A DNA stretch of 64,000 bases from the NCBI RefSeq assembly GCF_029953285.1, contig NZ_JASAOI010000010.1:62001-126000 (forward strand), given 5' to 3'. A program made the position numbers and the translations under genes. A model generated the notes under the pieces. The model was given only the letters and a program-made list of their open reading frames with translations, had not been told where the DNA came from and did no database searches. Positions 1 through 64,000 of this stretch are shown piece after piece; the first letter of the stretch is position 1; each line of letters starts with the position of its first letter. The DNA is from Yinghuangia seranimata. GTDB taxonomy: Bacteria > Actinomycetota > Actinomycetes > Streptomycetales > Streptomycetaceae.

Positions 1-18
1 ATCCCTGTTGACTTCGCG

Positions 19-62
19 TCATGTGACGGATTGGGCAAGATCTTGCCCGATCCGTCACATGA
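19..62. repeat. 44-nt near-perfect palindrome
   Basis: The two halves are complementary outwards from the centre between bases 40 and 41 (AAGATCTT core). The only mismatch is T32 against G49, which would be a G-U pair in RNA. No U-tract follows on either strand. It could be a bidirectional terminator-like hairpin for a gene left of the window, or a dimeric operator or recombination site. I cannot tell which. Confidence 0.75.
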
Positions 63-229
63 AAACGGTTTCCAGCACGCGGCGGGCGGACGAGGACCGG
101 TGGCGCCGGTGCGCGGAACGCGGCCGGGCACCAGGCAGGCCGCGCGGCCACCACACCGGAACCGCAACCCGGCAACGCAACGCACCCGATGCGCCTCCAC
201 ACCGCCTCCCCCTCCCGATAGTTGCCGCG

Positions 230-257
230 TTCTTAAGCGCGGCCGGGCGGCTGTCAA
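230..257 (-). promoter_or_regulatory. Leftward promoter-like sequence in inverted repeat
   Basis: Read on the minus strand, TTGACA (257-252) is followed after 16 nt by TAAGAA (235-230). A transcript from it would run about 200 nt into the palindrome at 19-62, so it could make a short untranslated RNA or serve a gene outside the window. Confidence 0.35.
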
Positions 258-311
258 GGCGCCCCCTCGAACCCGCGACAGGCCACCGGCCGAAGACCGG
301 TCCACCGCGCC

Positions 312-339
312 TTGACAGCCGACCGGCCGCGCGGACAAT
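312..339 (+). promoter_or_regulatory. Rightward promoter-like sequence in inverted repeat
   Basis: TTGACA (312-317) is followed after 16 nt by GACAAT (334-339). It is the mirror image of the leftward element. It points into the 3' end of the leftward TgpA-like gene, so any transcript would be antisense to that gene. Confidence 0.3.
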
Positions 340-520
340 CCGAAATCGGGAGGGGGAGGAGGCCACCGCCGACAAACAGGCCCGGGACGGTGCATGGTCT
401 TCGACTCCCACGCCGCCGCGGAACAGCCCAACCCCCGGCCCCCGGCCCCCGGCCCCCGGCCCCTGCGCCGTCACACCTGCGATCACACCTGCGAATCACA
501 CTCGCGGCACACGGTGTCGG

Positions 521-2866
521 CTACGTCGTCGCGACCGGTTCCCCCGCTGCGGCCCTCCCCCCGCGTCGGTTGGCCTTCGCCGTCGCCTGGCAGGCCTTGC
601 GTACGGTCGCTGCCTCGCGCCAGGCGGCCGCCGCTTCCGCCGGGGTGGCCTGGCGGCCGGCGTAGGCGATCTCGTTGACGAGGGCGGCCAGCGACGGGAG
701 GGACGCGGCGGGGTCGGGGGCCTTGCGGGGCAGTGGGAGCAGGTGGGCCACGGCCCAGGTGGCGACCTCTTCGGCGGTCAGGGTCGCCGGGTCGGGCATG
801 CCGAGGCGGTGGAGGGACGCGCCGATGCGGCGCCAGGCGGCGAGGGTCTGGGCGGCGGGGGTGCCGCGGCGTTCCTTCGCGCGGCGGCGCCAGGGGCCCA
901 GGGCGCGCCACACGGCGACCGCGAGGGCCACGCCGGCGACGGCCCCGCCGCCGATGACGGACCAGCGCCGCCAGTCCGTTCCGCCGCCGTCGTGGCCGGC
1001 CGCGACGGTGTCGGGCCTCGGCGGGTTGGTGTGGGGCGAGCCGATGATCTTCTGGTCGTCGGCCTGCCGCTGGGCGCCTGCCGGAGCGGGCGGGGCGCTC
1101 GGCGGTGCCGCGCCCTGGGGGACGGCCGGGGCGGCGGGCGGGGCGGGGACGTTGGCCATTCGCTCGCCGGGCGTCGGCTGGAACGGGACCCATCCCACGC
1201 CGGCGAACTCGACCTCGGGCCACACGACCGCGTCCTGCCCCGTGACCTGCCAGCCGCCCGGCGTCTGTTCGCCGTGGTGGAAGCCCACGACCACGCGGGT
1301 CGGCAGCCCGAGGCTGCGGGCCATCACGGCGAACGCGGTGGTGAACTGCTCCGAGGTGCCGCGCTTGGTCTCCTTCAGGAAGAACTCGAGGCTGCGGTAG
1401 GTGTGCCCCGGCACGGCGTTGACGTCGAAGACGTGGTTGTCGCGCAGCCACGCCGCCAGCCGGAGCGCCTGCTGGTAGGGGAACCGGCTTCCGGCGGTGG
1501 CCTCCTGGGCCTTGGCGCGCATCAGTTCGAGGGTCGGCGAGTCCGGGAGCCGGGTCATGGCCGGGTCGTCGGCGGTCGGGGCGTACTGGACGCGCGTCGC
1601 GTCGAACAGCGGGACGTGCGCGGTGACGGTGTACGTGTCGCCGTCCCGCAGCGGGGTGGTGGTCGCCACCGCGCCGCTGTCGGTGTCGATGGCCAGCCGC
1701 CCCGCGGGGGCGCCGGTGACGGTGCCCGGCCGGTCGGACGACGGCAGCCACACCCCGCCGAGCTGCTGCACCGTGACGTGCTGGTCGAGCGTGACGGTCC
1801 GCACGCCGTCGCGCGCGGCGGGCGCGTCGGGGATGCGGCCGCCGGTGGGCGCCAGGCGGCTGCTCGGCGACCACGTGATGCCGTCGAACCCGCCGAACAC
1901 CGCGAGCCGCCAGTCGTGGTCGGCGAGCCGCGCGCTGTCGTCCGGTGTGGCGGCGGTCGCCTTCACGAGGAACAGCGGCCGCAGCGGGTCGAGCAGCCAC
2001 GCGCCCACCATGTCCAGCGGGTTGCCTCCGACGACGTGCAGCGGGTCGGGCGCCGCGGCCTCGTCGCGCGGGCTGAGCGGCGTCCTGTCGTGCAGCAGTG
2101 CCGGGGCGGCGAGCGCCGCGACCAGGGCCGGGACGGCGACCAGCGGCAGCGCGGCGAGCCGCCTGACGCGGCTGGGCGCGTGCCGGCGCGGCGCGCGCGT
2201 CAGGACGAGCAGGACGACCGCGCCGGCGAACGCCGCGGCCGGCACCGTGTTGCCGCCGGGCCCGCCCGCGCCGAGCACGCACGCCAGCGCGAGGACGGCC
2301 AGCGGCGGCAGCGCGGGCACCAGCACGGCCCGTGTGCGCAACGCGAGTTCGGCGGACGCGTAGGCGGCCAGCCACACCGTCGTGAACGGCAGGATCAGCA
2401 GCGCCCCGTCCGACGGGACGGGCGCGATCGTGGTCAGCACCCGGTGCGGCGCGTCGAGGAGGTCGGTGCCGACCGTGCGCACCAGCCCCGCGCTCGGGGT
2501 GCTCCCCCGGTACAGCAGCCCCCACACCGCCAGGGCCCACACGACCGGTGTGGCGAGCATCGACCGCCACATGCCCGCCCGCGTGCCGTCGCGGCGCGGC
2601 GCGGACAGCAGCGCGCTGAGCAGCAGCGGCGCGGCGGCCGCAAGCGCCGCGACGGGGAGCACGGCACGCAGGTGGTAGACGCGGTGGAACGCCGCTCCGG
2701 CGGCGAGCGCGAGCAGGAACGCGGCGGGTAGCGCGGTGCGCCGGGTCCGCGGGTCGTACGGCGTGTTGCCGGCGTCCTGGTGCACCAGGATCGCGGGCCG
2801 GGGCCGATCGACCGCACGGAGGTCGGCGGCCTTGTCGAGGCGGGGCAACCGCAGCCCGGTACTCAA
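521..2866 (-). CDS. TgpA-like membrane protein (DUF3488/transglutaminase-like), catalytic triad lost
   Basis: About 781 residues. The architecture is that of TgpA proteins: an N-terminal multi-helix membrane part (roughly residues 43-255), an extracytoplasmic transglutaminase-like domain (roughly 440-570), a Pro/Ala-rich linker, one more membrane helix near 640-665, and a cytoplasmic tail. The fold is readable around residues 503-567. However, the Cys of the usual CEQF motif is Ser505 (GTSEQF), the His of DAHAW is Val547 (DAVVW), and the Asp of DPT is Gln563 (QPT). This copy is therefore probably not an enzyme and may act as a structural or binding protein. I chose the TTG at 2866 because GGAGGTGA lies 7 nt upstream and the membrane region follows soon after; upstream in-frame starts have no such site. 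It is last in the MoxR-DUF58-TgpA set, a common trio linked to envelope or complex assembly. Confidence 0.85.
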   Translation of the reverse strand: MSTGLRLPRLDKAADLRAVDRPRPAILVHQDAGNTPYDPRTRRTALPAAFLLALAAGAAFHRVYHLRAVLPVAALAAAAPLLLSALLSAPRRDGTRAGMWRSMLATPVVWALAVWGLLYRGSTPSAGLVRTVGTDLLDAPHRVLTTIAPVPSDGALLILPFTTVWLAAYASAELALRTRAVLVPALPPLAVLALACVLGAGGPGGNTVPAAAFAGAVVLLVLTRAPRRHAPSRVRRLAALPLVAVPALVAALAAPALLHDRTPLSPRDEAAAPDPLHVVGGNPLDMVGAWLLDPLRPLFLVKATAATPDDSARLADHDWRLAVFGGFDGITWSPSSRLAPTGGRIPDAPAARDGVRTVTLDQHVTVQQLGGVWLPSSDRPGTVTGAPAGRLAIDTDSGAVATTTPLRDGDTYTVTAHVPLFDATRVQYAPTADDPAMTRLPDSPTLELMRAKAQEATAGSRFPYQQALRLAAWLRDNHVFDVNAVPGHTYRSLEFFLKETKRGTSEQFTTAFAVMARSLGLPTRVVVGFHHGEQTPGGWQVTGQDAVVWPEVEFAGVGWVPFQPTPGERMANVPAPPAAPAVPQGAAPPSAPPAPAGAQRQADDQKIIGSPHTNPPRPDTVAAGHDGGGTDWRRWSVIGGGAVAGVALAVAVWRALGPWRRRAKERRGTPAAQTLAAWRRIGASLHRLGMPDPATLTAEEVATWAVAHLLPLPRKAPDPAASLPSLAALVNEIAYAGRQATPAEAAAAWREAATVRKACQATAKANRRGGRAAAGEPVATT

Positions 2867-2870
2867 CGGG

Positions 2871-3029
2871 TCACCTCCACACGCTTTGGACACGCCGGTT
2901 CGCCTTCGGGGCGCAGGTCGCGCCTCGACGCCGTCCCGGCAACCAAACAGCGAACGCCTCAAGGGCGTTGCCGTCACGAACAGCAACCGCTGCCCCACAC
3001 GGCCCGAACCCGGAACCCACCGCGCTCAT
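2871..3029 (-). CDS. Possible 52-residue ORF between DUF58 and TgpA-like genes
   Basis: An ATG at 3029 overlaps the DUF58 stop (ATGA), has GAGAGG 7 nt upstream, and the frame ends 4 nt before the TTG start of the TgpA-like gene. The layout suits translational coupling. Against it, many codons end in T (GTT, GCT, CGT), unlike the neighbouring genes, and I recognise no family. It may only keep ribosomes moving across the 160-nt gap, or be spurious. Confidence 0.3.
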   Translation of the reverse strand: MSAVGSGFGPCGAAVAVRDGNALEAFAVWLPGRRRGATCAPKANRRVQSVWR

Positions 3030-4444
3030 CGGATGGCCTCTCGCTGCCACGCGGCCACGAGCGCGCGCGGGCTGTCGACGGATATGCGGTGGACGTCCTG
3101 CGGCAGCGCGGTTCCGTCGCCGTCCGCGGGCCGCCCGGTGCGTACCACCAGCACGCGTTCGAACCGGGCGATCATGCGCGGCAGTTCGGCGATGCCCGCG
3201 AGGTCGCCGTGGCCGGTGGCGATGACGAGGGTGCCGCCCGCGCGGCTGCGCTCGAGCTCGTCGAGCGCCCCGGCGAGGGTCGCTTCGTCGGACGGTTCGA
3301 GAACGGCCAGCGCGTCGAGCAGGTCGTCGGGTGTGCCGCCGCGCCGCGAGTCGGCGACGACCGTGCCGGTCTCGGTCAGGACGCGCAGCGGGAACCGGTG
3401 CAGCAGCGCGCTGAACGCGGCGGACGCGGCGACCTCGACGGCGAGTTCGAACGGTTCGTCGAGAGCGGCGTCGGCGTCCGGCGGCGGCGCCTCCCCGCGC
3501 TCCTCGTCGACCTCGTCTGAGACGGCCGGCTCCGGGTACGCCGTCGTCCGCGTGTCGAGCAGGACCGTCGTGTGCGGCATGCTCACGTCGACCATCTGCC
3601 GCACCATCAGTTCGCCGGTGCGGGCGGACGACCGCCAGTGCACGCGGCGCAGGTCGTCGCCGAGCACGTAGCCGCGCAGCGTGTGGAACGTCTGGCTGCC
3701 GCCGTCGGCGTTGGCCGAGCTCGGGCCCTCGATGTGGTGGGCGCGGCCGGACGACAGCAGCGGCAGCGGGTGGACGCGCGGGCGCACCAGCACCGACGTG
3801 TCGGCCGCGCAGCGCCGGGCGCGCCGGGCCAGCCCGAGCGGGTCGGCGCGGACGGCGAGGAGCGGCCCGACGGTGACGCGGCCGCGCCACCGGGTGGGCA
3901 ACGCGTAGCGGGTGACGTTCGGTTCGCCGGTCGGCAGGGCGCGCGCGGTCACGTACACGACGCTGTCGCCGACATGGTCCTCGAGGTCCACACGGCGCGC
4001 TCCGCGGCGCTTGCGGTCGACGAGGGTGAGCACGGCGTCGGCGCGGTCGCCGCGGGCCACCCGGGCGGGCAGGACCGTGCGTTCGGCGGTGACGCGCTGC
4101 GGCGGCAGCGTCCAGGCGACGGCGCCCGCGACGGCGGCGATCCCGGCGGCGCCGAGCCCGGCGGCCTCGGGGTAGCCGGTCGGCCACGCGGCCGCGAGCA
4201 GCAGCACGGACAGGCCGAGCACGCGGTTGCCGAGTGCGGTGACCGGCCACCAGCGGCGAAGCGTGCGACGGGCACGGCTCCACCGGTTCGGGCCGCTCGC
4301 GGTGCGCGCGGCGACCGCGGTACGCCTGCCGGCGCCAGTTCCGGTCGAACCACCCTTGACTTGCTCGCCGTTCGTGCCCGTCGCCCCCGACGCGGGGGCC
4401 GCGCCCCCACGGGCCGCCGGCCCCACCTCGCGTCTACTCCGCAC
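3026..4444 (-). CDS. DUF58 family protein
   Basis: 472 residues from the GTG at 4444. Two hydrophobic helices lie near residues 70-110, followed by a beta-rich region, and then the DUF58 signature around [20 protein letters not shown] near residue 270. A VWA-like C-terminal half contains LLDTRTT. DUF58 proteins commonly accompany MoxR ATPases and transglutaminase-like membrane proteins and are thought to act with them in assembling or activating envelope complexes; the exact partner is unknown. The start overlaps the end of the MoxR gene by 11 nt, so the two are probably co-translated. The first 60 residues are Gly/Ala/Thr-rich, and a later start is possible. Confidence 0.85.
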
Positions 4445-5447
4445 TCGCGAAGGCCCCCGGCTGCGGCACCGGCACGCGGGCCAGCACCTCGGCGACCAGG
4501 TCTTCCGCGGTGACGCCCGTGAGCTCGGACTCGGGCGCGAGCAGCATGCGGTGGGCCAGCACCGGCCCCGCGAGTGCCTTCACGTCCTCCGGCAGCACGT
4601 ACGTCCGGCCCCGCGCCCCGGCGCGCACCCGCGCGGCCCGCACCAGCGCGACGCTGCCGCGCGGGCCCGCGCCCAGGCGTACGCCGGGCAGTTCGCGGGT
4701 GGCTGCGGTGACGCGCACCGCGTAGTCGGCGACGGGCTCGGGCACACGCACGCGCTCCCGGACCACCTGCGCGAACTCGGCGACGTGCCGGGCCGTCGCG
4801 ATGGTCCGCAGCTGCGCGAGCTGGTCGGCGGCGGTTCCGGCGGCGACCTGGACCTCGCTGGCGTGGTCGGGGTAGCCGACGGTGACCCGCATCATGAAGC
4901 GGTCGAGCTGTGCCTCGGGCAGCGGGTAGGTGCCGGCCATCTCGACGGGGTTCTGGGTGGCGAACACCATGAACGGGCGCGGTACTTCGTGCGCTGCGCC
5001 GTCGACGGTGACGCGGCCTTCCTCCATGACCTCGAGCAGTGCCGACTGGGTCTTGGGCGAGGCGCGGTTGATCTCGTCGCCGATCACGACGTTCGCGAAC
5101 ACCGGCCCGGGCAGGAACTCGAACCGCCCCGAGTCCTGCCGGTAGACGGACACCCCCGTGATGTCCGACGGCAGCAGGTCGGGCGTGAACTGCACGCGGT
5201 GGCACGACCCGTCGACGGACGCGGCGAGCGCGCGGGCGAGCGTGGTCTTGCCGGTGCCCGGTACGTCGACGACCAGGACGTGGCCTTCCGCGAACAGGCA
5301 GATCAGGGCGAGTTCGACGACCTCGCGCTTGCCCTTGACGACCAGTTCGATGTTGTCGGCCACCGCGCCGAAGCACTCGGTGAACAGCTTGAGCGGGCCG
5401 GGCAGCGCGGAACTGCCGTTGGCGGCCTGGACGGGGACGGTGGTCAC
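4434..5447 (-). CDS. MoxR family AAA+ ATPase
   Basis: About 337 residues. Walker A is [10 protein letters not shown] (Lys67) and Walker B is [10 protein letters not shown] (Asp124, Glu125). Conserved MoxR stretches follow, such as [20 protein letters not shown] and a C-terminal lid domain. MoxR ATPases act as chaperone-like remodelling machines in the cytoplasm, usually with a VWA or DUF58 partner, which is the next gene here. I placed the start at the GTG 5447 because AGGAG lies 10 nt upstream and the protein then has the usual length. The longer open frame beyond it is the wrong-frame reading of the upstream gene. The gap to that gene is only 29 nt, so one operon is likely. Confidence 0.92.
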
Positions 5448-5476
5448 GTGGGTGCTACTCCTGCTCCGTGGTGCTG

Positions 5477-8293
5477 TCAGCAGCGTGGGAGGCCGCTGGA
5501 GAACGTCCCGCGCGCCGAATTCGGCGTGCGGATGTAGAGGTCGCTGACGTACCCGCTGGCGCCCTTCCATTCGACGCGGTCCCAGATGTTCCCGGACGCC
5601 GTCTTGTCGTCGCGGGTGACCTGCTCGCCGGCCGTCTGGCAGTACACGTCGATCGACCCGTTGTAGCCCGCCGGTATCGCCCCGACGCGGTGCCCGGTGC
5701 TCGCCGCCGGCTCGCTGCGCACCCCCACGTCGACCCCGTTGTTGCTGTTGGGGCCGAGGACGTACGGCGTCGCCTTGGGCGTGAGGTCGAGCGTGACGAC
5801 GGTCGGCGTGCCGCATCCGGCCGGGTTCCCGGCCTTCACCGTGACCTGGTACTTCTTGCCGGGCGTCAAGCCCTTCACGGTGAACGACGTGCCGGTGATG
5901 TTGTCGTTGTACTTGCCGTCGACCTCGACCACGTACGTGAGCTGGCTCGGGCTCGCGCCGTTGGCCGCGGCGGGCGACCACGTGATGGTGCCGCCGTCGC
6001 CGGCCGCGTTCGGCACGGCCTTGACGCTGCCGACGCCGCCGGGCGTGGTGCACGGGCGTACCGCCGTCGACGACGGCGAGGTCTGGGTGCGACCGCCCGG
6101 GTAGTGGGCGATGACCTTGAAGCTGTACTCGCTGCCGCAGTCGCCGCCGGTGGCCACGAACTGGAACGGCCCGTCGAGGGTCACCTGCGCGGGCGTGGCC
6201 TTCATGCCCGCGGGGGCGTTGCCGGGCAGCTGGAGCGAGTAGTACGAGGGCAGTTCACCGCCGGACGAAGGCGCGAACACGAGGGTGATCTTGCCGACCC
6301 CGGAGGTCGCCTGCGGCTGGCCGGGCGGCGTCGTCGGCGGAGTCGTGGTCGGCGGCTTCGTGGTGGCCGGGGCCGTCGTCACGGGCGCGGTCGTCGCCGG
6401 TGCCGTCGTGGCGGGCGCGGTCGTGGCCGGGGCGGTGGTCGCGGGCGCCGTGGTCGCGGGCGCGGTCGTGGCCGGGGCGGTGGTCGCCGGCTGAGTCGTC
6501 GCGGGCGCGGTCGTCGCCGGGGCGGTGGTCGCCGGGGCGCCCGTCGGCCCGGTGGTCGCGGGGGCCGTGGTCGCCGGGCCGGTGGTGGCCGGACCGGTGG
6601 TGGCCGGATCGCCGGTCGGCGTGCCGGGCCCCGGCTCGGTCCCGGGTCCGGTCGGCTGCGGAGCCTGGGGCTGCTGCGGACCGGTGGGCTGTCCGCCGTG
6701 CGGCGGCTCGGGGACACCGGTGGGCTCGACGCTCGCCGGCGGCTCCGGACGCGCGTGCGTGGGCTGCGGGTTCTGTCGGCCCTGCCCGCCGCCGTTCTGG
6801 TTGCCGTTCTGCCCGCCGCCCTGTCCGAGCGGGAAGCCCCCGTTCACGGTGGCGATGTCGGCGGGGACCGTGGCGCCGTTCTGCCCGGCGGTCGGTCCGG
6901 CGCCGGAGGGCGCGTCGGGAGCGTACTTGCCGACCGGGTGCGCGACGCCGGACGCGTCGACGACCGTCGCGGCGGACGAGTTCTGGTCGTTGACCCACAG
7001 CATGCCGTCGCGGACGAACGACTCCAGCGGGCCGGCCTGCCCGGTCACCTTGATCTGCTGGTCGAACTGCGCCTTGACGGTGTCGTACACGAGCAGGTTG
7101 CCGTGCACGCGGTCCGGCACGTACACCTTGCCGCCGAGCACCTGCGGCGGCGCGTACGAGCCGGCCGTCGCGCCGATGCCGAGCGGAACCGCCGTGACGG
7201 CCCCCTTGTCGAGGTCGACCAGCACCAGCTGGCCGGTGTCGCCGGACAGCACCGGCACCAGCGAGCCGGGCGTGGTCTCGGGCGTCAGCGTCCGGGAGGC
7301 GTCGGCCTGCCCGACCGCCTCGGGCAGCTTCACGGTGAGCGTCGGGCCGCCCTGCGCGACGACCGTGACGGTGCCGGCCTTCGGGTCGGTCACCACCGGC
7401 CGGTCGCCGGCCAGCGTCAGCCGCAGCACGCTGCCCGGCGCGGCGACCGCGACGGGAACTCCCGGCGTGGCGCCGTTGATCGGCAGCAGCTGGCCCTTGT
7501 TGGGTAGCGGCACCCACAGCGTGCCGCGCGAGTCGGCCTGCGCGCGGCCGACCGGCTTGTCGCCGAGGTCGAGCGGCTGGGCGATCGGCTTGAGTTCGAC
7601 CGGGTCGATCGGGCGCACGGTGCCCTGCGCCTCGTCGACGAGCCACGAGCGTCCGCCGCCGGACACCAGGCGCAGGCCGGGCGCGCCGTAGTCGTAGCGG
7701 AACGGAACGGTCAGCTGCGCGGGGTCGATCCGCGAGACGACGCCGGTCTGCTGGTCGACGACCACGACCCGGTTGCCGTCCTCGGTGATCTGGATCGGGT
7801 GGCCCTGCGTGCCCGGCAGCGGGACGCGGCCGTCGGTGCGGCCGGTGGGTCCGTTGACGTGCGAGGCACTGCCGTTGCCGGAGTTGGGCAGCCAGGCGCC
7901 GAGGTCGCCGAGGTTGGGCAGCGCGTCGGCGGCGCCGAGGCCGACCACGACGGACCCCGCGACCAGTGCGCCGACGACGCCCGTGGCGACGATCGCGGTG
8001 ACGCGGTCGGCCTTGGTGCGCAGCCGGCGGCGCAGCCAGCCGCCCTCGGTGTCCTTGTCGGCCGACGCCGCTCCGGCCGCGAGCGCGGCGGTCTTCCCTG
8101 CGCCCGTCTTGACACTCGAACTCACACTGTGTGCCGTGGACTTGGCGAGCGGGTCGGACGCCTTCGCCGGCTCCGCGGTATGCCTGTCGGCACCGCGCAG
8201 GCCGAACCGGCGGCCCTTGGCCGAGCCGGAGCGGCCGTCGCCACCATCGTCGTCAAGCCGGTGCGGCCGCAGGCCGCCGCCGTGTCGATCCAT
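5477..8293 (-). CDS. Membrane-anchored beta-propeller / fibronectin III protein with SH3-like end
   Basis: 938 residues. A basic cytoplasmic N-terminus is followed by one membrane helix at about residues 97-121. Next come a repeated beta-propeller-like region (about 150-480), a Gly/Asn/Gln-rich stretch, a long Thr/Ala/Pro tract built on repeated PATT units (bases about 6356-6615), and fibronectin type III folds (about 690-850). The C-terminal ~70 residues resemble a bacterial SH3 domain (GVRSEP, IDVYC, WDRVEW, GYVSDLYI). The body should lie outside the membrane and bind wall or polymer. It is first in the operon with MoxR, DUF58 and the TgpA-like gene. The ATG at 8293 has a G-rich upstream site. 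The repeat tract is the kind of DNA that changes length by slippage. Confidence 0.8.
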   Translation of the reverse strand: MDRHGGGLRPHRLDDDGGDGRSGSAKGRRFGLRGADRHTAEPAKASDPLAKSTAHSVSSSVKTGAGKTAALAAGAASADKDTEGGWLRRRLRTKADRVTAIVATGVVGALVAGSVVVGLGAADALPNLGDLGAWLPNSGNGSASHVNGPTGRTDGRVPLPGTQGHPIQITEDGNRVVVVDQQTGVVSRIDPAQLTVPFRYDYGAPGLRLVSGGGRSWLVDEAQGTVRPIDPVELKPIAQPLDLGDKPVGRAQADSRGTLWVPLPNKGQLLPINGATPGVPVAVAAPGSVLRLTLAGDRPVVTDPKAGTVTVVAQGGPTLTVKLPEAVGQADASRTLTPETTPGSLVPVLSGDTGQLVLVDLDKGAVTAVPLGIGATAGSYAPPQVLGGKVYVPDRVHGNLLVYDTVKAQFDQQIKVTGQAGPLESFVRDGMLWVNDQNSSAATVVDASGVAHPVGKYAPDAPSGAGPTAGQNGATVPADIATVNGGFPLGQGGGQNGNQNGGGQGRQNPQPTHARPEPPASVEPTGVPEPPHGGQPTGPQQPQAPQPTGPGTEPGPGTPTGDPATTGPATTGPATTAPATTGPTGAPATTAPATTAPATTQPATTAPATTAPATTAPATTAPATTAPATTAPATTAPVTTAPATTKPPTTTPPTTPPGQPQATSGVGKITLVFAPSSGGELPSYYSLQLPGNAPAGMKATPAQVTLDGPFQFVATGGDCGSEYSFKVIAHYPGGRTQTSPSSTAVRPCTTPGGVGSVKAVPNAAGDGGTITWSPAAANGASPSQLTYVVEVDGKYNDNITGTSFTVKGLTPGKKYQVTVKAGNPAGCGTPTVVTLDLTPKATPYVLGPNSNNGVDVGVRSEPAASTGHRVGAIPAGYNGSIDVYCQTAGEQVTRDDKTASGNIWDRVEWKGASGYVSDLYIRTPNSARGTFSSGLPRC

Positions 8294-8373
8294 GGTGTGT
8301 CGCCACCCCCGCAGGCATCAAAATCGATCTCTGTACGACCGGATTTGAAGCTACCTGCGCACAGCAGAAGATC

Positions 8374-8403
8374 AACCTCCGCTTGTGGCCGGGCGCGGAG
8401 GTT
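8374..8403 (-). terminator. Hairpin after the helical-repeat gene
   Basis: Nine-base arms AACCTCCGC (8374-8382) and GCGGAGGTT (8395-8403) enclose a 12-nt loop. They lie about 100 nt past the stop of the leftward gene ending at 8510. There is no clear U-tract, which is usual for actinomycete terminators. The rest of 8294-8509 shows no gene. Confidence 0.45.
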
Positions 8404-8509
8404 TCCGCGACCCGCCGCCCGCCGTTCACCGGAATGTCATCCGCCACCCGCCCAACGCCTGGTTGTCACGGTAACTCCGGTTCCGGGGAAGGGACATCGC
8501 CGTGCGGGC

Positions 8510-10552
8510 TCACGAACGACCGGCCGCGCGGGCGGCGGTGGCGAGCAACTCGTCGACCGAGCCTGCGAAGTCCGGTACCAGCCGCATCGCGATGGTCCAC
8601 GCGTCGGGGTCCTCGCCGAGGTGCGTGTCGACGAGCGCGCGCAACGGTTCCGCCAGCGGCCGCAGTTGCTTGCGGCTCCGCTGCTCGTCGCCGAACGCCC
8701 ACAGCACGAACGGGGCGGCCGGGGCGTGCGTCAGCAGGTCGTCCGGTGTGAGCGCGCCCGAGCGCAGGCACTCGGCGAGCGCCGGGATGACGAGCGTCCA
8801 CCCCGAGCTCTCCAGGCGCGCCCACATCCGGGCCGCGGCGGGCAGCAGCGCCAGCGCGGTGGGCCGGGACAGCGCCGGGAGCAGCCGGGCGTAGCGCTGC
8901 GGCTCGGCTTCGACGAGGGCCGCGGCGACCGCCTCCGGCAGCGCGGGGTGGCGGCTGAACGTGTCGAGGACGCTCATCTGCGCCTGTCCCGAGGCGACCT
9001 CCTCGAGGACCGCGTCCCAGGACACCGGGGCCCCGAGCGGGGCGTAGTCCGCGACGAGGCCCGGGCCCGCAGCCGTCCCCGCCGTCCGGGCGACGAGCTC
9101 CGCGCGCTGGTACCCGGTGAGGGCCCGGCCCGCGATCAGCGCGCTGTCGACCGCCGCGTTCCCGAGTCCGACCAGTGCGGCGCGGATCCGCTCGTCGCGC
9201 TCGACGTCCGCCACGAGGTCGCGCAGCAGTTCCGGGCGGCGCGCCGCCAACTCCCGTGCGATCGGCAGGACGAGCGCAGGCGCGATCACGGCCCGGCCCG
9301 GACGGCTCACCGCGGTCAGCGCGGGGAGGACGTCGTCGTCGAACGCCGCGAGGATCGCGGGCAGCGCGTCCACCTCGGCGAAGGACAACAGCAGCCCCAG
9401 CGGCGAGGGGCCGGCCGAACGCGGGCGGGCCGGACGCAGCTGCCACGGGAAGTCCGCCCACGCCGTCGGGGCCTTGCCCGCGGGGGTCTTCACCGCGCCG
9501 GGCGGGGCCAGCCACGGCACGGTGGCCGCCTCGTCGAGCAACGCCAGGACGCTGCCGGGGTATTCGGCGTCCCGGGTGAGCAGCGTCGCGGCCGCGCGCC
9601 ACGCGTCGGTGTCGGTGCCGAGCGAGGCCCGCACCGCGTCGCGCAGGCCCTGTCGGAGGGTTGCGACCTCGGCCTCGGCGAGCGTCGCCCTCACCCAGTC
9701 GTCGTTGGGCGGCGCCCAGTCCAACGCGTCGATCAGCCCGAGGAAGCGCGCCGCGCCGGGCCCGCGGCGCAGGATGTCGTCCGGCGTGACCGTGCCCGTG
9801 TCCAGCGCCACCCGGGCGGGGAACGTGTACGGGTCGTCCGTCGGCCCGTACGCGAGCAAGGCGAGCACGGTCTCGGCCGGGCAGGCGGGTTCGCCGACGA
9901 GCGCCACGCACTCGCGGTCGTACCAGGGCTTTTCGAGGTGCCGCACGGCGGTCGCGGCCCAGTCGTCGGCGGTCCACGTCTCCGGGCGCAGGAGCGCGAG
10001 CGTCTCCGTGAACCAGTCGTGGCCGCGCGGCATCGACGCGTCGGGGCCGGCCACCAGCGCGCCGGATCCCTCGGGCGGCAGGGGCCGCCTGCCGAGGACG
10101 GTCCGGTACGTCTCGGCGGCCAGTTGCGGGTCGAGGCTGTCCATCGCCGTGGCGAGCTCGGGCAGCGACTCGGTGGTCATGAGCCGTCGGCGCAGCGCGG
10201 GGGCGATCGGGAGTGTGGCCAGCACGCGGCGGCGCAGCGAGCCCGGTGTGCGGTGGTGGGAGAACACCGCCGCCCGGACGTCCGGATCGGGGTCGGCGGC
10301 GAGCGCGGCCGTCGTCCGGTGGTCGATGTACTGGCTGCGGGCGAACGCCGCGCGGTCGGCGGCCGATCCCTCCAGCAGGCACCACGCGACGACGCTCGGC
10401 CGCAGCGCGCAGTACCGCAGGACCTGCGCACGTGCGTCGGCGTCGAGGCGCGCGAGGGCGAGACCGGTCTGGCGCGCGTCGCCCGCGCCGGCCAACGTCG
10501 CGAGGGCGACGAGGTCCGGCAGGCGGAACGACCGCGTCTCCAACGGCGTCAC
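8510..10552 (-). CDS. Helical-repeat protein of unknown function, family member 1
   Basis: 680 residues of Ala/Leu/Arg-rich helices with recurring short motifs (DPDPDVRAAVFSHHRTP, SRPGRAVIAPALVLP, TPDDLLTHAP). This suggests a HEAT or leucine-rich-variant alpha-solenoid, with no catalytic motif and no signal or membrane segment. Its C-terminus (DTHLGEDPDAW...F.G..DELLATA) matches those of the proteins at 25504-27885 and 27956-30373, so all three are paralogues. The GTG start at 10552 overlaps the stop of the LysR gene (GTGA), so the two are co-translated. A scaffold or protein-binding role is inferred from the fold only. Confidence 0.75.
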   Translation of the reverse strand: MTPLETRSFRLPDLVALATLAGAGDARQTGLALARLDADARAQVLRYCALRPSVVAWCLLEGSAADRAAFARSQYIDHRTTAALAADPDPDVRAAVFSHHRTPGSLRRRVLATLPIAPALRRRLMTTESLPELATAMDSLDPQLAAETYRTVLGRRPLPPEGSGALVAGPDASMPRGHDWFTETLALLRPETWTADDWAATAVRHLEKPWYDRECVALVGEPACPAETVLALLAYGPTDDPYTFPARVALDTGTVTPDDILRRGPGAARFLGLIDALDWAPPNDDWVRATLAEAEVATLRQGLRDAVRASLGTDTDAWRAAATLLTRDAEYPGSVLALLDEAATVPWLAPPGAVKTPAGKAPTAWADFPWQLRPARPRSAGPSPLGLLLSFAEVDALPAILAAFDDDVLPALTAVSRPGRAVIAPALVLPIARELAARRPELLRDLVADVERDERIRAALVGLGNAAVDSALIAGRALTGYQRAELVARTAGTAAGPGLVADYAPLGAPVSWDAVLEEVASGQAQMSVLDTFSRHPALPEAVAAALVEAEPQRYARLLPALSRPTALALLPAAARMWARLESSGWTLVIPALAECLRSGALTPDDLLTHAPAAPFVLWAFGDEQRSRKQLRPLAEPLRALVDTHLGEDPDAWTIAMRLVPDFAGSVDELLATAARAAGRS

Positions 10553-11529
10553 GCGTCGCCTCCGCCCGGCTCGACGTCCGGCAGCCAGTCGTGGTCCGGG
10601 TCGTACTCCAGCCAGCGGCGCGCCGCGGCCTGCTCGGCGAACATGCGGAGTACGAGGGTGAGTTCGGGGTGGGCGTGGTCGTCGCGCCACAGCAGCGACC
10701 ACGCGTACAGCGGCGTCGGAGCGACCAGCGGTATCGACCGCACGCCGCGCCCGTCGGGCACGGGCGAGTCGGCGGGCAGCAGCGTGAAGCAGTGCGGGTT
10801 GGCGCGCACGTAGTCGACGCTGTGCTCGACGCCGAGGTTCGCGCCCGCCTCCCAGCGGGCTATGCCGAAGCGCTCCGCGAACCGGCGTAGGAAGTCCAGG
10901 CGTTCGATCGCGGCCGGGCACCACAGGACGCTGTCGGCCAGCGCGCTGGGCCGCAGCTCGCCCGCCCCGGCGAGCGGGTGGTCCGCGCTCAGGACGACGT
11001 CGACCGGTTCGAGGCGGGCGAGCCGGTGCTTCAGGCCGGTGAGTTCGGTGCCGGGCGTGCTGTGGACGCGGCCGAACCCCAGGTCGGTGTCGCCGCGTTG
11101 CAGCGCGGCGGCGACGGACGGCAGGTCGCGGCCCGAGCCGGGCTCGAACTCGACGCCGGTCAGGGCGTCCACGACGTGCGCGACGGTGCGCATGGGCGCG
11201 TAGAGGTGCCCCCACACGTCGAGCCGCACGGGTCGCGCGGCACTGCCCCGCACCGCGGCGACGGCGGCGTCGGCCGCGGCCAGCGCCCGCGCGGCCGGTT
11301 CGACGAGGCGCAGTCCCGCGTCGGTGAGCGCGACCGCAGGGCCGCCGCGGACGAACAGGGCCGCGCCGAGTTCGTCCTCCAGGCGCGCGACGCGTTTGGA
11401 CAACGCCTGCTGGCTGATGCCCAGAGAGGCCGCCGCGCGCCCGAAGTGCAGCAGCTCGGCGGTCACGGCGAAGGCGCGCACGCGCGCCATGTCGAGGTCG
11501 GGCGGAGGCGGGACGGACGCGGAGTTCAC
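10549..11529 (-). CDS. LysR family transcriptional regulator
   Basis: 326 residues. The N-terminal winged helix-turn-helix (residues about 12-70) contains LHFGRAAASLGISQQALSKR, the LysR recognition pattern. The rest is the effector-binding domain. It is divergent from the oxidoreductase at 11692 and shares a 162-nt regulatory gap with it, so that gene is its likely target. It is also coupled to the helical-repeat gene downstream. GTG at 11529 is the likely start; a later ATG within DMARVRAF is possible. Confidence 0.9.
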   Translation of the reverse strand: MNSASVPPPPDLDMARVRAFAVTAELLHFGRAAASLGISQQALSKRVARLEDELGAALFVRGGPAVALTDAGLRLVEPAARALAAADAAVAAVRGSAARPVRLDVWGHLYAPMRTVAHVVDALTGVEFEPGSGRDLPSVAAALQRGDTDLGFGRVHSTPGTELTGLKHRLARLEPVDVVLSADHPLAGAGELRPSALADSVLWCPAAIERLDFLRRFAERFGIARWEAGANLGVEHSVDYVRANPHCFTLLPADSPVPDGRGVRSIPLVAPTPLYAWSLLWRDDHAHPELTLVLRMFAEQAAARRWLEYDPDHDWLPDVEPGGGDA

Positions 11530-11544
11530 GGCCCTACCTTTGCC

Positions 11545-11561
11545 GACAACCGCGGGTTGTC
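11545..11561. promoter_or_regulatory. LysR-type operator
   Basis: GACAACC GCG GGTTGTC is a perfect 7-3-7 inverted repeat. It lies 16 nt upstream of the LysR start and about 130 nt upstream of the divergent oxidoreductase, the usual position for an autoregulating LysR site. Confidence 0.6.
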
Positions 11562-11691
11562 AACCCCCTCCACCGGATGTTGGCCGCCGGAACCCCCTGC
11601 GCGGTGAGCTGTTCCCGCAACGAAGCACATGGCGGACGAACAGGCGCCGGTACCGCGGCTCGCGGCACCGGCGAAGCGAAAGAGGTGCGAA

Positions 11692-12612
11692 GTGAAGGCG
11701 CTCATCCCCACCGGCGACCCCGCCGAGAGCGTGGTGTTCGGCACGGCCGAGCACCCGGTCCCGAAGCCGGACGAGGCGCTGGTCAAGGTCGCGGCGTTCT
11801 CGGTGAACCGCGGCGAGACCTTCCAGTTGGAGAACCCGCGCCCGGGGCTGATCCCCGGCAAGGACGTCGCCGGGCTGGTCATCCAGGCCGCGGCCGACGG
11901 CAGCGGCCCGGCGGTCGGCCGGCGGGTGGTCGGGCACCCGGCGTCCGGCGGCTGGGCCGAGTACGTCGCGGTCCCCGTCGCGCAGCTCGCCGAGATCCCC
12001 GAGGGCGTGTGCGTCACCCAGGCCGCCGCGCTGCCGCTGGCCGGCCTGACCGCGCTGCGGCTGCTGCGCGAGGCCGGGCCGCTGCTCGGTCGGCGCCTGC
12101 TCGTCACCGGCGCGTCCGGCGGCGTCGGCCACTACGTCACGGAGCTGGCGTCGGCGGCCGGGGCCGAGGTGACCGCGGTGACGGCCGACGCCGAACGCGG
12201 CGCGCGGCTGCGCGAGTTGGGCGCCACCCGGGTCGTCCACGACGTCGCCGCCGCGGAGGGGCCGTTCGACGTCGTGATGGAGTCGACCGGCGGCACGGCG
12301 CTGCCGGTCGCGCTCGCCACGCTGGCCCGGCACGGTCTGCTGCTGTGGTTCGGCGAGGCCAGCCGCACCCCGGTCACGCTCGACTTCTTCGACTTCTTCG
12401 CCGGCCCGGTCGGCGCGACGATCCGGCACTTCGCCACCGCCGACGCCGACGGACCCGACGGACCCGACCTGGCGACGCTGGTGCGGCTGGTCGCCGAGGG
12501 CCGGCTGCACCCGGAGATCGGCCGCGTCGCCGACTGGGCGGACACCGCCGCCGTCCTGACCGACCTGCGCGACCGGCGCGTCCGCGGCAAGGCCGTCCTG
12601 ACCGTCGCCTGA
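11692..12612 (+). CDS. Zinc-type alcohol dehydrogenase / quinone oxidoreductase-like protein
   Basis: About 306 residues of the medium-chain dehydrogenase/reductase family. The N-terminal GroES-like domain contains FSVNRGETFQLENPRPG and IPGKDVAGLV. The NADPH-binding Rossmann motif is LVTGASGGVGHYV. No cysteine or histidine zinc ligands are visible in the usual places, so it fits the zinc-free quinone oxidoreductase group, which reduces quinones or enones with NADPH. I chose GTG 11692 because AGAGG lies 7 nt upstream; an earlier ATG at 11629 has no site. It is followed 54 nt later by a SnoaL-like gene and is probably controlled by the divergent LysR protein. Confidence 0.88.
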   Translation: MKALIPTGDPAESVVFGTAEHPVPKPDEALVKVAAFSVNRGETFQLENPRPGLIPGKDVAGLVIQAAADGSGPAVGRRVVGHPASGGWAEYVAVPVAQLAEIPEGVCVTQAAALPLAGLTALRLLREAGPLLGRRLLVTGASGGVGHYVTELASAAGAEVTAVTADAERGARLRELGATRVVHDVAAAEGPFDVVMESTGGTALPVALATLARHGLLLWFGEASRTPVTLDFFDFFAGPVGATIRHFATADADGPDGPDLATLVRLVAEGRLHPEIGRVADWADTAAVLTDLRDRRVRGKAVLTVA

Positions 12613-12666
12613 CCCGCGGCACGCGTCGACCCACCCCAAGGCACCGCCACCGAAAAGGAGTTCACC

Positions 12667-13077
12667 GTGACCACCAACACCGCCACCGACCCGAAGAGCG
12701 TCGTCATCCGCTACGTCGAGGCCGTCAGGAACGGCGACCTGCCCGTGGTCCGCGACAGCTTCGCCGAGGACGCCACCTGGCTCTACCCCGGCGAGACGCC
12801 GTGGTCCAAGGTCTGGCGGGGCCGCGACGAGATCGTCGACGGCTTCCTCGGCGGGGCCGGCGCCCGGTTCGTGCCCGGCTCCATGGTGATCGGGCTGACC
12901 AACGTCATCGCGGACGGCGACCAGGTCGTCGCCGAGTGGACGTCCGACGCGCTGTCCGCAGAGGGCGTCGAGTACCACAACCGCTGCCTGGGCGTGTTCG
13001 TCGTGCGCGACGGCCGGATCGCCGAGGTCCGCGAGTACGCCGACACCCAGCACACCGCGCGCGTACTGTTCCCGTGA
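12667..13077 (+). CDS. SnoaL-like / NTF2-fold protein
   Basis: 136 residues matching the cone-shaped NTF2 fold: an N-terminal helix (SVVIRYVEAVRNGDL), then SFAEDATWLYPG, a central beta-sheet, and a conserved end GRIAEVREYADTQHTARVLF. Members include polyketide cyclases, isomerases and dehydratases, but most uncharacterised ones have unknown substrates. AAAAGGAG sits 6 nt before the GTG. It is co-oriented with the oxidoreductase, so both may act on one small molecule. Confidence 0.85.
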   Translation: MTTNTATDPKSVVIRYVEAVRNGDLPVVRDSFAEDATWLYPGETPWSKVWRGRDEIVDGFLGGAGARFVPGSMVIGLTNVIADGDQVVAEWTSDALSAEGVEYHNRCLGVFVVRDGRIAEVREYADTQHTARVLFP

Positions 13078-13093
13078 CCCGGCCTCGCGACCC

Positions 13094-13123
13094 GTCCCCG
13101 CCGGTCCGGTGACCGGCGGGGAC
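13094..13123 (+). terminator. Terminator after the SnoaL-like gene
   Basis: A perfect 13-bp stem, GTCCCCGCCGGTC (13094-13106) with GACCGGCGGGGAC (13111-13123), has a CGGT loop. It lies 17 nt past the stop at 13077. It separates the oxidoreductase unit from tex. Confidence 0.7.
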
Positions 13124-13143
13124 ACGCGCGGACCACGCCGGTG

Positions 13144-13176
13144 CGGCATTCCGGCCGAGAGATCGGCAGAATGCCG
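13144..13176 (+). promoter_or_regulatory. Nested hairpin upstream of tex
   Basis: The outer stem CGGCATTC/GAATGCCG (13144-13151, 13169-13176) encloses an inner stem GCCGA/TCGGC with a GAGA tetraloop. It ends 31 nt before the tex start, so it is either in the tex leader RNA or an operator. GAGA is a stable GNRA loop, which favours an RNA structure. Confidence 0.45.
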
Positions 13177-13207
13177 GGGTACCCCGATGTGAAGGTGGTT
13201 CAGGTCC

Positions 13208-15748
<2,541 letters not shown>

Positions 15749-15787
15749 CCCGCCTCCCCGGCGCAGGGCCGGGGGCTGAGCGAAGCA

Positions 15788-15823
15788 CGAAGGGCGGGCC
15801 CGGAGTTCCGGGCCCGCCCTTCG
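15788..15823 (+). terminator. Strong terminator after tex
   Basis: A perfect 16-bp stem (15788-15803 with 15808-15823) and an AGTT loop lie 39 nt past the tex stop. Confidence 0.85.
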
Positions 15824-16034
15824 GCGTGTTCAGCATGCGATGACCTGACCGGTGATCTCCCGAAGTTTGGTAGATCGTCGGTAATCACTCGGTATTGCGG
15901 CCCACCCGCCCGACCGCCCCTCTGACAGCATGTGTCCGCCCGCGGACCGTGGTGCGGTACTCCCCCGGCCCGGGCGTCAGCGCCCCTTGCACGGCACGGC
16001 AGTTCCATCCCGACATCCCCGGAAGGAATCAGCC

Positions 16035-17540
16035 TTGTCCACATGGCCCATGCGGATGTCCGCGATCGCGATCGCGTCCGCCGCAGCCCTGGTGTTCACG
16101 AACGGATCGGCCGGCGCTGTGGTGCCGCTGATCCAGATCAGCACCGACCCGTTCACCACGCAGACCGGCCAGCACGCGGCCGAGGTCGAGCCGGACACCT
16201 TCAGCTTCGGCTCCACCGAGGTCGCCGCGTTCCAGGTCGGCCGGATCAACGACGGCGGCGCGACCGACACCGGCTTCGCGACCAGCACCGACAACGGCGC
16301 GACGTGGACCCACGGCCTGCTGCCCGGCGTCACGAAGTTCGCGGGCGGCGGCATCTACGACCGGGCCACCGACGCGTCGGTGGCGTACGACGCCAAGCAC
16401 GCCACATGGATCGTCTCGTCGCTCGGCCTGCTCGAGTCGGGCGGCGTGCACGGCGCCGCCGTGGTCACCAGCCGCTCCACCGACGGCGGGCTGACCTGGA
16501 CCGCGCCCACCACCGTGGCCACCGGCGCGGACCTCGACAAGAACTGGACGGTGTGCGACAACACGCCCGCCAGCCCGTTCTACGGCAACTGCTACACCCA
16601 GTGGGACGACCACGGGAACGGCAACCGCATCAAGATGTCGACGTCGAGCGACGGCGCCGGCACCTGGGGCGCCGCGAAGAACACCGGTGGCAACGCCACC
16701 GGCATCGGCGGACAGCCGGTCGTCCAGCCGAACGGCACGGTGATCGTGCCGATGGCGAACGCGTTCACCACCAGCATCCGCGTGTTCCGGTCCACCAACG
16801 GCGGCTCGACGTGGTCGAGCGCGTCGACGATCTCGTCGATCAGCGGCCGGACGGTCGCCGGCGGGCTGCGCACCAGCGCGATGCCGAGCGCCGAGATCGA
16901 CGCGTCCGGCAAGGTCTACGTGGTGTGGCAGGACTGCCGCTTCCGGGCCTCGGGCGGGTCCTGCACGTCGAACGACATCGTGATGTCGACGTCGACGAAC
17001 GGCACGTCGTGGTCCGCGGTCACCCGCATCCCGATCGACGCGACGTCCAGCACCGTCGACCACTTCATCCCGGGCATCGCGGTCGACCCGACGACGTCGG
17101 GCGCGACGGCGAAGCTGTCGCTGACGTACTACTACTACCCGGTGGCCAACTGCACCGTGTCCACGTGCCAGTTGAACGTCGGCCAGGTCAGCTCCACCAA
17201 CGGCGGTTCGACGTGGACCGCGCCGACGCAGCTGGCCGGGCCGATGAGCCTGTCGTGGCTGCCCGGTACGACGCAGGGCCCGATGGTCGGCGACTACATC
17301 TCGTCGTCGTTCCTGAACGGCAAGGCGTTCCCGGTGTTCATGGTCGCCGCCGCGAAGTCCGGCAGCACCTTCAACCAGGCCGCGTACACGCCGTCCGGCG
17401 GTGTGACGCCGCTGGCCGGCAGCTCCGCCGCGGTCGCGGAGACCGCGCAGCAGGCGACGTTCTCGCAGGTGTACGCGGCGATCGACGAAATCCAGAAGCG
17501 CATCGAGGAAGCGCTCGGCGAGGGCGGGGAGTCGCCCTGA
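16035..17540 (+). CDS. Secreted BNR/Asp-box repeat protein (sialidase-like)
   Basis: About 501 residues from TTG 16035, which has AAGGAA 8 nt upstream. A signal peptide runs to about residue 28 (hydrophobic core followed by SAGA). The mature part has at least six Asp-box type motifs: STDNGATWT, STDGGLTWT, SSDGAGTW, STNGGSTWS, STNGTSWS and STNGGSTWT. This is the six-bladed beta-propeller of sialidases and related exo-enzymes. I did not identify a certain arginine triad, so glycan hydrolysis is likely but not proven. A hydrophilic helical end (AAIDEIQKRIEEALGEGG) follows the propeller. It stands alone after a long promoter region. Confidence 0.82.
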   Translation: MSTWPMRMSAIAIASAAALVFTNGSAGAVVPLIQISTDPFTTQTGQHAAEVEPDTFSFGSTEVAAFQVGRINDGGATDTGFATSTDNGATWTHGLLPGVTKFAGGGIYDRATDASVAYDAKHATWIVSSLGLLESGGVHGAAVVTSRSTDGGLTWTAPTTVATGADLDKNWTVCDNTPASPFYGNCYTQWDDHGNGNRIKMSTSSDGAGTWGAAKNTGGNATGIGGQPVVQPNGTVIVPMANAFTTSIRVFRSTNGGSTWSSASTISSISGRTVAGGLRTSAMPSAEIDASGKVYVVWQDCRFRASGGSCTSNDIVMSTSTNGTSWSAVTRIPIDATSSTVDHFIPGIAVDPTTSGATAKLSLTYYYYPVANCTVSTCQLNVGQVSSTNGGSTWTAPTQLAGPMSLSWLPGTTQGPMVGDYISSSFLNGKAFPVFMVAAAKSGSTFNQAAYTPSGGVTPLAGSSAAVAETAQQATFSQVYAAIDEIQKRIEEALGEGGESP

Positions 17541-17562
17541 CCGAGCGGCCCCCGACGTAGGA

Positions 17563-17617
17563 CGCGGCGGGGGGGGGGGGGGGGGGGGCCCCCCCCGCCC
17601 CCCCCCCCCCGCCGCGG
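17563..17617. other. G20/C22 homopolymer inverted repeat
   Basis: A run of 20 G (17569-17588) is followed directly by 8 C, one G and 13 C, flanked by CGGC and GCCG arms. It sits just after the BNR gene stop, where a terminator hairpin is expected. Such a pure G/C run is also a known place for sequencing or assembly error, so the exact bases should be doubted. Confidence 0.6.
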
Positions 17618-17622
17618 TGTGC

Positions 17623-17778
17623 TCAACGGAATTCCACGACCTGGGTGGGGTGGCCGGTCGCCGTGCTGTGGGCCCGCCCCGCGACGGACGCCGCGTGGGC
17701 CGAGCGGTAGCGCTGCCGGTCCTTGCCGCGAATGGTCGGACACGACGTGATCAGGCACTTCCAGCCCCAAGTACTCAC
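17623..17778 (-). CDS. 51-residue Cys/His-containing small protein
   Basis: GTG 17778 is preceded by GGAGGTGTCCC, a near-ideal ribosome site. The protein has a Cys-x4-Cys pair (KCLITSC), a basic middle (IRGKDRQRYRSAH), and an end AHSTATGHPTQVVEFR with two His spaced like metal ligands. It resembles the small zinc-ribbon-like proteins common in streptomycete accessory DNA, but I name no family. An inverted repeat at 17816-17833 lies upstream. Confidence 0.6.
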   Translation of the reverse strand: MSTWGWKCLITSCPTIRGKDRQRYRSAHAASVAGRAHSTATGHPTQVVEFR

Positions 17779-17815
17779 GGGACACCTCCGTGTGCGTCGA
17801 ACGGTGTACCGCTTC

Positions 17816-17833
17816 CTCACTCGACGGAGTGAG
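17816..17833. promoter_or_regulatory. Inverted repeat upstream of the small Cys/His gene
   Basis: CTCACTC GACG GAGTGAG is a perfect 7-4-7 inverted repeat 38 nt upstream of the GTG at 17778. It could be an operator or a leader hairpin. Between it and 18032 I see nothing else. Confidence 0.4.
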
Positions 17834-18031
17834 AAGGCGATACCGCACACAACATCAACGGGGGACCCGGGGTGGCGGGCGGCGGCGGCCTCGTCATGGA
17901 ACCCGGACGAAATCACGACTGATCCGTGAAGTTCGCAATCGGTTCGTTTTCCCAGGGGCCGAGAATATCACGCTCCGCAGTCACGCGATTACTCTTCGCG
18001 AATCACCCTGGAGTGGGAGTGAATTGGTGGA

Positions 18032-18058
18032 GCCCGGGGGTCTAGCCTGCCCCCGGGC
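18032..18058 (-). terminator. Terminator after the tRNA-like RNAs
   Basis: A perfect 9-bp stem GCCCGGGGG/CCCCCGGGC has a 9-nt loop. It lies about 45 nt downstream of the second tRNA-like unit in the direction of transcription. A second hairpin, CCCGGC/GCCGGG (18083-18105), precedes it and overlaps the tail of that unit. Confidence 0.6.
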
Positions 18059-18100
18059 CCCGGTGTGCCACCGATCGTGTGGCCCGGCACGTTTAAGAGG

Positions 18101-18204
18101 CCGGGTCATTCTGAAATCGCCGTGTCTTCCCATTGGACCATCTCCGCACGAAGCGCGGAGAACGGGAGTCGAACCCGCATCCGACGACGACCGCCCGACC
18201 CCGG
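18101..18204 (-). ncRNA. Permuted tRNA-like RNA, unit B
   Basis: Read on the minus strand, the 3' half of a tRNA comes first: T-arm GCGGG-TTCGACT-CCCGT (18162-18178), acceptor strand TCTCCGC (18155-18161) and a G. A 7-nt linker including that G (18148-18154) follows, and then the 5' half: acceptor strand GCGGAGA (18141-18147), TG, a D-arm with stem GTC/GAC and an AATGGG loop, and a stem CGGCG (18118-18122). The two acceptor strands pair 7 of 7 only in this permuted order. CGGCG can pair with CGTCG in the leader, and an outer helix GACCC/GGGTC may extend it. This is a tRNA mimic of the bacterial Y-RNA (YrlA) kind or a circularly permuted tRNA gene. The loop reading ATTTCA would suit a UUC anticodon but is uncertain. 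Confidence 0.6.
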
Positions 18205-18247
18205 GCGATCCGGGCCGTGGTGGCGAATACTCAGACTGGAGCGAGAA

Positions 18248-18345
18248 GTTGACGAGGACCGCGGCTGCCTCTGCCAGTTGGGCCACCCCGGCGTGCGTGT
18301 GCCGGGGGCAGGATTCGAACCTGCACCGTACCGCGTTGTGACAAC
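18248..18345 (-). ncRNA. Permuted tRNA-like RNA, unit A
   Basis: It has the same order as unit B, 43 nt upstream of it. T-arm GCAGG-TTCGAAT-CCTGC (18308-18324) and acceptor strand CCCCGGC (18301-18307) come first. An 8-nt linker follows (18293-18300), then acceptor strand GCCGGGG (18286-18292), TG, and a D-arm (18267-18283) with stem GCC/GGC and the canonical AACTGGCAGA loop. The acceptor pairs 7 of 7. The stem GCCGC (18261-18265) pairs with GCGGT (18330-18334), leaving a normal 5-nt variable region. Beyond it, CAAC and GTTG could close an outer helix. No standard anticodon loop with U33 is clear, which favours a tRNA mimic over a working tRNA. It starts about 75 nt after the stop of the 243-residue gene and is probably co-transcribed with it. 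Confidence 0.62.
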
Positions 18346-18420
18346 GAGCCTCAGCGTGAGCTTTGCGCTCCTGGCGCGTCCCGGCGCCGACCTGAGCGGC
18401 GGCCCCGGGAGTCTGTGAGA

Positions 18421-19152
18421 CTACCCGAGCAGGTAGTCGAACACCACGGCGCCGACGCTGCGGTCGGTCACCTCGGCGCTGTTCGCCTCCTCCCGGGCGA
18501 ACTTGACGGCGTGCTGCAACTTCTCGACCCGGTCGAGGAGTTCGTTGATGCGGCGGGCGGGCAGCGCGCCGGAGAACTTCACGGTCGTCCAGTAGCCGAC
18601 GGCGACGTCCTCGAAGTACATCTCGACCTGCGCCGGGTGCTCCGCGGTCGCCTCGGCCTTGACGTGGTTCCGCGGCACCTTCTTCGTGCGGACGGTGCGC
18701 ACCGGCTCGGTGCGCCACGCGTCCGTCGACGGGTCCTGCGTCCAGGTCTCGGCGGCGTCGAGCACCGGCAGCTTGCGCACGAACGTGTGCAGGTCTACCA
18801 GCTGCTTCTCGAGGAAAAGCAGGTAGGAGACCGGGACTTCGCGCAGCAGCGTGGTGCCGGCGACCACCACGTCGGCGCACGCCTCGCGGTTGGACCAGTC
18901 CTTCGTCGCGGTGACGTCGAACAGCCGGGTCAGGGTGGCCGCGGTGGCGCGCAGCACGTCCTCGGCCTTGACCTGCACGCGGGTGGACTCGGGCGGCAGT
19001 TGCTCGCCTTCCTCGTCCTTGGCCTGGTAGGTGCGCGAAATGCCGGACAGCAGCGTGGCCTTCTGCAGGTCGTGGTGCGCCTGCGTCAGGTCCTGGAAGG
19101 CCTTGGCCTTGACGCCCTTCTCGACGGCGATGATCTGGTTCAGCTTCGTCAC
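18421..19152 (-). CDS. Conserved-looking cytoplasmic protein of unknown function, upstream of tRNA-like RNAs
   Basis: 243 residues from GTG 19152, with AGGGTGG 6 nt upstream. It is soluble, with no signal or membrane segment, and mixed charge. It contains a Lys-rich N-terminal helix (IIAVEKGVKAKAFQDL), a central segment rich in aromatic and hydrophobic residues (VPVSYLLFLEKQLVDLHTF), a basic stretch TVRTKKVPRNHVKAEAT, and a C-terminal helix VKFAREEANSAEV. I recognise the general look of a conserved actinobacterial protein but no defined function. Its codon use is normal for the window. Because the two tRNA-like RNAs follow directly on the same strand, an RNA-related role is a reasonable but unproven guess. 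Confidence 0.8.
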   Translation of the reverse strand: MTKLNQIIAVEKGVKAKAFQDLTQAHHDLQKATLLSGISRTYQAKDEEGEQLPPESTRVQVKAEDVLRATAATLTRLFDVTATKDWSNREACADVVVAGTTLLREVPVSYLLFLEKQLVDLHTFVRKLPVLDAAETWTQDPSTDAWRTEPVRTVRTKKVPRNHVKAEATAEHPAQVEMYFEDVAVGYWTTVKFSGALPARRINELLDRVEKLQHAVKFAREEANSAEVTDRSVGAVVFDYLLG

Positions 19153-19234
19153 GGTCGACCACCCTAGTGAGATCCGATGAAACGACCTACGGATTTTCCG
19201 AGTTGGCGGTTCGCGGGAGCGCGAGGGATGCGGC

Positions 19235-21757
19235 TCAGCCTCGTACCCGCAGCCCCGCGGGGTCGTAGAGCACCGCGGGCCCCACCTCGGCCGCGTAGCG
19301 GTCGCCGAACAGCTCGACCTCGACGGGCGTTCCGGGCTTGGCGCGGTCGGCCGGCAGGTACGCGTACGCGATCGACTTCCCGACCGTGTGCCCGAAGCCG
19401 CCGGAGGTCACCCGCGCGACCACCGCGCCGTCCAGCCAGACCGGTTCGCGTCCCAGGCACACCGCGCGCGGGTCCTCCAGGACGAGGCACGCCAGCTTGC
19501 GGGCGAGTCCCTCGGAACGGGCCCGCACGAGCGCGTCACGGCCGAGGAACCCGCCCGGCTTGGCGGCCTCGTCGAGCTTGACGCAGAAGCCGAGGCCGGC
19601 CTCGTACGGGTTGGTCTCGGGCGTCAGGTCGGTGCCCCACACCCGGTAGCCCTTCTCCAGCCGCAGCGTCTCGATCGCCCGGTACCCGCCGGGCGTCACG
19701 CCGGGCAGTTCGGCGAGCGTGCGCCACAGCGCGGCGCCGTACTCGGCGGAGCAGAAGAGCTCCCAGCCCAGTTCGCCGACGAAGGTGACCCGCCCGGCGC
19801 GCACCGGCACGTCGCCGACGGTGGTCTCACGGGACGTCAGGTACGGGAAGGCCGCGTCCGACAGGTCGTCAGGGGTGAGCGGGGCCAGCAGGTCGCGGGC
19901 GTGCGGCCCCCACAGGGCGAAGCAGGCGAGCGCGCCGGTGACGTCGGAGACCCGCACCGACCCGTCGCGCGGCGCGTGCGCGCGGATCCACGCCAGGTCG
20001 CGCGTCCCGGAGGCGGTGCCGGTGACCACCAGGAACGCGTCCTCGGCGGTGCGGGTGACGGTCAGGTCGGCCTCGATGCCGCCGCGCGCGTTGAGCATCT
20101 GCGTGTACGTCACATCGCCCACGTCGCGCGCGACCCGGTTGTCGCACAGCCATTCGAGCAGTCCGGCGGCACCCGCCCCGGTCACCTCGATCTTGGCGAA
20201 CGAGGACTCGTCGAAGAGGCCGGCCGCGGCGCGGGTCGCGGCGTGCTCCTCCGCGACGGCGGGCGCGTGGTCCCGCCCGGCCCAACCGTGGGGCCGCGTC
20301 CCGAGTCCTGCCCCCTGACTGTGCCGCCCATCCTCACCAATCCGTTCCTCCCCCGGCTGCCCGGACCCCCCGGGCTCGTGCGATCCGGCGGACCGCGCGT
20401 AGTAGTTCACCCTCTCCCATCCGGCCTTCTCGCCGAACACCGCGCCGTGTGAGACGTGCCACGCGTAGGCGGGCGACACGCGGAGCGGGCGGCCGGCGGT
20501 GCGCTCGGCGTCCGGGAACGGGATGTCGTAGTAGCTCTCGTAGTTCTCGACCGTGCGCTTGAGTGTGTATCCCGGCGAGCGGTAGTGGGTGGCGAATCGC
20601 CGGATATCCATGTGGTGGACGTCCAGGCCGGGTTCGCCGTCGAGGATCCAGGCGGCCATGACCTGGCCGATGCCGCCCGCGCCGGCGATGCCGTGCGCGC
20701 AGAAGCCGGCGGCGACGTAGAACCCGCCGACCTCGCTCTCGCCGAGGACGAACTCGTTGTCCGGGGTGAAGGCTTCGGGGCCGTTGATGAGCTTGCGCAC
20801 GCCGACCGACGCCATCGCGGGCACCCGCAGGGCGGAGTTCTCGGCGATCTCCTCGAAGCGCGGCCAGTCCTCGGCGAGCAGCCGCCCGTTGAAGTCGGCG
20901 GGCACCGCGTCGCGGGAGCCGCGGGTGAGCGCCCAGGGCTTCGAGGTGCGTTCGTAGCCGCCCATGAGCAGGCCGTCGACCTCCTCGCGGAAGTAGACGA
21001 GCCGGTCCGGGTCGCGCAGCGTGGGCAGGTGGGTTCCGTCGCGCTCACGCAGCGGTTCGGTGACCAGGTACTGGTGCGACATCGGCACGACCGGGACGCG
21101 GACGCCCGCCATGCGGGCGATCTCGGCGGCGTAGATGCCGCCGCAGTCGACGACCGCCTCGGTCTCGATGTCGCCGCGGTCGGTGCGCACCCGCACGACG
21201 CGGCCGCCGTGCGTGTCGATCGCGACGACGCGGGTGTGGGTCGCGATGGTGACGCCTGCCGCGCGGGCTCCGGCGGCGAGCGAGTACGTCAGCTGCGACG
21301 GGTCGACGTAGCCGTCGGTGGGCAGGTAGGCGGCGCCGAGCACGCCCTCGGTGCTCGCGAGCGGGAACAGCTCACGGACCTCGGCCGGGGATATCTCGAC
21401 GAGCGGCAGTCCGACGGTGCGCGCCCAGCCGATCTGCCGGCGGATCTCCTCCATGCGCTCGGGCGTGCAGCCGAGCCGGATGCCGCCGCACTCGACGAAC
21501 CCCGGCGGGTTCTCACCCTGTTGCAGCTCGCGGTAGAGCTCGGCGGAGTACATGTTCATGCGGGTGAGCGTCGGGTCGGCGCGCAGCTGGCCGACCAGGC
21601 CCGCGGAGTGGAAGGTCGAGCCGCTGGTGAGCTCGGCGCGGTCGAGGACGACGACGTCGGTCTCGCCGCGCCGGGCGAGGTGGTAGGCGACGCTGGTGCC
21701 GCCGACGCCTCCGCCGATGACGACGATCCGGGCACGGGACGGCAGTTCGCGGGTCAC
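19235..21757 (-). CDS. FAD-dependent dehydrogenase with folate-binding GcvT domain (dimethylglycine/sarcosine dehydrogenase-like)
   Basis: About 840 residues. The N-terminal FAD domain carries IVVIGGGVGGTSVAYHL and TSGSTFHSAG, where His50 sits in the position used for covalent FAD in this family. The FAO-type middle domain follows. The C-terminal half (from about residue 510) is the GcvT/aminomethyltransferase fold that takes up one-carbon units on tetrahydrofolate. The expected reaction is oxidative N-demethylation of a methylated glycine or similar amine. A roughly 40-residue Gly/Ser-rich insert (SHEPGGSGQPGEERIGEDG and onward) lies between the halves, which is unusual. GTG 21757 overlaps the stop of the GntR gene (GTGA) and has GGAAGG 9 nt upstream. 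Confidence 0.88.
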   Translation of the reverse strand: MTRELPSRARIVVIGGGVGGTSVAYHLARRGETDVVVLDRAELTSGSTFHSAGLVGQLRADPTLTRMNMYSAELYRELQQGENPPGFVECGGIRLGCTPERMEEIRRQIGWARTVGLPLVEISPAEVRELFPLASTEGVLGAAYLPTDGYVDPSQLTYSLAAGARAAGVTIATHTRVVAIDTHGGRVVRVRTDRGDIETEAVVDCGGIYAAEIARMAGVRVPVVPMSHQYLVTEPLRERDGTHLPTLRDPDRLVYFREEVDGLLMGGYERTSKPWALTRGSRDAVPADFNGRLLAEDWPRFEEIAENSALRVPAMASVGVRKLINGPEAFTPDNEFVLGESEVGGFYVAAGFCAHGIAGAGGIGQVMAAWILDGEPGLDVHHMDIRRFATHYRSPGYTLKRTVENYESYYDIPFPDAERTAGRPLRVSPAYAWHVSHGAVFGEKAGWERVNYYARSAGSHEPGGSGQPGEERIGEDGRHSQGAGLGTRPHGWAGRDHAPAVAEEHAATRAAAGLFDESSFAKIEVTGAGAAGLLEWLCDNRVARDVGDVTYTQMLNARGGIEADLTVTRTAEDAFLVVTGTASGTRDLAWIRAHAPRDGSVRVSDVTGALACFALWGPHARDLLAPLTPDDLSDAAFPYLTSRETTVGDVPVRAGRVTFVGELGWELFCSAEYGAALWRTLAELPGVTPGGYRAIETLRLEKGYRVWGTDLTPETNPYEAGLGFCVKLDEAAKPGGFLGRDALVRARSEGLARKLACLVLEDPRAVCLGREPVWLDGAVVARVTSGGFGHTVGKSIAYAYLPADRAKPGTPVEVELFGDRYAAEVGPAVLYDPAGLRVRG

Positions 21758-22530
21758 GGCGTGGGTCCTTCCGGTCGGTGGTCGTGGTCGTGGGTGGTCC
21801 ACACGACGACGCGGGTGCGGTCGCCGCGGAACAGGTCGTCGGCGTGCTCGACCGGGACGCCGGACGCGTCGTAGGCGGTCCGCTCGATGGCCAGCAACGG
21901 GGTGCCGTAGGGGATTTCGAGGAGCACGGCCATCTCGTGGTCGGCCGCGACCGGCTCGATGCGTTCCACGGCGTGCTGCGGCGCGCGGCCGTAGCGGTCA
22001 CGCAGCAGCTCGTACACCGAGCCACCGAGCGCCTGTTCGGCCAGGTCGGGGAACAACTCGGCGGGGAAGCGGGAGCGTTCGAGCGCTATGGGCTCGCCGT
22101 CCGCGAGCCGGACGCGGGTGATGTGCACGGCGAGCGCGTCGGGGGCGAGCCGCAGCGCGGCGGCGACGCGCGCGTCGGCGGGGGCGAGGCTGACGGACAG
22201 GATGCGCGCGCCGGCCTCCAGGCCCTGGCGGCGGATGTAGTCGGCGAGTCCGCTGAACGCGCCGAGGTCGCGCTCGACCTTGGGGGCGGCCACGAAGGTG
22301 CCGCCGCCGCGTCCGGGGCGGCGCACCACGAAGCCGCTGCGTTCGAGGTCGTGCAGCGCGAGCCGGAGCGTGGAGCGGCTCACGCCCAACCGGTCGGCCA
22401 GTTCGCGTTCCGAGGGCAGCCGGTCGCCCTGCCGGTAGCCGCCGGCGCGGATGGTGTCGGCGACGCCGCGCCACGCGCGGCCGCGCAGGGACGCGTCCGG
22501 GGCGGTCGCGACGGGAGTGTCGTCGGGCAT
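21754..22530 (-). CDS. GntR family regulator (HutC/UTRA type)
   Basis: About 258 residues. The N-terminal GntR winged helix contains GDRLPSERELADRLGVSRST. The C-terminal UTRA ligand-binding domain includes RVRLADGEPIALERSRFP and AIERTAYDASGVPVEHADDL. I chose ATG 22530 (AGGAA 8 nt upstream); the frame extends further but without support. It is co-translated with the dehydrogenase and divergent from the kinase and permease genes, so it probably controls both sides in response to the amine substrate. Confidence 0.9.
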   Translation of the reverse strand: MPDDTPVATAPDASLRGRAWRGVADTIRAGGYRQGDRLPSERELADRLGVSRSTLRLALHDLERSGFVVRRPGRGGGTFVAAPKVERDLGAFSGLADYIRRQGLEAGARILSVSLAPADARVAAALRLAPDALAVHITRVRLADGEPIALERSRFPAELFPDLAEQALGGSVYELLRDRYGRAPQHAVERIEPVAADHEMAVLLEIPYGTPLLAIERTAYDASGVPVEHADDLFRGDRTRVVVWTTHDHDHRPEGPTP

Positions 22531-22568
22531 GCCGCCGTTCCTATCACCCGAACCCCGCCAAAGGACAT

Positions 22569-22578
22569 ACCAATTGGT
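22569..22578. promoter_or_regulatory. GntR-type operator candidate
   Basis: ACCAATTGGT is a perfect 10-nt palindrome, extending weakly to ATACCAATTGGTGCAT. It lies 39 nt upstream of the GntR start in the divergent gap. Confidence 0.45.
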
Positions 22579-22721
22579 GCATCGGTCGGACCAAAGTTCC
22601 CCTGAGCGAACTCTTGACGCCGCTCGCCGAGACTCGCAGACTTCCGGAGCACCGCACGTCAAAGCCCTGCCGCGAGTCCCCAGCACCTGCTCAGCAAACG
22701 CCCTGACGCCTGCCGTGTTTC

Positions 22722-22745
22722 GAATGGGTTAAGGGCAACCCATTC
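22722..22745. promoter_or_regulatory. Inverted repeat before the kinase gene
   Basis: GAATGGGTT and AACCCATTC (9 nt each, perfect) are separated by 6 nt and end 27 nt before the GTG at 22773. It could be a second operator or a leader hairpin. Confidence 0.4.
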
Positions 22746-22772
22746 AGTTAGCGCCGACCGCTTGGACACACC

Positions 22773-23783
22773 GTGACGGCTGCCCCGGTTCCCACCCCCG
22801 GCGGTGCCGGTCCCGTCGGACCGCCGCCTCCCGGCTTCGCCGACCTGCTGGTCCGGGCCGGGGTCACCCCCGGCCAGGACCCGGTCTTCACACCGCTCAC
22901 CGGCGGCCTGAGCCACCGCGTCGTGCGCGTCGACGCCGGTCCCGAGCGGTGGATCCTGCGCGTCCTGGACCCCGCGGTCAGCGCCGCCGGACTGGGCGTC
23001 CCGGCCGAACGGGAGATCGCCAACACGGTCGCCGCGGCACGGGCCGGCGTCGGCCCACGGGTCGTCGGCGTGGTCGTGGAACCTCCGGCGGTCGTCCTGG
23101 AGTTCATCGACGCCCGCACCCTGACCGCCGCCGACCTGACCGACCCCGACCGGTTGGCGCGGATCGCGGCGGCCTGCCGCCGGCTGCACACGGGCACGGC
23201 CCGGTTCGACAACGGCTTCGACGTCTTCCGCAAGGCCGAGGAGCTCCTCGACCGCTGCCGGCGGCACGACCTGCCGGTGCCGCCCGACTACGCCGACCGG
23301 CTGGCCGACCTGGCCCGCATCGAACAGGCGGTGGCCGCCGCGCCGCTGCCCGCCGTCCCGTGCCACAACGACCTGCTGCCCGCCAACCTGCTGGACGACG
23401 GCGACCGGGTGCGGATCATCGACTACCAGCTGTCCGGCATGAACGACCCCGCCTTCGAGCTCGGCGACATCGCCGCCGAGGCGTGCCTGTCCCCCGACCT
23501 GGTCGAGGTGCTGGCCGCCGGCTACTTCGGCGCCGAGCTGACCGCGCCGCTGCTGGCGCGGGTGCGGCTCTACCGGATCGCCTCCGACATCGCCTGGACC
23601 CTGTGGTTCGCGGTCCACCACGGCCTGCTCGCCGGCGCCGCCGCGTCCCCCGGGTTCGACTACGAGGGCGAGGCCGCCGACAAGTGGGCTCGGGCCGTCG
23701 CCGCGCTGGACGCCGCCGACTTCGGCGCGCTGCTGGCGTGCGCGGCCGGACGTACCGGACCACCCTCCCGCGGCCGCCCCTGA
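22773..23783 (+). CDS. Aminoglycoside phosphotransferase-fold small-molecule kinase (choline/ethanolamine kinase-like)
   Basis: 336 residues with the APH kinase fold. The catalytic loop is CHNDLLPANLL (Asp200, Asn205) and the metal site is IIDYQLSGMNDPAFELGD (Asp217). The Gly-rich loop region near LTGGLSHRVVRVD matches choline/ethanolamine kinases more than drug-resistance enzymes, and the neighbouring genes handle amines. ATP-dependent phosphorylation of choline or a related amino-alcohol is the best guess. The ribosome site before GTG 22773 is weak. The permease follows after 52 nt. Confidence 0.8.
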   Translation: MTAAPVPTPGGAGPVGPPPPGFADLLVRAGVTPGQDPVFTPLTGGLSHRVVRVDAGPERWILRVLDPAVSAAGLGVPAEREIANTVAAARAGVGPRVVGVVVEPPAVVLEFIDARTLTAADLTDPDRLARIAAACRRLHTGTARFDNGFDVFRKAEELLDRCRRHDLPVPPDYADRLADLARIEQAVAAAPLPAVPCHNDLLPANLLDDGDRVRIIDYQLSGMNDPAFELGDIAAEACLSPDLVEVLAAGYFGAELTAPLLARVRLYRIASDIAWTLWFAVHHGLLAGAAASPGFDYEGEAADKWARAVAALDAADFGALLACAAGRTGPPSRGRP

Positions 23784-23835
23784 CCGGCCCCCCATGTGTC
23801 CCGCTCCGTCCCCCGACCCATCCCCAGGAGGTGCC

Positions 23836-25413
23836 ATGGCGACCACCGTGCCCGAGGACGTACCCGGCAACGCGCCCGCCCCGCAGGCCGACGCCGACGC
23901 GGAACGGCTCGCCCAGCTCGGCTACAAGCAGGAGCTGTCGCGCAGCTGGAGCGGTTTCTCCAACTTCGCGATCTCGTTCTCGATCATCTCGATCCTGTCG
24001 GGCTGCTTCACGACCTTCTACCAGGCGTGGAACAACGGCGGCCCGATCGCGATCACCTGGGGATGGCCGGTGATCGCGGGCTTCATCCTGATCATCGGGT
24101 TCTGCATGTCCGAGCTCGTCTCGGCGTACCCGACGGCCGGCGGCATCTACTGGTGGGCGGCCAAGCTCGGCAAGCCGGTGCACGGCTGGTACACCGGGTG
24201 GCTCAACCTGGTCGGCCTCATCGCGGTGACCGCTTCCGTCGACTACGGCTGCGCGTCCTTCACCAGCATCCTCGTCGGCATGTACGACAGCAGCTGGGAC
24301 ACCGGCGACCTGCACGCGACGTTCTACATCTTCCTCGGCATCCTCGCCCTGCACGCGCTGATCAACATCTTCGGCCACCACCTGATCGCCCTGCTGCAGA
24401 ACGTCTCCGTGTACTGGCACGTGTTCGGCGTCCTGGTCGTCGTCGCGATCCTGCTGTTCGGCCCGGACTCGCACCAGAGCGCGTCGTTCGTCTTCACCGA
24501 GCGCATCAACAACTCGGGCTTCGGCGAGTCGTGGTTCTGGTTCTTCATCCTGCCGATGGGCTTCCTGCTGACGCAGTACACGATCACCGGCTTCGACGCG
24601 TGCGCGCACGTGTCCGAGGAGACCAAGGGCGCGTCGGTCAGCGCCGCGAAGGGCCTGTGGAAGTCGATCTTCTACTCGGCGATCGGCGGCTGGATCCTGC
24701 TGCTCGCCTTCCTGTTCGCCGCCACCGACGTCGAGGCGATCAACGGCGGCGGCGGCGCGATCAACGTCCTGCTCACCACCGCGCTCAGCTCGGCGCTCGC
24801 CAAGACCGTCATCCTGATCTCGGTGGTCGGCCAGTTCCTGTGCGGCATGAGCTGCGTGACCAGCCTGTCGCGGATGGGCTACGCGTTCAGCCGGGACGGC
24901 GGCGTGCCCGGGTCGAAGCTGTGGTCCAAGGTCGACGCCAACCGCACGCCGGTGAACGCCGTCCTCGGCGGCACCGTGGCGGCCGCGGTACTGACCCTCC
25001 CCGCCCTCTACAAGAGCCCGAACGGCCAGCCGACCGCGTTCCTCGCCGTCACCTCGGTCGCGGTCATCGGCCTGTACCTCGCGTTCCTCATCCCGATCTG
25101 GCTGCGGCTGCGGCAGGGCGAGTCGTTCCAGGTCGGACCGTGGAACCTGGGGCCGAAGTACAAGTGGATGTGCTGGGTGGCGGTCAGCGAGATCGCGGTG
25201 ATCTCGGTGTACTTCGTCCTGCCGTTCTCGCCGGCCGGCATCCCCGGCAAGGACGAGTTCGACTGGACGGCCGTCAACTACTCGCCGATCGCGCTCGGCA
25301 CGGTGCTGATCGGCATCACCCTGTGGTGGTTCCTCAGCGCCCGCACCTGGTTCACCGGCCCCCGCCGCACCGTCGACGAGGCGCCGGAGAAGGCGGCGGC
25401 CGCGGCCGACTGA
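23836..25413 (+). CDS. APC superfamily amino acid/amine permease
   Basis: 525 residues with about 12 hydrophobic helices. The family pattern in the first helix is GFSNFAISFSIISILSGCFT, followed by PTAGGIYWWAAKLG and, further on, ITGFDACAHVSEETKGA. This is the BAT1/GABA-permease type of importer for amino acids, choline-like compounds or other amines at the cell membrane. AGGAGGTGCC lies directly before ATG 23836, which settles the start over the longer frame. It is probably co-transcribed with the kinase and supplies its substrate. Confidence 0.9.
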   Translation: MATTVPEDVPGNAPAPQADADAERLAQLGYKQELSRSWSGFSNFAISFSIISILSGCFTTFYQAWNNGGPIAITWGWPVIAGFILIIGFCMSELVSAYPTAGGIYWWAAKLGKPVHGWYTGWLNLVGLIAVTASVDYGCASFTSILVGMYDSSWDTGDLHATFYIFLGILALHALINIFGHHLIALLQNVSVYWHVFGVLVVVAILLFGPDSHQSASFVFTERINNSGFGESWFWFFILPMGFLLTQYTITGFDACAHVSEETKGASVSAAKGLWKSIFYSAIGGWILLLAFLFAATDVEAINGGGGAINVLLTTALSSALAKTVILISVVGQFLCGMSCVTSLSRMGYAFSRDGGVPGSKLWSKVDANRTPVNAVLGGTVAAAVLTLPALYKSPNGQPTAFLAVTSVAVIGLYLAFLIPIWLRLRQGESFQVGPWNLGPKYKWMCWVAVSEIAVISVYFVLPFSPAGIPGKDEFDWTAVNYSPIALGTVLIGITLWWFLSARTWFTGPRRTVDEAPEKAAAAAD

Positions 25414-25430
25414 CCCGCGGCTCGCCGAAC

Positions 25431-25471
25431 GCGCGGCCCCGCCCGGACGTACCGCCGGGACGGGGCCGCGC
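25431..25471. terminator. Bidirectional terminator
   Basis: An 11-bp stem GCGCGGCCCCG/CGGGGCCGCGC (25431-25441, 25461-25471) encloses a smaller CCCGG/CCGGG stem. It lies between the convergent permease and helical-repeat genes. Confidence 0.75.
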
Positions 25472-25503
25472 GCCGTTCCGGCGGTACGTGCCCGCCCCGG
25501 TCG

Positions 25504-27885
25504 TCAGGCGGACGCGGCGGACGCGGTGGCCAGCAGCTCCGGGAACGTCCCGTGGAAGCTGTCGAACAGGTGGATCGCCACCGCCCACGCGTCGGTGTCC
25601 CCACCCAGGTGACGTTCGGTCAACTCCCGGGCCTCGGCGCACGGTTCGCTCCACGTGCGGCGGCTGTAGTAACGCCGGTCGATGGCGAGGTCGTTCAGGA
25701 ACCGGCTCACCTCGGGCGCCTCCAACAGCACGTCCACCGGCGTGAGCGTCTTCCGGTACAGCAGCGAGTCCAGCCGGTGCCACGTGGCGTGCCCGTGGCC
25801 GACCGTGGCACGGACCGCCGCCAGCGCGAACTCCCGCGAGCAGTCCTTGCGGTCGGCCAGCGCCGCGACCATCACGGGGGTCAGCAGGCCCTCGTCGGCG
25901 GCCTCCGCGAGCTCCGTCCACGGCATCGGCAGGCCCTCGCCCGCGACCTTGCGCACCAGCGCCTCCGGGTCGTCCGCGCGCTTGCGCAGCCGCTTGAGGA
26001 CGTTCTCCGGCGCGTCCTCGACGGCCAGCAGCGCGCGCAGCCGGTCCAGGCCGTCCGGTTCGGCGAGCGCCTCCCGGACGGTCTTGACGGTCTTGACCGG
26101 CATCCGCTCCAGGTCCAGGACCGGGCCGACGGCGTCCGCCCCCTCACGCTCCCACAGGGCGATCAGCAGGCGCAGCCGGCCGCCTTCGGTGCCCAGCCGC
26201 AGGCGCTCCGCGATCACGCGCGCCACACCCGCGTCGCCGGACGGCAGGCCCGCGACCACGTGCGCGCGGTAGTGCCCGAGGTTGACCGTCTCGAGCGCGT
26301 CCAGCATCGGCTGGGGGACGGGGCCGCGGGTGCCGTCGCGGCGGGTGCCGTCCAGCAGGCGCACGCGCTCCTTCATGCTGATGTTCCCGTGCAGGAACAA
26401 CGCGGCGTCGCACTCGGGGACGTCCTGGTCGAGCAGCCACTCCCGGACCTCGGGGGTGTGCCGGGCGGTGGCGCCGAACGCGGCGTATCCGGCCGGGCCG
26501 TGGGCCTCCAGCAGCGCGTCGCGGACCCGGTCCGACGGGTTGCCGAACACCAGCTGGTGCTGCACCGCGCGCAGGTCCAGGTGCGGCGCGAGCGCGACGA
26601 GGACGTCGTCCGGCATGCACTGCAGCACGGCCAGCAGCGTCTCCCGGGTGTTCTCCGCGTGCGTCGCCGGCCACGCCGGCTCCAGCGGCCGGGGCCAGCG
26701 CACGCTGCGCTTGCCGGTCCCCGACGCCACCTCGGCGACGAACTCCGCGGCGGTCCCCGTGTAGCGGGCCAAACGCGCGTAGAACGTCAGCCAGTTGCCC
26801 GCGTCGGTGCCGAGCGGGGCGAGGAGCTCCGCGACCGCCTCGGCGACGCCGGGCTCGCCGTACGGCAGCGAGGCGAGCACCAGCCCGGCGCGGGGCACCT
26901 CTTTGAACATCCGCGCCGTGTCGAGGGATCCGTTCGCGACCCAGCGGCGCACCCCCTTGGTGAAGTACCACTGCTCCTCGTCGAGCAGCTTCGCGCTGGT
27001 GAGCAGGTCGAACGGGAGCGCCGCCGCGTGCTCGACGGTGCCGCTCACGTTGACTGCGAACGCCTCGCGCACCAACTCCTCGGGGCAGCCCGCCCATCCG
27101 GTCACCCACGCCATCGGGTTCCGGTCGAACGGCAGGCGCTCGTGCTCCCGCAGGACCGCGTCCCAGTCCAGCGGCGGGACGTCCTCGGGGCTGACCTTGC
27201 TCGTGTTGTGCCGCACCGCGCCGAGCGCGCGCACCGCCGCCCGGTCGGTCCACTCGCCCGGCGGGCGGCGCTCGGCCAGGTAGGCGGTCGGCGACTCCAC
27301 GTTGGCGGCGGCCCGCACCATGTCGGCCAGCCCGGGGTGGCCCAGGTCGTGGTTCGCCAGGTCCCGCAGGGCGTCGCGGCCGCCCCGTACGGCGACCGCG
27401 ACGCACATGTCGATCGCGACCGCGAACGGGTAGAGGCGGCAGCCCGCGGCGGCGACCTGGCGCGTCAGCACCGCGAACGGCCAGCGCATCGCCTCGACCG
27501 GGTCGACCCGCGCGACCATGCGCAGCAGGTGGACCAGGCCCCTGTCGGTGTGCCACTCCGGGTCGTCGGGGTCGGCGATGTGCGCCACGACCTCGTCCAG
27601 CACCGAGGCGGCTATTCGGTCGCGCATCTGGAACAGGTCGGTGGAGGTCCGCGGGTCGCCCAGCCGTGCCGCGCGCAGGTACAGGTCCGTCGCGCTGTCG
27701 TCCGTCGTGTCGTTCAGGTAGCCGGCGAGGTCGAAGCCGCCCTGCGCGAGGATCTTGGCGGCGGCGTGCCGCGGTATGCCGGAGTGGTCGGCCAGGATCT
27801 CCTCGGCCTGCGACCGGAACCGGTCCACGAGCTCGGCCGCGACCCGCGGCGGGGCGAGGCGCAGCGCGGCGGTCAGTTCACGCAC
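25504..27885 (-). CDS. Helical-repeat protein of unknown function, family member 3
   Basis: 793 residues from GTG 27885, with AAGGAAG upstream. It is built of helical repeats with many Ala/Leu/Arg/Glu. Its opening (RELTAALRLAPPRVAAELVDRF) and ending (LTERHLGGDTDAWAVAIHL and FHGTFPELLATA) match the upstream neighbour almost position for position, so the pair arose by tandem duplication and has since diverged. It has no catalytic motif, membrane segment or signal, so it is likely a cytoplasmic scaffold. It is last in the long leftward cluster, 70 nt after its paralogue. Confidence 0.78.
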   Translation of the reverse strand: MRELTAALRLAPPRVAAELVDRFRSQAEEILADHSGIPRHAAAKILAQGGFDLAGYLNDTTDDSATDLYLRAARLGDPRTSTDLFQMRDRIAASVLDEVVAHIADPDDPEWHTDRGLVHLLRMVARVDPVEAMRWPFAVLTRQVAAAGCRLYPFAVAIDMCVAVAVRGGRDALRDLANHDLGHPGLADMVRAAANVESPTAYLAERRPPGEWTDRAAVRALGAVRHNTSKVSPEDVPPLDWDAVLREHERLPFDRNPMAWVTGWAGCPEELVREAFAVNVSGTVEHAAALPFDLLTSAKLLDEEQWYFTKGVRRWVANGSLDTARMFKEVPRAGLVLASLPYGEPGVAEAVAELLAPLGTDAGNWLTFYARLARYTGTAAEFVAEVASGTGKRSVRWPRPLEPAWPATHAENTRETLLAVLQCMPDDVLVALAPHLDLRAVQHQLVFGNPSDRVRDALLEAHGPAGYAAFGATARHTPEVREWLLDQDVPECDAALFLHGNISMKERVRLLDGTRRDGTRGPVPQPMLDALETVNLGHYRAHVVAGLPSGDAGVARVIAERLRLGTEGGRLRLLIALWEREGADAVGPVLDLERMPVKTVKTVREALAEPDGLDRLRALLAVEDAPENVLKRLRKRADDPEALVRKVAGEGLPMPWTELAEAADEGLLTPVMVAALADRKDCSREFALAAVRATVGHGHATWHRLDSLLYRKTLTPVDVLLEAPEVSRFLNDLAIDRRYYSRRTWSEPCAEARELTERHLGGDTDAWAVAIHLFDSFHGTFPELLATASAASA

Positions 27886-27955
27886 TTGGGGGCTTCCTTC
27901 GGTCGAACGGGGACGGGACGGGGTCGATTGCGGGGGCCGGGCCGTGCCGACGCGG

Positions 27956-30373
27956 TCAGGCGATGCGGGTCGCGGCGCCCGCGACCGCCAGGAGTTCGGG
28001 CAGCGTGCCGGTGAACTCCTCGAGCAGGCGCACCGCGACAGTCCACGCCTCGGCGTCGTCACCGAGATGACGCTCGGTCAGAGCACGCGCCTCGGCGCAG
28101 GGTTCGCTCTCCGGGCCGGAGCCTTCGCGCTGCGGGTCGGCCGCGACGTACCGCAGGTACTGGCCGGGCTGCGCTGCGCCCTCGACGAGGTCCGCCGGCG
28201 TGAGCGTGCCCGCCTTCGTCAGCCGGATGCGCCACTCGGAGTCGTACTGCTCGCCCCGGCCCGTGCGTTCGATGCGCAGCCGCTGCGCGTCGAGGGCGGC
28301 GAGCGCGAACTCCCGCGTGCACTCCGGGCGCAGCGCGAGCGCGCCGGTCACCGTGGGGGCGAGGACCCCGTCGCGCACCGCCTGGGCCAGCTCCGGCCAC
28401 GGCAGTTCCCCGCCCTCCTCCTCGAACTGCCGCAGCAGGTCGTGGGCGGCGCCGGTGGTCACCACCTTGCGGGACAGGTGCGCGACGACCCGGTCCGGCG
28501 CCTCCGCCGCGACCAGCCGGGCGCGGAGCAGCTCCAGGCCGTCCGGCGCGGCGAGGTCGCCGCGCACCGCGGCCGTCGTCGCGGCCGGCATCCGGCCGAG
28601 GTCCAGCAGGGCCGCCACCGCGTCGGGGCCGTGCCCCGCCCAGACCTTCTCCAGGAGCCGCAGGCGCGCGGGCTCCGTCGCCAGCCGGATCCGCTCCAGG
28701 ACCACCCGGGCCACCGCCGGGTCGCCCGAGCCGATCCCGGCCGTCAGCCGGGAGCGGTTGTGCTGCGGCAGCACCTCGCCCAGCGCCTCCAGCAGTTCGG
28801 GGCCCGCCGGGTGGTGGCGTCCGGCGAGCAGGTCGGCGCGGAAGGCGTGGGTCAGCGGGGCGTACCGGAACAGCGCGGCGTCCACGGCGTCGTCCGCCTG
28901 CGCGGCCAGCCACTTCGCCGCCGGCTCCGGCAGGTCGGGGCCGGACGCGTACGCCACCAGCGCCCGTTGGCCGTACACCTCCACCAACGCGTCCCGCACC
29001 CGCTCCGACGGCGTCCCGAAAGCCAGCAGGTGCTGCACCGCGCGGACGTCGAAGTGCGGTGCCAGCGCGACCGTCACGTCCTCCGACACACACCCGAGCA
29101 GGTCCAGGAACAGCCGCCTCGTGTTGTCGGGCTCCGTCGCCGGGAACACCGCCGGAAGCGCGCGCGGCCACGCCTCGACGCGCTTGCGGCGCGGGGCGCC
29201 CGTACGCGGGTTCACCTCCACGATCTCCGCGACCAGGGCACCCAGCGGGCCCTTGTAGCGCGGTATTCGCGAACACAGCGTCAGCCACGCCGAGGGCTCG
29301 GTGCCGAGCGGCGCCAACGCCTTCGCGACCGCCTCGCCCACCACCGGCTCCTGGAACGGCAGCGCGCCCAGCACCGCGACCACCGGCTCGGCCTCGGCGA
29401 TCACCCGCTCGGCGGACCACCAGCCCTCCCGCACACCGCGCCACATCGCGTTGCGGAACTGGTAGTCGTGGTCGCGCAGCTTGGCGTCGCCGACCACCTC
29501 GAACGGAAGCCGCGCGGCGTGCGTCACCGCCTGCCAGACGTTGGCCTCCGTCGCCAGCGCCACCAGGTCGTCCGGGCAGCCCGGCCACGCCGACAGCCAC
29601 ACCAGCGAATCCGGCGAGAACGGCCGGCGCTCGTGCTCACGGCGGACCAGCTCCCAGTCCAACGGCGGCTTCTCCGCGGGCGGACGGCCGTTCGCGTCCC
29701 GGATCCGCACCAGCGCCCGCACGGCCGTGCGGTCCGTCCACTCGCCCTCGGGCCTGGCCGCGGCCAGCGTCTCGGCCGGCTTCCGGGACGCCGCCGCCGC
29801 GCGGATCAGCTCCGCCAGGCCCTCGTGTCCCAGGCGCGTCTCGGCGACCTGCAACAACGCCAACGGGCCGCACCGCTCCGCCACACCCACGAGCAGGTCG
29901 ACCGCCACCGCGTACGGCACCCGCGCACACAACTCGAACGCCGCCTGCCGCACCAGCTCGTCGAACGGCCAGCGCAACGGCCCGTACGGATCCCGCCGCA
30001 ACAACACCCGCAACTGCGGCTCCAGCCCGGCCTGCTCCGCCCACCGCCGGTCGCCGGACTCCGCCAACCCCTCCAACAGCGCGTCGACGAGCTCCAGATC
30101 CTCGGCGTCCGCCCCGCGCAGCACGCGCGCCGCCACCTCGGGCACCCCGAACGCGGCCACCCGCACCAACAGCTCCCGCCGGTACTCCTCCGTCGGCGCG
30201 GTCAACGCCCGTACGGCGTCGACCGCCCCCTCGTCGAGCAACCGCTCCACCCCGGCCTCGGGAACCCCGAGCCACGTCTCCAACACGCCCACGACCTTCG
30301 GCCGAAAGCGCTCGACCAACGCCTCCGCGACCTTCGGCGGCGCCAAGCGCAACGCGGTGACCAGCTCGAACAC
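27956..30373 (-). CDS. Helical-repeat protein of unknown function, family member 2
   Basis: 805 residues. It is a paralogue of the proteins at 25504-27885 and 8510-10552. The start FELVTALRLAPPKVAEALVE aligns with the next gene, which favours GTG 30373 over the in-frame TTG at 30379. It ends LTERHLGDDAEAW and FTGTLPELLAVAGAA. Repeats of roughly 60-90 residues contain motifs such as LARYGPLRWPFDEL-type helices and DGLELLRARLVAAEAPD. It follows the VirB6-like gene after 119 nt on the same strand, so it may serve the same membrane complex. Function unknown. Confidence 0.78.
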   Translation of the reverse strand: MFELVTALRLAPPKVAEALVERFRPKVVGVLETWLGVPEAGVERLLDEGAVDAVRALTAPTEEYRRELLVRVAAFGVPEVAARVLRGADAEDLELVDALLEGLAESGDRRWAEQAGLEPQLRVLLRRDPYGPLRWPFDELVRQAAFELCARVPYAVAVDLLVGVAERCGPLALLQVAETRLGHEGLAELIRAAAASRKPAETLAAARPEGEWTDRTAVRALVRIRDANGRPPAEKPPLDWELVRREHERRPFSPDSLVWLSAWPGCPDDLVALATEANVWQAVTHAARLPFEVVGDAKLRDHDYQFRNAMWRGVREGWWSAERVIAEAEPVVAVLGALPFQEPVVGEAVAKALAPLGTEPSAWLTLCSRIPRYKGPLGALVAEIVEVNPRTGAPRRKRVEAWPRALPAVFPATEPDNTRRLFLDLLGCVSEDVTVALAPHFDVRAVQHLLAFGTPSERVRDALVEVYGQRALVAYASGPDLPEPAAKWLAAQADDAVDAALFRYAPLTHAFRADLLAGRHHPAGPELLEALGEVLPQHNRSRLTAGIGSGDPAVARVVLERIRLATEPARLRLLEKVWAGHGPDAVAALLDLGRMPAATTAAVRGDLAAPDGLELLRARLVAAEAPDRVVAHLSRKVVTTGAAHDLLRQFEEEGGELPWPELAQAVRDGVLAPTVTGALALRPECTREFALAALDAQRLRIERTGRGEQYDSEWRIRLTKAGTLTPADLVEGAAQPGQYLRYVAADPQREGSGPESEPCAEARALTERHLGDDAEAWTVAVRLLEEFTGTLPELLAVAGAATRIA

Positions 30374-30492
30374 GCGCAACCGTCCTCGTGGATCGTCACA
30401 ACCGGAACGTGGAAAGCCCCGGCACGACCGCGGCGGTCCGATCCTGACACAGCGCTCCGACGAAGGTCTGCGCGGACGTGGGCGGACGGAGT

Positions 30493-31959
30493 CTACGGCT
30501 CCGGATTGCGCGGCAGCGGCGCCCGCGGAGCCGGCGCCGGGTCGACCGGCAACGACATCGGCGGCGACGGCGGCGCCCCGCCCGAGCCCTCACCGCCCGA
30601 CAACCACTTCGGCGAACGCAAGGCGGCCGTCGCCCCACCGGACTGGGCCCCGCCCGACGCGCCGCCACCACCGTGCGCTGAAATCCCGGACGCCACAGCC
30701 CCGGCGGCCCCTCCCGCCGCCCCGACGCCACCGCCGGACGCCGACGGCGCGGCGTTCGCCGTACGACCGGCGTGCACACCCATGCCGGCCCGCACGGTCG
30801 CCGCCGTCCCACCCGTCAGCACCGCCGCGCCCTTCACGCCGCCGCTCATCTGCTCGCGGCCCTGCCGCAGCGCCGCCAGGTCGTCGCCGAACGCCGGAAT
30901 GAACCGGTACACCATCACCGACGCGTAGATCGCCAGGAACATGATCGCCAGCCCGGTCAGCACCCCGCCGAGCTTGTCGTCTCCCCCACCGGTGCTCGCC
31001 GCCATCGCCAGCCCCAGCACGATCACGATGATCGGCTTCGCCAACAGAATGGCCACCATCATCCCGGCCCAACGCCGCACCTGGCCCCACATGTTGCGGT
31101 CCACCATCCCGGCGTACACGACGGTGCCGAGGATCGCCCCGACGTACAACAGCGCGGCCCGCACCAGCAGTTCGATCCACAGGATCATCGCCGCCAGGAT
31201 CGCGAACATCGACACAAAGATCAGCGTGACGGGGCCGCCGCCGAGGCTGTTCGGGTCCAACCCCTTCGAAAACCCGTCCAGGAAACGGTCCGTGTCCTGC
31301 TGCGTGCCCGTCGCGATCGCCGCCGTGATGGAGTCCACGACGGCAACCAGCAGATGCAGCACGGCCGGCGTGAACGCCGACGCCATGACCGCCAGCCACA
31401 AATACCCGACGGCCTCCCCGATCGCCGTCCCGAGCGGCACCCCGCGAATCGCGCGCTTGGTGACCGCGACCATCCAGACAATGAGCGTCAGAAACGCGGA
31501 CGCGGCGAACACGACGGCGTACTGCTTGAGGAACCCGGGGTTCGTGAAGTCGACGCTGGTGGTCGCGTTGATCGCCTTGGCAAGCTTCTGAATGAACCAA
31601 ACCGCCGCCTCGGCGGTCGACTTCGCGATGGAGCCGAGGGGGTCGGTGGCGAAGCTCAACGGAGTGCTCGTACGGCTCTGGCACTCCTCTTTGGCCGGGC
31701 TCGGAAGCTGCGAGCAGAAGTCCGCACCACCGCCGCCCGGTCCCGGCGTGGCCGGAGGGGTGGGCGTAGGCGTGGGTGTCGGAGTCGGAGTCGGAGTCGG
31801 CGCCTTCTGCCACACGGTGACGTCGCCCGTGGCCCGTGCGACCGCGACCGCGTCACCCGGAGCGGCCGCCGCTGTCGTGCCACCCAGCAGGAACGCCCCC
31901 ATGACGGCCAGCAGCAGCACAACGACCGGGCGGAGCCAGGTGTGCGGTCGGTCGGTCAT
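30493..31959 (-). CDS. VirB6/TrbL-like polytopic membrane protein
   Basis: 488 residues. A signal-like hydrophobic segment (LRPVVVLLLAVMGAFLLGG) is followed by a Thr-Pro spacer, a loop with Cys-x(n)-Cys (DFCSQ, KEECQS), and then about six membrane helices between residues 155 and 365. The cytoplasmic or exported tail is Gly/Ala-rich and disordered. This arrangement is that of the actinobacterial VirB6/TrbL relatives found in type IV secretion-like clusters. AGGAG lies 5 nt before ATG 31959. Nearby genes (transglycosylase, VirB8-like) support the assignment; the VirB4 or TraG ATPase is not seen in this window. Confidence 0.75.
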   Translation of the reverse strand: MTDRPHTWLRPVVVLLLAVMGAFLLGGTTAAAAPGDAVAVARATGDVTVWQKAPTPTPTPTPTPTPTPPATPGPGGGGADFCSQLPSPAKEECQSRTSTPLSFATDPLGSIAKSTAEAAVWFIQKLAKAINATTSVDFTNPGFLKQYAVVFAASAFLTLIVWMVAVTKRAIRGVPLGTAIGEAVGYLWLAVMASAFTPAVLHLLVAVVDSITAAIATGTQQDTDRFLDGFSKGLDPNSLGGGPVTLIFVSMFAILAAMILWIELLVRAALLYVGAILGTVVYAGMVDRNMWGQVRRWAGMMVAILLAKPIIVIVLGLAMAASTGGGDDKLGGVLTGLAIMFLAIYASVMVYRFIPAFGDDLAALRQGREQMSGGVKGAAVLTGGTAATVRAGMGVHAGRTANAAPSASGGGVGAAGGAAGAVASGISAHGGGGASGGAQSGGATAALRSPKWLSGGEGSGGAPPSPPMSLPVDPAPAPRAPLPRNPEP

Positions 31960-32499
31960 ACGAACTCCTGCGTGGTGGGAACGTCATGCGCTGTTCAGGA
32001 TCCCGTGTGCGGGCCGTCGGATGTCACGGAGGTGGCTTTTCCCCCGCTGCCGGCCCGCGGCAGGGTATGGGCTCTTCGCACGTGCGGAGGACGCGACGCC
32101 AACCGGCCGTCCGCAGGCCCGAACCGGCCTTGTGGCGACGCCCGGAGCAGCCGGTCCAGGCTGCGGGCGGGAAAACACGAAAGGAGGCTTCGCGCACGGG
32201 TTCACGCGTCTCCGGGCGACCCGGGATCGCGCGCCCTGCCGCTCCGCCAGGCCCCGACGGAGTGTGGACGCGGCCGACCGAGAACCGTGCGAGGGAAGCG
32301 GGGTCACCGCTGTTCAGCCCCACGCGGCGCTGTGGAGTGTAGCCGCGTTCCGACACCGCCCCACGCGCTGCGGCGCGCGGCCCCAACAGCGGAACTGACG
32401 CCGCCGAGCGGACGCGTCCCGGGCGAACCCCTACCGCGGCGTTCGGGTGGGTTAAGTCCGACGACGGCGACGGAGCCTGCCGTTCACGTCTGGCGCCGG
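31960..32499. other. Gene-free stretch inside the secretion-like cluster
   Basis: About 540 nt between two leftward genes. The open frames on both strands lack ribosome sites and good codon use. I see no strong hairpin or clear promoter. It may hold the promoter of the VirB6-like gene. Confidence 0.5.
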
Positions 32500-34509
32500 T
32501 CATGGTGTTCCTTGTGCGGGGGTGGCGGGGGCCGGGGTGATGGTGGCGGTGTAGGTGACCGGGGCCGAGGTGGTTGGAGGCGTGGTCGGGTGCGGGGTGG
32601 CGGGCGGCGTGGTGGGGGCGGGTTTCGGGGTCCCCGGGGCGGGGGTCTGTGGGGCGGGATCGTGTGGCTGGGCCGGGGCGGGCGTCGTCGGTTGCGTTGG
32701 CGCGGGGTCAGGCTTCTGCGGTACCGGAGTTGGCGCCTGAGGCTGGGTGCCCTGCGGCTGGTTCGGCGTGGGCGTCTCCGGGACGCCTGGGGCCGGCTTC
32801 GCGGGCGTGGTGGGTGGCGTGGCCGGCTTCGCCGGGGTGGTCGGGTCCGTCGGCGCGGGTGAGGTCGGCTCGGTGGGGGTGGTCGGAGTCGTGGGCACCG
32901 TCGGTTTCGCCGGAGCAGCCGGGGTTTCGGGCTGCGTCGGTACGGCGGGCGCTGTCGGGGCTTCTGGCTTCGCCGGAGCGGCTGGGGTGGTCGGCGTCTC
33001 AGGATTCGCGGGAGAGGCCGGGGTGGTCGGCGTTTCGGGCTTCGTCGGCGCGACTGGCGTCGTCGGGGTCTCGGGCTGCGCCGGGGCGACGGGGGTGGTC
33101 GGGGATTCCGGCTGGGGAGGGGTCTCAGGCTTTGCGGGGGCCGGGGGTTGGGGCGGGGCGGCCGGGGGCTCCGGTGGGGTCGCGGGGAGGAGGGGTGGGA
33201 GGGGGATGACCGGGCGGGTCGGGGCGGTGGGTTTGGCCGGGGGTTTGGCGGCGGCGGGCTTGGCGGGTGGTTTGGGGGCGGCCGGGGGCTTGGCGCGGCC
33301 GGCGGGGGGTTCCTGGGAGTCGTCGACGGGGGGTACGACGGGGCTGACCGGGGCCGGTATCGGGTCGACCGGCTTGGGGGCGGGCGGGAGTTCGGGGACC
33401 TCGGGGACGGACGGGCCGCGCGGGGTGTCGGGGCGGCCCGGGAGGTCGGCGGCGGGCGCCGGGAGCGGGAGGTCGTCGGGGAGGAAGGGGCCCATCGGTG
33501 CCGGCCCGCCTCGTGCGTCGGCGGCCGGGGCGAGGGGTGCGGGGCCGGTGGTGCCGCCCGGCGCCGCGCCTGGCAGCGGCTGGGCGGCGGGCAGGGGTTG
33601 GGCGGCTGCGGGCAGCGGGAGGTCGTCGGCGACGAACGGGCCGAACGCCACGAGGGCTTGGGCGCCTTGCGGTTGGCCGGTTCCGACCGCCGTGCCGGTG
33701 CCCGGGGCGATGCCCGGGGCCTGCTGGTAGTCGGCGGCGAGGACGGGTTGGCTCGTGGGCCCGGGCACGGCGAGCCCGCCCTGCGAGGCGGCGGCGTCGG
33801 ACGCGGGCCCCGGCAGCGGTTGGTCGGCGGGGGCGACCGGGCCGCGTGCAGTGACGGGCAGCGGTGCGGCGGGGGCGCCGGGGAGCGGCGCGGTGGCGGA
33901 CCCCGGCGCGGCAGGATTGTCCGGACGTCCAGCGCCTTGACCGGAGTTGGTGCCGCCGTGGGCCGTCCCCGCGCCGGTGCCGACCGATGTCCCGGAGCCG
34001 GTGCCGACGGAAGTCCCCGCGCCAGGACCGGTCCCGGCGCCGACGCCGGTCCCCGCTCCTGTGCCGGTTCCGGGGCCGGATCCCACTCCTGTGCCCGTCC
34101 CAGGGCCCGTCCCGGTCTGCGGCTCGGTGCCGGGCGCCTGGCCCGCAGTGCCGCCCTCAGCAGGCCCCGCAGGCGGCTGCGCCGGTGCGGTGGGTGACGT
34201 CGGTGCGGAAGGGGCGCCAGGTGCCGTCGGCGTCGTGGGCACCGGCGTTCCCGGGCCCGGCTGCGGAACGCCCGCTGCGCCGCCCGGCACTTGAGGCGCC
34301 GCCGGCGGGGTGGTGGCGGCCGGGACCGTGGGTACGTCGTTCGGCGCGGGCCCCGGTCCGCCGCCCGTCGGCGGGCCCGACTGCCCCGGCGCCGGGGCTG
34401 GTTCGGGGCCCGCTTCGGCGTGTGCGGCGCCCGCCGATGAGAACGCCGCCACGGTCAACGACACCGACACGGCCGTGGTGATCAGCTTGCGTCGCAGCGC
34501 GTGGTCCAT
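32500..34509 (-). CDS. Very Pro-rich secreted or surface protein
   Basis: 669 residues from ATG 34509 (AAGGAG 7 nt upstream). A signal peptide (KLITTAVSVSLTVAAFSSAGAAHA) is followed almost entirely by Pro, Ala, Gly, Thr and Gln. Repeats include TGTGVGSGPGTG-type runs, two or three copies of a GPF.DDLPLPA block, and a series of about twelve-residue units such as KPETPTTPASPAN near bases 32830-33120. There is no folded domain and no sorting motif. Such proteins may span the wall or serve as a flexible linker. The gene lies between the propeller and VirB6-like genes, so it could be an extracellular part of that system. Confidence 0.75.
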   Translation of the reverse strand: MDHALRRKLITTAVSVSLTVAAFSSAGAAHAEAGPEPAPAPGQSGPPTGGGPGPAPNDVPTVPAATTPPAAPQVPGGAAGVPQPGPGTPVPTTPTAPGAPSAPTSPTAPAQPPAGPAEGGTAGQAPGTEPQTGTGPGTGTGVGSGPGTGTGAGTGVGAGTGPGAGTSVGTGSGTSVGTGAGTAHGGTNSGQGAGRPDNPAAPGSATAPLPGAPAAPLPVTARGPVAPADQPLPGPASDAAASQGGLAVPGPTSQPVLAADYQQAPGIAPGTGTAVGTGQPQGAQALVAFGPFVADDLPLPAAAQPLPAAQPLPGAAPGGTTGPAPLAPAADARGGPAPMGPFLPDDLPLPAPAADLPGRPDTPRGPSVPEVPELPPAPKPVDPIPAPVSPVVPPVDDSQEPPAGRAKPPAAPKPPAKPAAAKPPAKPTAPTRPVIPLPPLLPATPPEPPAAPPQPPAPAKPETPPQPESPTTPVAPAQPETPTTPVAPTKPETPTTPASPANPETPTTPAAPAKPEAPTAPAVPTQPETPAAPAKPTVPTTPTTPTEPTSPAPTDPTTPAKPATPPTTPAKPAPGVPETPTPNQPQGTQPQAPTPVPQKPDPAPTQPTTPAPAQPHDPAPQTPAPGTPKPAPTTPPATPHPTTPPTTSAPVTYTATITPAPATPAQGTP

Positions 34510-34664
34510 GCGCGGACTCCTTGTCCGTGGGGCTGGCCTGGCGGGGTTCGTCGGATCCGGTGGTGGGCTCGAAGGGCGTTCGGTCGTCGGGGCGTTCGGT
34601 CGTCGGGGCGTTCGGGTCGTCGCGGTCGTTCGGGTCGGTCCTGTGGTTCCGGTCGTGCGGGCCG

Positions 34665-37211
34665 TCACGACGTCCCCGCCTTGCCCGCGCCCGTGCCGCC
34701 CGACGGTGCGGATCCGCTCGCGGCGGGGCCGTTCTGCTCGGGGGTGAGCGCGTACAAGGTAGGGGTCGAGGACGGTGTGGCGTCGAGGATGAGCAGCAAT
34801 CGGCCAGTGGGCGCCCCCCACGGGAGCGGCACTCCGGTGCCCAACGAGGTGGGCGGTCGGTTGGGATCGGTGGCGTCCAGTACGTAGTTCGTCTGCTGAT
34901 CGGTTCCGGTCAGTCCGTACAGGAGGTTGCCCCAACCGATGACCGGTGCGAACCCATTACGTACCGCGGCTTTTCCGGCCTTGAGGTCGTAGACGAGCGA
35001 GCCGATCGCGGCGGCCTGTCCGTCGGCGCCCCACACCCACGCGGTCTTGCGCATCTGTTCGAGCGGCGCGTCGGCGGTGATCTGCGCCTGGCCTGTGTCG
35101 GCGTCGTACATGACGACGGTGACCGTAGCGGCGTCCGGGCCGCTCCACATCACCGCGACGCGCCCGTGTCCGGCGGCGGCGATGCGGAAGATCGTGGCCC
35201 CGGTGCGCGGTGGCACGGGCGTGACGGAGACCGGCTCCTGACCCGGAACGGCGTGCCACCACTGGCCGGACGGCACCGCGGAGATCACCGTCGTGCCGTC
35301 CGCGGCCATCGCGGTGGCGCCCGCCGGGACCTTGGCCTCGACGGTCTTGCCGTCGGTGACGACCAGCGCGCCGGTGCCGACGGTCACGAGCGGCGAGTCG
35401 CCCGCGTACGTGACGACCGCGCCGTCCGGAAGGTCGAGCGTCGTGGGTGCGGCGGACCCGTCGGCGGGCGCGTAGATGAGTTTGCCGCCGACCTGGACGA
35501 GGACGGACGGCGTGCCGCCCACGCTCGCCATCCGCACGCCACGGTGTTCGCCCGCCGGAAGGTCGAAGCCGCGGCGGACGCGCCCGGTCGCGGGGTCGAG
35601 CACGGCGACCTTGTTGTCCGTCGTGATGACGGCGACGGCGGTCGTCGACGCCGCGATGGTCGGCGCCTTCGCGCTCGGCGCGGCCACCTTGACGAGCCAG
35701 GCCGCCTTCTTCGACCAGCCGGGCGGGGCCTGCGCCGGGAGCACCGGCGTGGTGTCGACGGGCGGTTGGGACGTCGCGCCGCCACCGGACGGGGTCGGGG
35801 ACTGCTTCGTGCCGCCGGAGCCACCGCCGCGGTGCACCACCGCGAGCACGACGAACGCCGCGACCAGCACCGCGAACACGACGGCCACGATGACCAGTCG
35901 GCGGAACAACGGGGTGTGCCGCGCGCCTTCCTCCCAGCCGTTCTCCTCGCCCTGGTAGCGGATGAAGCGCTGCTGGGTGTCCTCGACGTCGTCGTCGGGC
36001 GTGTGGGACGTCGTACGGGCCGCCGCGGCGGCCGATGCCTGGTCCCACGGCGCGCCCTCGGTGACGTACGCCGCGGCCGGGAACGGGTCGGGCTCGAAGT
36101 CCGGTGCGGGCGCCCGTTCGTACCGACGCGGGACGGTCGGGGCCGCGGGCGGCGGCGTGGGTGACGCGGGCGGAACGGGCGGCGCCGACGCGGTCTCCCG
36201 CTGCCACGGCGCCTCGGAAGGCACAGCGGACGGCGACGCGGGCGGGGCCGCGTGCTGGGCGGCGGGCCGGGTGACCGTCGGCACGCCGTACGGCGCGGTC
36301 TCGGGCCCGGGCTCCGGCTCACGCCGCTGCGGAACGCGCGGCTCGACACGCGTCTCCGGCGCGGGCGGCGGCGGCACGGCGGCGAACGAGCCGGACAGCA
36401 CCTCGGTCACGGACGGTGTCGGCGCGGCGGCCGGCTCCGGCGAGGCGCCGTGAGCCCGCGTCGTGCCGTGCCGGTCCGAACCCACTTCCGAGGCCGAGTC
36501 CGTCGCGGCTTCGCGTGCCGCGTCAGGCGCGGAATCGATGTGGCCAGCCGGATCCCATGCCCCCGCCGGTTCCGGCGAGGCGCCCTGAGCCCGCGTCGTG
36601 CCGTGCCGGTCCGAACCCGCGTCCAGGGCCGGGGCCACGTCCGAGACCGGAGCCGGGGCCGAGACCGGCGCCGGAGCCGAGGCCGTCCTGGCTTCGCCTC
36701 CCTCGTCCGGCGTGGATTCGGTGTGGCCCGCCGACTCCCACGCCGGCACGACCGTGGACGCGGTCTCCCAAGCCCCGGTCGCCGGGTCGGCGGTGCTCCT
36801 GCGCACCATGCCCGTGACGGCCCCGAACGACCCCGTCGACGTGCCGGGTTCGTCCTCGTCCTCGTCCTCGGCGGCAGCGGGCTCGGCGGCGGTCCGCGGC
36901 ACCTCAGGCGGCGGTGTGTCAGCCGCGGGCGTCGCAGCGGGCAACTCGTCGGTCGACGGCCACGACGTAGCCTCCGCACGCGGCGCAGTCGCCTCGGCCG
37001 CCGTCGGCGCAGCCGCCGACGCCTCGGCCGCCGTCGACCCAGCCGCCGTCGCGTCCGTCGCCGCCGCGTCGGCCTCCCCGGAACGCTCCCCCGTCCGCTC
37101 CGACCCCGACCCGCCCGCGGCCGGGTCCGGCTCGTCGTCCAGGTCCCGCAGCCACGCAGGCGTCGGCAGGTCGCCGAACCCCGAGCCGGGGGCGTTCCTT
37201 TCGTTGCCCAT
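34665..37211 (-). CDS. Membrane-anchored beta-propeller (PQQ/WD40-like) protein with disordered acidic N-terminus
   Basis: About 848 residues from ATG 37211. The first ~430 residues are low-complexity, rich in Ala, Glu, Pro and Thr, with two near-copies of a block containing SDRHGTTRA.GASPEPA. One membrane helix follows (LVIVAVVFAVLVAAFVVLAVV, about 430-455), then an extracellular propeller with PQQ-like blades (KVAVLDPATGRVRRGFDLPAG, GALVVTDGKTVEAKVPAG). No enzyme motif is seen. The layout (disordered cytoplasmic arm, helix, external propeller) parallels the protein at 5477-8293. A role as an anchor in the secretion-like complex is inferred from context. Confidence 0.78.
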   Translation of the reverse strand: MGNERNAPGSGFGDLPTPAWLRDLDDEPDPAAGGSGSERTGERSGEADAAATDATAAGSTAAEASAAAPTAAEATAPRAEATSWPSTDELPAATPAADTPPPEVPRTAAEPAAAEDEDEDEPGTSTGSFGAVTGMVRRSTADPATGAWETASTVVPAWESAGHTESTPDEGGEARTASAPAPVSAPAPVSDVAPALDAGSDRHGTTRAQGASPEPAGAWDPAGHIDSAPDAAREAATDSASEVGSDRHGTTRAHGASPEPAAAPTPSVTEVLSGSFAAVPPPPAPETRVEPRVPQRREPEPGPETAPYGVPTVTRPAAQHAAPPASPSAVPSEAPWQRETASAPPVPPASPTPPPAAPTVPRRYERAPAPDFEPDPFPAAAYVTEGAPWDQASAAAAARTTSHTPDDDVEDTQQRFIRYQGEENGWEEGARHTPLFRRLVIVAVVFAVLVAAFVVLAVVHRGGGSGGTKQSPTPSGGGATSQPPVDTTPVLPAQAPPGWSKKAAWLVKVAAPSAKAPTIAASTTAVAVITTDNKVAVLDPATGRVRRGFDLPAGEHRGVRMASVGGTPSVLVQVGGKLIYAPADGSAAPTTLDLPDGAVVTYAGDSPLVTVGTGALVVTDGKTVEAKVPAGATAMAADGTTVISAVPSGQWWHAVPGQEPVSVTPVPPRTGATIFRIAAAGHGRVAVMWSGPDAATVTVVMYDADTGQAQITADAPLEQMRKTAWVWGADGQAAAIGSLVYDLKAGKAAVRNGFAPVIGWGNLLYGLTGTDQQTNYVLDATDPNRPPTSLGTGVPLPWGAPTGRLLLILDATPSSTPTLYALTPEQNGPAASGSAPSGGTGAGKAGTS

Positions 37212-37300
37212 CCGTTCCCACCCCACCCTTCGTCACCCCGTTCACCGCGACGCGTCGGACCGTCTCGTCCGGCCGCCGCACGCCGCGTTCCCGACCGCCA

Positions 37301-37993
37301 TCAGGAGCGCAGCAGCAGATCCGACACCCGCCAAGGGTCGTTCGCCGTCGCCCTGGCGAGTGTCACAAACGCGATCACGGTCGTCGGCTCCCCTTTCCAT
37401 CCGTCCCGTCCCACCGGGGTGTACCGCACGATCCACTGCCGGTATGCGGCCGTCGGCTGGTCGGACGGTGTCTCCTCGTGTCCGGCCTCCAGCGCGGTCG
37501 TCGTGTACGCCTTGTGCGACGCCCAGGTCGTCCATCCCGCGCCGGGCGCGCCGACCACGGTGTGCTGGCGCTGGGACGCGGCGAACTTCGGGGTGAGCCA
37601 CGGTTCGGCGCGCACCGCCGCGTCCTGTGCCGTCGTGTCGGTCGTCGTGTCGTACGTGAACAGCACCGTCAGCGCCGCCTGCGACACCGCGCCCGGGTCG
37701 TTCTGCGCGGTCTTGTCGAGGGACGGCAGCGGGAGGGTCGGGGTCGCGGTGCCGCGCGGGATCGGTTCGGCCGGCGGCACCGACACCGGCGAGGGGCTCG
37801 CCGACGTACCGGACGCGCTCGTGGCCGCGGTCGCCGCCGCGTCCCCACCGCGCGACGTGGTCTCCTTGCCGACCAGGTCGCAGCCGCCGAACAGCGCCGC
37901 GCCCACCAGCAACGCGACGAACGCCAGCACCGCGACCGCGCCGCGCATGCCGCCCGCGCCTCCGGCGCCGCTGCTCATGCCCGGTCCGCTCAC
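37301..37993 (-). CDS. VirB8/TcpC-like membrane-attached protein
   Basis: 230 residues from GTG 37993. One hydrophobic segment ends at a Cys (MRGAVAVLAFVALLVGAALFGGC), which could be a lipid site or simply the helix end. A Ser/Thr/Pro linker follows, and then a ~140-residue NTF2-like fold (SQAALTVLFTYDTTTDTT, PWLTPKFAASQ, WIVRYTPVGRDGW, WRVSDLLLRS). This resembles VirB8-type subunits of actinobacterial type IV secretion systems. AGGAGG lies 5 nt before the GTG, and the start overlaps the stop of the transglycosylase gene (GTGA), so the two are co-translated. Confidence 0.72.
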   Translation of the reverse strand: MSGPGMSSGAGGAGGMRGAVAVLAFVALLVGAALFGGCDLVGKETTSRGGDAAATAATSASGTSASPSPVSVPPAEPIPRGTATPTLPLPSLDKTAQNDPGAVSQAALTVLFTYDTTTDTTAQDAAVRAEPWLTPKFAASQRQHTVVGAPGAGWTTWASHKAYTTTALEAGHEETPSDQPTAAYRQWIVRYTPVGRDGWKGEPTTVIAFVTLARATANDPWRVSDLLLRS

Positions 37994-39033
37994 CCGAACC
38001 TCCTGACCTGCCATGTGGCGCCGGCGTAGAAGGCGTCGGTCAGGCTCGAGATCTTGACCTGGTCGCCCGGCTTGGGGGCGTGCACCATCTGTCCGTTCCC
38101 GATGTAGATGCCGATGTGTCCGTAGTCGCCGTTGTTCTTCAGATCAAACCCGATGACGTCGCCGGGCTGCATCACCGCGAAGTCGCGCGGGACGGCCTGC
38201 CCCATCGTGACCTGGATCTCCGACGAGTGCGGCAGCGAGATCCTGCCGCCTGACGCCTGGTAGATCGCGTAGATGACGAGCCCGCTGCAGTCGAAGCCGA
38301 GAATGCCCGCGCCGGTCGGCCCGAAGCCCTCCGAGGGGCCGTCGACGTCGCCGCCGCCCCACGAGTAGGGCAGGCCGCGCTGTTGCAGCGCGACCGAGAC
38401 GACGGTGGCGCCGAAGCCCGTGCCTTGCGGGACGTTCGGGACGATCGACTGGTACTTGTCCATCAGGGCGCGGATGGTGCGCACGTAGCCCTGGGTCTCG
38501 GCGAACGGCGGTATGCCGCCGTACTCGACGATGCGGTTGGGGCCCGCGTTGTACGCCGCGAGCATGAGGTCCTGGATGTTGCCGTGCGCGCGCCCGGAGT
38601 CGACGTAGCCGCGCACCTGGGCGGCCAACGCGCAGTCGTAGTGGGCGGCGGCCAGTATCGCGTCGGCCGGGCTCCACACGCTCTTGGTGCCGTCGCCGTC
38701 GCCGTCGGTCGCCCACGTCGCCCATGTGCCGGGCATGAACTGCGCGATGCCCTGGGCGCCGACCGGGCTGACGATCAACGGGTCCCAGCCGGACTCCTGT
38801 TCCATCTGCGCGGCCAGCAACTGCGGCGTCACCTCGGGGCACACCTGGCCGGCCTTGGCGATCCACTGGCGGTATTGGGCGGGTACGCGAGCCTCGTTGT
38901 ACAGCGCGTTCAGCGGGCCCGCAACGCTCGACGCGGGCAGTCCGCCGGCGATCGCGGCGATCACGAGGAGTCCGCCGACGATCACGACCAACGGGAAGGC
39001 CAGGAAGCCGCCTACGGCCTTCATCGGCGTCAC
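37990..39033 (-). CDS. Lytic transglycosylase / NlpC-P60 peptidoglycan hydrolase
   Basis: 347 residues. One membrane helix (about 8-32) is followed by an SLT domain with QMEQESGW (Glu80), GAQGIAQFMPGTW and LAAYNAGP, and then an NlpC/P60 domain with FDCSGLV (Cys249) and GHIGIYIG (His306). The two domains cut glycan strands and peptide stems of the wall. The fused SLT plus NlpC form anchored to the membrane is typical of Gram-positive conjugation and type IV secretion clusters, where it opens the wall for the channel. It is the first gene of the leftward cluster. GTG 39033 or the ATG three codons later could be the start. Confidence 0.9.
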   Translation of the reverse strand: MTPMKAVGGFLAFPLVVIVGGLLVIAAIAGGLPASSVAGPLNALYNEARVPAQYRQWIAKAGQVCPEVTPQLLAAQMEQESGWDPLIVSPVGAQGIAQFMPGTWATWATDGDGDGTKSVWSPADAILAAAHYDCALAAQVRGYVDSGRAHGNIQDLMLAAYNAGPNRIVEYGGIPPFAETQGYVRTIRALMDKYQSIVPNVPQGTGFGATVVSVALQQRGLPYSWGGGDVDGPSEGFGPTGAGILGFDCSGLVIYAIYQASGGRISLPHSSEIQVTMGQAVPRDFAVMQPGDVIGFDLKNNGDYGHIGIYIGNGQMVHAPKPGDQVKISSLTDAFYAGATWQVRRFG

Positions 39034-39481
39034 GGCGCACCACCCGGGAACGGGCTGCGGCCGGGCACAACGCCGGCGACCCTCGGGTCACGTACCGCCT
39101 TCGCCGCAGTCGACCGTGCGAACGGTGCCAACCGTGTATGACGCGCATACCGCATGGTGCCCCCGATCCCCCGGCGGTCCGCGCAGGGCGGTGCCCGGCC
39201 CACCGAAAAGCGTCACGCCGATCTCGTTCGAGTCCGATCCAGCCCTCGGTTCCGCCATCCTGCCCCGACGCCACCCCCGTGTGTCCAGCCGGTGTACCTC
39301 CGACCACCCCGAACCGCATAAGCGTGCGAGACGTAGGGCATTGTGCCCGGTATCCGGCCAACTCGCGGCCACTACCGGAAGGTTGGACGCGGGGACGGCC
39401 GTTCGGGCATACCGGGTGCATCGGGACGTGCGGTAGGTTCCCGCTGCTGGCCGGAATCGCGTCATCGCGCGGGGGTAGGCA
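39034..39481. other. Divergent promoter region without a gene
   Basis: About 450 nt separate the leftward secretion-like cluster from the rightward TPR gene. The only structure noted is a short GTATG-ACGCG-CATAC inverted repeat at 39136-39150. Promoters for both directions must lie here, but I cannot point to them with confidence. Confidence 0.5.
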
Positions 39482-42400
39482 ATGTCCAGGCAGAACAGCG
39501 CGGAAAACGGGATCGCGGACCACGGACGCGGGCACCACGGCGCGGCGGAGCGCCGGGGGTTCGTGCTGCTCGTCGCCGGGGTCGGTCACGGGCGGCGCAA
39601 AAGCCGCCTGTTGGAGGACTCGGAGGCGGCGCTCGCGGGCTGGGTCGGGCTCCCGCCGCAGATCCTCGTCCCCGACGCACCGGCCGACGTCGTGCAGTTG
39701 CCGGCCGGTTCGGGGCCGCAGACGGTACGCGGATACCTGGAGCGCGCCTCGGTCACGCGCGGCCCGGTCCTGGTCTTCCTGACCGGGCACCTGATGCCGG
39801 ACCGACGCGGCGAACTGCACGTCACGCTGCGCGACTCGACGTCGAACAGCGTGCGCTACGACGGACTGCCGTGGGCCTGGCTCGCCGAGACCCTGCGGAT
39901 CCGCGACCCGCGCGAGACCCTCGTGATCGCCGACCTGACGGCGTCCGAGGAACTTCGGGGGCAGGTGTACGCGTCCCCGGGCGTACTCGCCGACCGGCTG
40001 CCGCTGTGGGGCGTGCTGACCCCGTCGCCGACGCACCACGAACCCGCGCACGCCTTCACCCGCACGCTGACGGTCGCCGCGCGCCGCGGCTTCATCGGAT
40101 GCCCGGCGCTGGTCGACGCGGCGACCATGCACCCCGAGGTCTTCAGCCGAGCACAACTTCCGGCCGCGACGGTGCAGATCGTCCCGCCTCCGGGGACCGC
40201 GCTGGCGCTGGTGAACCGGCTTCCGGCGGAGGACACGACGCAGTACGTGGTGTCTCTGACCCCGACCGGCACGCCGACGGCCGCACGCCCGGCGAACGGG
40301 GGCGGACCGGCCGCGTGGCCGCAGCCGCAGGCACAGATGACGGTCACTCAGCCGGCGCCGACCGTACGGCGGTCCGACGAGGCCGCAGCCACGCGGCAGG
40401 CCGAGACGACGGGACCCGACGCGGCCGAGACGATGCCGACAGGCCCGGCGTACGCGCTGCCGATGTGGCGGCATCCACAACCCGCCGACGACACACGGGA
40501 GTCGGCCGAACCGTCGGCCGAACCGGCCTGGACGCAGGCCGCCGCCTCCCCCGCCGAACCCGCGCCCAGCACTCAGCCGCGGCAGCCCGAGTTCCCTTCG
40601 CCGGCCGCGGCCGACCTCGAGGACGACCCGCTGTGGGACGAAGCGACGACCGAGGTCCTGCCGGTGGTGCAACCGGAGGAAACCGCCGCACAGGCGCACG
40701 GCATTCACGCGCCGGCCCCGGATTCGGGCTCGTCGGACGGACGCGGCGTCGGCAAATGGGTGCCGTCCGCGCGTTCCTCCGCCGACGCCGGATCCGCCGC
40801 CGACCACGTGGGTGCCCCCTCGTCCGCCGCGGCTCCCCGGTCGGAGAGCCCCGACCGTTCGGCGACGCACGCGGCGGCCGCCGGGCCGTACCTCTACCGG
40901 CAGCGCGTCCACGAGCTGCGTGGTCTCGTCTCCGGCGGACAGCACGACGTCGCCCTCGACCTCGTGCGCGAGCTCGCCCACGACATGGAGGCGCGGTACG
41001 GCCTCGGCCCCGAACACCGCGACACGTTGGACGCGTTGGAAACGTGGGCCTGGCTCGCCGCCCGGGCGGACCACGTCGGCGAGGCGGTAGAGGTCTACAC
41101 GGAGACGGCGCGCCGCAGCGCCCGCATCCACGGTCCCGGCCACGCCACGACCCGTGCCGCCGCCGACGCCGCGTACACGCTGTGGCTTCGTGTCAGCGAC
41201 CTCGAGGAGGCCCGCGCGTCGGGTCCGGCCGTCGTGGCGCTGCGCGAACTCGTACTCGGGCCGAACGCCCGGGCCCGCGAGTCCGCCGCGGAGCATCTGG
41301 CCACGCTGGCGGCGCCCGTAGCCGAGCCGGCCGCGGCGACGCCGTCCCGCGAAGCTCGGGCGCCCGACACCACGCCCGAGGCCGAACCCGAGGCTACGAC
41401 GGCTCCCGGGCCCGACCCGGCCCCCGACGCGCGCGAGGAAACCTTCCCGCCGCCACCCGAACTGCGGGAGGCGCTGGCGGACATAGCCGCGATCGCCGCC
41501 GACGGCCGGTACGCCGAGGCGTTCGGCGCCGCCGACGCCGTGATCGACGCGCTGACCGCCGACGTCGGCCGGGACCACCCCCACACACTGAACGTCCGGG
41601 AGATCCGGGCGTATCTGACCGCCGAGGCGGGCGACGTCGCCGACGCCGTCGAGGCGTACCTCGGCATCGCCAAGGCCCGGCTGGCCGCGGGCGGGTCCGA
41701 TCACCCGGACACGGTCGCGGCCGTCGACAACGCGCACGCGCTGTGGCTGCGCCTGGCCGATCCCGAGGACGCTGCCGCCGCCGAGGCGTCGGGCCGTCGC
41801 CTGGTCGCCCTGCGCGAGCACGTGCCGGGCCCCGGCGGTCGCGGGCTGGCGGGGGCGAAGGCCCGCATGGCGGCGCTCGAACCGGCCCTCAGCGAGAGCG
41901 AAGCCGACCACGCGCCCGAACCGAAGCCGGAACGCGCGTCCGAAGCCGGCTTCGAACCCGCCGTAGCGGACGCCGAATCCGAGCCCGAGCGCGAGCCCGA
42001 GCCCGAGTCCGGACCCGGGCCCGAAGCCGAATCCGAAGCGGCGACGGAACCCGCGCCCGAATCCACCGCGCCGGAGCCCGCATCCGCGACGGACCCCGAC
42101 CCCGAACCGGCCGTCCTGGCACCGGAACCGGACCCGGAACCCGAACCGGACCCCAATCCGGAACCGGAGCCCGAACCCACAACGGATCACGCCCCCGCCC
42201 CCGTCGCGCCCGAACCCGAACCCGCGACCACCCCCGCCTCCGAGCACCCCGAGCCCGACGCGCCCCACGAGGACCCGGCGCCCGAACCCCCCGTCGCCCC
42301 GCCCCCCGCCGAGGTCCGCGCGTACCTCGCCGCGATCAAGGAGGCGACGGCGCACGAGAACCACATCGAGGCCCTCACCCTCGCCGAGGAGCTGACCCGC

Positions 42401-42736
42401 GGTGTCGAGGCGCGGCACGGGCCCGCGCATCCGTACACGCTCAACGCGTACGAGGTGCGCGCGCATCTGACCGCCGCGGCCGGTCTGTTCGCGACGGCCG
42501 CGCGCGAGTACGCGGCGCTCGCGCAGCGCGTCGCGGCGGCGGTGGATCCGGACGCTCCCGGCGCCCGTTCGGCCGCCGACGCCGCACAGTCGCTGTGGCT
42601 GCGGCTCGGCCGTACCGACGCGGCGCGTACCCTCGGTCCGGGGATAGTCGATCTGCGGAGGATCGTCCCGGGTCCGGACGGCGCCGCGCTGGATGCTGCG
42701 CGCGACCACCTGAGCGTGCTCATTTCCGGCGATTGA
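39482..42736 (+). CDS. Large protein with degenerate caspase-like N-terminus and three TPR modules
   Basis: 1084 residues. Residues about 25-230 resemble a caspase/CHAT-like fold: the strand VLVFLTGHL with His103 matches the usual catalytic His position, and LVIADLTAS (Asp151) sits where the catalytic Cys strand should be, but no Cys is there. A Pro/Ala-rich linker follows. Three ~140-residue TPR-like modules (about 476-620, 659-800, 943-1084) share patterns such as LG.EH..TL.....A and ALWLRL. A Glu-Pro-rich tract (about 805-940) separates modules two and three. ATG 39482 has GGGGGTAGG upstream. It is divergent from the secretion-like cluster. It may be a sensor or scaffold; proteolysis is unlikely. 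Confidence 0.7.
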   Translation: MSRQNSAENGIADHGRGHHGAAERRGFVLLVAGVGHGRRKSRLLEDSEAALAGWVGLPPQILVPDAPADVVQLPAGSGPQTVRGYLERASVTRGPVLVFLTGHLMPDRRGELHVTLRDSTSNSVRYDGLPWAWLAETLRIRDPRETLVIADLTASEELRGQVYASPGVLADRLPLWGVLTPSPTHHEPAHAFTRTLTVAARRGFIGCPALVDAATMHPEVFSRAQLPAATVQIVPPPGTALALVNRLPAEDTTQYVVSLTPTGTPTAARPANGGGPAAWPQPQAQMTVTQPAPTVRRSDEAAATRQAETTGPDAAETMPTGPAYALPMWRHPQPADDTRESAEPSAEPAWTQAAASPAEPAPSTQPRQPEFPSPAAADLEDDPLWDEATTEVLPVVQPEETAAQAHGIHAPAPDSGSSDGRGVGKWVPSARSSADAGSAADHVGAPSSAAAPRSESPDRSATHAAAAGPYLYRQRVHELRGLVSGGQHDVALDLVRELAHDMEARYGLGPEHRDTLDALETWAWLAARADHVGEAVEVYTETARRSARIHGPGHATTRAAADAAYTLWLRVSDLEEARASGPAVVALRELVLGPNARARESAAEHLATLAAPVAEPAAATPSREARAPDTTPEAEPEATTAPGPDPAPDAREETFPPPPELREALADIAAIAADGRYAEAFGAADAVIDALTADVGRDHPHTLNVREIRAYLTAEAGDVADAVEAYLGIAKARLAAGGSDHPDTVAAVDNAHALWLRLADPEDAAAAEASGRRLVALREHVPGPGGRGLAGAKARMAALEPALSESEADHAPEPKPERASEAGFEPAVADAESEPEREPEPESGPGPEAESEAATEPAPESTAPEPASATDPDPEPAVLAPEPDPEPEPDPNPEPEPEPTTDHAPAPVAPEPEPATTPASEHPEPDAPHEDPAPEPPVAPPPAEVRAYLAAIKEATAHENHIEALTLAEELTRGVEARHGPAHPYTLNAYEVRAHLTAAAGLFATAAREYAALAQRVAAAVDPDAPGARSAADAAQSLWLRLGRTDAARTLGPGIVDLRRIVPGPDGAALDAARDHLSVLISGD

Positions 42737-42909
42737 TGAACGAAAGGCGTCGCCGCCTATCACACTTTTGATCGACTGACGGCGATACCGCACCGTTCGA
42801 GCGACCGGTTTCTGGGTAGACGGGTGTTCGCGTTGCGTGAACCACCCGCGTCTGTCGCACCCGGCGGGCATGCTGGAGTGGGGACGATCACGACAAGCTG
42901 GAGGGTCCG

Positions 42910-43524
42910 ATGCTGGACACGCTGGTGGAGCGTTACCGGTGGGCGGAACAGGACGGTCTCGTCGCACTCACGATCACCGTCGTCGCAGGCCGCACCGAGG
43001 ACGAAGTGGTCCGGGCGTTCGGCGGAGGCGGCCAAGCGGCACGCCGCCTCATGACGTTCCGCCAGATCGGCGACATGCTGGCCCTCCCCGAGGCCGGCTC
43101 CCTCCACCCCATGCTCATCGTCTCGACCGGCACCTGCGTGGTGACGATAGAGAACACCGGCTACCACGGCAGCATCCCGGAGATCGCCCGGCGCGCGTCC
43201 GCGGGCGGCGGCCGGTTCTTCAGCGCGTACTGGGACATGCACGGCGACCACCAGGTGATGTACGCGGAAGACGGCGACGTGCGCGTGGTCTTCGACCCGG
43301 TCGACACCCGGCGGATACCGGCCGGGGCCGCGGTCCCGCTGCCGCGTTGGGCGGAGGGCGTGCGGCCCGACACCGAGGCGCCGGGCGCGTCGTGCCTGGC
43401 GCTCATGGAGCGGGTCATGCGGGTGCGGATCGACCGGGACTGGATGGTCAAGCCGCTCAGCGCGGTCATCCTGCCCGACCCGGCTACCATGTTCGACGAT
43501 CCGGAGGCCGCCTGGCTTCCGTAG
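42910..43524 (+). CDS. DUF6461-like protein of unknown function
   Basis: 204 residues. Features are GGGGQAARRLMTF near the start, a central VVTIENTGYHGS, and WDMHGDHQVMYAEDGDVRVVFDP. These match a family of actinobacterial proteins of unknown role that sense or bind an unknown partner. It is soluble, with no signal peptide. GGAGG lies 5 nt before ATG 42910, a strong start. It is followed 34 nt later by a VOC-fold gene in the same direction. Confidence 0.75.
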   Translation: MLDTLVERYRWAEQDGLVALTITVVAGRTEDEVVRAFGGGGQAARRLMTFRQIGDMLALPEAGSLHPMLIVSTGTCVVTIENTGYHGSIPEIARRASAGGGRFFSAYWDMHGDHQVMYAEDGDVRVVFDPVDTRRIPAGAAVPLPRWAEGVRPDTEAPGASCLALMERVMRVRIDRDWMVKPLSAVILPDPATMFDDPEAAWLP

Positions 43525-43558
43525 CTTTGTCCCGTTTCGACGGTAAGGACGTGTCGGC

Positions 43559-43984
43559 GTGCAGGCGACCATCGACCACCTCGTCATCTGGGTCGAAGAC
43601 CAGCTGCGTTCGCTCGACTTCTACGAGCGCGTGGTGGGTTTCGAGGGCGTGCGCGCCCAGGAGTTCCGGGACGGCGACGCGCCGTTCCCCAGCGTGCGGG
43701 TGTCCCCGACGGCGATCGTCGACCTGATGGCCAAGTCCGGAGCGGCGAAGATCGACGAGAACTTCAAGACCCCGGGCGCGTCCGGGCACCCCGTGAACCA
43801 CCTGTGCATCGCTCTGCCGTTCGCCGACTACGAGGCGCTGCGCACGCGGGTCGAGGCCGACGGGGGCGACACCTCGGTCGGCATCACCGACTCGTTCGGC
43901 GCGCGCGGGTTCGCGCCGCGGACGTTCTACTTCACGGACCCGGACGGCAACGTCCTCGAGGCCCGCCACTACGACGAGGACTGA
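43559..43984 (+). CDS. VOC (glyoxalase/bleomycin-resistance fold) protein
   Basis: 141 residues with two beta-alpha-beta-beta-beta modules. IDHLVIWVEDQLRSLDFYERVVG starts the first, NHLCIALPFADYEAL the second, and FYFTDPDGNVLEARHY ends it. The His and Glu residues in IDH, NH and LEAR occupy metal-ligand positions. Substrate unknown; members include isomerases, dioxygenases and binding proteins. Its last 16 nt overlap the end of the convergent MFS gene. Confidence 0.85.
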   Translation: MQATIDHLVIWVEDQLRSLDFYERVVGFEGVRAQEFRDGDAPFPSVRVSPTAIVDLMAKSGAAKIDENFKTPGASGHPVNHLCIALPFADYEALRTRVEADGGDTSVGITDSFGARGFAPRTFYFTDPDGNVLEARHYDED

Positions 43985-45189
43985 GCCGCGAGGACGGCGG
44001 CCCGGCGTACGAGCAGGCCGCCGGCCAACGCTGTGACCACGACCGCCGCGGCGAGCACCGCCCGGTAGTCCACGACCGCGACGAGCCCGGCGCCCGCACC
44101 CGCGGCGACGGCGTTCGGGGCGAAAACGACGGTTCCCGCGGTCGCCGCCACGCGCCCGACCAGCCCTTCGGGTGTCCGGTTCTGGACCGCGGTCATGGCC
44201 GCGATGATCACGCACGGCAGGCCGACGCCGACCAGCGCGCTGCCGGTCAGCACGAGGGTCGTGTCGCCGAACGCCCGTATCGCGACGCCGACTCCGAAGA
44301 CGGCGATCCCCGCCGCCGCGAAGCCTCGTTCGGACAGGCGGCGCATGAGCGGGCCGGCGAGCACACCGCTGAGCACGGACCCGGCGCCCTGGACGGCGTA
44401 CAGCACGCCCGCGAACTCGGGGGCGCGCTCGAGGCCTTCGTCGACCACGGCGTAGACCGCCGCGCCGTTGAGCCCGGCCGCCGCCATGGTGAGCGCCCCG
44501 GCGCCGACCAGGCGGCGCAGGGCGGGGTGGGACCACAGGTAACGAACACCTTCGACGGTGTCGCGACGCCAGCTCCGGTCGGACTCGGTCTCCACCGACG
44601 GCTCGCGCCCGGCGCGTTCGACCCGCACGCACGTGAACGCCAGCGCCGCGACCGCGAACGTCGCCGCGTCCAGCGCCGCCACCGCATGGCCTCCGTACCG
44701 CGCGAACAGCCCCGCGCCGGCGAGTGGGGCGAGGAGCTTCATGCCTTCGTTCGCGGTCATGCGCAGGCCGTTGAAGTCCCCCCGCACCTCGGCCGGAACG
44801 GTGGTGGCGACCAGCCCCGCCTCGGCGGCGTCGAGCAGCACGCCGCTCACCCCGTAGACGAGCAGCACCCCGAAGACGATCCCCACCTGGTCCTCGGACC
44901 GCACGCCGAGCAGGACGCACAGCACCAGCCCCATCGCGAGGTTGCCGCGCACCAACAGGCGGGCCCGGTCGACGCGGTCGGCGGCGACGCCGATGACCGG
45001 CCCGAACAGCGTGGGCAGCCAGAGGCACACGCCGGTCAGCGCGGCGAGCGCGTTCGAGTCGGTGAGGGTCTTCACCCACACGCCCGAGGCCAGCACCATT
45101 GCGGACGTCCCGAACCCGGACACCACCACGCCGCCGAGATAGAGCCCGGCGTTTCGGTCCCGCAGCACGCGGACAGCACCAGTCGTCAT
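43969..45189 (-). CDS. MFS transporter (drug-efflux-like)
   Basis: 406 residues with about 12 hydrophobic helices. The conserved loop after helix 2 reads GVAADRVDRARLL, the MFS motif A region, and the central cytoplasmic loop is charged (ERAGREPSVETESDRSWRRD). It is probably an exporter, judged from the divergent ArsR-type regulator 66 nt away. ATG 45189 is the likely start. The longer open frame beyond it runs through the regulator gene and is not real. Confidence 0.87.
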   Translation of the reverse strand: MTTGAVRVLRDRNAGLYLGGVVVSGFGTSAMVLASGVWVKTLTDSNALAALTGVCLWLPTLFGPVIGVAADRVDRARLLVRGNLAMGLVLCVLLGVRSEDQVGIVFGVLLVYGVSGVLLDAAEAGLVATTVPAEVRGDFNGLRMTANEGMKLLAPLAGAGLFARYGGHAVAALDAATFAVAALAFTCVRVERAGREPSVETESDRSWRRDTVEGVRYLWSHPALRRLVGAGALTMAAAGLNGAAVYAVVDEGLERAPEFAGVLYAVQGAGSVLSGVLAGPLMRRLSERGFAAAGIAVFGVGVAIRAFGDTTLVLTGSALVGVGLPCVIIAAMTAVQNRTPEGLVGRVAATAGTVVFAPNAVAAGAGAGLVAVVDYRAVLAAAVVVTALAGGLLVRRAAVLAAQSSS

Positions 45190-45221
45190 GCCGGACGAGG
45201 CTGCCGCGACCACGACCTCCA

Positions 45222-45249
45222 AGTCAATGCTTGGCGGTTGTGGTTGACT
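45222..45249. promoter_or_regulatory. Operator candidate between MFS and ArsR genes
   Basis: AGTCAA (45222-45227) and TTGACT (45244-45249) form an inverted repeat with a 16-nt gap in the 66-nt divergent region. The leftward TTGACT could also be a -35 element for the transporter. Confidence 0.4.
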
Positions 45250-45255
45250 GTGTGC

Positions 45256-45798
45256 ATGCCACGGCAGCCGAAGACCAACGACCCGGTGCTGCGCGCCCTC
45301 GCGCACCCGACGCGGCTGCGGATGATGTCCCTGCTGTGGGCCACGCCGCAGTCCGCCGCCGAACTCGCCCGCGAACTGGGCGTCTCCCAGGCCCTGGCCA
45401 GCCACCACCTGCGGACGCTCGACGCGGCCGGGCTGCTGGTCCTCACCGAGACCCGGTCGACCCGGGGCGGCGCCGAACGCCGCTACCAGGCCGTCCGCGG
45501 AACCCCGCTGGCGGACCAGCAGGTCGACATGCCCCTGCTCGCCGAGACGCTGGCGCACAACCTGCGCGAGCGGGCGGGCAGACGCGCCCCGGACGCCCCG
45601 GGGGTCACGACCGACGCCGAACTGTGGCTCAAGCCGGCCGACTGGGACGCCCTCCGCACCCGCCTCGCCGCCCTGATGACCGAACTCCACGAAGCCGCCC
45701 ACGCCCCTCACGCCGAGGGAACCGTGCCGATCGGCGGGACGGTGGTGCTGTTCCTGATGACGGACGAGCCGGCGCCGCAGCCGACCCCGGAGTCCTGA
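45256..45798 (+). CDS. ArsR family winged-helix regulator
   Basis: 180 residues. The N-terminal winged helix contains LRALAHPTRLRMMSLL and SAAELARELGVSQALASHHLRTL. There is no obvious Cys pair for metal sensing. The C-terminal half (LAETLAHNLRERAG and onward) fits the longer ArsR-like proteins that respond to small molecules. It is divergent from the MFS transporter, its likely target. Confidence 0.88.
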   Translation: MPRQPKTNDPVLRALAHPTRLRMMSLLWATPQSAAELARELGVSQALASHHLRTLDAAGLLVLTETRSTRGGAERRYQAVRGTPLADQQVDMPLLAETLAHNLRERAGRRAPDAPGVTTDAELWLKPADWDALRTRLAALMTELHEAAHAPHAEGTVPIGGTVVLFLMTDEPAPQPTPES

Positions 45799-45876
45799 GC
45801 GGGCACGCACGGCTGCGCCGGGCGGACCACCTCGACCCACCTCGACGGGGGGTGGCCGGGCCCGCGGGCCCGCGGC

Positions 45877-47010
45877 TCAGGCGTGGATCGGCGCCTGCCC
45901 CGTCAGCTCCCACCAGGCCGACAGCTGCGGGGCGTCCGCCACGTCCACGCGGTCGCCCGGGCGCGGCACGGCGATCCGGACGTCCCTCGCCTTGGCCTCG
46001 CCCCACAGCCGGTTCACCGGCTCGGTCCACGCGTGGAACGCCAGGTTGAAGGTCGCCCAGTGCACCGGCAGCAGCAACTCCCCACCCAGGTCCAGGTGGG
46101 CGTTGACCGCCTCCTCCGGGTTCATGTGAATGTCCGGCCAGTTCTCGCTGTAGGCGCCGATCGGCATCAGCGTCAGGTCGAACGGGCCGTGCTCCGCGCC
46201 GATCCGGGCGTAGCCGTCGAAGTAGCCCGAGTCGCCCGCGTAGAAGACCTTGTGCGCGTCACCCGCGATCACCCACGAGCCCCACAGGGTGTCGTTCCTC
46301 CGCAGCGTCCGGCCCGAGAAGTGCCGGGCCGCGGTCGAGGTGAAGGTCAGGCCCGCGACCTCCGCCCGTTCCTCCCAGTCGAGTTCGATGATCCGCTCGT
46401 CCGGCACGCCCCAGCGCTGCAGGTGGGCGCCGATGCCGAGCGGGACGAGGAACGGCGCGGTGTGCGCGGCCGTCAGGGCCAGGACGGTGGCCCGGTCGAG
46501 GTGGTCGTAGTGGTCGTGGGAGATCAGCACCGCGTCGACGGACGGCAGGGTCTCCAAGGCGACCGGCACCGGGTGCAGCCGCGCGGGGCCGACCAGCTGC
46601 GACGGCGAGACCCGCTTGCTCCACACGGGGTCGAGCAGCACCCGCCGTCCCTCGATCTCGACGAGGGCGCTGGCGTGGCCGTACCAGACCACGCTGAGCC
46701 CGTCCCGCCCCGCGGCCGGGGTGTCCGGCGTCGCGACGAGCGGCACGGGCCCGGCCGGGCGGCGGTGCTCCTGCTCCCGCATCAGCTGCCAGAACAGTCC
46801 CGGCGAGTTCTGCGGCTGCACGAGGCTCGCCGGCACCGGGTTGTGGAACGCGCCGTCGCGGTAGCGCGGCGAGCGCAGCATGCGTTCGAGCCGTTCGCCC
46901 TCTGCGGTGCCGCCCAGCTCCGCCGGGACGTTCCGCAGTGCGGCCCATCCCGCGACGGCGAGCGCCGCGCCGCCTACCGCCAGTCGTCGTGCCGTCTGAC
47001 GTCCTGCCAT
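45877..47010 (-). CDS. Metallo-beta-lactamase-fold hydrolase (UlaG/NAPE-PLD-like), membrane-attached
   Basis: 377 residues. The N-terminus has a basic pair and a hydrophobic stretch (ARRLAVGGAALAVAGWAAL), so the protein is probably exported or anchored. Metal motif SHDHYDHLD gives His165, His167, Asp169 and His170. Later ligands lie in AARHFSG, AGDSGYFDG and PVHWATF. The WYGHASALVEI opening and the overall order match N-acylphosphatidylethanolamine phospholipase D-like and UlaG-like enzymes. Substrate unknown. ATG 47010 has GAGGAG upstream at a better distance than the GTG at 47019. Confidence 0.85.
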   Translation of the reverse strand: MAGRQTARRLAVGGAALAVAGWAALRNVPAELGGTAEGERLERMLRSPRYRDGAFHNPVPASLVQPQNSPGLFWQLMREQEHRRPAGPVPLVATPDTPAAGRDGLSVVWYGHASALVEIEGRRVLLDPVWSKRVSPSQLVGPARLHPVPVALETLPSVDAVLISHDHYDHLDRATVLALTAAHTAPFLVPLGIGAHLQRWGVPDERIIELDWEERAEVAGLTFTSTAARHFSGRTLRRNDTLWGSWVIAGDAHKVFYAGDSGYFDGYARIGAEHGPFDLTLMPIGAYSENWPDIHMNPEEAVNAHLDLGGELLLPVHWATFNLAFHAWTEPVNRLWGEAKARDVRIAVPRPGDRVDVADAPQLSAWWELTGQAPIHA

Positions 47011-47055
47011 CGGCCGCACACTCCTCGCCCGCAGATGATCCGTAGATCAGCAATA

Positions 47056-47075
47056 TCGTTGTAGGTCATCAACGA
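47056..47075. promoter_or_regulatory. Inverted repeat upstream of the MBL-fold gene
   Basis: TCGTTG (47056-47061) and CAACGA (47070-47075) have an 8-nt spacer and lie 46 nt upstream of the start. The region is AT-richer than its surroundings, as promoters here tend to be. Confidence 0.35.
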
Positions 47076-47116
47076 CTCGCGCGGCCGTAGTGTTCCCGGC
47101 CTCTCCGGACACGACG

Positions 47117-47158
47117 ACATCGGCCGCGCGGTCCCGCCAAGGCGGGTCCACGCGGCCG
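47117..47158 (-). terminator. Terminator after the GH5 gene
   Basis: The outer stem ATCGGCCGCG/CGCGGCCGAT (10 bp) and inner stem CCCGCC-AA-GGCGGG form one long hairpin with small internal loops. It lies 73 nt past the stop of the GH5 gene and ends the lacI-gal operon. Confidence 0.75.
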
Positions 47159-47230
47159 ATGCGGTCGAGCACGGATCAACGGATCAACGGTTCACAGGCT
47201 CGCCCACGGGTCGGGCGCACCGGTCCCCCG

Positions 47231-49138
47231 TCAGAGCTTCCGGCACAGCATCCCGTCCGGCGTCTTGCCCTTGGCGTACGCCCCGGTGAAGGCGATGCCG
47301 GCCATGTACTCGTCCGTGCCGCACTGGCCCTTGTAGTTGCCGGACGCGAACTCGCCGCCGGGGTTGCCGGCCGGGCGGTTGTCGCCCCGGTCGAACCACA
47401 CGGTCCGCCCGGTCGTCGGCAGCGCCCGGTTCGCGGTCGCGCACAGCACACCGGACACGGCCTGCCCGCGCACGCTGTAGCCGATCATGAACTGGTTCTG
47501 CCCGCACTGGAACTTGGTGTAGCCGCCGGCCCAGTCGCCCTGCTGGACGTAGCGCTCGTCCTGCACCACGGTCAGCGGCGCGGACGTGGCGGACAGCCCC
47601 GCCGCACCCGCGTCCGTGCACAGCCCGCGGCCGTCCTTGTGGGACACGCCGATGACCCGCTGCCCGTCCGGGCACACGCCCTTGCGCGCGCCCGAGTCCC
47701 AGTCGCCCTGCGCCTTCACCCGTGCCGACTCGACCTGGTCGCTGTGGTCGAGGTCGAGCATGTCCCAGGTGTCCACGGCCGCGACGGGCCCGGTCTTGCC
47801 GGAGGCGTTGACCAGGCGCTGCCAGTCCGTGACCCGCCAGTCGCCGCCGTCGAGGATGCCCGAGCGGTTGCCGGCGGTGTCGTAGTCGAGCAGGTTCCAC
47901 GGGTTCTGCCCGGCGAAGCCGACGGCCGGCCAGTACGCGAAGTCCGTGTCGTTCGCGATCAGGTAGTCGACGAAGTTCGCGAACCACGTCCGGGACTGCG
48001 GGTTCGTGTCGTCCGCGCCCACCCCGAACTCACTGATCCAGACCGGCGCCGTGTAGTGCTGCCCGGTGTCGGCCGCCACGAAGAACGCCTGCCGCTGCAG
48101 CGTCGCGAACAGGTCGCCGCGGCTGAACTCGCGGTAACGCGGGTCGTGGGTCTCGCCCGTGCCGGTCGCGCCGGTGTGGTTCGGGCCGGTGTAGCCGTAG
48201 AAGTGCGCCGAGTACACCAGCTTGTTCGACGCCACCAGCGTGTGCGACAGCGTCCGGGTCGGCTCCAGCGTGGGCCGCCAGTGCGGGAGCCCGTCAGCCG
48301 GGACACCCTGCCAGTTGATGCCTTCGATGACGATCAGCAGGTCCGGGTCGGCCTCCGTGAGGATGCGGTCGGCCACGTGCTGGGACGCGGCGTACCAGTC
48401 GTGGCCGTCCCCCCAGCCCCAGTTCGCGTCGTCGGTGATGGTGCGCCGGACCTCGTTGTACAGGTCGGCGCCGACCACGCGCTTGTTGTCCTTGTACCGC
48501 TTGGCCATGAACAGCCAGTCGGCTTCCCACTGGTCGGTCGACTGGCTGGTGTTCCAGCGCTCGTTCCCGTCGAGGCCGCAGCACCAACGCGAGGTGTTGG
48601 TGTGGTTGTTGAGCACGACGGCGAAGCCTTCGGCGGTGGCCGCGGCGACGACCGCGTCGTACACCTGGAGCGGGGTCTTACCGCGCAGCTGCGGGTTCGC
48701 CGCGACCGAAGCGTCGGAGACCGGGGTGGTGTCGTGGAGCATCTGGTTGGAGAACGGCAGCCGGAAGCTGTTCACCCCCAGCGCGTGGAAGTCGGCGAGG
48801 ATCTTCGCGATCGGCGCCCGGTCGACGCCGAGCGGCATCTCGTCGGACTTCTCCCGCGAGTTGTGGTTCGCCGGGTCGTTGATGTCCCCTGACCCGGTCC
48901 ACGAGCCTTGTGCGCCGTGCCAGTTGGCGGACTTCAGCTTGAAGCGGTTCCCGTCGGCGTCGACGATGTAGCGCCCGCGCGTGCTCAGCGGGCCCTTCCA
49001 CGTGTCGGCGAGCGGTACGGAGGCGGCCGCGGCCGTGCCGGTGGCGCCCTGATCCGGTGTCGCGGCGGTCACGGGCGCGGCGAGCGCCCCCACCAGCAAC
49101 CCGCCGGCCAGCACGGACCGCAGCAGGTGTCTCTTCAC
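47231..49138 (-). CDS. Secreted GH5 (cellulase-family) glycoside hydrolase
   Basis: About 635 residues from GTG 49138 (AAGG 5 nt upstream), which directly begins a signal peptide (MKRHLLRSVLAGGLLVGALAAPVTAA). Earlier in-frame starts are possible. The catalytic domain shows ADLYNEVR with acid/base Glu229 and PVWISEFGVG with nucleophile Glu370, plus VVLNNHTN. The last ~150 residues form a Cys-containing repeat region (VCPDGQRVIGVSHKDGRGLC, FQCGQNQFMIGYSV, GQCGTDEYMAGIAF), probably a substrate-binding module. It likely cuts a beta-glycan outside the cell, releasing sugars for the adjacent uptake system. It is last in the operon. Confidence 0.87.
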   Translation of the reverse strand: MKRHLLRSVLAGGLLVGALAAPVTAATPDQGATGTAAAASVPLADTWKGPLSTRGRYIVDADGNRFKLKSANWHGAQGSWTGSGDINDPANHNSREKSDEMPLGVDRAPIAKILADFHALGVNSFRLPFSNQMLHDTTPVSDASVAANPQLRGKTPLQVYDAVVAAATAEGFAVVLNNHTNTSRWCCGLDGNERWNTSQSTDQWEADWLFMAKRYKDNKRVVGADLYNEVRRTITDDANWGWGDGHDWYAASQHVADRILTEADPDLLIVIEGINWQGVPADGLPHWRPTLEPTRTLSHTLVASNKLVYSAHFYGYTGPNHTGATGTGETHDPRYREFSRGDLFATLQRQAFFVAADTGQHYTAPVWISEFGVGADDTNPQSRTWFANFVDYLIANDTDFAYWPAVGFAGQNPWNLLDYDTAGNRSGILDGGDWRVTDWQRLVNASGKTGPVAAVDTWDMLDLDHSDQVESARVKAQGDWDSGARKGVCPDGQRVIGVSHKDGRGLCTDAGAAGLSATSAPLTVVQDERYVQQGDWAGGYTKFQCGQNQFMIGYSVRGQAVSGVLCATANRALPTTGRTVWFDRGDNRPAGNPGGEFASGNYKGQCGTDEYMAGIAFTGAYAKGKTPDGMLCRKL

Positions 49139-49188
49139 GGTGTCCTTCACAAGTCCCTTCGCGGAGTGGGATGGAGAGGGTTTCAAAT

Positions 49189-49236
49189 GCTCAGGTGCTC
49201 AGGTGCTCAGGTGCTCAGGTGCTCAGGTGCTCAGGT
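49189..49236. repeat. Tandem 8-nt repeat, six copies
   Basis: GCTCAGGT is repeated six times without change. The array spans the 3' end of galM and the upstream region of the GH5 gene. On the minus strand the unit carries TGA, which ends galM inside the array. Confidence 0.9.
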
Positions 49237-50335
49237 GCGTGAAGCGGTAGTGCGTGGTGGAGCGGTGGACCTCCCCAGGGCGCAGCGCGGCCGTCGGGTA
49301 CTCGGGACGGTTGGGCGCGTCGGGGAAGCGCTGGGTTTCCAGGCACACGGCGGCGTGCGGGGCGAACGGCGCGCCGAGGGCGTTGGAGGTGTACACCTGG
49401 AGGCCGGGTTCGGTGGTCCACGTCTCGAGGGTCCGGCCGGACGCGGGGTCGGTCAGCGTGGCGGCGTGCCGCAGGGCGGGTCCGGATCCGCCGTCACCGC
49501 CTTCGTCACCGCCGTCGCGCAGCACGAAGCAGTGGTCGAGTCCGCCGGCCGCCGCGGTCTGCGGGTGGTCGGCGCGTACCGGGTCCCCGAGCGGGGCCGC
49601 GGCGCGCAGGTCGAACGGGGTCCCGGCGACCGGCTCGGGCGGGCCGTACGGTATGCCCTCCCCGTCCACCGGCAGGTACGCGTCGGCGGCCACCGCGAGC
49701 CGGTGCCGCAGCACGTCGCGGCCGCGCCCCTCGAGGTTCCAGTACGCGTGGTGGGTCAGGTTGACGACGGTCGTCCGGTCCGCGGTGGCCCGGTAGTCGA
49801 GTGCGAGCGTCCCGGCCGTGTCGAGCCGGTAGGTGACCTCGGCGTCGAGCCGCCCGGGGAAGCCCATGTCGCCGTCGGGGCTGCGCAGCCGGAGCCGGAC
49901 GCCCGCCTGCCCCGGCTCGGTGAAGCCGACGCCGGACCACACCCGGCGGTGGAAGCCGTCGGGGCCGCCGTGCAGGGTGTGGCCGCGGTCGTTGCGCGGG
50001 AGCTCATACGCGACCGCGTCCAGCGTGAACGTGCCTCGGGCGATGCGGTTGGCGTAGCGGCCGACGACCGCGCCCAGGTACGCGTCGTCCACGGCGTAGT
50101 CGAGCACGCGGGGCAGCCCGAGGACGACGTCGTCGGCGAAGCCGTTCTTGTCGGGGACGCGGCACGAGCGCATGACCGCGCCGTACGAGATCACCTCGAC
50201 GCGGACGCCGGCCGGGTTCTCCAGGATCCAGCGGTGTACGGGCGTGCCGTCGGGCGCGGACCCGAACGGCTCCTGCCGGACGGTGGGTTCGCCCGCCGCG
50301 GAGGGTGCGGCCTGTTGGTGGACGCCGTCGCTCAC
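49223..50335 (-). CDS. galM: Aldose 1-epimerase (galactose mutarotase)
   Basis: 370 residues. The signature residues are present: His119/His122 in NDRGHTLHGG, His195/His196 in VVNLTHHAYWN, and the Glu in AVCLETQRFPDAPN. It interconverts alpha and beta galactose so that GalK can use it. GTG 50335 overlaps the galK stop (GTGA). The last codons (THLST) and the stop are written by the tandem octamer array, so gain or loss of copies would change the tail only slightly. Confidence 0.93.
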   Translation of the reverse strand: MSDGVHQQAAPSAAGEPTVRQEPFGSAPDGTPVHRWILENPAGVRVEVISYGAVMRSCRVPDKNGFADDVVLGLPRVLDYAVDDAYLGAVVGRYANRIARGTFTLDAVAYELPRNDRGHTLHGGPDGFHRRVWSGVGFTEPGQAGVRLRLRSPDGDMGFPGRLDAEVTYRLDTAGTLALDYRATADRTTVVNLTHHAYWNLEGRGRDVLRHRLAVAADAYLPVDGEGIPYGPPEPVAGTPFDLRAAAPLGDPVRADHPQTAAAGGLDHCFVLRDGGDEGGDGGSGPALRHAATLTDPASGRTLETWTTEPGLQVYTSNALGAPFAPHAAVCLETQRFPDAPNRPEYPTAALRPGEVHRSTTHYRFTHLST

Positions 50336-51516
50336 TCTCCCGCCCGCCCCGTCCCCGCGGAGGCGCCGGACGCCGCCGGGACGTCCACCGCGTGCGCGCC
50401 GTCCGCCGCCACGACCGGGAACAGCGCCGGTTCGGCGAGCCGCCGCCGCTCCGCGGTGGCCGTGACGACCTGGGCGAGGCGGTCGCGCTGCCCGGTGTCG
50501 ACCAGCGCGATGACCGAGCCGCCGAAGCCGCCGCCGACCATGCGCGCGCCGTGCGCGCCCGCCGCGAGGGCGGCCTCGACGGCGGTGTCGAGCTCCGGCA
50601 CCGTCACCTCGTAGTCGGTGCGCAGCGAGTGGTGCGACGCGGTGAGCAACGGGCCGATGGCCCGCGGGTCCTCGCCCGCGTCGAGCAGCCCGATCGCGGT
50701 GAGCACACGCTCGTTCTCGGTGACGACGTGGCGGACGCGCCGTGAGGTGACGGGGTCGAGGACCGCGAACGCCCGGGCCAGGTCGTCGATTCCGATATCG
50801 CGCAGCGCGGACACGCCGAGGATGTCGCAGGCCTTGGCGCAGCTGCGGCGGCGCCTGGCGTACTCGCCGTCGACGAGCCGGTGCGGGGCGCGCGTGTCGA
50901 TGACGATGATCTCGAGCCCGTAGGCGGTGAGGTCGAACGGGACCTGACGGGTCGCCATGTCGCGGGTGTCGAGGAACAGCGCGTGCCCGGCGCGGGACAG
51001 CATGGCCGCGGACTGGTCCATGATCCCGCACGGCATGCCGACGAAGTCGTTCTCGGCGGCCTGCGCGATCCGTACCAGCGTCAGCGGGTCCTGTGCCAGC
51101 CCCCACAGTTCGTCGAGCGCCGTCGCGACGGCGACCTCCAGCGCGGCCGACGACGAGAGACCGGCGCCCTGCGGGACGTTCCCGTCCAGGTGGATGTCGA
51201 CGCCGGCCACCGGGAGGCCACGCCGCTTCATCTCCCAGACGACGCCCGCGGCGTAGGCCGCGCCGCCGCGCACGATGCCGGGCGCCAGGACGTCGAGCGG
51301 GACGACCGCGGGGTCGCCGCCGATCTGGGCGGACGCGATGCGCAGCAGCCCGTCCGTACGGGGCGCCACACTCGCGGTGACCCCGTAGGAGATGGCGGCG
51401 GGCAGCACGAACCCGTCGTTGTAGTCGGTGTGTTCGCCGATGACGTTGATGCGCCCGGGGGCCCGCCAGGCGAGCTTCGGGAGGCCGCCGAACGCGTCGG
51501 CGAAGGTGGCGGTCAT
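50332..51516 (-). CDS. galK: Galactokinase
   Basis: 394 residues of the GHMP kinase family. GRINVIGEHTDYNDGFVLP is the galactokinase signature, PQGAGLSSSAALEVA the ATP-binding motif, and MVGGGFGGSVIAL the third motif. It phosphorylates alpha-D-galactose at C1 in the Leloir pathway. ATG 51516 overlaps the galT stop (ATGA), and its own stop overlaps galM, so the three are translationally coupled. Confidence 0.96.
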   Translation of the reverse strand: MTATFADAFGGLPKLAWRAPGRINVIGEHTDYNDGFVLPAAISYGVTASVAPRTDGLLRIASAQIGGDPAVVPLDVLAPGIVRGGAAYAAGVVWEMKRRGLPVAGVDIHLDGNVPQGAGLSSSAALEVAVATALDELWGLAQDPLTLVRIAQAAENDFVGMPCGIMDQSAAMLSRAGHALFLDTRDMATRQVPFDLTAYGLEIIVIDTRAPHRLVDGEYARRRRSCAKACDILGVSALRDIGIDDLARAFAVLDPVTSRRVRHVVTENERVLTAIGLLDAGEDPRAIGPLLTASHHSLRTDYEVTVPELDTAVEAALAAGAHGARMVGGGFGGSVIALVDTGQRDRLAQVVTATAERRRLAEPALFPVVAADGAHAVDVPAASGASAGTGRAGE

Positions 51517-52604
51517 CGCGTCCCCTCCGGGCCGGCGCCGGCCGCGCGCAGCATCTCGGCGGCCCGCTCCGGCGCGATGTCGTTGATGAAGACGTCCATG
51601 CCGGACTCGGTGCCGGCCAGGTACTTGAGCTTCTCCGGGGCGCGCCGCGACGAGAACAACTCCAGGTGCAGCCACGCCAGTTCGCGGTCCGCGCCGCGCA
51701 CGGGCGCCTGGTGCCAGGCGGCGATGTACGGCATGGGCACGCCGTAGACGCCGTCGAGCATGCGCAGCACGTCCAGGTAGACGCGGGCGAGGTCGTCGCG
51801 CTCGGCGTCGTCCAGCCCGACGAGGTCGGCGACGCGGCGGTTCGGGTACAGGTGGATCTCGAACGGCCAGCGCGCGGCGATCGGGACGAAGGCCGTCCAG
51901 TGCCTGGTGCGGGCCACGACGCGTACCTGCGCGAGGACTTCGGCGGCCAAGCGGTCCGCGAACAGGTCCCCGCCGGTGGCCTCGCGGTGGGCGCGGACGA
52001 CGTCGAGCGTGCGGCGGACCCGTGGCGGGACGAACGGCAGGGCGTAGATCTGCCCGTGCGGGTGGGACAGCGTCACGCCGATCTCGATGCCGCGGTTCTC
52101 GAAGACGTAGACGTGCTCCACGTCCGGGAGTTGCGACAGCGCCTCGGTGCGGTGCGCCCACGCGTCGACGACCGTGCGGGCGCGCTCGGGGGTCAGCTTG
52201 CCGAACGACGAGTCGTGGTCGCTGGTGAAGCACACCACCTCGCAGCGGCCACGGCCCGCGCGGTGCTCGGAGCCGGGAGGCGGCTCCGGGACGTCGAGGG
52301 CGAGCGAGGGAAAGCGGTTCTCGAACACGGCCACGTCGTACGCGGGCGCGGGGATCTCGGTGCGCCGCTGCGGGGTGGACGGGCACAGCGGGCACTGGTC
52401 GTCGCTGGGCAGGTGGGTGCGGCCCTGCCGGTGGGCGGCGATCGCGACCCACTCGCCGCGCAGCGCGTCGTACCGCAGTTCGGTCGCGGTGGCGACCTCC
52501 GGCAGCACGCGCCGGTCGGCGGGCACGCCGGCCTCGGGGGCCGTCTTGTCGTAGAAGTAGATGAGCTCGCGGTCGTCGGCGAGCCGCGTCTCGATCAGGT
52601 CCAT
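51513..52604 (-). CDS. galT: Galactose-1-phosphate uridylyltransferase
   Basis: 363 residues. The active-site motif is SHPHGQIY (His181, His183), and Cys71 and Cys74 in QCPLCP suit the zinc site. FENRFPSL and WVAIAAHRQGR are further family motifs. It exchanges UMP between UDP-glucose and galactose-1-phosphate. ATG 52604 has GGAGG upstream. galE, which would regenerate UDP-glucose, is not in this window. Confidence 0.95.
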   Translation of the reverse strand: MDLIETRLADDRELIYFYDKTAPEAGVPADRRVLPEVATATELRYDALRGEWVAIAAHRQGRTHLPSDDQCPLCPSTPQRRTEIPAPAYDVAVFENRFPSLALDVPEPPPGSEHRAGRGRCEVVCFTSDHDSSFGKLTPERARTVVDAWAHRTEALSQLPDVEHVYVFENRGIEIGVTLSHPHGQIYALPFVPPRVRRTLDVVRAHREATGGDLFADRLAAEVLAQVRVVARTRHWTAFVPIAARWPFEIHLYPNRRVADLVGLDDAERDDLARVYLDVLRMLDGVYGVPMPYIAAWHQAPVRGADRELAWLHLELFSSRRAPEKLKYLAGTESGMDVFINDIAPERAAEMLRAAGAGPEGTR

Positions 52605-52656
52605 CGGGCCTTCCTCCCCTGGGGTCCTGCGCGGATGGTTTCCGGTCGGGCGCGGG

Positions 52657-54762
52657 TCAGTCCCGGGCCGCGGGGGCCGCGTCGTCCGGACGCGGGCCGC
52701 CGAGGTGCGGGCTGCCGAGCACCGCGACGCCGCGCGGTTCCAGCGCGACGCGGCGGACCTCGGGCCGGTCGGCGGCCAACAGGTCGGCCCGGGGTTCGGG
52801 CAGGTCGACGTCGTGGGCGGTGTCGCCGTGGTTGAGCAGGACGAGGACGTCGTAGCCGTCCCCGCGGCGCAGTGCCGCCTCGACGCCGGCGGGCAGTCCG
52901 GGGAGCACGGGCGCGGCACCGGACTCGGCGACGGCGCGGGCGACGAGCGCGCCCAGGTCGGCGGGGTGCGGGCGGGTGGCCACGTAGCGGGCGGTGCCGC
53001 CGCCGAACGTGTGCACGGTGGCGGCGGGCCTGCCCTCCCAGTCGGGCCCGGCGAAGAGGAGTTCGGGGCGGGCGCCGGCGAGCACGACGTCCTCGCGCCA
53101 CAACGACCCGTCGCCGGCGAGGGGTTCGCCGTCGGCGGCACGCAGCGCGACGGACTCGCCCTCCGCCGTCGGCCAGAACTCCTCGACGTGCAGGCCGAGC
53201 GCCTTGCCGAGCGGCGCCGGGTAGCCGCCGAGATGCACGCGGTCGTGCTCGTCGACGATGCCGGTGAAGAAGGACACGACGAGGTGGCCACCCGCGGCGA
53301 CGAAGTCGACGACGCGACCGGCGTGTTCCTCGGACAGGAGGTAGAGGCCGGGCAGCACGACGAGCTTGTAGCCGGACAGGTCGGCCGAGGGGTGCACGAC
53401 GTCGATGCCGACGCCGGCCTCGAACAGTGCCCCGTAGTAGTCGAGGACCTGCTCGATGCAGCGCACGCCCTCGGAGGGGTGCGAGTCGAGTTCGAGCGCC
53501 CACCAGCTGTTCCAGTCGAACAGCACGGCGACCTCGTTGCGGGTGTGCGTGCCGGCCAGTTCGGGGACGGCGGCCAGTTCGCGGCCGAGCGCCCGCACTT
53601 CGCGGTGCACGCGAGTGTCGGCGCCGCCGTGCGGCACCATCCCGGAGTGGAACTTCTCGGCTCCGCCGCGCGACTGCCGCCACTGGAAGTACATGACGGC
53701 GTCGGCGCCGTGCGCGACCGCCTGCCAGCTCCACAGGCGCATCTGGCCGGGTGCCTTCCCGCCGTTGCGGGAGCGCCAGTTGACGGCGGACGGGGCCTGC
53801 TCGGTCAGCAGCCAGGGCGCGCCGTCGACGGCGCCGCGCAGCGCGTCGTACGAGAGCGCCGCGCCGATGTGGGCGTGCTTCTCGTGCGGGTCGGGGTAGC
53901 TGTCGAAGGCGACGGCGTCCATGTGCGGCGCCCAGTCGTACACGTCGACGGTCTTGTGCCCGGCGAGGAAGTTCGTGGTGACCGGCACGTCGGGGGTGAC
54001 GCGGCGCAGGACGTCGCGCTCGACTTCGAAGCAGGCGCGCAGCGCTTCGCTGCTGAACCGCTTGAAGTCCAGCTGCTGCGACGGGTTGGGGTAGGTGGGT
54101 GCGGCGCGCGGCGGCAGGACCTGGTCGAACGCGGCGTAGCGCTGCGACCAGAAGTCGGTGGACCATGCGGCGTTGAGGGCGTCGATGTCGCCCGCGTAGC
54201 GCTCGTGCAGCCAGCGCCGGAAGTCGGCGGCGGAGACGTCGCAGAAGCACTCGGCGACGTGGATGCCGTACTCGTTGCCGATGTGCCACAGGCCGAGCGC
54301 GGGGTGGTCGCGGTAGTGCGTCGCGAGGGCCTCGACGAGGCGGGCGGCGCGGTCGCGGTAGACCGGGCTGGACGGGCAGAAGTGCTGGCGGCCGCCCGGC
54401 GAGAGCACGGTGCCGTCGGCGGTCACGGGCAGGATCTCGGGGTGCTCGTGGCCGAGCCACGGCGGCGGGGACGCGGTCATGGTGGCCAGGTCGGCGGTGA
54501 CGCCGTGCGCGGCGAGCCCGTCCATGACCTCGTCGAAGAAGGTGAAGTCGTAGGCGTCGCGGGCGGGTTCGACGCGGGCCCAGGCGAACACGCCGAGGTT
54601 GACCATGTTGACCTTGGCGTCGGCCATCAGGCGCAGGTCTTCCGCGCGGGTGGCGGCGTCCCACTGCTCGGGGTTGTAGTCGCCGCCGAACGCGAGGCCG
54701 CCGAGGCGGGAGCGGAGGACGCGCATGCGCTCGGCGGACTGGGTGTCGCGGGTGGTGGTCAC
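52657..54762 (-). CDS. GH42 beta-galactosidase
   Basis: 701 residues. The TIM barrel begins GGDYNPEQWD. The acid/base is Glu164 in WHIGNEYG and the nucleophile is Glu321 in WLLTEQAP. A flavodoxin-like trimerisation domain follows from about residue 390, and then a small beta domain. There is no signal peptide, so it acts in the cytoplasm on imported galactosides, feeding galT/K/M. Start GTG 54762 has GAGGGA 7 nt upstream. It lies 89 nt after lacI and 52 nt before galT. Confidence 0.93.
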   Translation of the reverse strand: MTTTRDTQSAERMRVLRSRLGGLAFGGDYNPEQWDAATRAEDLRLMADAKVNMVNLGVFAWARVEPARDAYDFTFFDEVMDGLAAHGVTADLATMTASPPPWLGHEHPEILPVTADGTVLSPGGRQHFCPSSPVYRDRAARLVEALATHYRDHPALGLWHIGNEYGIHVAECFCDVSAADFRRWLHERYAGDIDALNAAWSTDFWSQRYAAFDQVLPPRAAPTYPNPSQQLDFKRFSSEALRACFEVERDVLRRVTPDVPVTTNFLAGHKTVDVYDWAPHMDAVAFDSYPDPHEKHAHIGAALSYDALRGAVDGAPWLLTEQAPSAVNWRSRNGGKAPGQMRLWSWQAVAHGADAVMYFQWRQSRGGAEKFHSGMVPHGGADTRVHREVRALGRELAAVPELAGTHTRNEVAVLFDWNSWWALELDSHPSEGVRCIEQVLDYYGALFEAGVGIDVVHPSADLSGYKLVVLPGLYLLSEEHAGRVVDFVAAGGHLVVSFFTGIVDEHDRVHLGGYPAPLGKALGLHVEEFWPTAEGESVALRAADGEPLAGDGSLWREDVVLAGARPELLFAGPDWEGRPAATVHTFGGGTARYVATRPHPADLGALVARAVAESGAAPVLPGLPAGVEAALRRGDGYDVLVLLNHGDTAHDVDLPEPRADLLAADRPEVRRVALEPRGVAVLGSPHLGGPRPDDAAPAARD

Positions 54763-54851
54763 GTGGTGGTCCCTCGGGGCGGGTGCGCAGGGCGCGGCGG
54801 CAGGTGGGCGCGGCCGCGCGCCGGCGGGTGCGGTACGGGTCGGGAAGGCGT

Positions 54852-55928
54852 TCAGGCGCGCGGGGGCGCGGTACTTCCGCGCACCACCAGTCGCGGTGCG
54901 ACGGAGACGGCCGCGGCGCCGCGCGGGGCGGTTCCCTCGGCGGGGGCCGACTCCATCTGGTCGAGGAGCAGCGCGACGCTCTGCCGGCCGATCTCCTCGA
55001 AGTCCTGGTTGACGGTGGTCAGCGGGGGCAGGAAGTAGGCCGACTCGGCGAGGTTGTCGAAGCCGACCACGCTGACGTCGTCCGGCACCGGGCGGCCGGC
55101 CTCGTGCAGGGCGCGGAGCAGTCCGAGCGCCATCTGGTCGTTGGCGGCGAACACCGCCGTCACGTCCGGGCGTTCGGCGATCTGGCGGCCGATGAGGTAG
55201 CCGCTCTCGGCACTCCAGTCGCCGTAGTCGACCGGCGGAGTAAGGCGCCCAGCGTCCTTGAGGGTGCGGTGCCACGCCTCGGCGCGGCGCCGTGCGGGGT
55301 AGGAGTCCTGCGGCCCGGCCAGGTGCGCGACCGTGTGGTGGCCGAGGTCGAGCAGGTGCGTAACGGCCGCCCGGACGCCTTCGGCGTCGTCGGAGCCGAC
55401 CGCCGGGTAGCGGTGCCGGTCGTCGCGGTCGACGACCACGATCGGCAGGTCGCTGCGCAGCCGCAGCGCGGCGGTGTCCAGCATCTGGGGCTCGTTGACG
55501 ATGATGCCGTCGACCGCCTGGGTGCTGAGCCGGTCGAACGCCTCGCGCACCGCCTGCTCGCTGTGCGACCGCACGGCGACGACGCTGACCGAGTAGTCCG
55601 TGTCCTGCACCGCCGAGACGACGGACTCCAGGACGCGCGCGTTGCCGTGCGCCCTCAGGTCGAACGTCACGACGCCGATCATCCGGAACCGGCCGGTGGC
55701 CAGGGCGCGGGCCGCGGTGTTGGGCCGGTACCCGAGCATCTTCATCGCGCTGAGCACCCGCTCGCGGGTGGCCTCGTCGACGTTGCTGCGGTTGTTGGCC
55801 ACGCGGGAGACGGTCTGCCCCGACACCCCGGCCAACGCGGCGACGTCCGCCATGGACGGGGGCCGGGCACGCGCCGCGGCCGACGCGCCGGGCGTTGCGC
55901 CCGCGCGCCGCTTCCCGTCCTGTGCCAT
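54852..55928 (-). CDS. LacI family transcriptional regulator
   Basis: 358 residues. The helix-turn-helix is MADVAALAGVSGQTVSRVA, followed by the hinge NTAARALATG. The rest is a periplasmic-binding-protein-like sugar domain (IVVVDRDDRHRYPAVG, VFAANDQMALGLLRAL). ATG 55928 has AGAGGA upstream. It is first in the leftward galactoside operon and divergent from the ABC transporter; operators lie in the shared gap, so it probably represses both arms until a galactoside binds. Confidence 0.93.
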   Translation of the reverse strand: MAQDGKRRAGATPGASAAARARPPSMADVAALAGVSGQTVSRVANNRSNVDEATRERVLSAMKMLGYRPNTAARALATGRFRMIGVVTFDLRAHGNARVLESVVSAVQDTDYSVSVVAVRSHSEQAVREAFDRLSTQAVDGIIVNEPQMLDTAALRLRSDLPIVVVDRDDRHRYPAVGSDDAEGVRAAVTHLLDLGHHTVAHLAGPQDSYPARRRAEAWHRTLKDAGRLTPPVDYGDWSAESGYLIGRQIAERPDVTAVFAANDQMALGLLRALHEAGRPVPDDVSVVGFDNLAESAYFLPPLTTVNQDFEEIGRQSVALLLDQMESAPAEGTAPRGAAAVSVAPRLVVRGSTAPPRA

Positions 55929-55976
55929 GCGCTGATCCTCTCACCCGCGGCACCCGGTGCGGGCGCCGACGGCCGC

Positions 55977-55994
55977 CATGTTTACGCAAACATG
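55977..55994. promoter_or_regulatory. LacI-type operator 1
   Basis: CATGTTT ACGC AAACATG is a perfect 7-4-7 palindrome. It covers the -10 region of the lacI promoter and lies 49 nt upstream of the lacI start, so LacI binding would block its own operon. Confidence 0.75.
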
Positions 55995-56006
55995 CCGATG
56001 GGTCAA
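55979..56006 (-). promoter_or_regulatory. Promoter of the lacI-gal operon
   Basis: On the minus strand, TTGACC (56006-56001) and TAAACA (55984-55979) are separated by 16 nt. The -10 box lies inside operator 1. Confidence 0.5.
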
Positions 56007-56138
56007 CAGTCGCCGCACAAATCGGTCACAGCCCGGCGCAACGTGCACACGGAACCAGCCTTGCGGGAAGCGTTCTCCGCCTAACACCCCACTAAACACG
56101 GACATTGCACGCGAATAACAAAACCGGCAAGTCGCCTA

Positions 56139-56167
56139 TTGACACCCCGGTAACGTCCGGGAACACT
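56139..56167 (+). promoter_or_regulatory. Promoter of the sugar ABC transporter operon
   Basis: A perfect TTGACA (56139-56144), a 17-nt spacer and AACACT (56162-56167). Operator 2 begins 16 nt after the -10 box, about where transcription would start. Confidence 0.55.
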
Positions 56168-56183
56168 CTCGGAGCGCGCCGCC

Positions 56184-56199
56184 ATGTTGGCGCTAACAT
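56184..56199. promoter_or_regulatory. LacI-type operator 2
   Basis: ATGTTGGCGCTAACAT is a palindrome with one mismatched pair around a GCGC core. It resembles operator 1 (TGTT...AACA) and sits just after the transporter promoter. The ATG inside it is not a likely start codon. Confidence 0.7.
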
Positions 56200-56238
56200 C
56201 AACCGCCCCCAACCCCGCGGACCACCGGAGGGCCTTCC

Positions 56239-56298
56239 GTGAGATTCGAGCGAGCCGTGGGCCGCGACCGCGTCCCGCACCGCCGGAGCCCGCGGTGA
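56239..56298 (+). CDS. 19-residue leader ORF before the permease gene
   Basis: GTG 56239 follows GGAGGG at 7 nt, the best ribosome site in this region. The ORF encodes a basic peptide (MRFERAVGRDRVPHRRSPR), and its TGA overlaps the GTG start of the permease (GTGA). It may couple translation into the permease gene, or mark a frameshift relative to a longer true N-terminus. Confidence 0.35.
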   Translation: MRFERAVGRDRVPHRRSPR

Positions 56299-57179
56299 GG
56301 CGCGGCGCCGTCCGGCGCAACGTCACCGCACACGCGTTCTTCCTGCCGTTCCTGGCGGTCTTCGTCATCGGCGTCATCGCGCCGCTGGTCTACGCGATCA
56401 ACCTGAGCCTCTATCAGGAGAAGATGATCGGCGGGACCGTCTTCACCGGCCTCGACAACTACACGAAGGCCTTCAAGGACGAGCTGTTCCACGTCGGCCT
56501 CGGCCGCGTGGCACTGTTCTTCGCGATCCAGGTCCCGCTGATGCTGATCCTCGCGCTGCTCGCGGCGCTGGCCATCGACAGCGGACGGCTGCGCGCGCCA
56601 GGCGTGTTCCGCATCGGCATCTTCATGCCGTACGCGGTGCCGGGCGTCGTCGCGGCCCTGATGTGGGGCTACCTGTACGGCGACCGCTTCGGCCTGGCCG
56701 GCGAGATCGGCGACCTGTTCCACACCGAACTGCCCGACCTGCTGTCCGAGCACTGGATGCTGGCGTCGATCGGCAACGTCGTCACCTGGTCGTACGTCGG
56801 CTACAACATGCTGATCTTCTACGCGGCACTGCGCTCGATACCCGAAGAGCTGTACGAGGCCGCCGAGATGGACGGCGCGGGCGCGTTCCGCAAGGCCTGG
56901 AGCATCAAACTCCCGGCGCTGCGGCCCGCGTTGCTGATGACCACCACGTTCTCGGTGATCGGCACCTTCCAGCTGTTCAACGAGCCGAGCATCCTGCAGC
57001 AGCTGGCGCCCGCGGTCATCACGACCAACTACACGCCCAACATGTACGCGTACAACCTCGCGTTCGACGGCCGGCAGTTCAACTACTCGGCCGCCATCGC
57101 GGTCCTGCTCGGCCTGGTGACGGTGCTGGTCGCGTACGCGGTCCAGCTGGTGACGACGCGAAGGGAGCGCATGCTGTGA
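56295..57179 (+). CDS. Sugar ABC transporter permease (MalF type)
   Basis: About 294 residues with six helices. The first is FFLPFLAVFVIGVIAPLVYA. The coupling loop EELYEAAEMDGAGAFRKAW is the EAA motif that contacts the ATPase. I chose GTG 56295 (GGAG 6 nt upstream) rather than the ATG at 56184, which lies in an operator. It forms the channel for the sugar captured by the lipoprotein encoded downstream. No ATPase gene is nearby, so a shared MsiK-like ATPase elsewhere is likely, as is usual in actinomycetes. Confidence 0.9.
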   Translation: MRRGAVRRNVTAHAFFLPFLAVFVIGVIAPLVYAINLSLYQEKMIGGTVFTGLDNYTKAFKDELFHVGLGRVALFFAIQVPLMLILALLAALAIDSGRLRAPGVFRIGIFMPYAVPGVVAALMWGYLYGDRFGLAGEIGDLFHTELPDLLSEHWMLASIGNVVTWSYVGYNMLIFYAALRSIPEELYEAAEMDGAGAFRKAWSIKLPALRPALLMTTTFSVIGTFQLFNEPSILQQLAPAVITTNYTPNMYAYNLAFDGRQFNYSAAIAVLLGLVTVLVAYAVQLVTTRRERML

Positions 57180-58138
57180 CCGCGACCACCGCGGGCCCCG
57201 TCCCGGGGCCGGCGAACCCGGCCGACCCGGACGGAACCACCCCCGCACGCCGCCCCCTCCGCCGCGCGCCCCGCCGGGCCGCACGCCGCAAGGGCAAGTC
57301 CACCGCGCTGACCGTCGCGATGGGCCTGATGCTCGTCTACACCGTCCTGCCGCTGGTGTGGCTGTTCATCAGCGCGACCAAGTCGAACCAGACGCTCTTC
57401 GACTCACCGGGCCTGTGGTTCGGCGACGGGTTCCACCTGTTCGACAACATCCACGACGTCTTCACGTACCAGGACGGCATCTACCTGACCTGGTTCGGCA
57501 ACACCCTGCTGTACTCGGTGGTCGGTGCCGGCGGCGCGGCGATCATCGCGACGATGGGCGGCTACGCCCTGGCGAAGTACGACTTCGTCGGCCGGCGCGT
57601 GCTGTTCGCGCTCGTCATCGGCGCGATCTCCATCCCGGCGAGCGCGCTCGCGGTACCCACCTACCTGCTGTTCAGCGAGATGGGCATCGTCAACACCCCG
57701 TGGGCGGTCCTCCTGCCCTCGCTGGCCAGCCCGTTCGGCCTGTACTTGATGCGGGTGTACGCGGCCGACGCGGTGCCCGACTCGATGCTCGAGGCCGCGC
57801 GCATCGACGGCGCGGGCGAGGTGCGGATCTTCTTCACCATCGCGCTGCGGCTGCTCGCGCCCGGGTTCGTCACCGTGCTGCTGTTCACGCTCGTCGCGAC
57901 GTGGAACAACTACTTCCTGCCGCTGATCGTGCTCAACGACCCCGACCTGTTCCCGCTCACCGTCGGCCTGCACCAGTGGGACTCGTTCGCGCACGGCGGC
58001 AGCGGTGCCGGCGACACCCCGATCCTGCCGCTGGTGCTCACGGGGAGCCTGCTCGCGATCGTCCCGCTGATCATCGCGTTCCTGTTCCTGCAGCGCTTCT
58101 GGCAGTCCGGGCTGGCGGCCGGCGGCGTCAAGCAGTAG
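57176..58138 (+). CDS. Sugar ABC transporter permease (MalG type)
   Basis: 320 residues. A basic cytoplasmic N-terminus (RRAPRRAARRKGK) precedes six helices. The EAA loop reads DSMLEAARIDGAGEVRIFF. GTG 57176 overlaps the stop of the first permease gene (GTGA), so the two halves of the channel are made together. The stop at 58138 is followed by an unusual C-rich gap before the binding-protein gene. Confidence 0.92.
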   Translation: MTATTAGPVPGPANPADPDGTTPARRPLRRAPRRAARRKGKSTALTVAMGLMLVYTVLPLVWLFISATKSNQTLFDSPGLWFGDGFHLFDNIHDVFTYQDGIYLTWFGNTLLYSVVGAGGAAIIATMGGYALAKYDFVGRRVLFALVIGAISIPASALAVPTYLLFSEMGIVNTPWAVLLPSLASPFGLYLMRVYAADAVPDSMLEAARIDGAGEVRIFFTIALRLLAPGFVTVLLFTLVATWNNYFLPLIVLNDPDLFPLTVGLHQWDSFAHGGSGAGDTPILPLVLTGSLLAIVPLIIAFLFLQRFWQSGLAAGGVKQ

Positions 58139-58391
58139 CCGCCGCGCCCCCTGCTGTACCGGTCCACACCGGGCCGCATCGATCCACACCGGACCCGTCG
58201 ATCCACACCGGTCCGCCCCTGTTCCGCGCGGCGGCCGCGCCCCGGTGGGCCCCCGCGCCGGCGCCCCCAGCCCCCCCCCGGGCCCCCGCGCGGGCCGGCG
58301 GGCCCCCCCGCCCCTCGCGCCCCCCCCCCCGTCTCCACCTGCCCCGCCCGTGTCCACCGTCCTGTCCAACCCTGCCCCTGGAGTGCCCGAA
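58139..58391 (+). other. C-rich gap with short direct repeats between permease and binding-protein genes
   Basis: The first part has three close copies of TCCACACCGG spaced about 24 and 22 nt apart (58165-58210). The second part (about 58260-58335) is almost only C and G with runs of 8-11 C. There is no gene. It may carry an RNA-stability or terminator element that lets the binding protein be made in excess, or contain sequence errors in the C runs. Confidence 0.45.
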
Positions 58392-59747
58392 ATGCACAGA
58401 ATCTCCGCCGGTCGCGGCGTCGCCCGCGCGCTCACCGCGACGACCGCCGCCGCGCTCGCCCTGTCCCTCGCCGCGTGCGGCGGCGGCTCGGGCGGCGGCT
58501 CGAAGGACGACGGCAAGAAGGCCGACCCCGCCGCCGTGCAGGGCGCGCTGGACAAGCCGGCCGAGATCACCTTCTGGACCTGGGTCCCGAACATCGACAA
58601 GACCGTCGCCCTGTTCGAGAAGAAGCACCCGAACGTCAAGGTGCACGTCACCAACGTCGGCCAGTCCAAGGACCAGTACACGAAGCTGACGACCGCCCTC
58701 AAGGCCGGCAACGGCGCCCCGGACGTCGCGCAGATCGAGTACTTCGCGCTGCCGCAGTTCGCGCTCACCAAGTCGCTGGTCAACCTCGCCGACTACGGCG
58801 CCGCGGACCTCAAGGACAAGTTCGCCGCCTCCGCCTGGTCGCAGGTCAACGTCGCCGGCGGCATCTACGGCGTCCCCCAGGACACCGGGCCGATGGCGAT
58901 GTTCTACCGCAAGGACGTGCTGGAGAAGCTCGGCGCGACCCCGCCCAAGACCTGGGAGGAGTTCACCGCGCTCGCCAAGAAGGTGCACGACGCCGACCCG
59001 AACAACTACGTCACGTACGTCGACCCGGGCGACGCCGGCACCTCGAACAGCATGGTCTGGGACTTCGGCGGCAAGCCGTACACCGTCTCCGGCACCACCG
59101 ACGTCACGGTCAACCTGAAGGACGACGCCGGCGCCAAGGCGTACGCCAACACGTGGGGCCCGCTGATCAAGGACAAGCTCGTCGACTCCACCGGCAGCTG
59201 GAACGACGAGTGGTGGAAGTCGATGGCGGCCGGCAAGTACGCGCTGTGGATGGCCGGCGCCTGGGCGCCCGCCGTCCTCGAGAAGAACATCCCGCAGGCC
59301 AAGGGCCAGTGGGCCGTCGCGCCGATGCCGGGCGGGGTCAGCGCCGAGAACGGCGGCTCGTCGGTCGCGGTCACCACGCAGGCCAAGAACAAGGAGGCGT
59401 CGGTCGCCTTCGCCGAGTGGCTCAACTCCGACCCGGAGGCGGTCAAGTCGCTCAACTCCGAGGTCGGCCTGTTCCCGGCCACCAAGGCGCTGCTCGAGGA
59501 CCCGGGCTTCCGCGGCGCGGACGTGCCGTACTTCCCCGGCCAGAAGCCCAACGAGGTCTTCGCCGACATGTCGAAGGCCGTGCGCCCCGAGTGGCAGTAC
59601 CTGCCGTTCCAGGTGTACGCGAACAGCGTGTTCAAGGACACCGTCGGCCAGGCGCTCCAGCCGGGCGGCGACCTGACGGGCGCGCTGGGCTCGTGGCAGG
59701 ACCGCATCAAGTCGTACGGCAAGGAGCAGGGCTTCACCATCAAGTAG
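58392..59747 (+). CDS. Sugar-binding lipoprotein of ABC transporter
   Basis: 451 residues. A signal peptide with lipobox LSLAACGGG (Cys29) anchors it to the outer face of the membrane. The body is the family 1 extracellular solute-binding fold (EITFWTWVPNIDKTVALFEKKHPNVKV, KAGNGAPDVAQIEYF, WKSMAAGKYALWMAGAWAP). Its place between the permeases and a GH31 enzyme points to a galactoside or other oligosaccharide ligand. GGAG lies 8 nt before ATG 58392. Confidence 0.92.
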   Translation: MHRISAGRGVARALTATTAAALALSLAACGGGSGGGSKDDGKKADPAAVQGALDKPAEITFWTWVPNIDKTVALFEKKHPNVKVHVTNVGQSKDQYTKLTTALKAGNGAPDVAQIEYFALPQFALTKSLVNLADYGAADLKDKFAASAWSQVNVAGGIYGVPQDTGPMAMFYRKDVLEKLGATPPKTWEEFTALAKKVHDADPNNYVTYVDPGDAGTSNSMVWDFGGKPYTVSGTTDVTVNLKDDAGAKAYANTWGPLIKDKLVDSTGSWNDEWWKSMAAGKYALWMAGAWAPAVLEKNIPQAKGQWAVAPMPGGVSAENGGSSVAVTTQAKNKEASVAFAEWLNSDPEAVKSLNSEVGLFPATKALLEDPGFRGADVPYFPGQKPNEVFADMSKAVRPEWQYLPFQVYANSVFKDTVGQALQPGGDLTGALGSWQDRIKSYGKEQGFTIK

Positions 59748-59750
59748 CCC

Positions 59751-59780
59751 GGCTCGGCGGCCGGCACCTACCGCCGAGCC
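59751..59780 (+). terminator. Hairpin after the binding-protein gene
   Basis: A perfect 10-bp stem GGCTCGGCGG/CCGCCGAGCC with a 10-nt loop starts 4 nt past the stop. It probably limits read-through into the GH31 gene and protects the upstream message. Confidence 0.7.
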
Positions 59781-59792
59781 GTCCTTCGCACC

Positions 59793-59829
59793 ACCGTTGA
59801 ACCGCCGTTGAACCGCCGTTGAACCGCCG
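59793..59829 (+). repeat. 11-nt tandem repeat before the GH31 gene
   Basis: The unit CCGTTGAACCG-type 11-mer repeats a little over three times (GTTGAACCGCC) between the terminator and the GH31 start. Confidence 0.7.
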
Positions 59830-59953
59830 CGCCCGCCCGGATCCGCCGGCGGGCGCGGCCCCGGCCGGGGCGGCGCGTGGACGCCGTCCCGGCCCACGCG
59901 CCGCCCCACCAGCACGTTTCCGCGACGTCCCCCGCCGAGGAGAAGACCGCACG

Positions 59954-61495
59954 ATGCCCACGCTCACCCTCCCCCTCCTCGACGGCGAACGCTGGTGGGG
60001 CGGCGCGGTCGCCGACGGCCGCAACATGCCCTTCCCGGACGGGTATTCGTTCGACCTGCGGGACGTGATGGCCAACCAGGGCATGCCGCTGCTGGTCTCC
60101 AGCCGCGGGCGCTGGGTGCACAGCACGCGCACGTTCACCTTCACCATCGGCTCCGGCGTGCTGACCGCGACGCCCCACGAGTCCGACGCCGTCATCTCCC
60201 ACGGCGAGGGCTTCGGCGACCTGCGCGGCGCGTACCGCGACGCGATGCGCGAGCACTACCCCGCGACCGGCACGATGCCCGACGAACTGCTGTTCTCCGC
60301 ACCGCAGTACAACCTGTGGATCGAGACCGTCTTCGAGCCCTCGCAGGACAAGGTGCTGGCCTACGCGGAACGGCTGGTCGCCGAGGGCTTCCCGCCCGGC
60401 GTCATCATGATCGACGACCGGTGGAGCGTCGACTACGGCGACTGGACCTTCCACCCCGGGCGCTTCCCCGACCCCAAGGGGATGATCGCGCGGCTGCACG
60501 AGCTCGGCTTCAAGGTCATGCTGTGGCTGGTGCCGTACGTGACCCCCGACTCGCCCACCGCGCGCCGCCTCAACGACGCCGGTCTGCTCGTCCGCGAATC
60601 CGAGTCCCACGAGCACGCGTTCGGCGGACGCATGAAGGTCGGCTGGTGGTGGAACGGCTGGAGCGCCGCCCTCGACCTCCTCAACCCCGACACGACCGCG
60701 TGGCTCAACACGCACCTGACCATGCTGCGCGACGAACTCGGCGTGGACGGCTTCAAGTTCGACGGCGGCGACGCCCCGTGGTGGCGCCAGCTCGGCTGCG
60801 CCGACCCGGAGGCGTACACGCACGCCTGGAACCGCTTCGGACTCGGCTGGCCGCTCAACGAGTTCCGCGACTCCTGGCGCGCGGCCGGCCTCCCGCTCGC
60901 CCAGCGGCAGCAGGACAAGTACCACCAGTGGGAAGGGCAGTTCGGGCTGGAGAGCCTCATCCCCAACGCCCTCGCGCAGGCGGTCACCGGTCACGCGTTC
61001 ACCTGCCCCGACATGATCGGCGGCGGCGAGTTCCGCTTCGTGCCGAGCGAGGACGGCGAGGGCTTCGACCCGGAGCTCTTCGTCCGCTACGCCCAGGTCG
61101 CGGCCCTGTTCCCGATGATGCAGTTCTCCGCGGCCCCGTGGCGCGTCCTGCACGACCCGGCCCACCTCGACGCCGTCCGCAAAGCCGCCCTCCTGCACGC
61201 CAGGTTCGCCCCGGAGATCCTCGCCCTGGCCACCGAGTCCGCCCGCACCGGCGACCCGGTCCAGCGCCCGCTCGAATGGGCCCACCCGGGCCAGGGTTAC
61301 GCCGACGTCCACGACCAGTTCATGCTCGGCGACGACCTCATGGTCGCCCCGGTCGTGACCAAGGGCGCCACCTCCCGCCCGGTCGCGATTCCCCCGGGCG
61401 CCTGGCGGGCCGACGACGGCACCGCGTACGAGGGCCCGGCGGTTGTCGAGATCGACGCCCCGCTGACCCGCCTGCCGTGGTTCCGCCGCGCCTGA
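59954..61495 (+). CDS. GH31 alpha-glycosidase
   Basis: 513 residues with no signal peptide. The GH31 barrel shows VIMIDDRWSVDYGDW, the nucleophile Asp270 in DGFKFDGGD, and the acid/base Asp in CPDMIGGGEF. It lacks the long N- and C-terminal beta domains of large GH31 enzymes. GH31 includes alpha-glucosidases, alpha-xylosidases and alpha-galactosidases; the galactose context makes alpha-galactosidase attractive but not proven. ATG 59954 has GAGGAGA about 10 nt upstream. It is in the transporter operon and should act on imported sugars. Confidence 0.88.
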   Translation: MPTLTLPLLDGERWWGGAVADGRNMPFPDGYSFDLRDVMANQGMPLLVSSRGRWVHSTRTFTFTIGSGVLTATPHESDAVISHGEGFGDLRGAYRDAMREHYPATGTMPDELLFSAPQYNLWIETVFEPSQDKVLAYAERLVAEGFPPGVIMIDDRWSVDYGDWTFHPGRFPDPKGMIARLHELGFKVMLWLVPYVTPDSPTARRLNDAGLLVRESESHEHAFGGRMKVGWWWNGWSAALDLLNPDTTAWLNTHLTMLRDELGVDGFKFDGGDAPWWRQLGCADPEAYTHAWNRFGLGWPLNEFRDSWRAAGLPLAQRQQDKYHQWEGQFGLESLIPNALAQAVTGHAFTCPDMIGGGEFRFVPSEDGEGFDPELFVRYAQVAALFPMMQFSAAPWRVLHDPAHLDAVRKAALLHARFAPEILALATESARTGDPVQRPLEWAHPGQGYADVHDQFMLGDDLMVAPVVTKGATSRPVAIPPGAWRADDGTAYEGPAVVEIDAPLTRLPWFRRA

Positions 61496-61532
61496 CAGGC
61501 GGCCGCGCGGGCGCGTTCGGCATCATGGCGGC

Positions 61533-62057
61533 GTGACGGAACACGGGTTTGAGACGTTGAGCGGTGTCGAACTTGCCGACGAGCTGTGGCGCAGGAGGGA
61601 AGGGCCCGACGAGGACTGCGTCGTGTTCGGGGACGGGTCCCTGTCCCTGGTGCTCTCGTGCTGGCACCAGGGCGACGACTCGGTCGACGGTTACCTCGAG
61701 GCCGACCGGGGGCACCTGAAGGAGACCCTCCACGCCACGGGGTGGACCGTGCCGGAGTGGCTTCCCCTCGACAGCGGGACGGCGCCGTACACGCTCGACC
61801 GCTTCCGCGCCTACGGCGGCGAGTCCAGCCACGGCAGCAACGGCTGGGTCGCCCTGGTCAGGGTCGACGAGGACGGTGGCGAGTCGCTCGAGTGGCTGAT
61901 GGTCTCGTGGGACTCCAACCCCTTCGGCCGGGTCGTCCTGGACGAGACGTCGCTGACCGCCACCAGCACCAGCGGATGGGTCTGGACGTTCCCCCGCGGC
62001 AACCCGCGCGAGGTCGTCATGACCCGGGACCCCGACTACCCGGCGCCGTTGCGCTAG
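61533..62057 (+). CDS. Hypothetical protein
   Basis: 174 residues from GTG 61533. It is acidic and soluble, with many Trp, Asp and Gly (LVLSCWHQGDDSVDGYLEAD, DEDGGESLEWLMVSWDSNP, SGWVWTFPRGNP). There is no signal or membrane helix. The end resembles small beta-rich immunity or SMI1-like proteins in composition only; I do not recognise the family. The ribosome site is weak. It lies 37 nt after the GH31 gene but need not share its function. Confidence 0.65.
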   Translation: MTEHGFETLSGVELADELWRRREGPDEDCVVFGDGSLSLVLSCWHQGDDSVDGYLEADRGHLKETLHATGWTVPEWLPLDSGTAPYTLDRFRAYGGESSHGSNGWVALVRVDEDGGESLEWLMVSWDSNPFGRVVLDETSLTATSTSGWVWTFPRGNPREVVMTRDPDYPAPLR

Positions 62058-62282
62058 CGGACGGACGGGTCCAGCCCCCGCCACCGGTACCGGCCCGCAT
62101 GCTTCTTCCGTCGTCGCAGGAACGATCGAGCGGTGAGCAAGTGCGGGTCCGGTCCCCGGAGGCGGCAGGCTGGTGGTGCACGACGAGTGGGACCGAGGAC
62201 CACACGCGCTTGCCGCAACCCAACGGCAGGACCCCGCAGTCTGCGGCCAAGGGGCGTGCGAACGCAAGCCCCTGTCACCCCG

Positions 62283-63146
62283 TCACCACAACGTGCCTGC
62301 CAGCAGGCGCCACGCCTGCCCCGTCGCCCCCATCACGTGCAGGCTGACGTGGTCGGCGCCGGCCTCCAGGTGGGCGTGCACGCGCTCGGCGACGCGCGCC
62401 GCCGGGCCGTGGGCGACGAGTGCGTCGACGAGGCGGTCGCCGAGGGCGTCGGGGTCGTCGTGGCCGAGGTCCTTGAGCAGCGCGCGGCGGTTCGGGAGGG
62501 CGGACGCGGCGGCTCCGCGTGCCGCGTCGGCGGTCTCCGTGCGGTCGCGGCCGAGCACGCAGATCTGGGTGACGGCCAGCAGCGCGTCCGGCCCGAGGAT
62601 CGCGCGCGCGGCGCGGGTGTGCTCGACCGGCATGCCCAACACCGTCGCGCCCCAGGCCCGTTCGGCGGCGAGGGCGAGCATCGCCGGGTCGAGGGCGTTG
62701 AGCACGCGGTGCGGTGAGGAGGGCTGCGAGGCCGGGCCGAACGGGGCGGCGTCGAGTGCGTCGAGGTAGCCGGACATGGCGTGCACGGGCGGCTCGTAGC
62801 CGTGGCCGCGGACGCCGTCCACCAGGCTCGGGTGGCTCTCCCACAGGCCGAGCAGGAACCGCCCCGGATAGGCCTCGTCGAGCGTGCGCTGCGCGGCGGC
62901 CGCGGTGACGGCGTCGCGGGCGTAGATGTCGGTCATGCCCGCGGCGACGGTGATGCCTCGCGTGGCGGCCAGCAGGATCGCCGCCTGGGCGACCGCCTCG
63001 CGGCCGGTCGTCTCGGGGAACCACAGTGCCCCGTACCCGAGTTCCTCGACGAGCGAGGCGGCTGCGCGCAGTTCGGCGACGGGACGGCTGTCGAGTTCGC
63101 CGGCCCAGACGCCGACGCGTCCGAGCCGCGGGCGTGGCTGATCCAT
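62283..63146 (-). CDS. LLM-class F420-dependent oxidoreductase
   Basis: 287 residues of the luciferase-like monooxygenase barrel: VGVWAGELDSRPVAELRAAA at the start, LGYGALWFPETTGREA, then ITVAAGMTDIYARDAV and GRFLLGLWESHPSLV. Actinobacterial members of this short type usually use F420 rather than FMN. ATG 63146 has GGAAGG 6 nt upstream. It is divergent from a TetR regulator, its likely controller. Substrate unknown. The 225-nt gap 62058-62282 downstream shows no gene. Confidence 0.88.
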   Translation of the reverse strand: MDQPRPRLGRVGVWAGELDSRPVAELRAAASLVEELGYGALWFPETTGREAVAQAAILLAATRGITVAAGMTDIYARDAVTAAAAQRTLDEAYPGRFLLGLWESHPSLVDGVRGHGYEPPVHAMSGYLDALDAAPFGPASQPSSPHRVLNALDPAMLALAAERAWGATVLGMPVEHTRAARAILGPDALLAVTQICVLGRDRTETADAARGAAASALPNRRALLKDLGHDDPDALGDRLVDALVAHGPAARVAERVHAHLEAGADHVSLHVMGATGQAWRLLAGTLW

Positions 63147-63169
63147 GTGCCGCCTTCCGTGCGGACGAC

Positions 63170-63190
63170 AAGTGGGGGCCTCCCCCACTT
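63170..63190. promoter_or_regulatory. TetR-type operator
   Basis: AAGTGGGGG CCT CCCCCACTT is a perfect 9-3-9 palindrome 24 nt upstream of the oxidoreductase start. A further half-site CCCCACTT lies at 63221-63228, 23 nt before the TetR start, so one repressor could cover both promoters. Confidence 0.7.
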
Positions 63191-63250
63191 CACCGGCGCG
63201 TTAGGCTATCCGGAGGACCACCCCACTTGGCAAGCCGTCAGGAGACGCCC

Positions 63251-63838
63251 GTGCCCGCAGCACCCGCCGCCCCCGGACGGCCGCTCCGCGCCGACGCGCA
63301 ACGCAACCGCGACCGCATCGTCGCGGCGGCCGGGGCCGCGGTCGCACGCGACGGCGCCGACGTCTCGCTGGAGGAGGTCGCGCGCGCGGCACAGGTCGGA
63401 TCCGCCACGCTGCACCGGCACTTCCCGTCCCGCCAGGCGCTCCTCGAAGCGGTGTTCAAGGACCGGGTGGCGGCACTGTGCGACCGCGCCCACGACCTCA
63501 CCGAGGAGCGGGACGCCGGCGAGGCACTCACGTCCTGGCTGCACGCGGTCGGCCGGCACGCGGTGGCCAACCGCGGCCTCGCCGCCGCGCTCGTCCACGG
63601 CGCGCACGGCGCAGGCGACCCGACGTGGGGCGAGACCTGCCACGCGATGATCACCGCCGCGGGCGGCGAACTCCTCGCCCGCGCCCGCGCCGCACGCGCG
63701 GTGCGCGAGGACGTGACGATCGTCGAACTGCTCACGCTGGTCAGCGCCATCTGCCTCGCCACCGAGGACACGGCGGACGGCGCGGCCGACACGGAGCGGC
63801 TGTTGGGGCTGGCGCTGGACGGCGTACGGCCTCGTTAG
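63251..63838 (+). CDS. TetR family transcriptional regulator
   Basis: 195 residues. The N-terminal helix-turn-helix is VSLEEVARAAQVGSATLHRHF, followed by the TetR pattern FPSRQALLEAVF. The remaining helices form the ligand and dimer domain. GTG 63251 has GGAG 6 nt upstream. It faces the F420-type oxidoreductase, and the palindrome between them is its likely site. Confidence 0.9.
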   Translation: MPAAPAAPGRPLRADAQRNRDRIVAAAGAAVARDGADVSLEEVARAAQVGSATLHRHFPSRQALLEAVFKDRVAALCDRAHDLTEERDAGEALTSWLHAVGRHAVANRGLAAALVHGAHGAGDPTWGETCHAMITAAGGELLARARAARAVREDVTIVELLTLVSAICLATEDTADGAADTERLLGLALDGVRPR

Positions 63839-63899
63839 GGACGGCCGGCATGCCGGCGGCCCCGGGAACCCCACGCCGTCCTCGGCCGTCCCCTCTCCT

Positions 63900-64000
63900 G
63901 TGACCCAGCAGGCCGATGCCGAAGTCCGGGCGTTCCGGGCGCTCGTCGAAATGATGCCCCGGCACGTCGTCGTCCCCGTCATCGACCGGGCGTTCGGCGG
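63900..64000 (+). CDS. Start of a gene cut by the window end
   Basis: From GTG 63900 the frame stays open to the window edge (QQADAEVRAFRALVEMMPRH, then VVVPVIDRAFGG) with GC-rich third positions, as in real genes here. No clear ribosome site precedes it, and too little is visible to name a family. A GCCGGCATGCCGGC palindrome at 63844-63857 follows the TetR gene. Confidence 0.35.
   Translation, partial: MTQQADAEVRAFRALVEMMPRHVVVPVIDRAFG

What the first reader, a model, noticed from the sequence alone, without database searches (positions are those of the whole stretch)
18101..18345. Two tandem tRNA-like RNAs with circularly permuted halves
On the minus strand, each unit has a T-arm and 3' acceptor strand first, then a 7-8 nt loop, then the matching 5' acceptor strand, TG and a D-arm with GG in the loop. 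Both acceptor stems pair 7 of 7 only in this order. The T-loops are TTCGAAT and TTCGACT with perfect or near-perfect 5-bp stems. The conventional pairing (5' half of A with 3' half of B) leaves a C-C clash and wobbles. Bacterial Y RNAs of the YrlA type are known tRNA mimics that occur near Ro60 genes, but no Ro60 (TROVE) gene is in this window. The alternatives are true permuted tRNA genes or an unlinked Y-RNA class. Two in a row, tied to a gene of unknown function, is unusual.
Basis: partly seen in the sequence, partly recalled or inferred. Interest (0 to 1): 0.93.

Follow-up and report, generated by a model that had tools for sequence, protein, structure and literature searches.

The report
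Paired tRNA-mimic RNAs beside DUF7873 gene
Directly after a protein gene of unknown function lie two RNA hairpins whose heads imitate a tRNA with its halves swapped, and such RNAs recur beside the same gene in Streptomyces-type bacteria and in phages of very different hosts, pointing to a so far undescribed RNA-protein machine.

Summary
On the minus strand, 3' of a DUF7873 gene (18421-19152), lie two long hairpins, each with a head in the order T-arm, 3' acceptor strand, loop, 5' acceptor strand, D-arm. One or two such units follow DUF7873 in Streptomyces, Kitasatospora and Nonomuraea and in phages of Arthrobacter, Gordonia, Rhodococcus, Pseudanabaena, Klebsiella, Vibrio and Rhizobium, with many compensatory changes; chance controls are almost empty.

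The heads have YrlA-type Y RNA architecture. But the window's genome has its Ro60 gene, with its own Y RNA, on another contig; the 3' basal motif found in 7 of 12 canonical-type Y RNAs occurs in 0 of 208 DUF7873 loci; and 13 of 14 DUF7873 phages lack a TROVE match. They do not look like ordinary permuted tRNA genes: the flanks pair on into a basal stem.

Best reading: a Y-RNA-like, Ro60-independent RNP in which DUF7873 holds a double tRNA mimic. Conservation, structure and linkage are shown; binding and function (adaptor or decoy for tRNA-binding proteins) are inferred. One search of the paper library for DUF7873 found nothing; the main Y RNA papers are not held there.

The parts
18421..19152 (-). 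DUF7873 gene (PF25283), 243 aa
   Evidence: Pfam 387 bits against cut-off 27; 15 aligned relatives at 28-91% identity
18338..18363 (-). strand A of the unit 1 basal stem, hexamer-periodic
   Evidence: pairs with strand B in the MFE fold; cognate A:B pairing better than non-cognate in phages; lag-6 periodicity in relatives
18267..18324 (-). unit 1 head: T-arm 18324-18308, 3' acceptor 18307-18301, loop 18300-18293, 5' acceptor 18292-18286, D-arm 18283-18267
   Evidence: sequence; conserved; covariation; sub-threshold YrlA match 21.5 bits
18330..18334 (-). upstream strand of the anticodon-position stem of unit 1; pairs with 18261-18265
   Evidence: sequence; helix 1, 55.4% of cells paired (weak)
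18261..18265 (-). downstream strand of the anticodon-position stem of unit 1
   Evidence: as above
18222..18257 (-). strand B of the unit 1 basal stem
18210..18224 (-). 5' strand of the unit 2 basal stem (18224-18219 and 18215-18210)
   Evidence: helices 1 and 2, 96.7% and 97.5% of cells paired
18185..18190 (-). upstream strand of the anticodon-position stem of unit 2; pairs with 18117-18122
   Evidence: helix 3, 54.9% paired (weak)
18124..18178 (-). unit 2 head: T-arm 18178-18162, 3' acceptor 18161-18155, loop 18154-18148, 5' acceptor 18147-18141, D-arm 18138-18124
   Evidence: sequence; sub-threshold YrlA match 23.1 bits
18117..18122 (-). downstream strand of the anticodon-position stem of unit 2
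   Evidence: as above
18090..18097 (-). conserved motif CTTAAACG on the 3' side of the unit 2 basal stem
   Evidence: pattern CT[TC]AA[AG]C[GT] in 76 of 114 chromosomal and 42 of 94 phage loci, 0 of 12 canonical-type Y RNAs
18067..18087 (-). 3' strand of the unit 2 basal stem (18087-18082 and 18072-18067)
18029..18062 (-). strong G+C hairpin that closes the locus, terminator-like by position
   Evidence: paired in the MFE fold; hairpin visible in most rows of the alignment of relatives; termination itself not tested

Best explanation
The locus makes a small RNA-protein complex. The gene encodes DUF7873; directly downstream lie one or two long hairpin RNAs. Each hairpin has a basal stem and a head that folds like the acceptor/T/D part of a tRNA, but with its ends at the anticodon position and the acceptor end closed by a loop, as in YrlA-type Y RNAs. 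Shown: the RNA sequences are conserved and structured, heads and basal stems covary, and they go with DUF7873 rather than with Ro60. Inferred: they are transcribed; DUF7873 binds the basal stems (in unit 1 a helix interrupted about every six bases) and takes the place Ro60 has in Y RNPs. Inferred, less certain: the exposed heads recruit or occupy proteins that recognise the tRNA elbow and acceptor stem (tRNA-modifying enzymes, PNPase as in the Ro60-Y RNA machine, RNase P, or tRNA-targeting effectors), as an adaptor or a decoy. The frequent place among phage tRNA genes fits a role in managing or protecting tRNA during infection.
For: Linkage: DUF7873 matches 32 of 61 related genomes, 31 with a near full-length gene, and all 31 have unit matches beside it; every listed unit-model match of 65 bits or more lies beside a DUF7873 gene (list cut at weak matches; units of these genomes are among the model's training rows). 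26 of 30 loci have both units, 4 one (detector set at 6 of 7 acceptor pairs). 75 of 79 viral loci have a same-strand match within about 1.5 kb 3' (counted by hand; many are training rows); with the strict detector 41 had two or more, 31 one, 7 none. 14 of 15 phage records examined have at least one 7/7 unit. Structure: 99 non-redundant units, 82.5% of cells paired against 57.8% shuffled and at most 51.2% slid; 534 double-change cells against 208. The unit 2 basal stem, not used in picking the sequences, pairs in 96.7% and 97.5% of cells. Cognate basal strands pair better than non-cognate in 40 phages: A:B -15.6 against -12.8, unit 2 -28.2 against -18.6 kcal/mol, 0 of 5000 permutations each. 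Separate from Ro60: in 12 canonical-type Y RNAs (10 at TROVE genes, 2 not) the 5' motif GTGCGNAG occurs in 12 and the 3' motif in 7; the 3' motif occurs in 0 of 114 and 0 of 94 DUF7873 loci, and three motifs of the DUF7873 RNAs in 0 of the 12. Y RNA architecture and the Rsr/PNPase role: passages of PMC7790460, PMC8394870, PMC11472068.
Against: No binding, expression or phenotype data. The DUF7873 model (pLDDT 92.8, pTM 0.69) has no confident fold match, so nothing marks it as an RNA binder. Its usual place as a 3' UTR also allows a cis role. Unit 1 is dispensable: in 11 of 80 genome loci a plain hairpin stands in its place. In L086 and L087 (near-identical viruses) the RNA lies about 8.4 kb further 3', L111 has no match above 22.1 bits, L123 has it on the other strand. 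DUF7873 and TROVE co-occur more than chance would suggest: 21 of 27 genomes with TROVE against 11 of 34 without have DUF7873 (kinship not corrected). The anticodon-position stem is only about 55% paired. In chromosomes the A:B cognate test is not significant (564 of 5000, only 8 non-redundant loci). The short 5' Y RNA motif also occurs in 17 of 114 and 5 of 94 DUF7873 loci, and the DUF7873-type motifs are less constant in phages (25, 19 and 42 of 94) than in chromosomes (89, 104 and 76 of 114).
Confidence: 0.6

Rival explanations
1. The RNAs are ordinary Y RNAs that happen to lie far from the Ro60 gene; the Ro60 protein of the cell binds them.
For: Same head order, basal stem present; sub-threshold YrlA matches of 23.1 and 21.5 bits. 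Of 61 genomes 21 have both DUF7873 and TROVE, more than chance would suggest. The control genome Deinobacterium chartae has both.
Against: 11 of 32 DUF7873 genomes and 13 of 14 DUF7873 phages have no TROVE match (the TROVE matches found are partial, so a divergent one could be missed). Canonical-type Y RNAs share basal motifs of which the 3' one is absent here, and the window's genome has such a Y RNA upstream of its own Ro60 gene (L247).
Confidence: 0.12
2. A cis element: the structures form the 3' UTR of the DUF7873 mRNA and stabilise it or let DUF7873 or a tRNA-binding protein control its own message.
For: Same strand and directly 3' in most loci; a G+C hairpin follows.
Against: In L086/L087 the RNA lies about 8.4 kb away, though 3' on the same strand, and in L123 on the opposite strand. 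The depositors of phage FBKp24 annotate a promoter between gene and RNA (their annotation only).
Confidence: 0.13
3. True permuted tRNA genes: transcripts are joined at the anticodon and cut at the acceptor loop to give normal tRNAs.
For: A base followed by CCA directly after the acceptor strand in 68 of 137 phage units (48 of 87 first, 20 of 50 second) and 41 of 212 chromosomal units (37 of 114 first, 4 of 98 second), which suggests tRNA ancestry and perhaps processing at that loop.
Against: The flanks pair on into a basal stem instead of an anticodon loop; no Rfam intron family at gathering score; CCA mostly absent in chromosomes.
Confidence: 0.04
4. An artefact: neighbouring conventional tRNA genes, or their remains, read across the spacer.
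For: It does happen: tandem tRNA-Asn and tRNA-Arg genes match the unit model (53.9-64.1 bits) and the Rfam YrlA model (33.6-42.5 bits).
Against: No tRNA in the window; covarying basal stems and conservation of the whole element beside one gene are not expected of tandem tRNA genes.
Confidence: 0.01

Closest known systems
Bacterial Y RNA, YrlA type (Rfam RF02553), partner of Ro60/Rsr
   Same: Head order T-arm, 3' acceptor, loop, 5' acceptor, D-arm; ends paired in a basal stem; tandem copies at some loci; known from bacteria and phages (phages: recalled)
   Different: Linked to DUF7873 instead of TROVE; lacks the 3' basal motif of canonical-type Y RNAs of these genomes; own conserved motifs (CUGA-type hexamers, GCUCCA, CUUAAACG); scores 21.5-23.1 bits against the gathering score 69, where matches at TROVE loci score 26.7-48.1
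Permuted tRNA genes of algae and archaea (recalled; permuted tRNA genes are mentioned in PMC10085705, passages read)
   Same: 3' half encoded before the 5' half; CCA often encoded in the loop, in phages
   Different: No anticodon loop; basal stem instead
Permuted (two-piece) tmRNA genes (recalled; permuted tmRNA genes are mentioned in PMC10085705, passages read)
   Same: tRNA-like end made of swapped halves
   Different: D-arm present, two heads; no tag ORF was looked for; no tmRNA match at gathering score in the window
DUF7873 (Pfam PF25283)
   Same: Full-length match, 387 bits
   Different: The family is labelled as of unknown function; the RNA beside it is the new element

Membership tests
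Bacterial Y RNA (YrlA type) | circularly permuted tRNA-like head | tested here: met
Bacterial Y RNA (YrlA type) | 5' and 3' strands form a long basal stem | tested here: met
   unit 2; unit 1: (significant in phages, not in the small chromosomal set)
Bacterial Y RNA (YrlA type) | Rfam RF02553 gathering score (69 bits) | tested here: not met
   23.1 and 21.5 bits; the matches at TROVE loci of related genomes also miss it, at 26.7-48.1 bits, so the criterion is weak here
Bacterial Y RNA (YrlA type) | encoded next to a Ro60/TROVE gene | tested here: not met
   single TROVE match of G000 is on contig C41, window on C73; TROVE in 1 of 14 DUF7873 phages, there about 5 kb away
Bacterial Y RNA (YrlA type) | basal motifs of canonical-type Y RNAs of these genomes | tested here: not met
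   3' motif 0 of 114 and 0 of 94 (7 of 12 in the Y RNAs); the short 5' motif in 17 of 114 and 5 of 94, against 12 of 12
Bacterial Y RNA (YrlA type) | binds Ro60/Rsr | not testable with these tools
   needs pull-down or gel shift
Permuted tRNA gene | ends would join into an anticodon arm with a 7-base loop | tested here: not met
   flanking strands pair on into a basal stem
Permuted tRNA gene | mature tRNA is made | not testable with these tools
   needs RNA sequencing
Permuted tRNA gene | CCA or processing site between the halves | tested here: inconclusive
   NCCA in 68 of 137 phage and 41 of 212 chromosomal units
Self-splicing permuted intron-exon | group I or II intron core around the exon halves | tested here: inconclusive
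   no intron family at gathering score in the window or in 14 phage loci
DUF7873 (PF25283) | Pfam gathering score | tested here: met
   387 bits, cut-off 27

The most novel reading that the evidence does not exclude
DUF7873 founds a second, Ro60-independent class of tRNA-mimic ribonucleoprotein, spread by large phages across several phyla and domesticated in Streptomycetaceae: the protein holds a double tRNA mimic by periodic basal stems, and the heads capture tRNA-binding factors of the host.
Probability: 0.45. Interest if true: 0.92.

Novelty: new variant of a known kind. Interest (0 to 1): 0.85.

Why it matters
Bacterial Y RNAs are known as partners of Ro60. A widespread, conserved tRNA-mimic RNA that goes with another protein would mean the tRNA-mimic head is a module used by more than one machine, give a family of unknown function (DUF7873) a partner and a testable role, and add an RNA that the phage records examined leave unannotated or misread. 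It would also let the open question of what Y-RNA heads bind be asked in an independent system.

Tried and rejected
Permuted tRNA genes and permuted introns: rejected or unsupported as told in the rivals. A 'third class' of unit matches, strong also in genomes lacking DUF7873 and TROVE, turned out to be tandem tRNA-Asn genes in all 9 loci of it that I fetched (L236-L244). Single-stranded hexamer arrays coated by a DUF7873 oligomer: considered because YT dinucleotides recur at lag 6; weakened because the motif is nearly its own reverse complement and because strands A and B pair with each other. In one search a looser pattern (three hexamers A..YT within 420 bases) occurs in 96 of 113 chromosomal and 44 of 91 phage loci, in 64 and 45 on the reverse complement, in 0 and 0 in the gene itself, and in 2 of 1130 and 6 of 910 shuffles; of 9 phages of non-actinobacterial hosts only 3 (L050, L052, L056) have it. 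Fold comparison of DUF7873: nothing confident (Foldseek PDB best E 0.066; viral library best E 0.019; VIA best Z 7.8 to 3kdq_A, rmsd 8.2), which excludes nothing. NCBIfam, PHROGs, PADLOC: no family at the thresholds used. Solved structures by sequence: nothing below E 0.12. Flanking genes differ among the four loci outside Yinghuangia that were scanned, apart from DUF1996 shared by L145 and L147, and gave no function. An empty-site comparison in G001 failed: the flanking oxidase has no close relative there (best 38% identity over part). Papers: no paper with DUF7873; seven other searches listed none that by title or abstract start treats this RNA; passages of six papers were read (PMC7790460, PMC8394870, PMC11472068, PMC7824862, PMC10085705, PMC9569102), none whole. 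PMC9569102 mentions yrlA predictions in some mycobacteria; PMC7824862 mentions TROVE proteins in a few jumbo phages. Chen 2014, Sim 2018, Sim 2020 and Wang 2018 are not held and are known to me only by recall and citation.

Rows dropped: unit alignment A4 used 99 non-redundant of 276 units; units with loops over 12 bases, without T at position 8 or without GG in the D-loop were left out before. The protein alignment A3 used 75 sequences: the window, 68 of 80 viral loci and 6 of 80 genome loci; L110 was dropped for an internal stop, L111 and L123 were dropped with it although no error named them, and L067, L091, L092, L097, L105, L119, L134, L135 and L140 were never put in. L140, cut off by its contig end, was left out. 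One search aligned 40 non-redundant of 86 two-unit chromosomal loci; one search used 40 of 48 phage and 8 of 97 chromosomal loci after removing similar ones; one search used 20 chosen chromosomal loci.

Full report
What is there. On the minus strand, 3' of a 243-residue DUF7873 gene (18421-19152; Pfam 387 bits), the sequence holds two heads, each in the order T-arm, 3' acceptor strand, 7-8 base loop, 5' acceptor strand (7 of 7 pairs), two bases, D-arm. ARAGORN finds no tRNA in the window, Rfam gives nothing at gathering score. At relaxed threshold YrlA matches at 23.1 and 21.5 bits (E 0.014 and 0.042), one match on each unit; a tRNA-Sec match of 21.3 bits (E 0.094) reads the T-arm of unit 2 the conventional way.

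Conservation. DUF7873 matches 32 of 61 related genomes. A detector written for the permuted order (6 of 7 acceptor pairs) found both units 3' of the gene in 26 of 30 loci and one in 4 of 30. With 7 of 7 pairs required, 69 of these 80 have two units and 11 one, against 0 of 80 in the 5' flanks, 2 of 80 on the reverse complement and 2 of 1600 shuffles. L142, Yinghuangia soli, has the window's kinds of flanking gene, so the window is from a Yinghuangia-like Streptomycetaceae genome (inference).

Phages. 72 phage records encode the protein: Vibrio, Gordonia, Rhizobium, Klebsiella, Serratia, Arthrobacter, Pseudanabaena, Rhodococcus, Microcoleus. In 14 of 15 records examined at least one 7/7 permuted unit follows the gene; several lie amid tRNA genes. 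The exception, Microcoleus phage L048, has a HEARO element (RF02033, 3950-4159) starting where the 5' acceptor strand of a unit with a long loop appears to end (by eye); one weak unit match lies further on (28 bits). Of 79 virus contigs, 41 have two or more strict units, 31 one and 7 none; with a covariance model 75 of 79 have a same-strand match within about 1.5 kb 3' (my count). Of the other four, L086 and L087 carry two units about 8.4 kb further 3' on the same strand, L111 has nothing above 22.1 bits, and L123 has them on the opposite strand.

Structure. In 99 non-redundant units every one of 21 pairs has changes on both sides (18.2 expected in shuffles); 82.5% of cells pair against 57.8% in shuffles and 39.8-51.2% with slid partners. 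The acceptor and T-stem figures are inflated because the detector required them, and GG in the D-loop was required too; the pairs of the D-stem (64.9%) and of the anticodon-position stem (55.4%) were not. The basal stem of unit 2, proposed from the fold of 40 chromosomal loci and of the window but not used to pick sequences, pairs in 96.7% and 97.5% of cells over 20 chromosomal sequences, with changes on both sides in two and four of six pairs each; the anticodon-position stem there only 54.9%. Cognate basal strands pair better than swapped ones in 40 phages for both units (0 of 5000 permutations each); in 8 chromosomal loci this holds for unit 2 (0 of 5000) but not for unit 1 (564 of 5000). 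So each unit is a long hairpin with a tRNA-like head, as in a Y RNA.

A six-base rhythm. In the strand before unit 1 a YT dinucleotide recurs at six bases (chromosomes 0.50, z 33.9; phages 0.38, z 16.7), and in the strand after it too (z 16.6 and 9.9), there also at seven bases in chromosomes (z 16.7); the strand after unit 2 shows no such rhythm at six. Runs of three or more hexamers occur in 71 of 100 chromosomal and 39 of 78 phage loci, against 0.7% and 5.8% of shuffles. Since the two strands pair, the simplest reading is a helix interrupted about every six bases. In the 11 one-unit genome loci the head of unit 1 is a plain hairpin, while strand B stays in 11 and strand A, by strict pattern, in 9.

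Not the Ro60 system. TROVE matches 27 of 61 genomes, by partial matches; combining searches have both, 11 DUF7873 only, 6 TROVE only, 23 neither. The two thus co-occur (21 of 27 against 11 of 34; kinship not corrected), which speaks for a shared background or, less likely, a shared partner. Of 12 TROVE loci scanned, 6 have YrlA-like matches, 3 of them two (26.7-48.1 bits). The window's genome has one TROVE match, on another contig, with a YrlA-like RNA upstream of it (L247, 42.4 bits). Twelve such RNAs, ten at TROVE genes and two not (L245, L250), share GTGCGNAG (12 of 12) and a 3' motif (7 of 12); the 3' motif is in 0 of 114 chromosomal and 0 of 94 phage DUF7873 loci, the 5' motif in 17 and 5. 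Three motifs of the DUF7873 RNAs are in 0 of the 12, in 89, 104 and 76 of 114 chromosomal loci, but only in 25, 19 and 42 of 94 phage loci. TROVE occurs in 1 of 14 DUF7873 phages (Rhizobium phage TM21B).

A trap. The unit model also matches tandem identical tRNA genes read across their spacer (53.9-64.1 bits), as does Rfam's YrlA model (33.6-42.5 bits). Every listed match of 65 bits or more in 61 genomes lies beside DUF7873.

CCA. After the 3' acceptor strand a base plus CCA follows in 48 of 87 first and 20 of 50 second units of phages, and in 37 of 114 and 4 of 98 in chromosomes. This suggests descent from tRNA and perhaps processing of the loop in phages; in chromosomes it is mostly absent.

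The protein. The AlphaFold model is confident (pLDDT 92.8, pTM 0.69; the five models range from 60.8 to 92.8), with long helices and long beta hairpins; no confident structural relative was found. Among 75 sequences the invariant residues include Y42, W137, W188, K116, K158 and H172; over the wider set only W137 of these stays invariant. RNA binding is inferred only from linkage. In a sample of 296 Actinomycetota genomes 6 have the family, all in the window's family; one search shows it in a second family of the order as well. The control genome Deinobacterium chartae has it too.

Mechanism. Y RNAs of YrlA type tie Rsr to PNPase through a tRNA-like head (PMC8394870, PMC7790460, passages). By analogy DUF7873 would hold the basal stems and the heads would recruit or occupy tRNA-binding proteins. 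RNA conservation, structure and linkage are shown here; transcription, binding and purpose are inferred.

Novelty. No paper with the name DUF7873 is in the library, and seven other searches listed none that by title or abstract start treats this RNA. The main Y RNA papers are not held, so a mention there cannot be excluded; from recall, Chen 2014 reports Y RNAs near Ro60 genes.

Noticed in passing
L048 3950-4159 (Microcoleus phage My-WqHQDG): A HEARO (IscB-type guide RNA, recalled) element begins where the 5' acceptor strand of a permuted unit appears to end; several further T-arm-like pieces follow at about 5460-5940 (by eye).
   Followed up: partly
L236-L244, L248 (G-handle genomes): Tandem tRNA-Asn and tRNA-Arg genes score 33.6-42.5 bits with Rfam YrlA when read across the spacer: a source of false Y RNAs.
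   Followed up: yes
L245 and L246 (own genome, contigs C26 and C49): Two equally scoring YrlA-like RNAs (39.3 bits with the unit model); L245 has the Y RNA 5' motif, and the single TROVE match of this genome lies on another contig.
   Followed up: partly
L052 and record MN988560.1 113363-114106 (Rhizobium phage RHph_TM21B): One phage with both a DUF7873 gene and a TROVE gene, about 5 kb apart in a tRNA-rich region.
   Followed up: no
L044 1072-1600 (Gordonia phage Phendrix): A tmRNA match (89 bits) in the tRNA cluster near the DUF7873 gene.
   Followed up: no
L110 4001-4726: The DUF7873 reading frame of this virus contig contains one stop codon (decay, recoding or error).
   Followed up: no
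L249 2230-2504 (G018): A fragment of DUF7873 followed by a weakly matching second unit (38.1 bits): protein and RNA may decay together.
   Followed up: partly
L054 3802-3833 and 4018-4097 (Klebsiella phage FBKp24): Depositors annotate a promoter between gene and RNA, and a 'suppressor tRNA' that overlaps the T-arm of unit 2, probably a misreading of the permuted unit.
   Followed up: no
window 17569-17610: A run of about 20 G followed by a run of mostly C, close to an inverted homopolymer; natural or an assembly effect.
   Followed up: no
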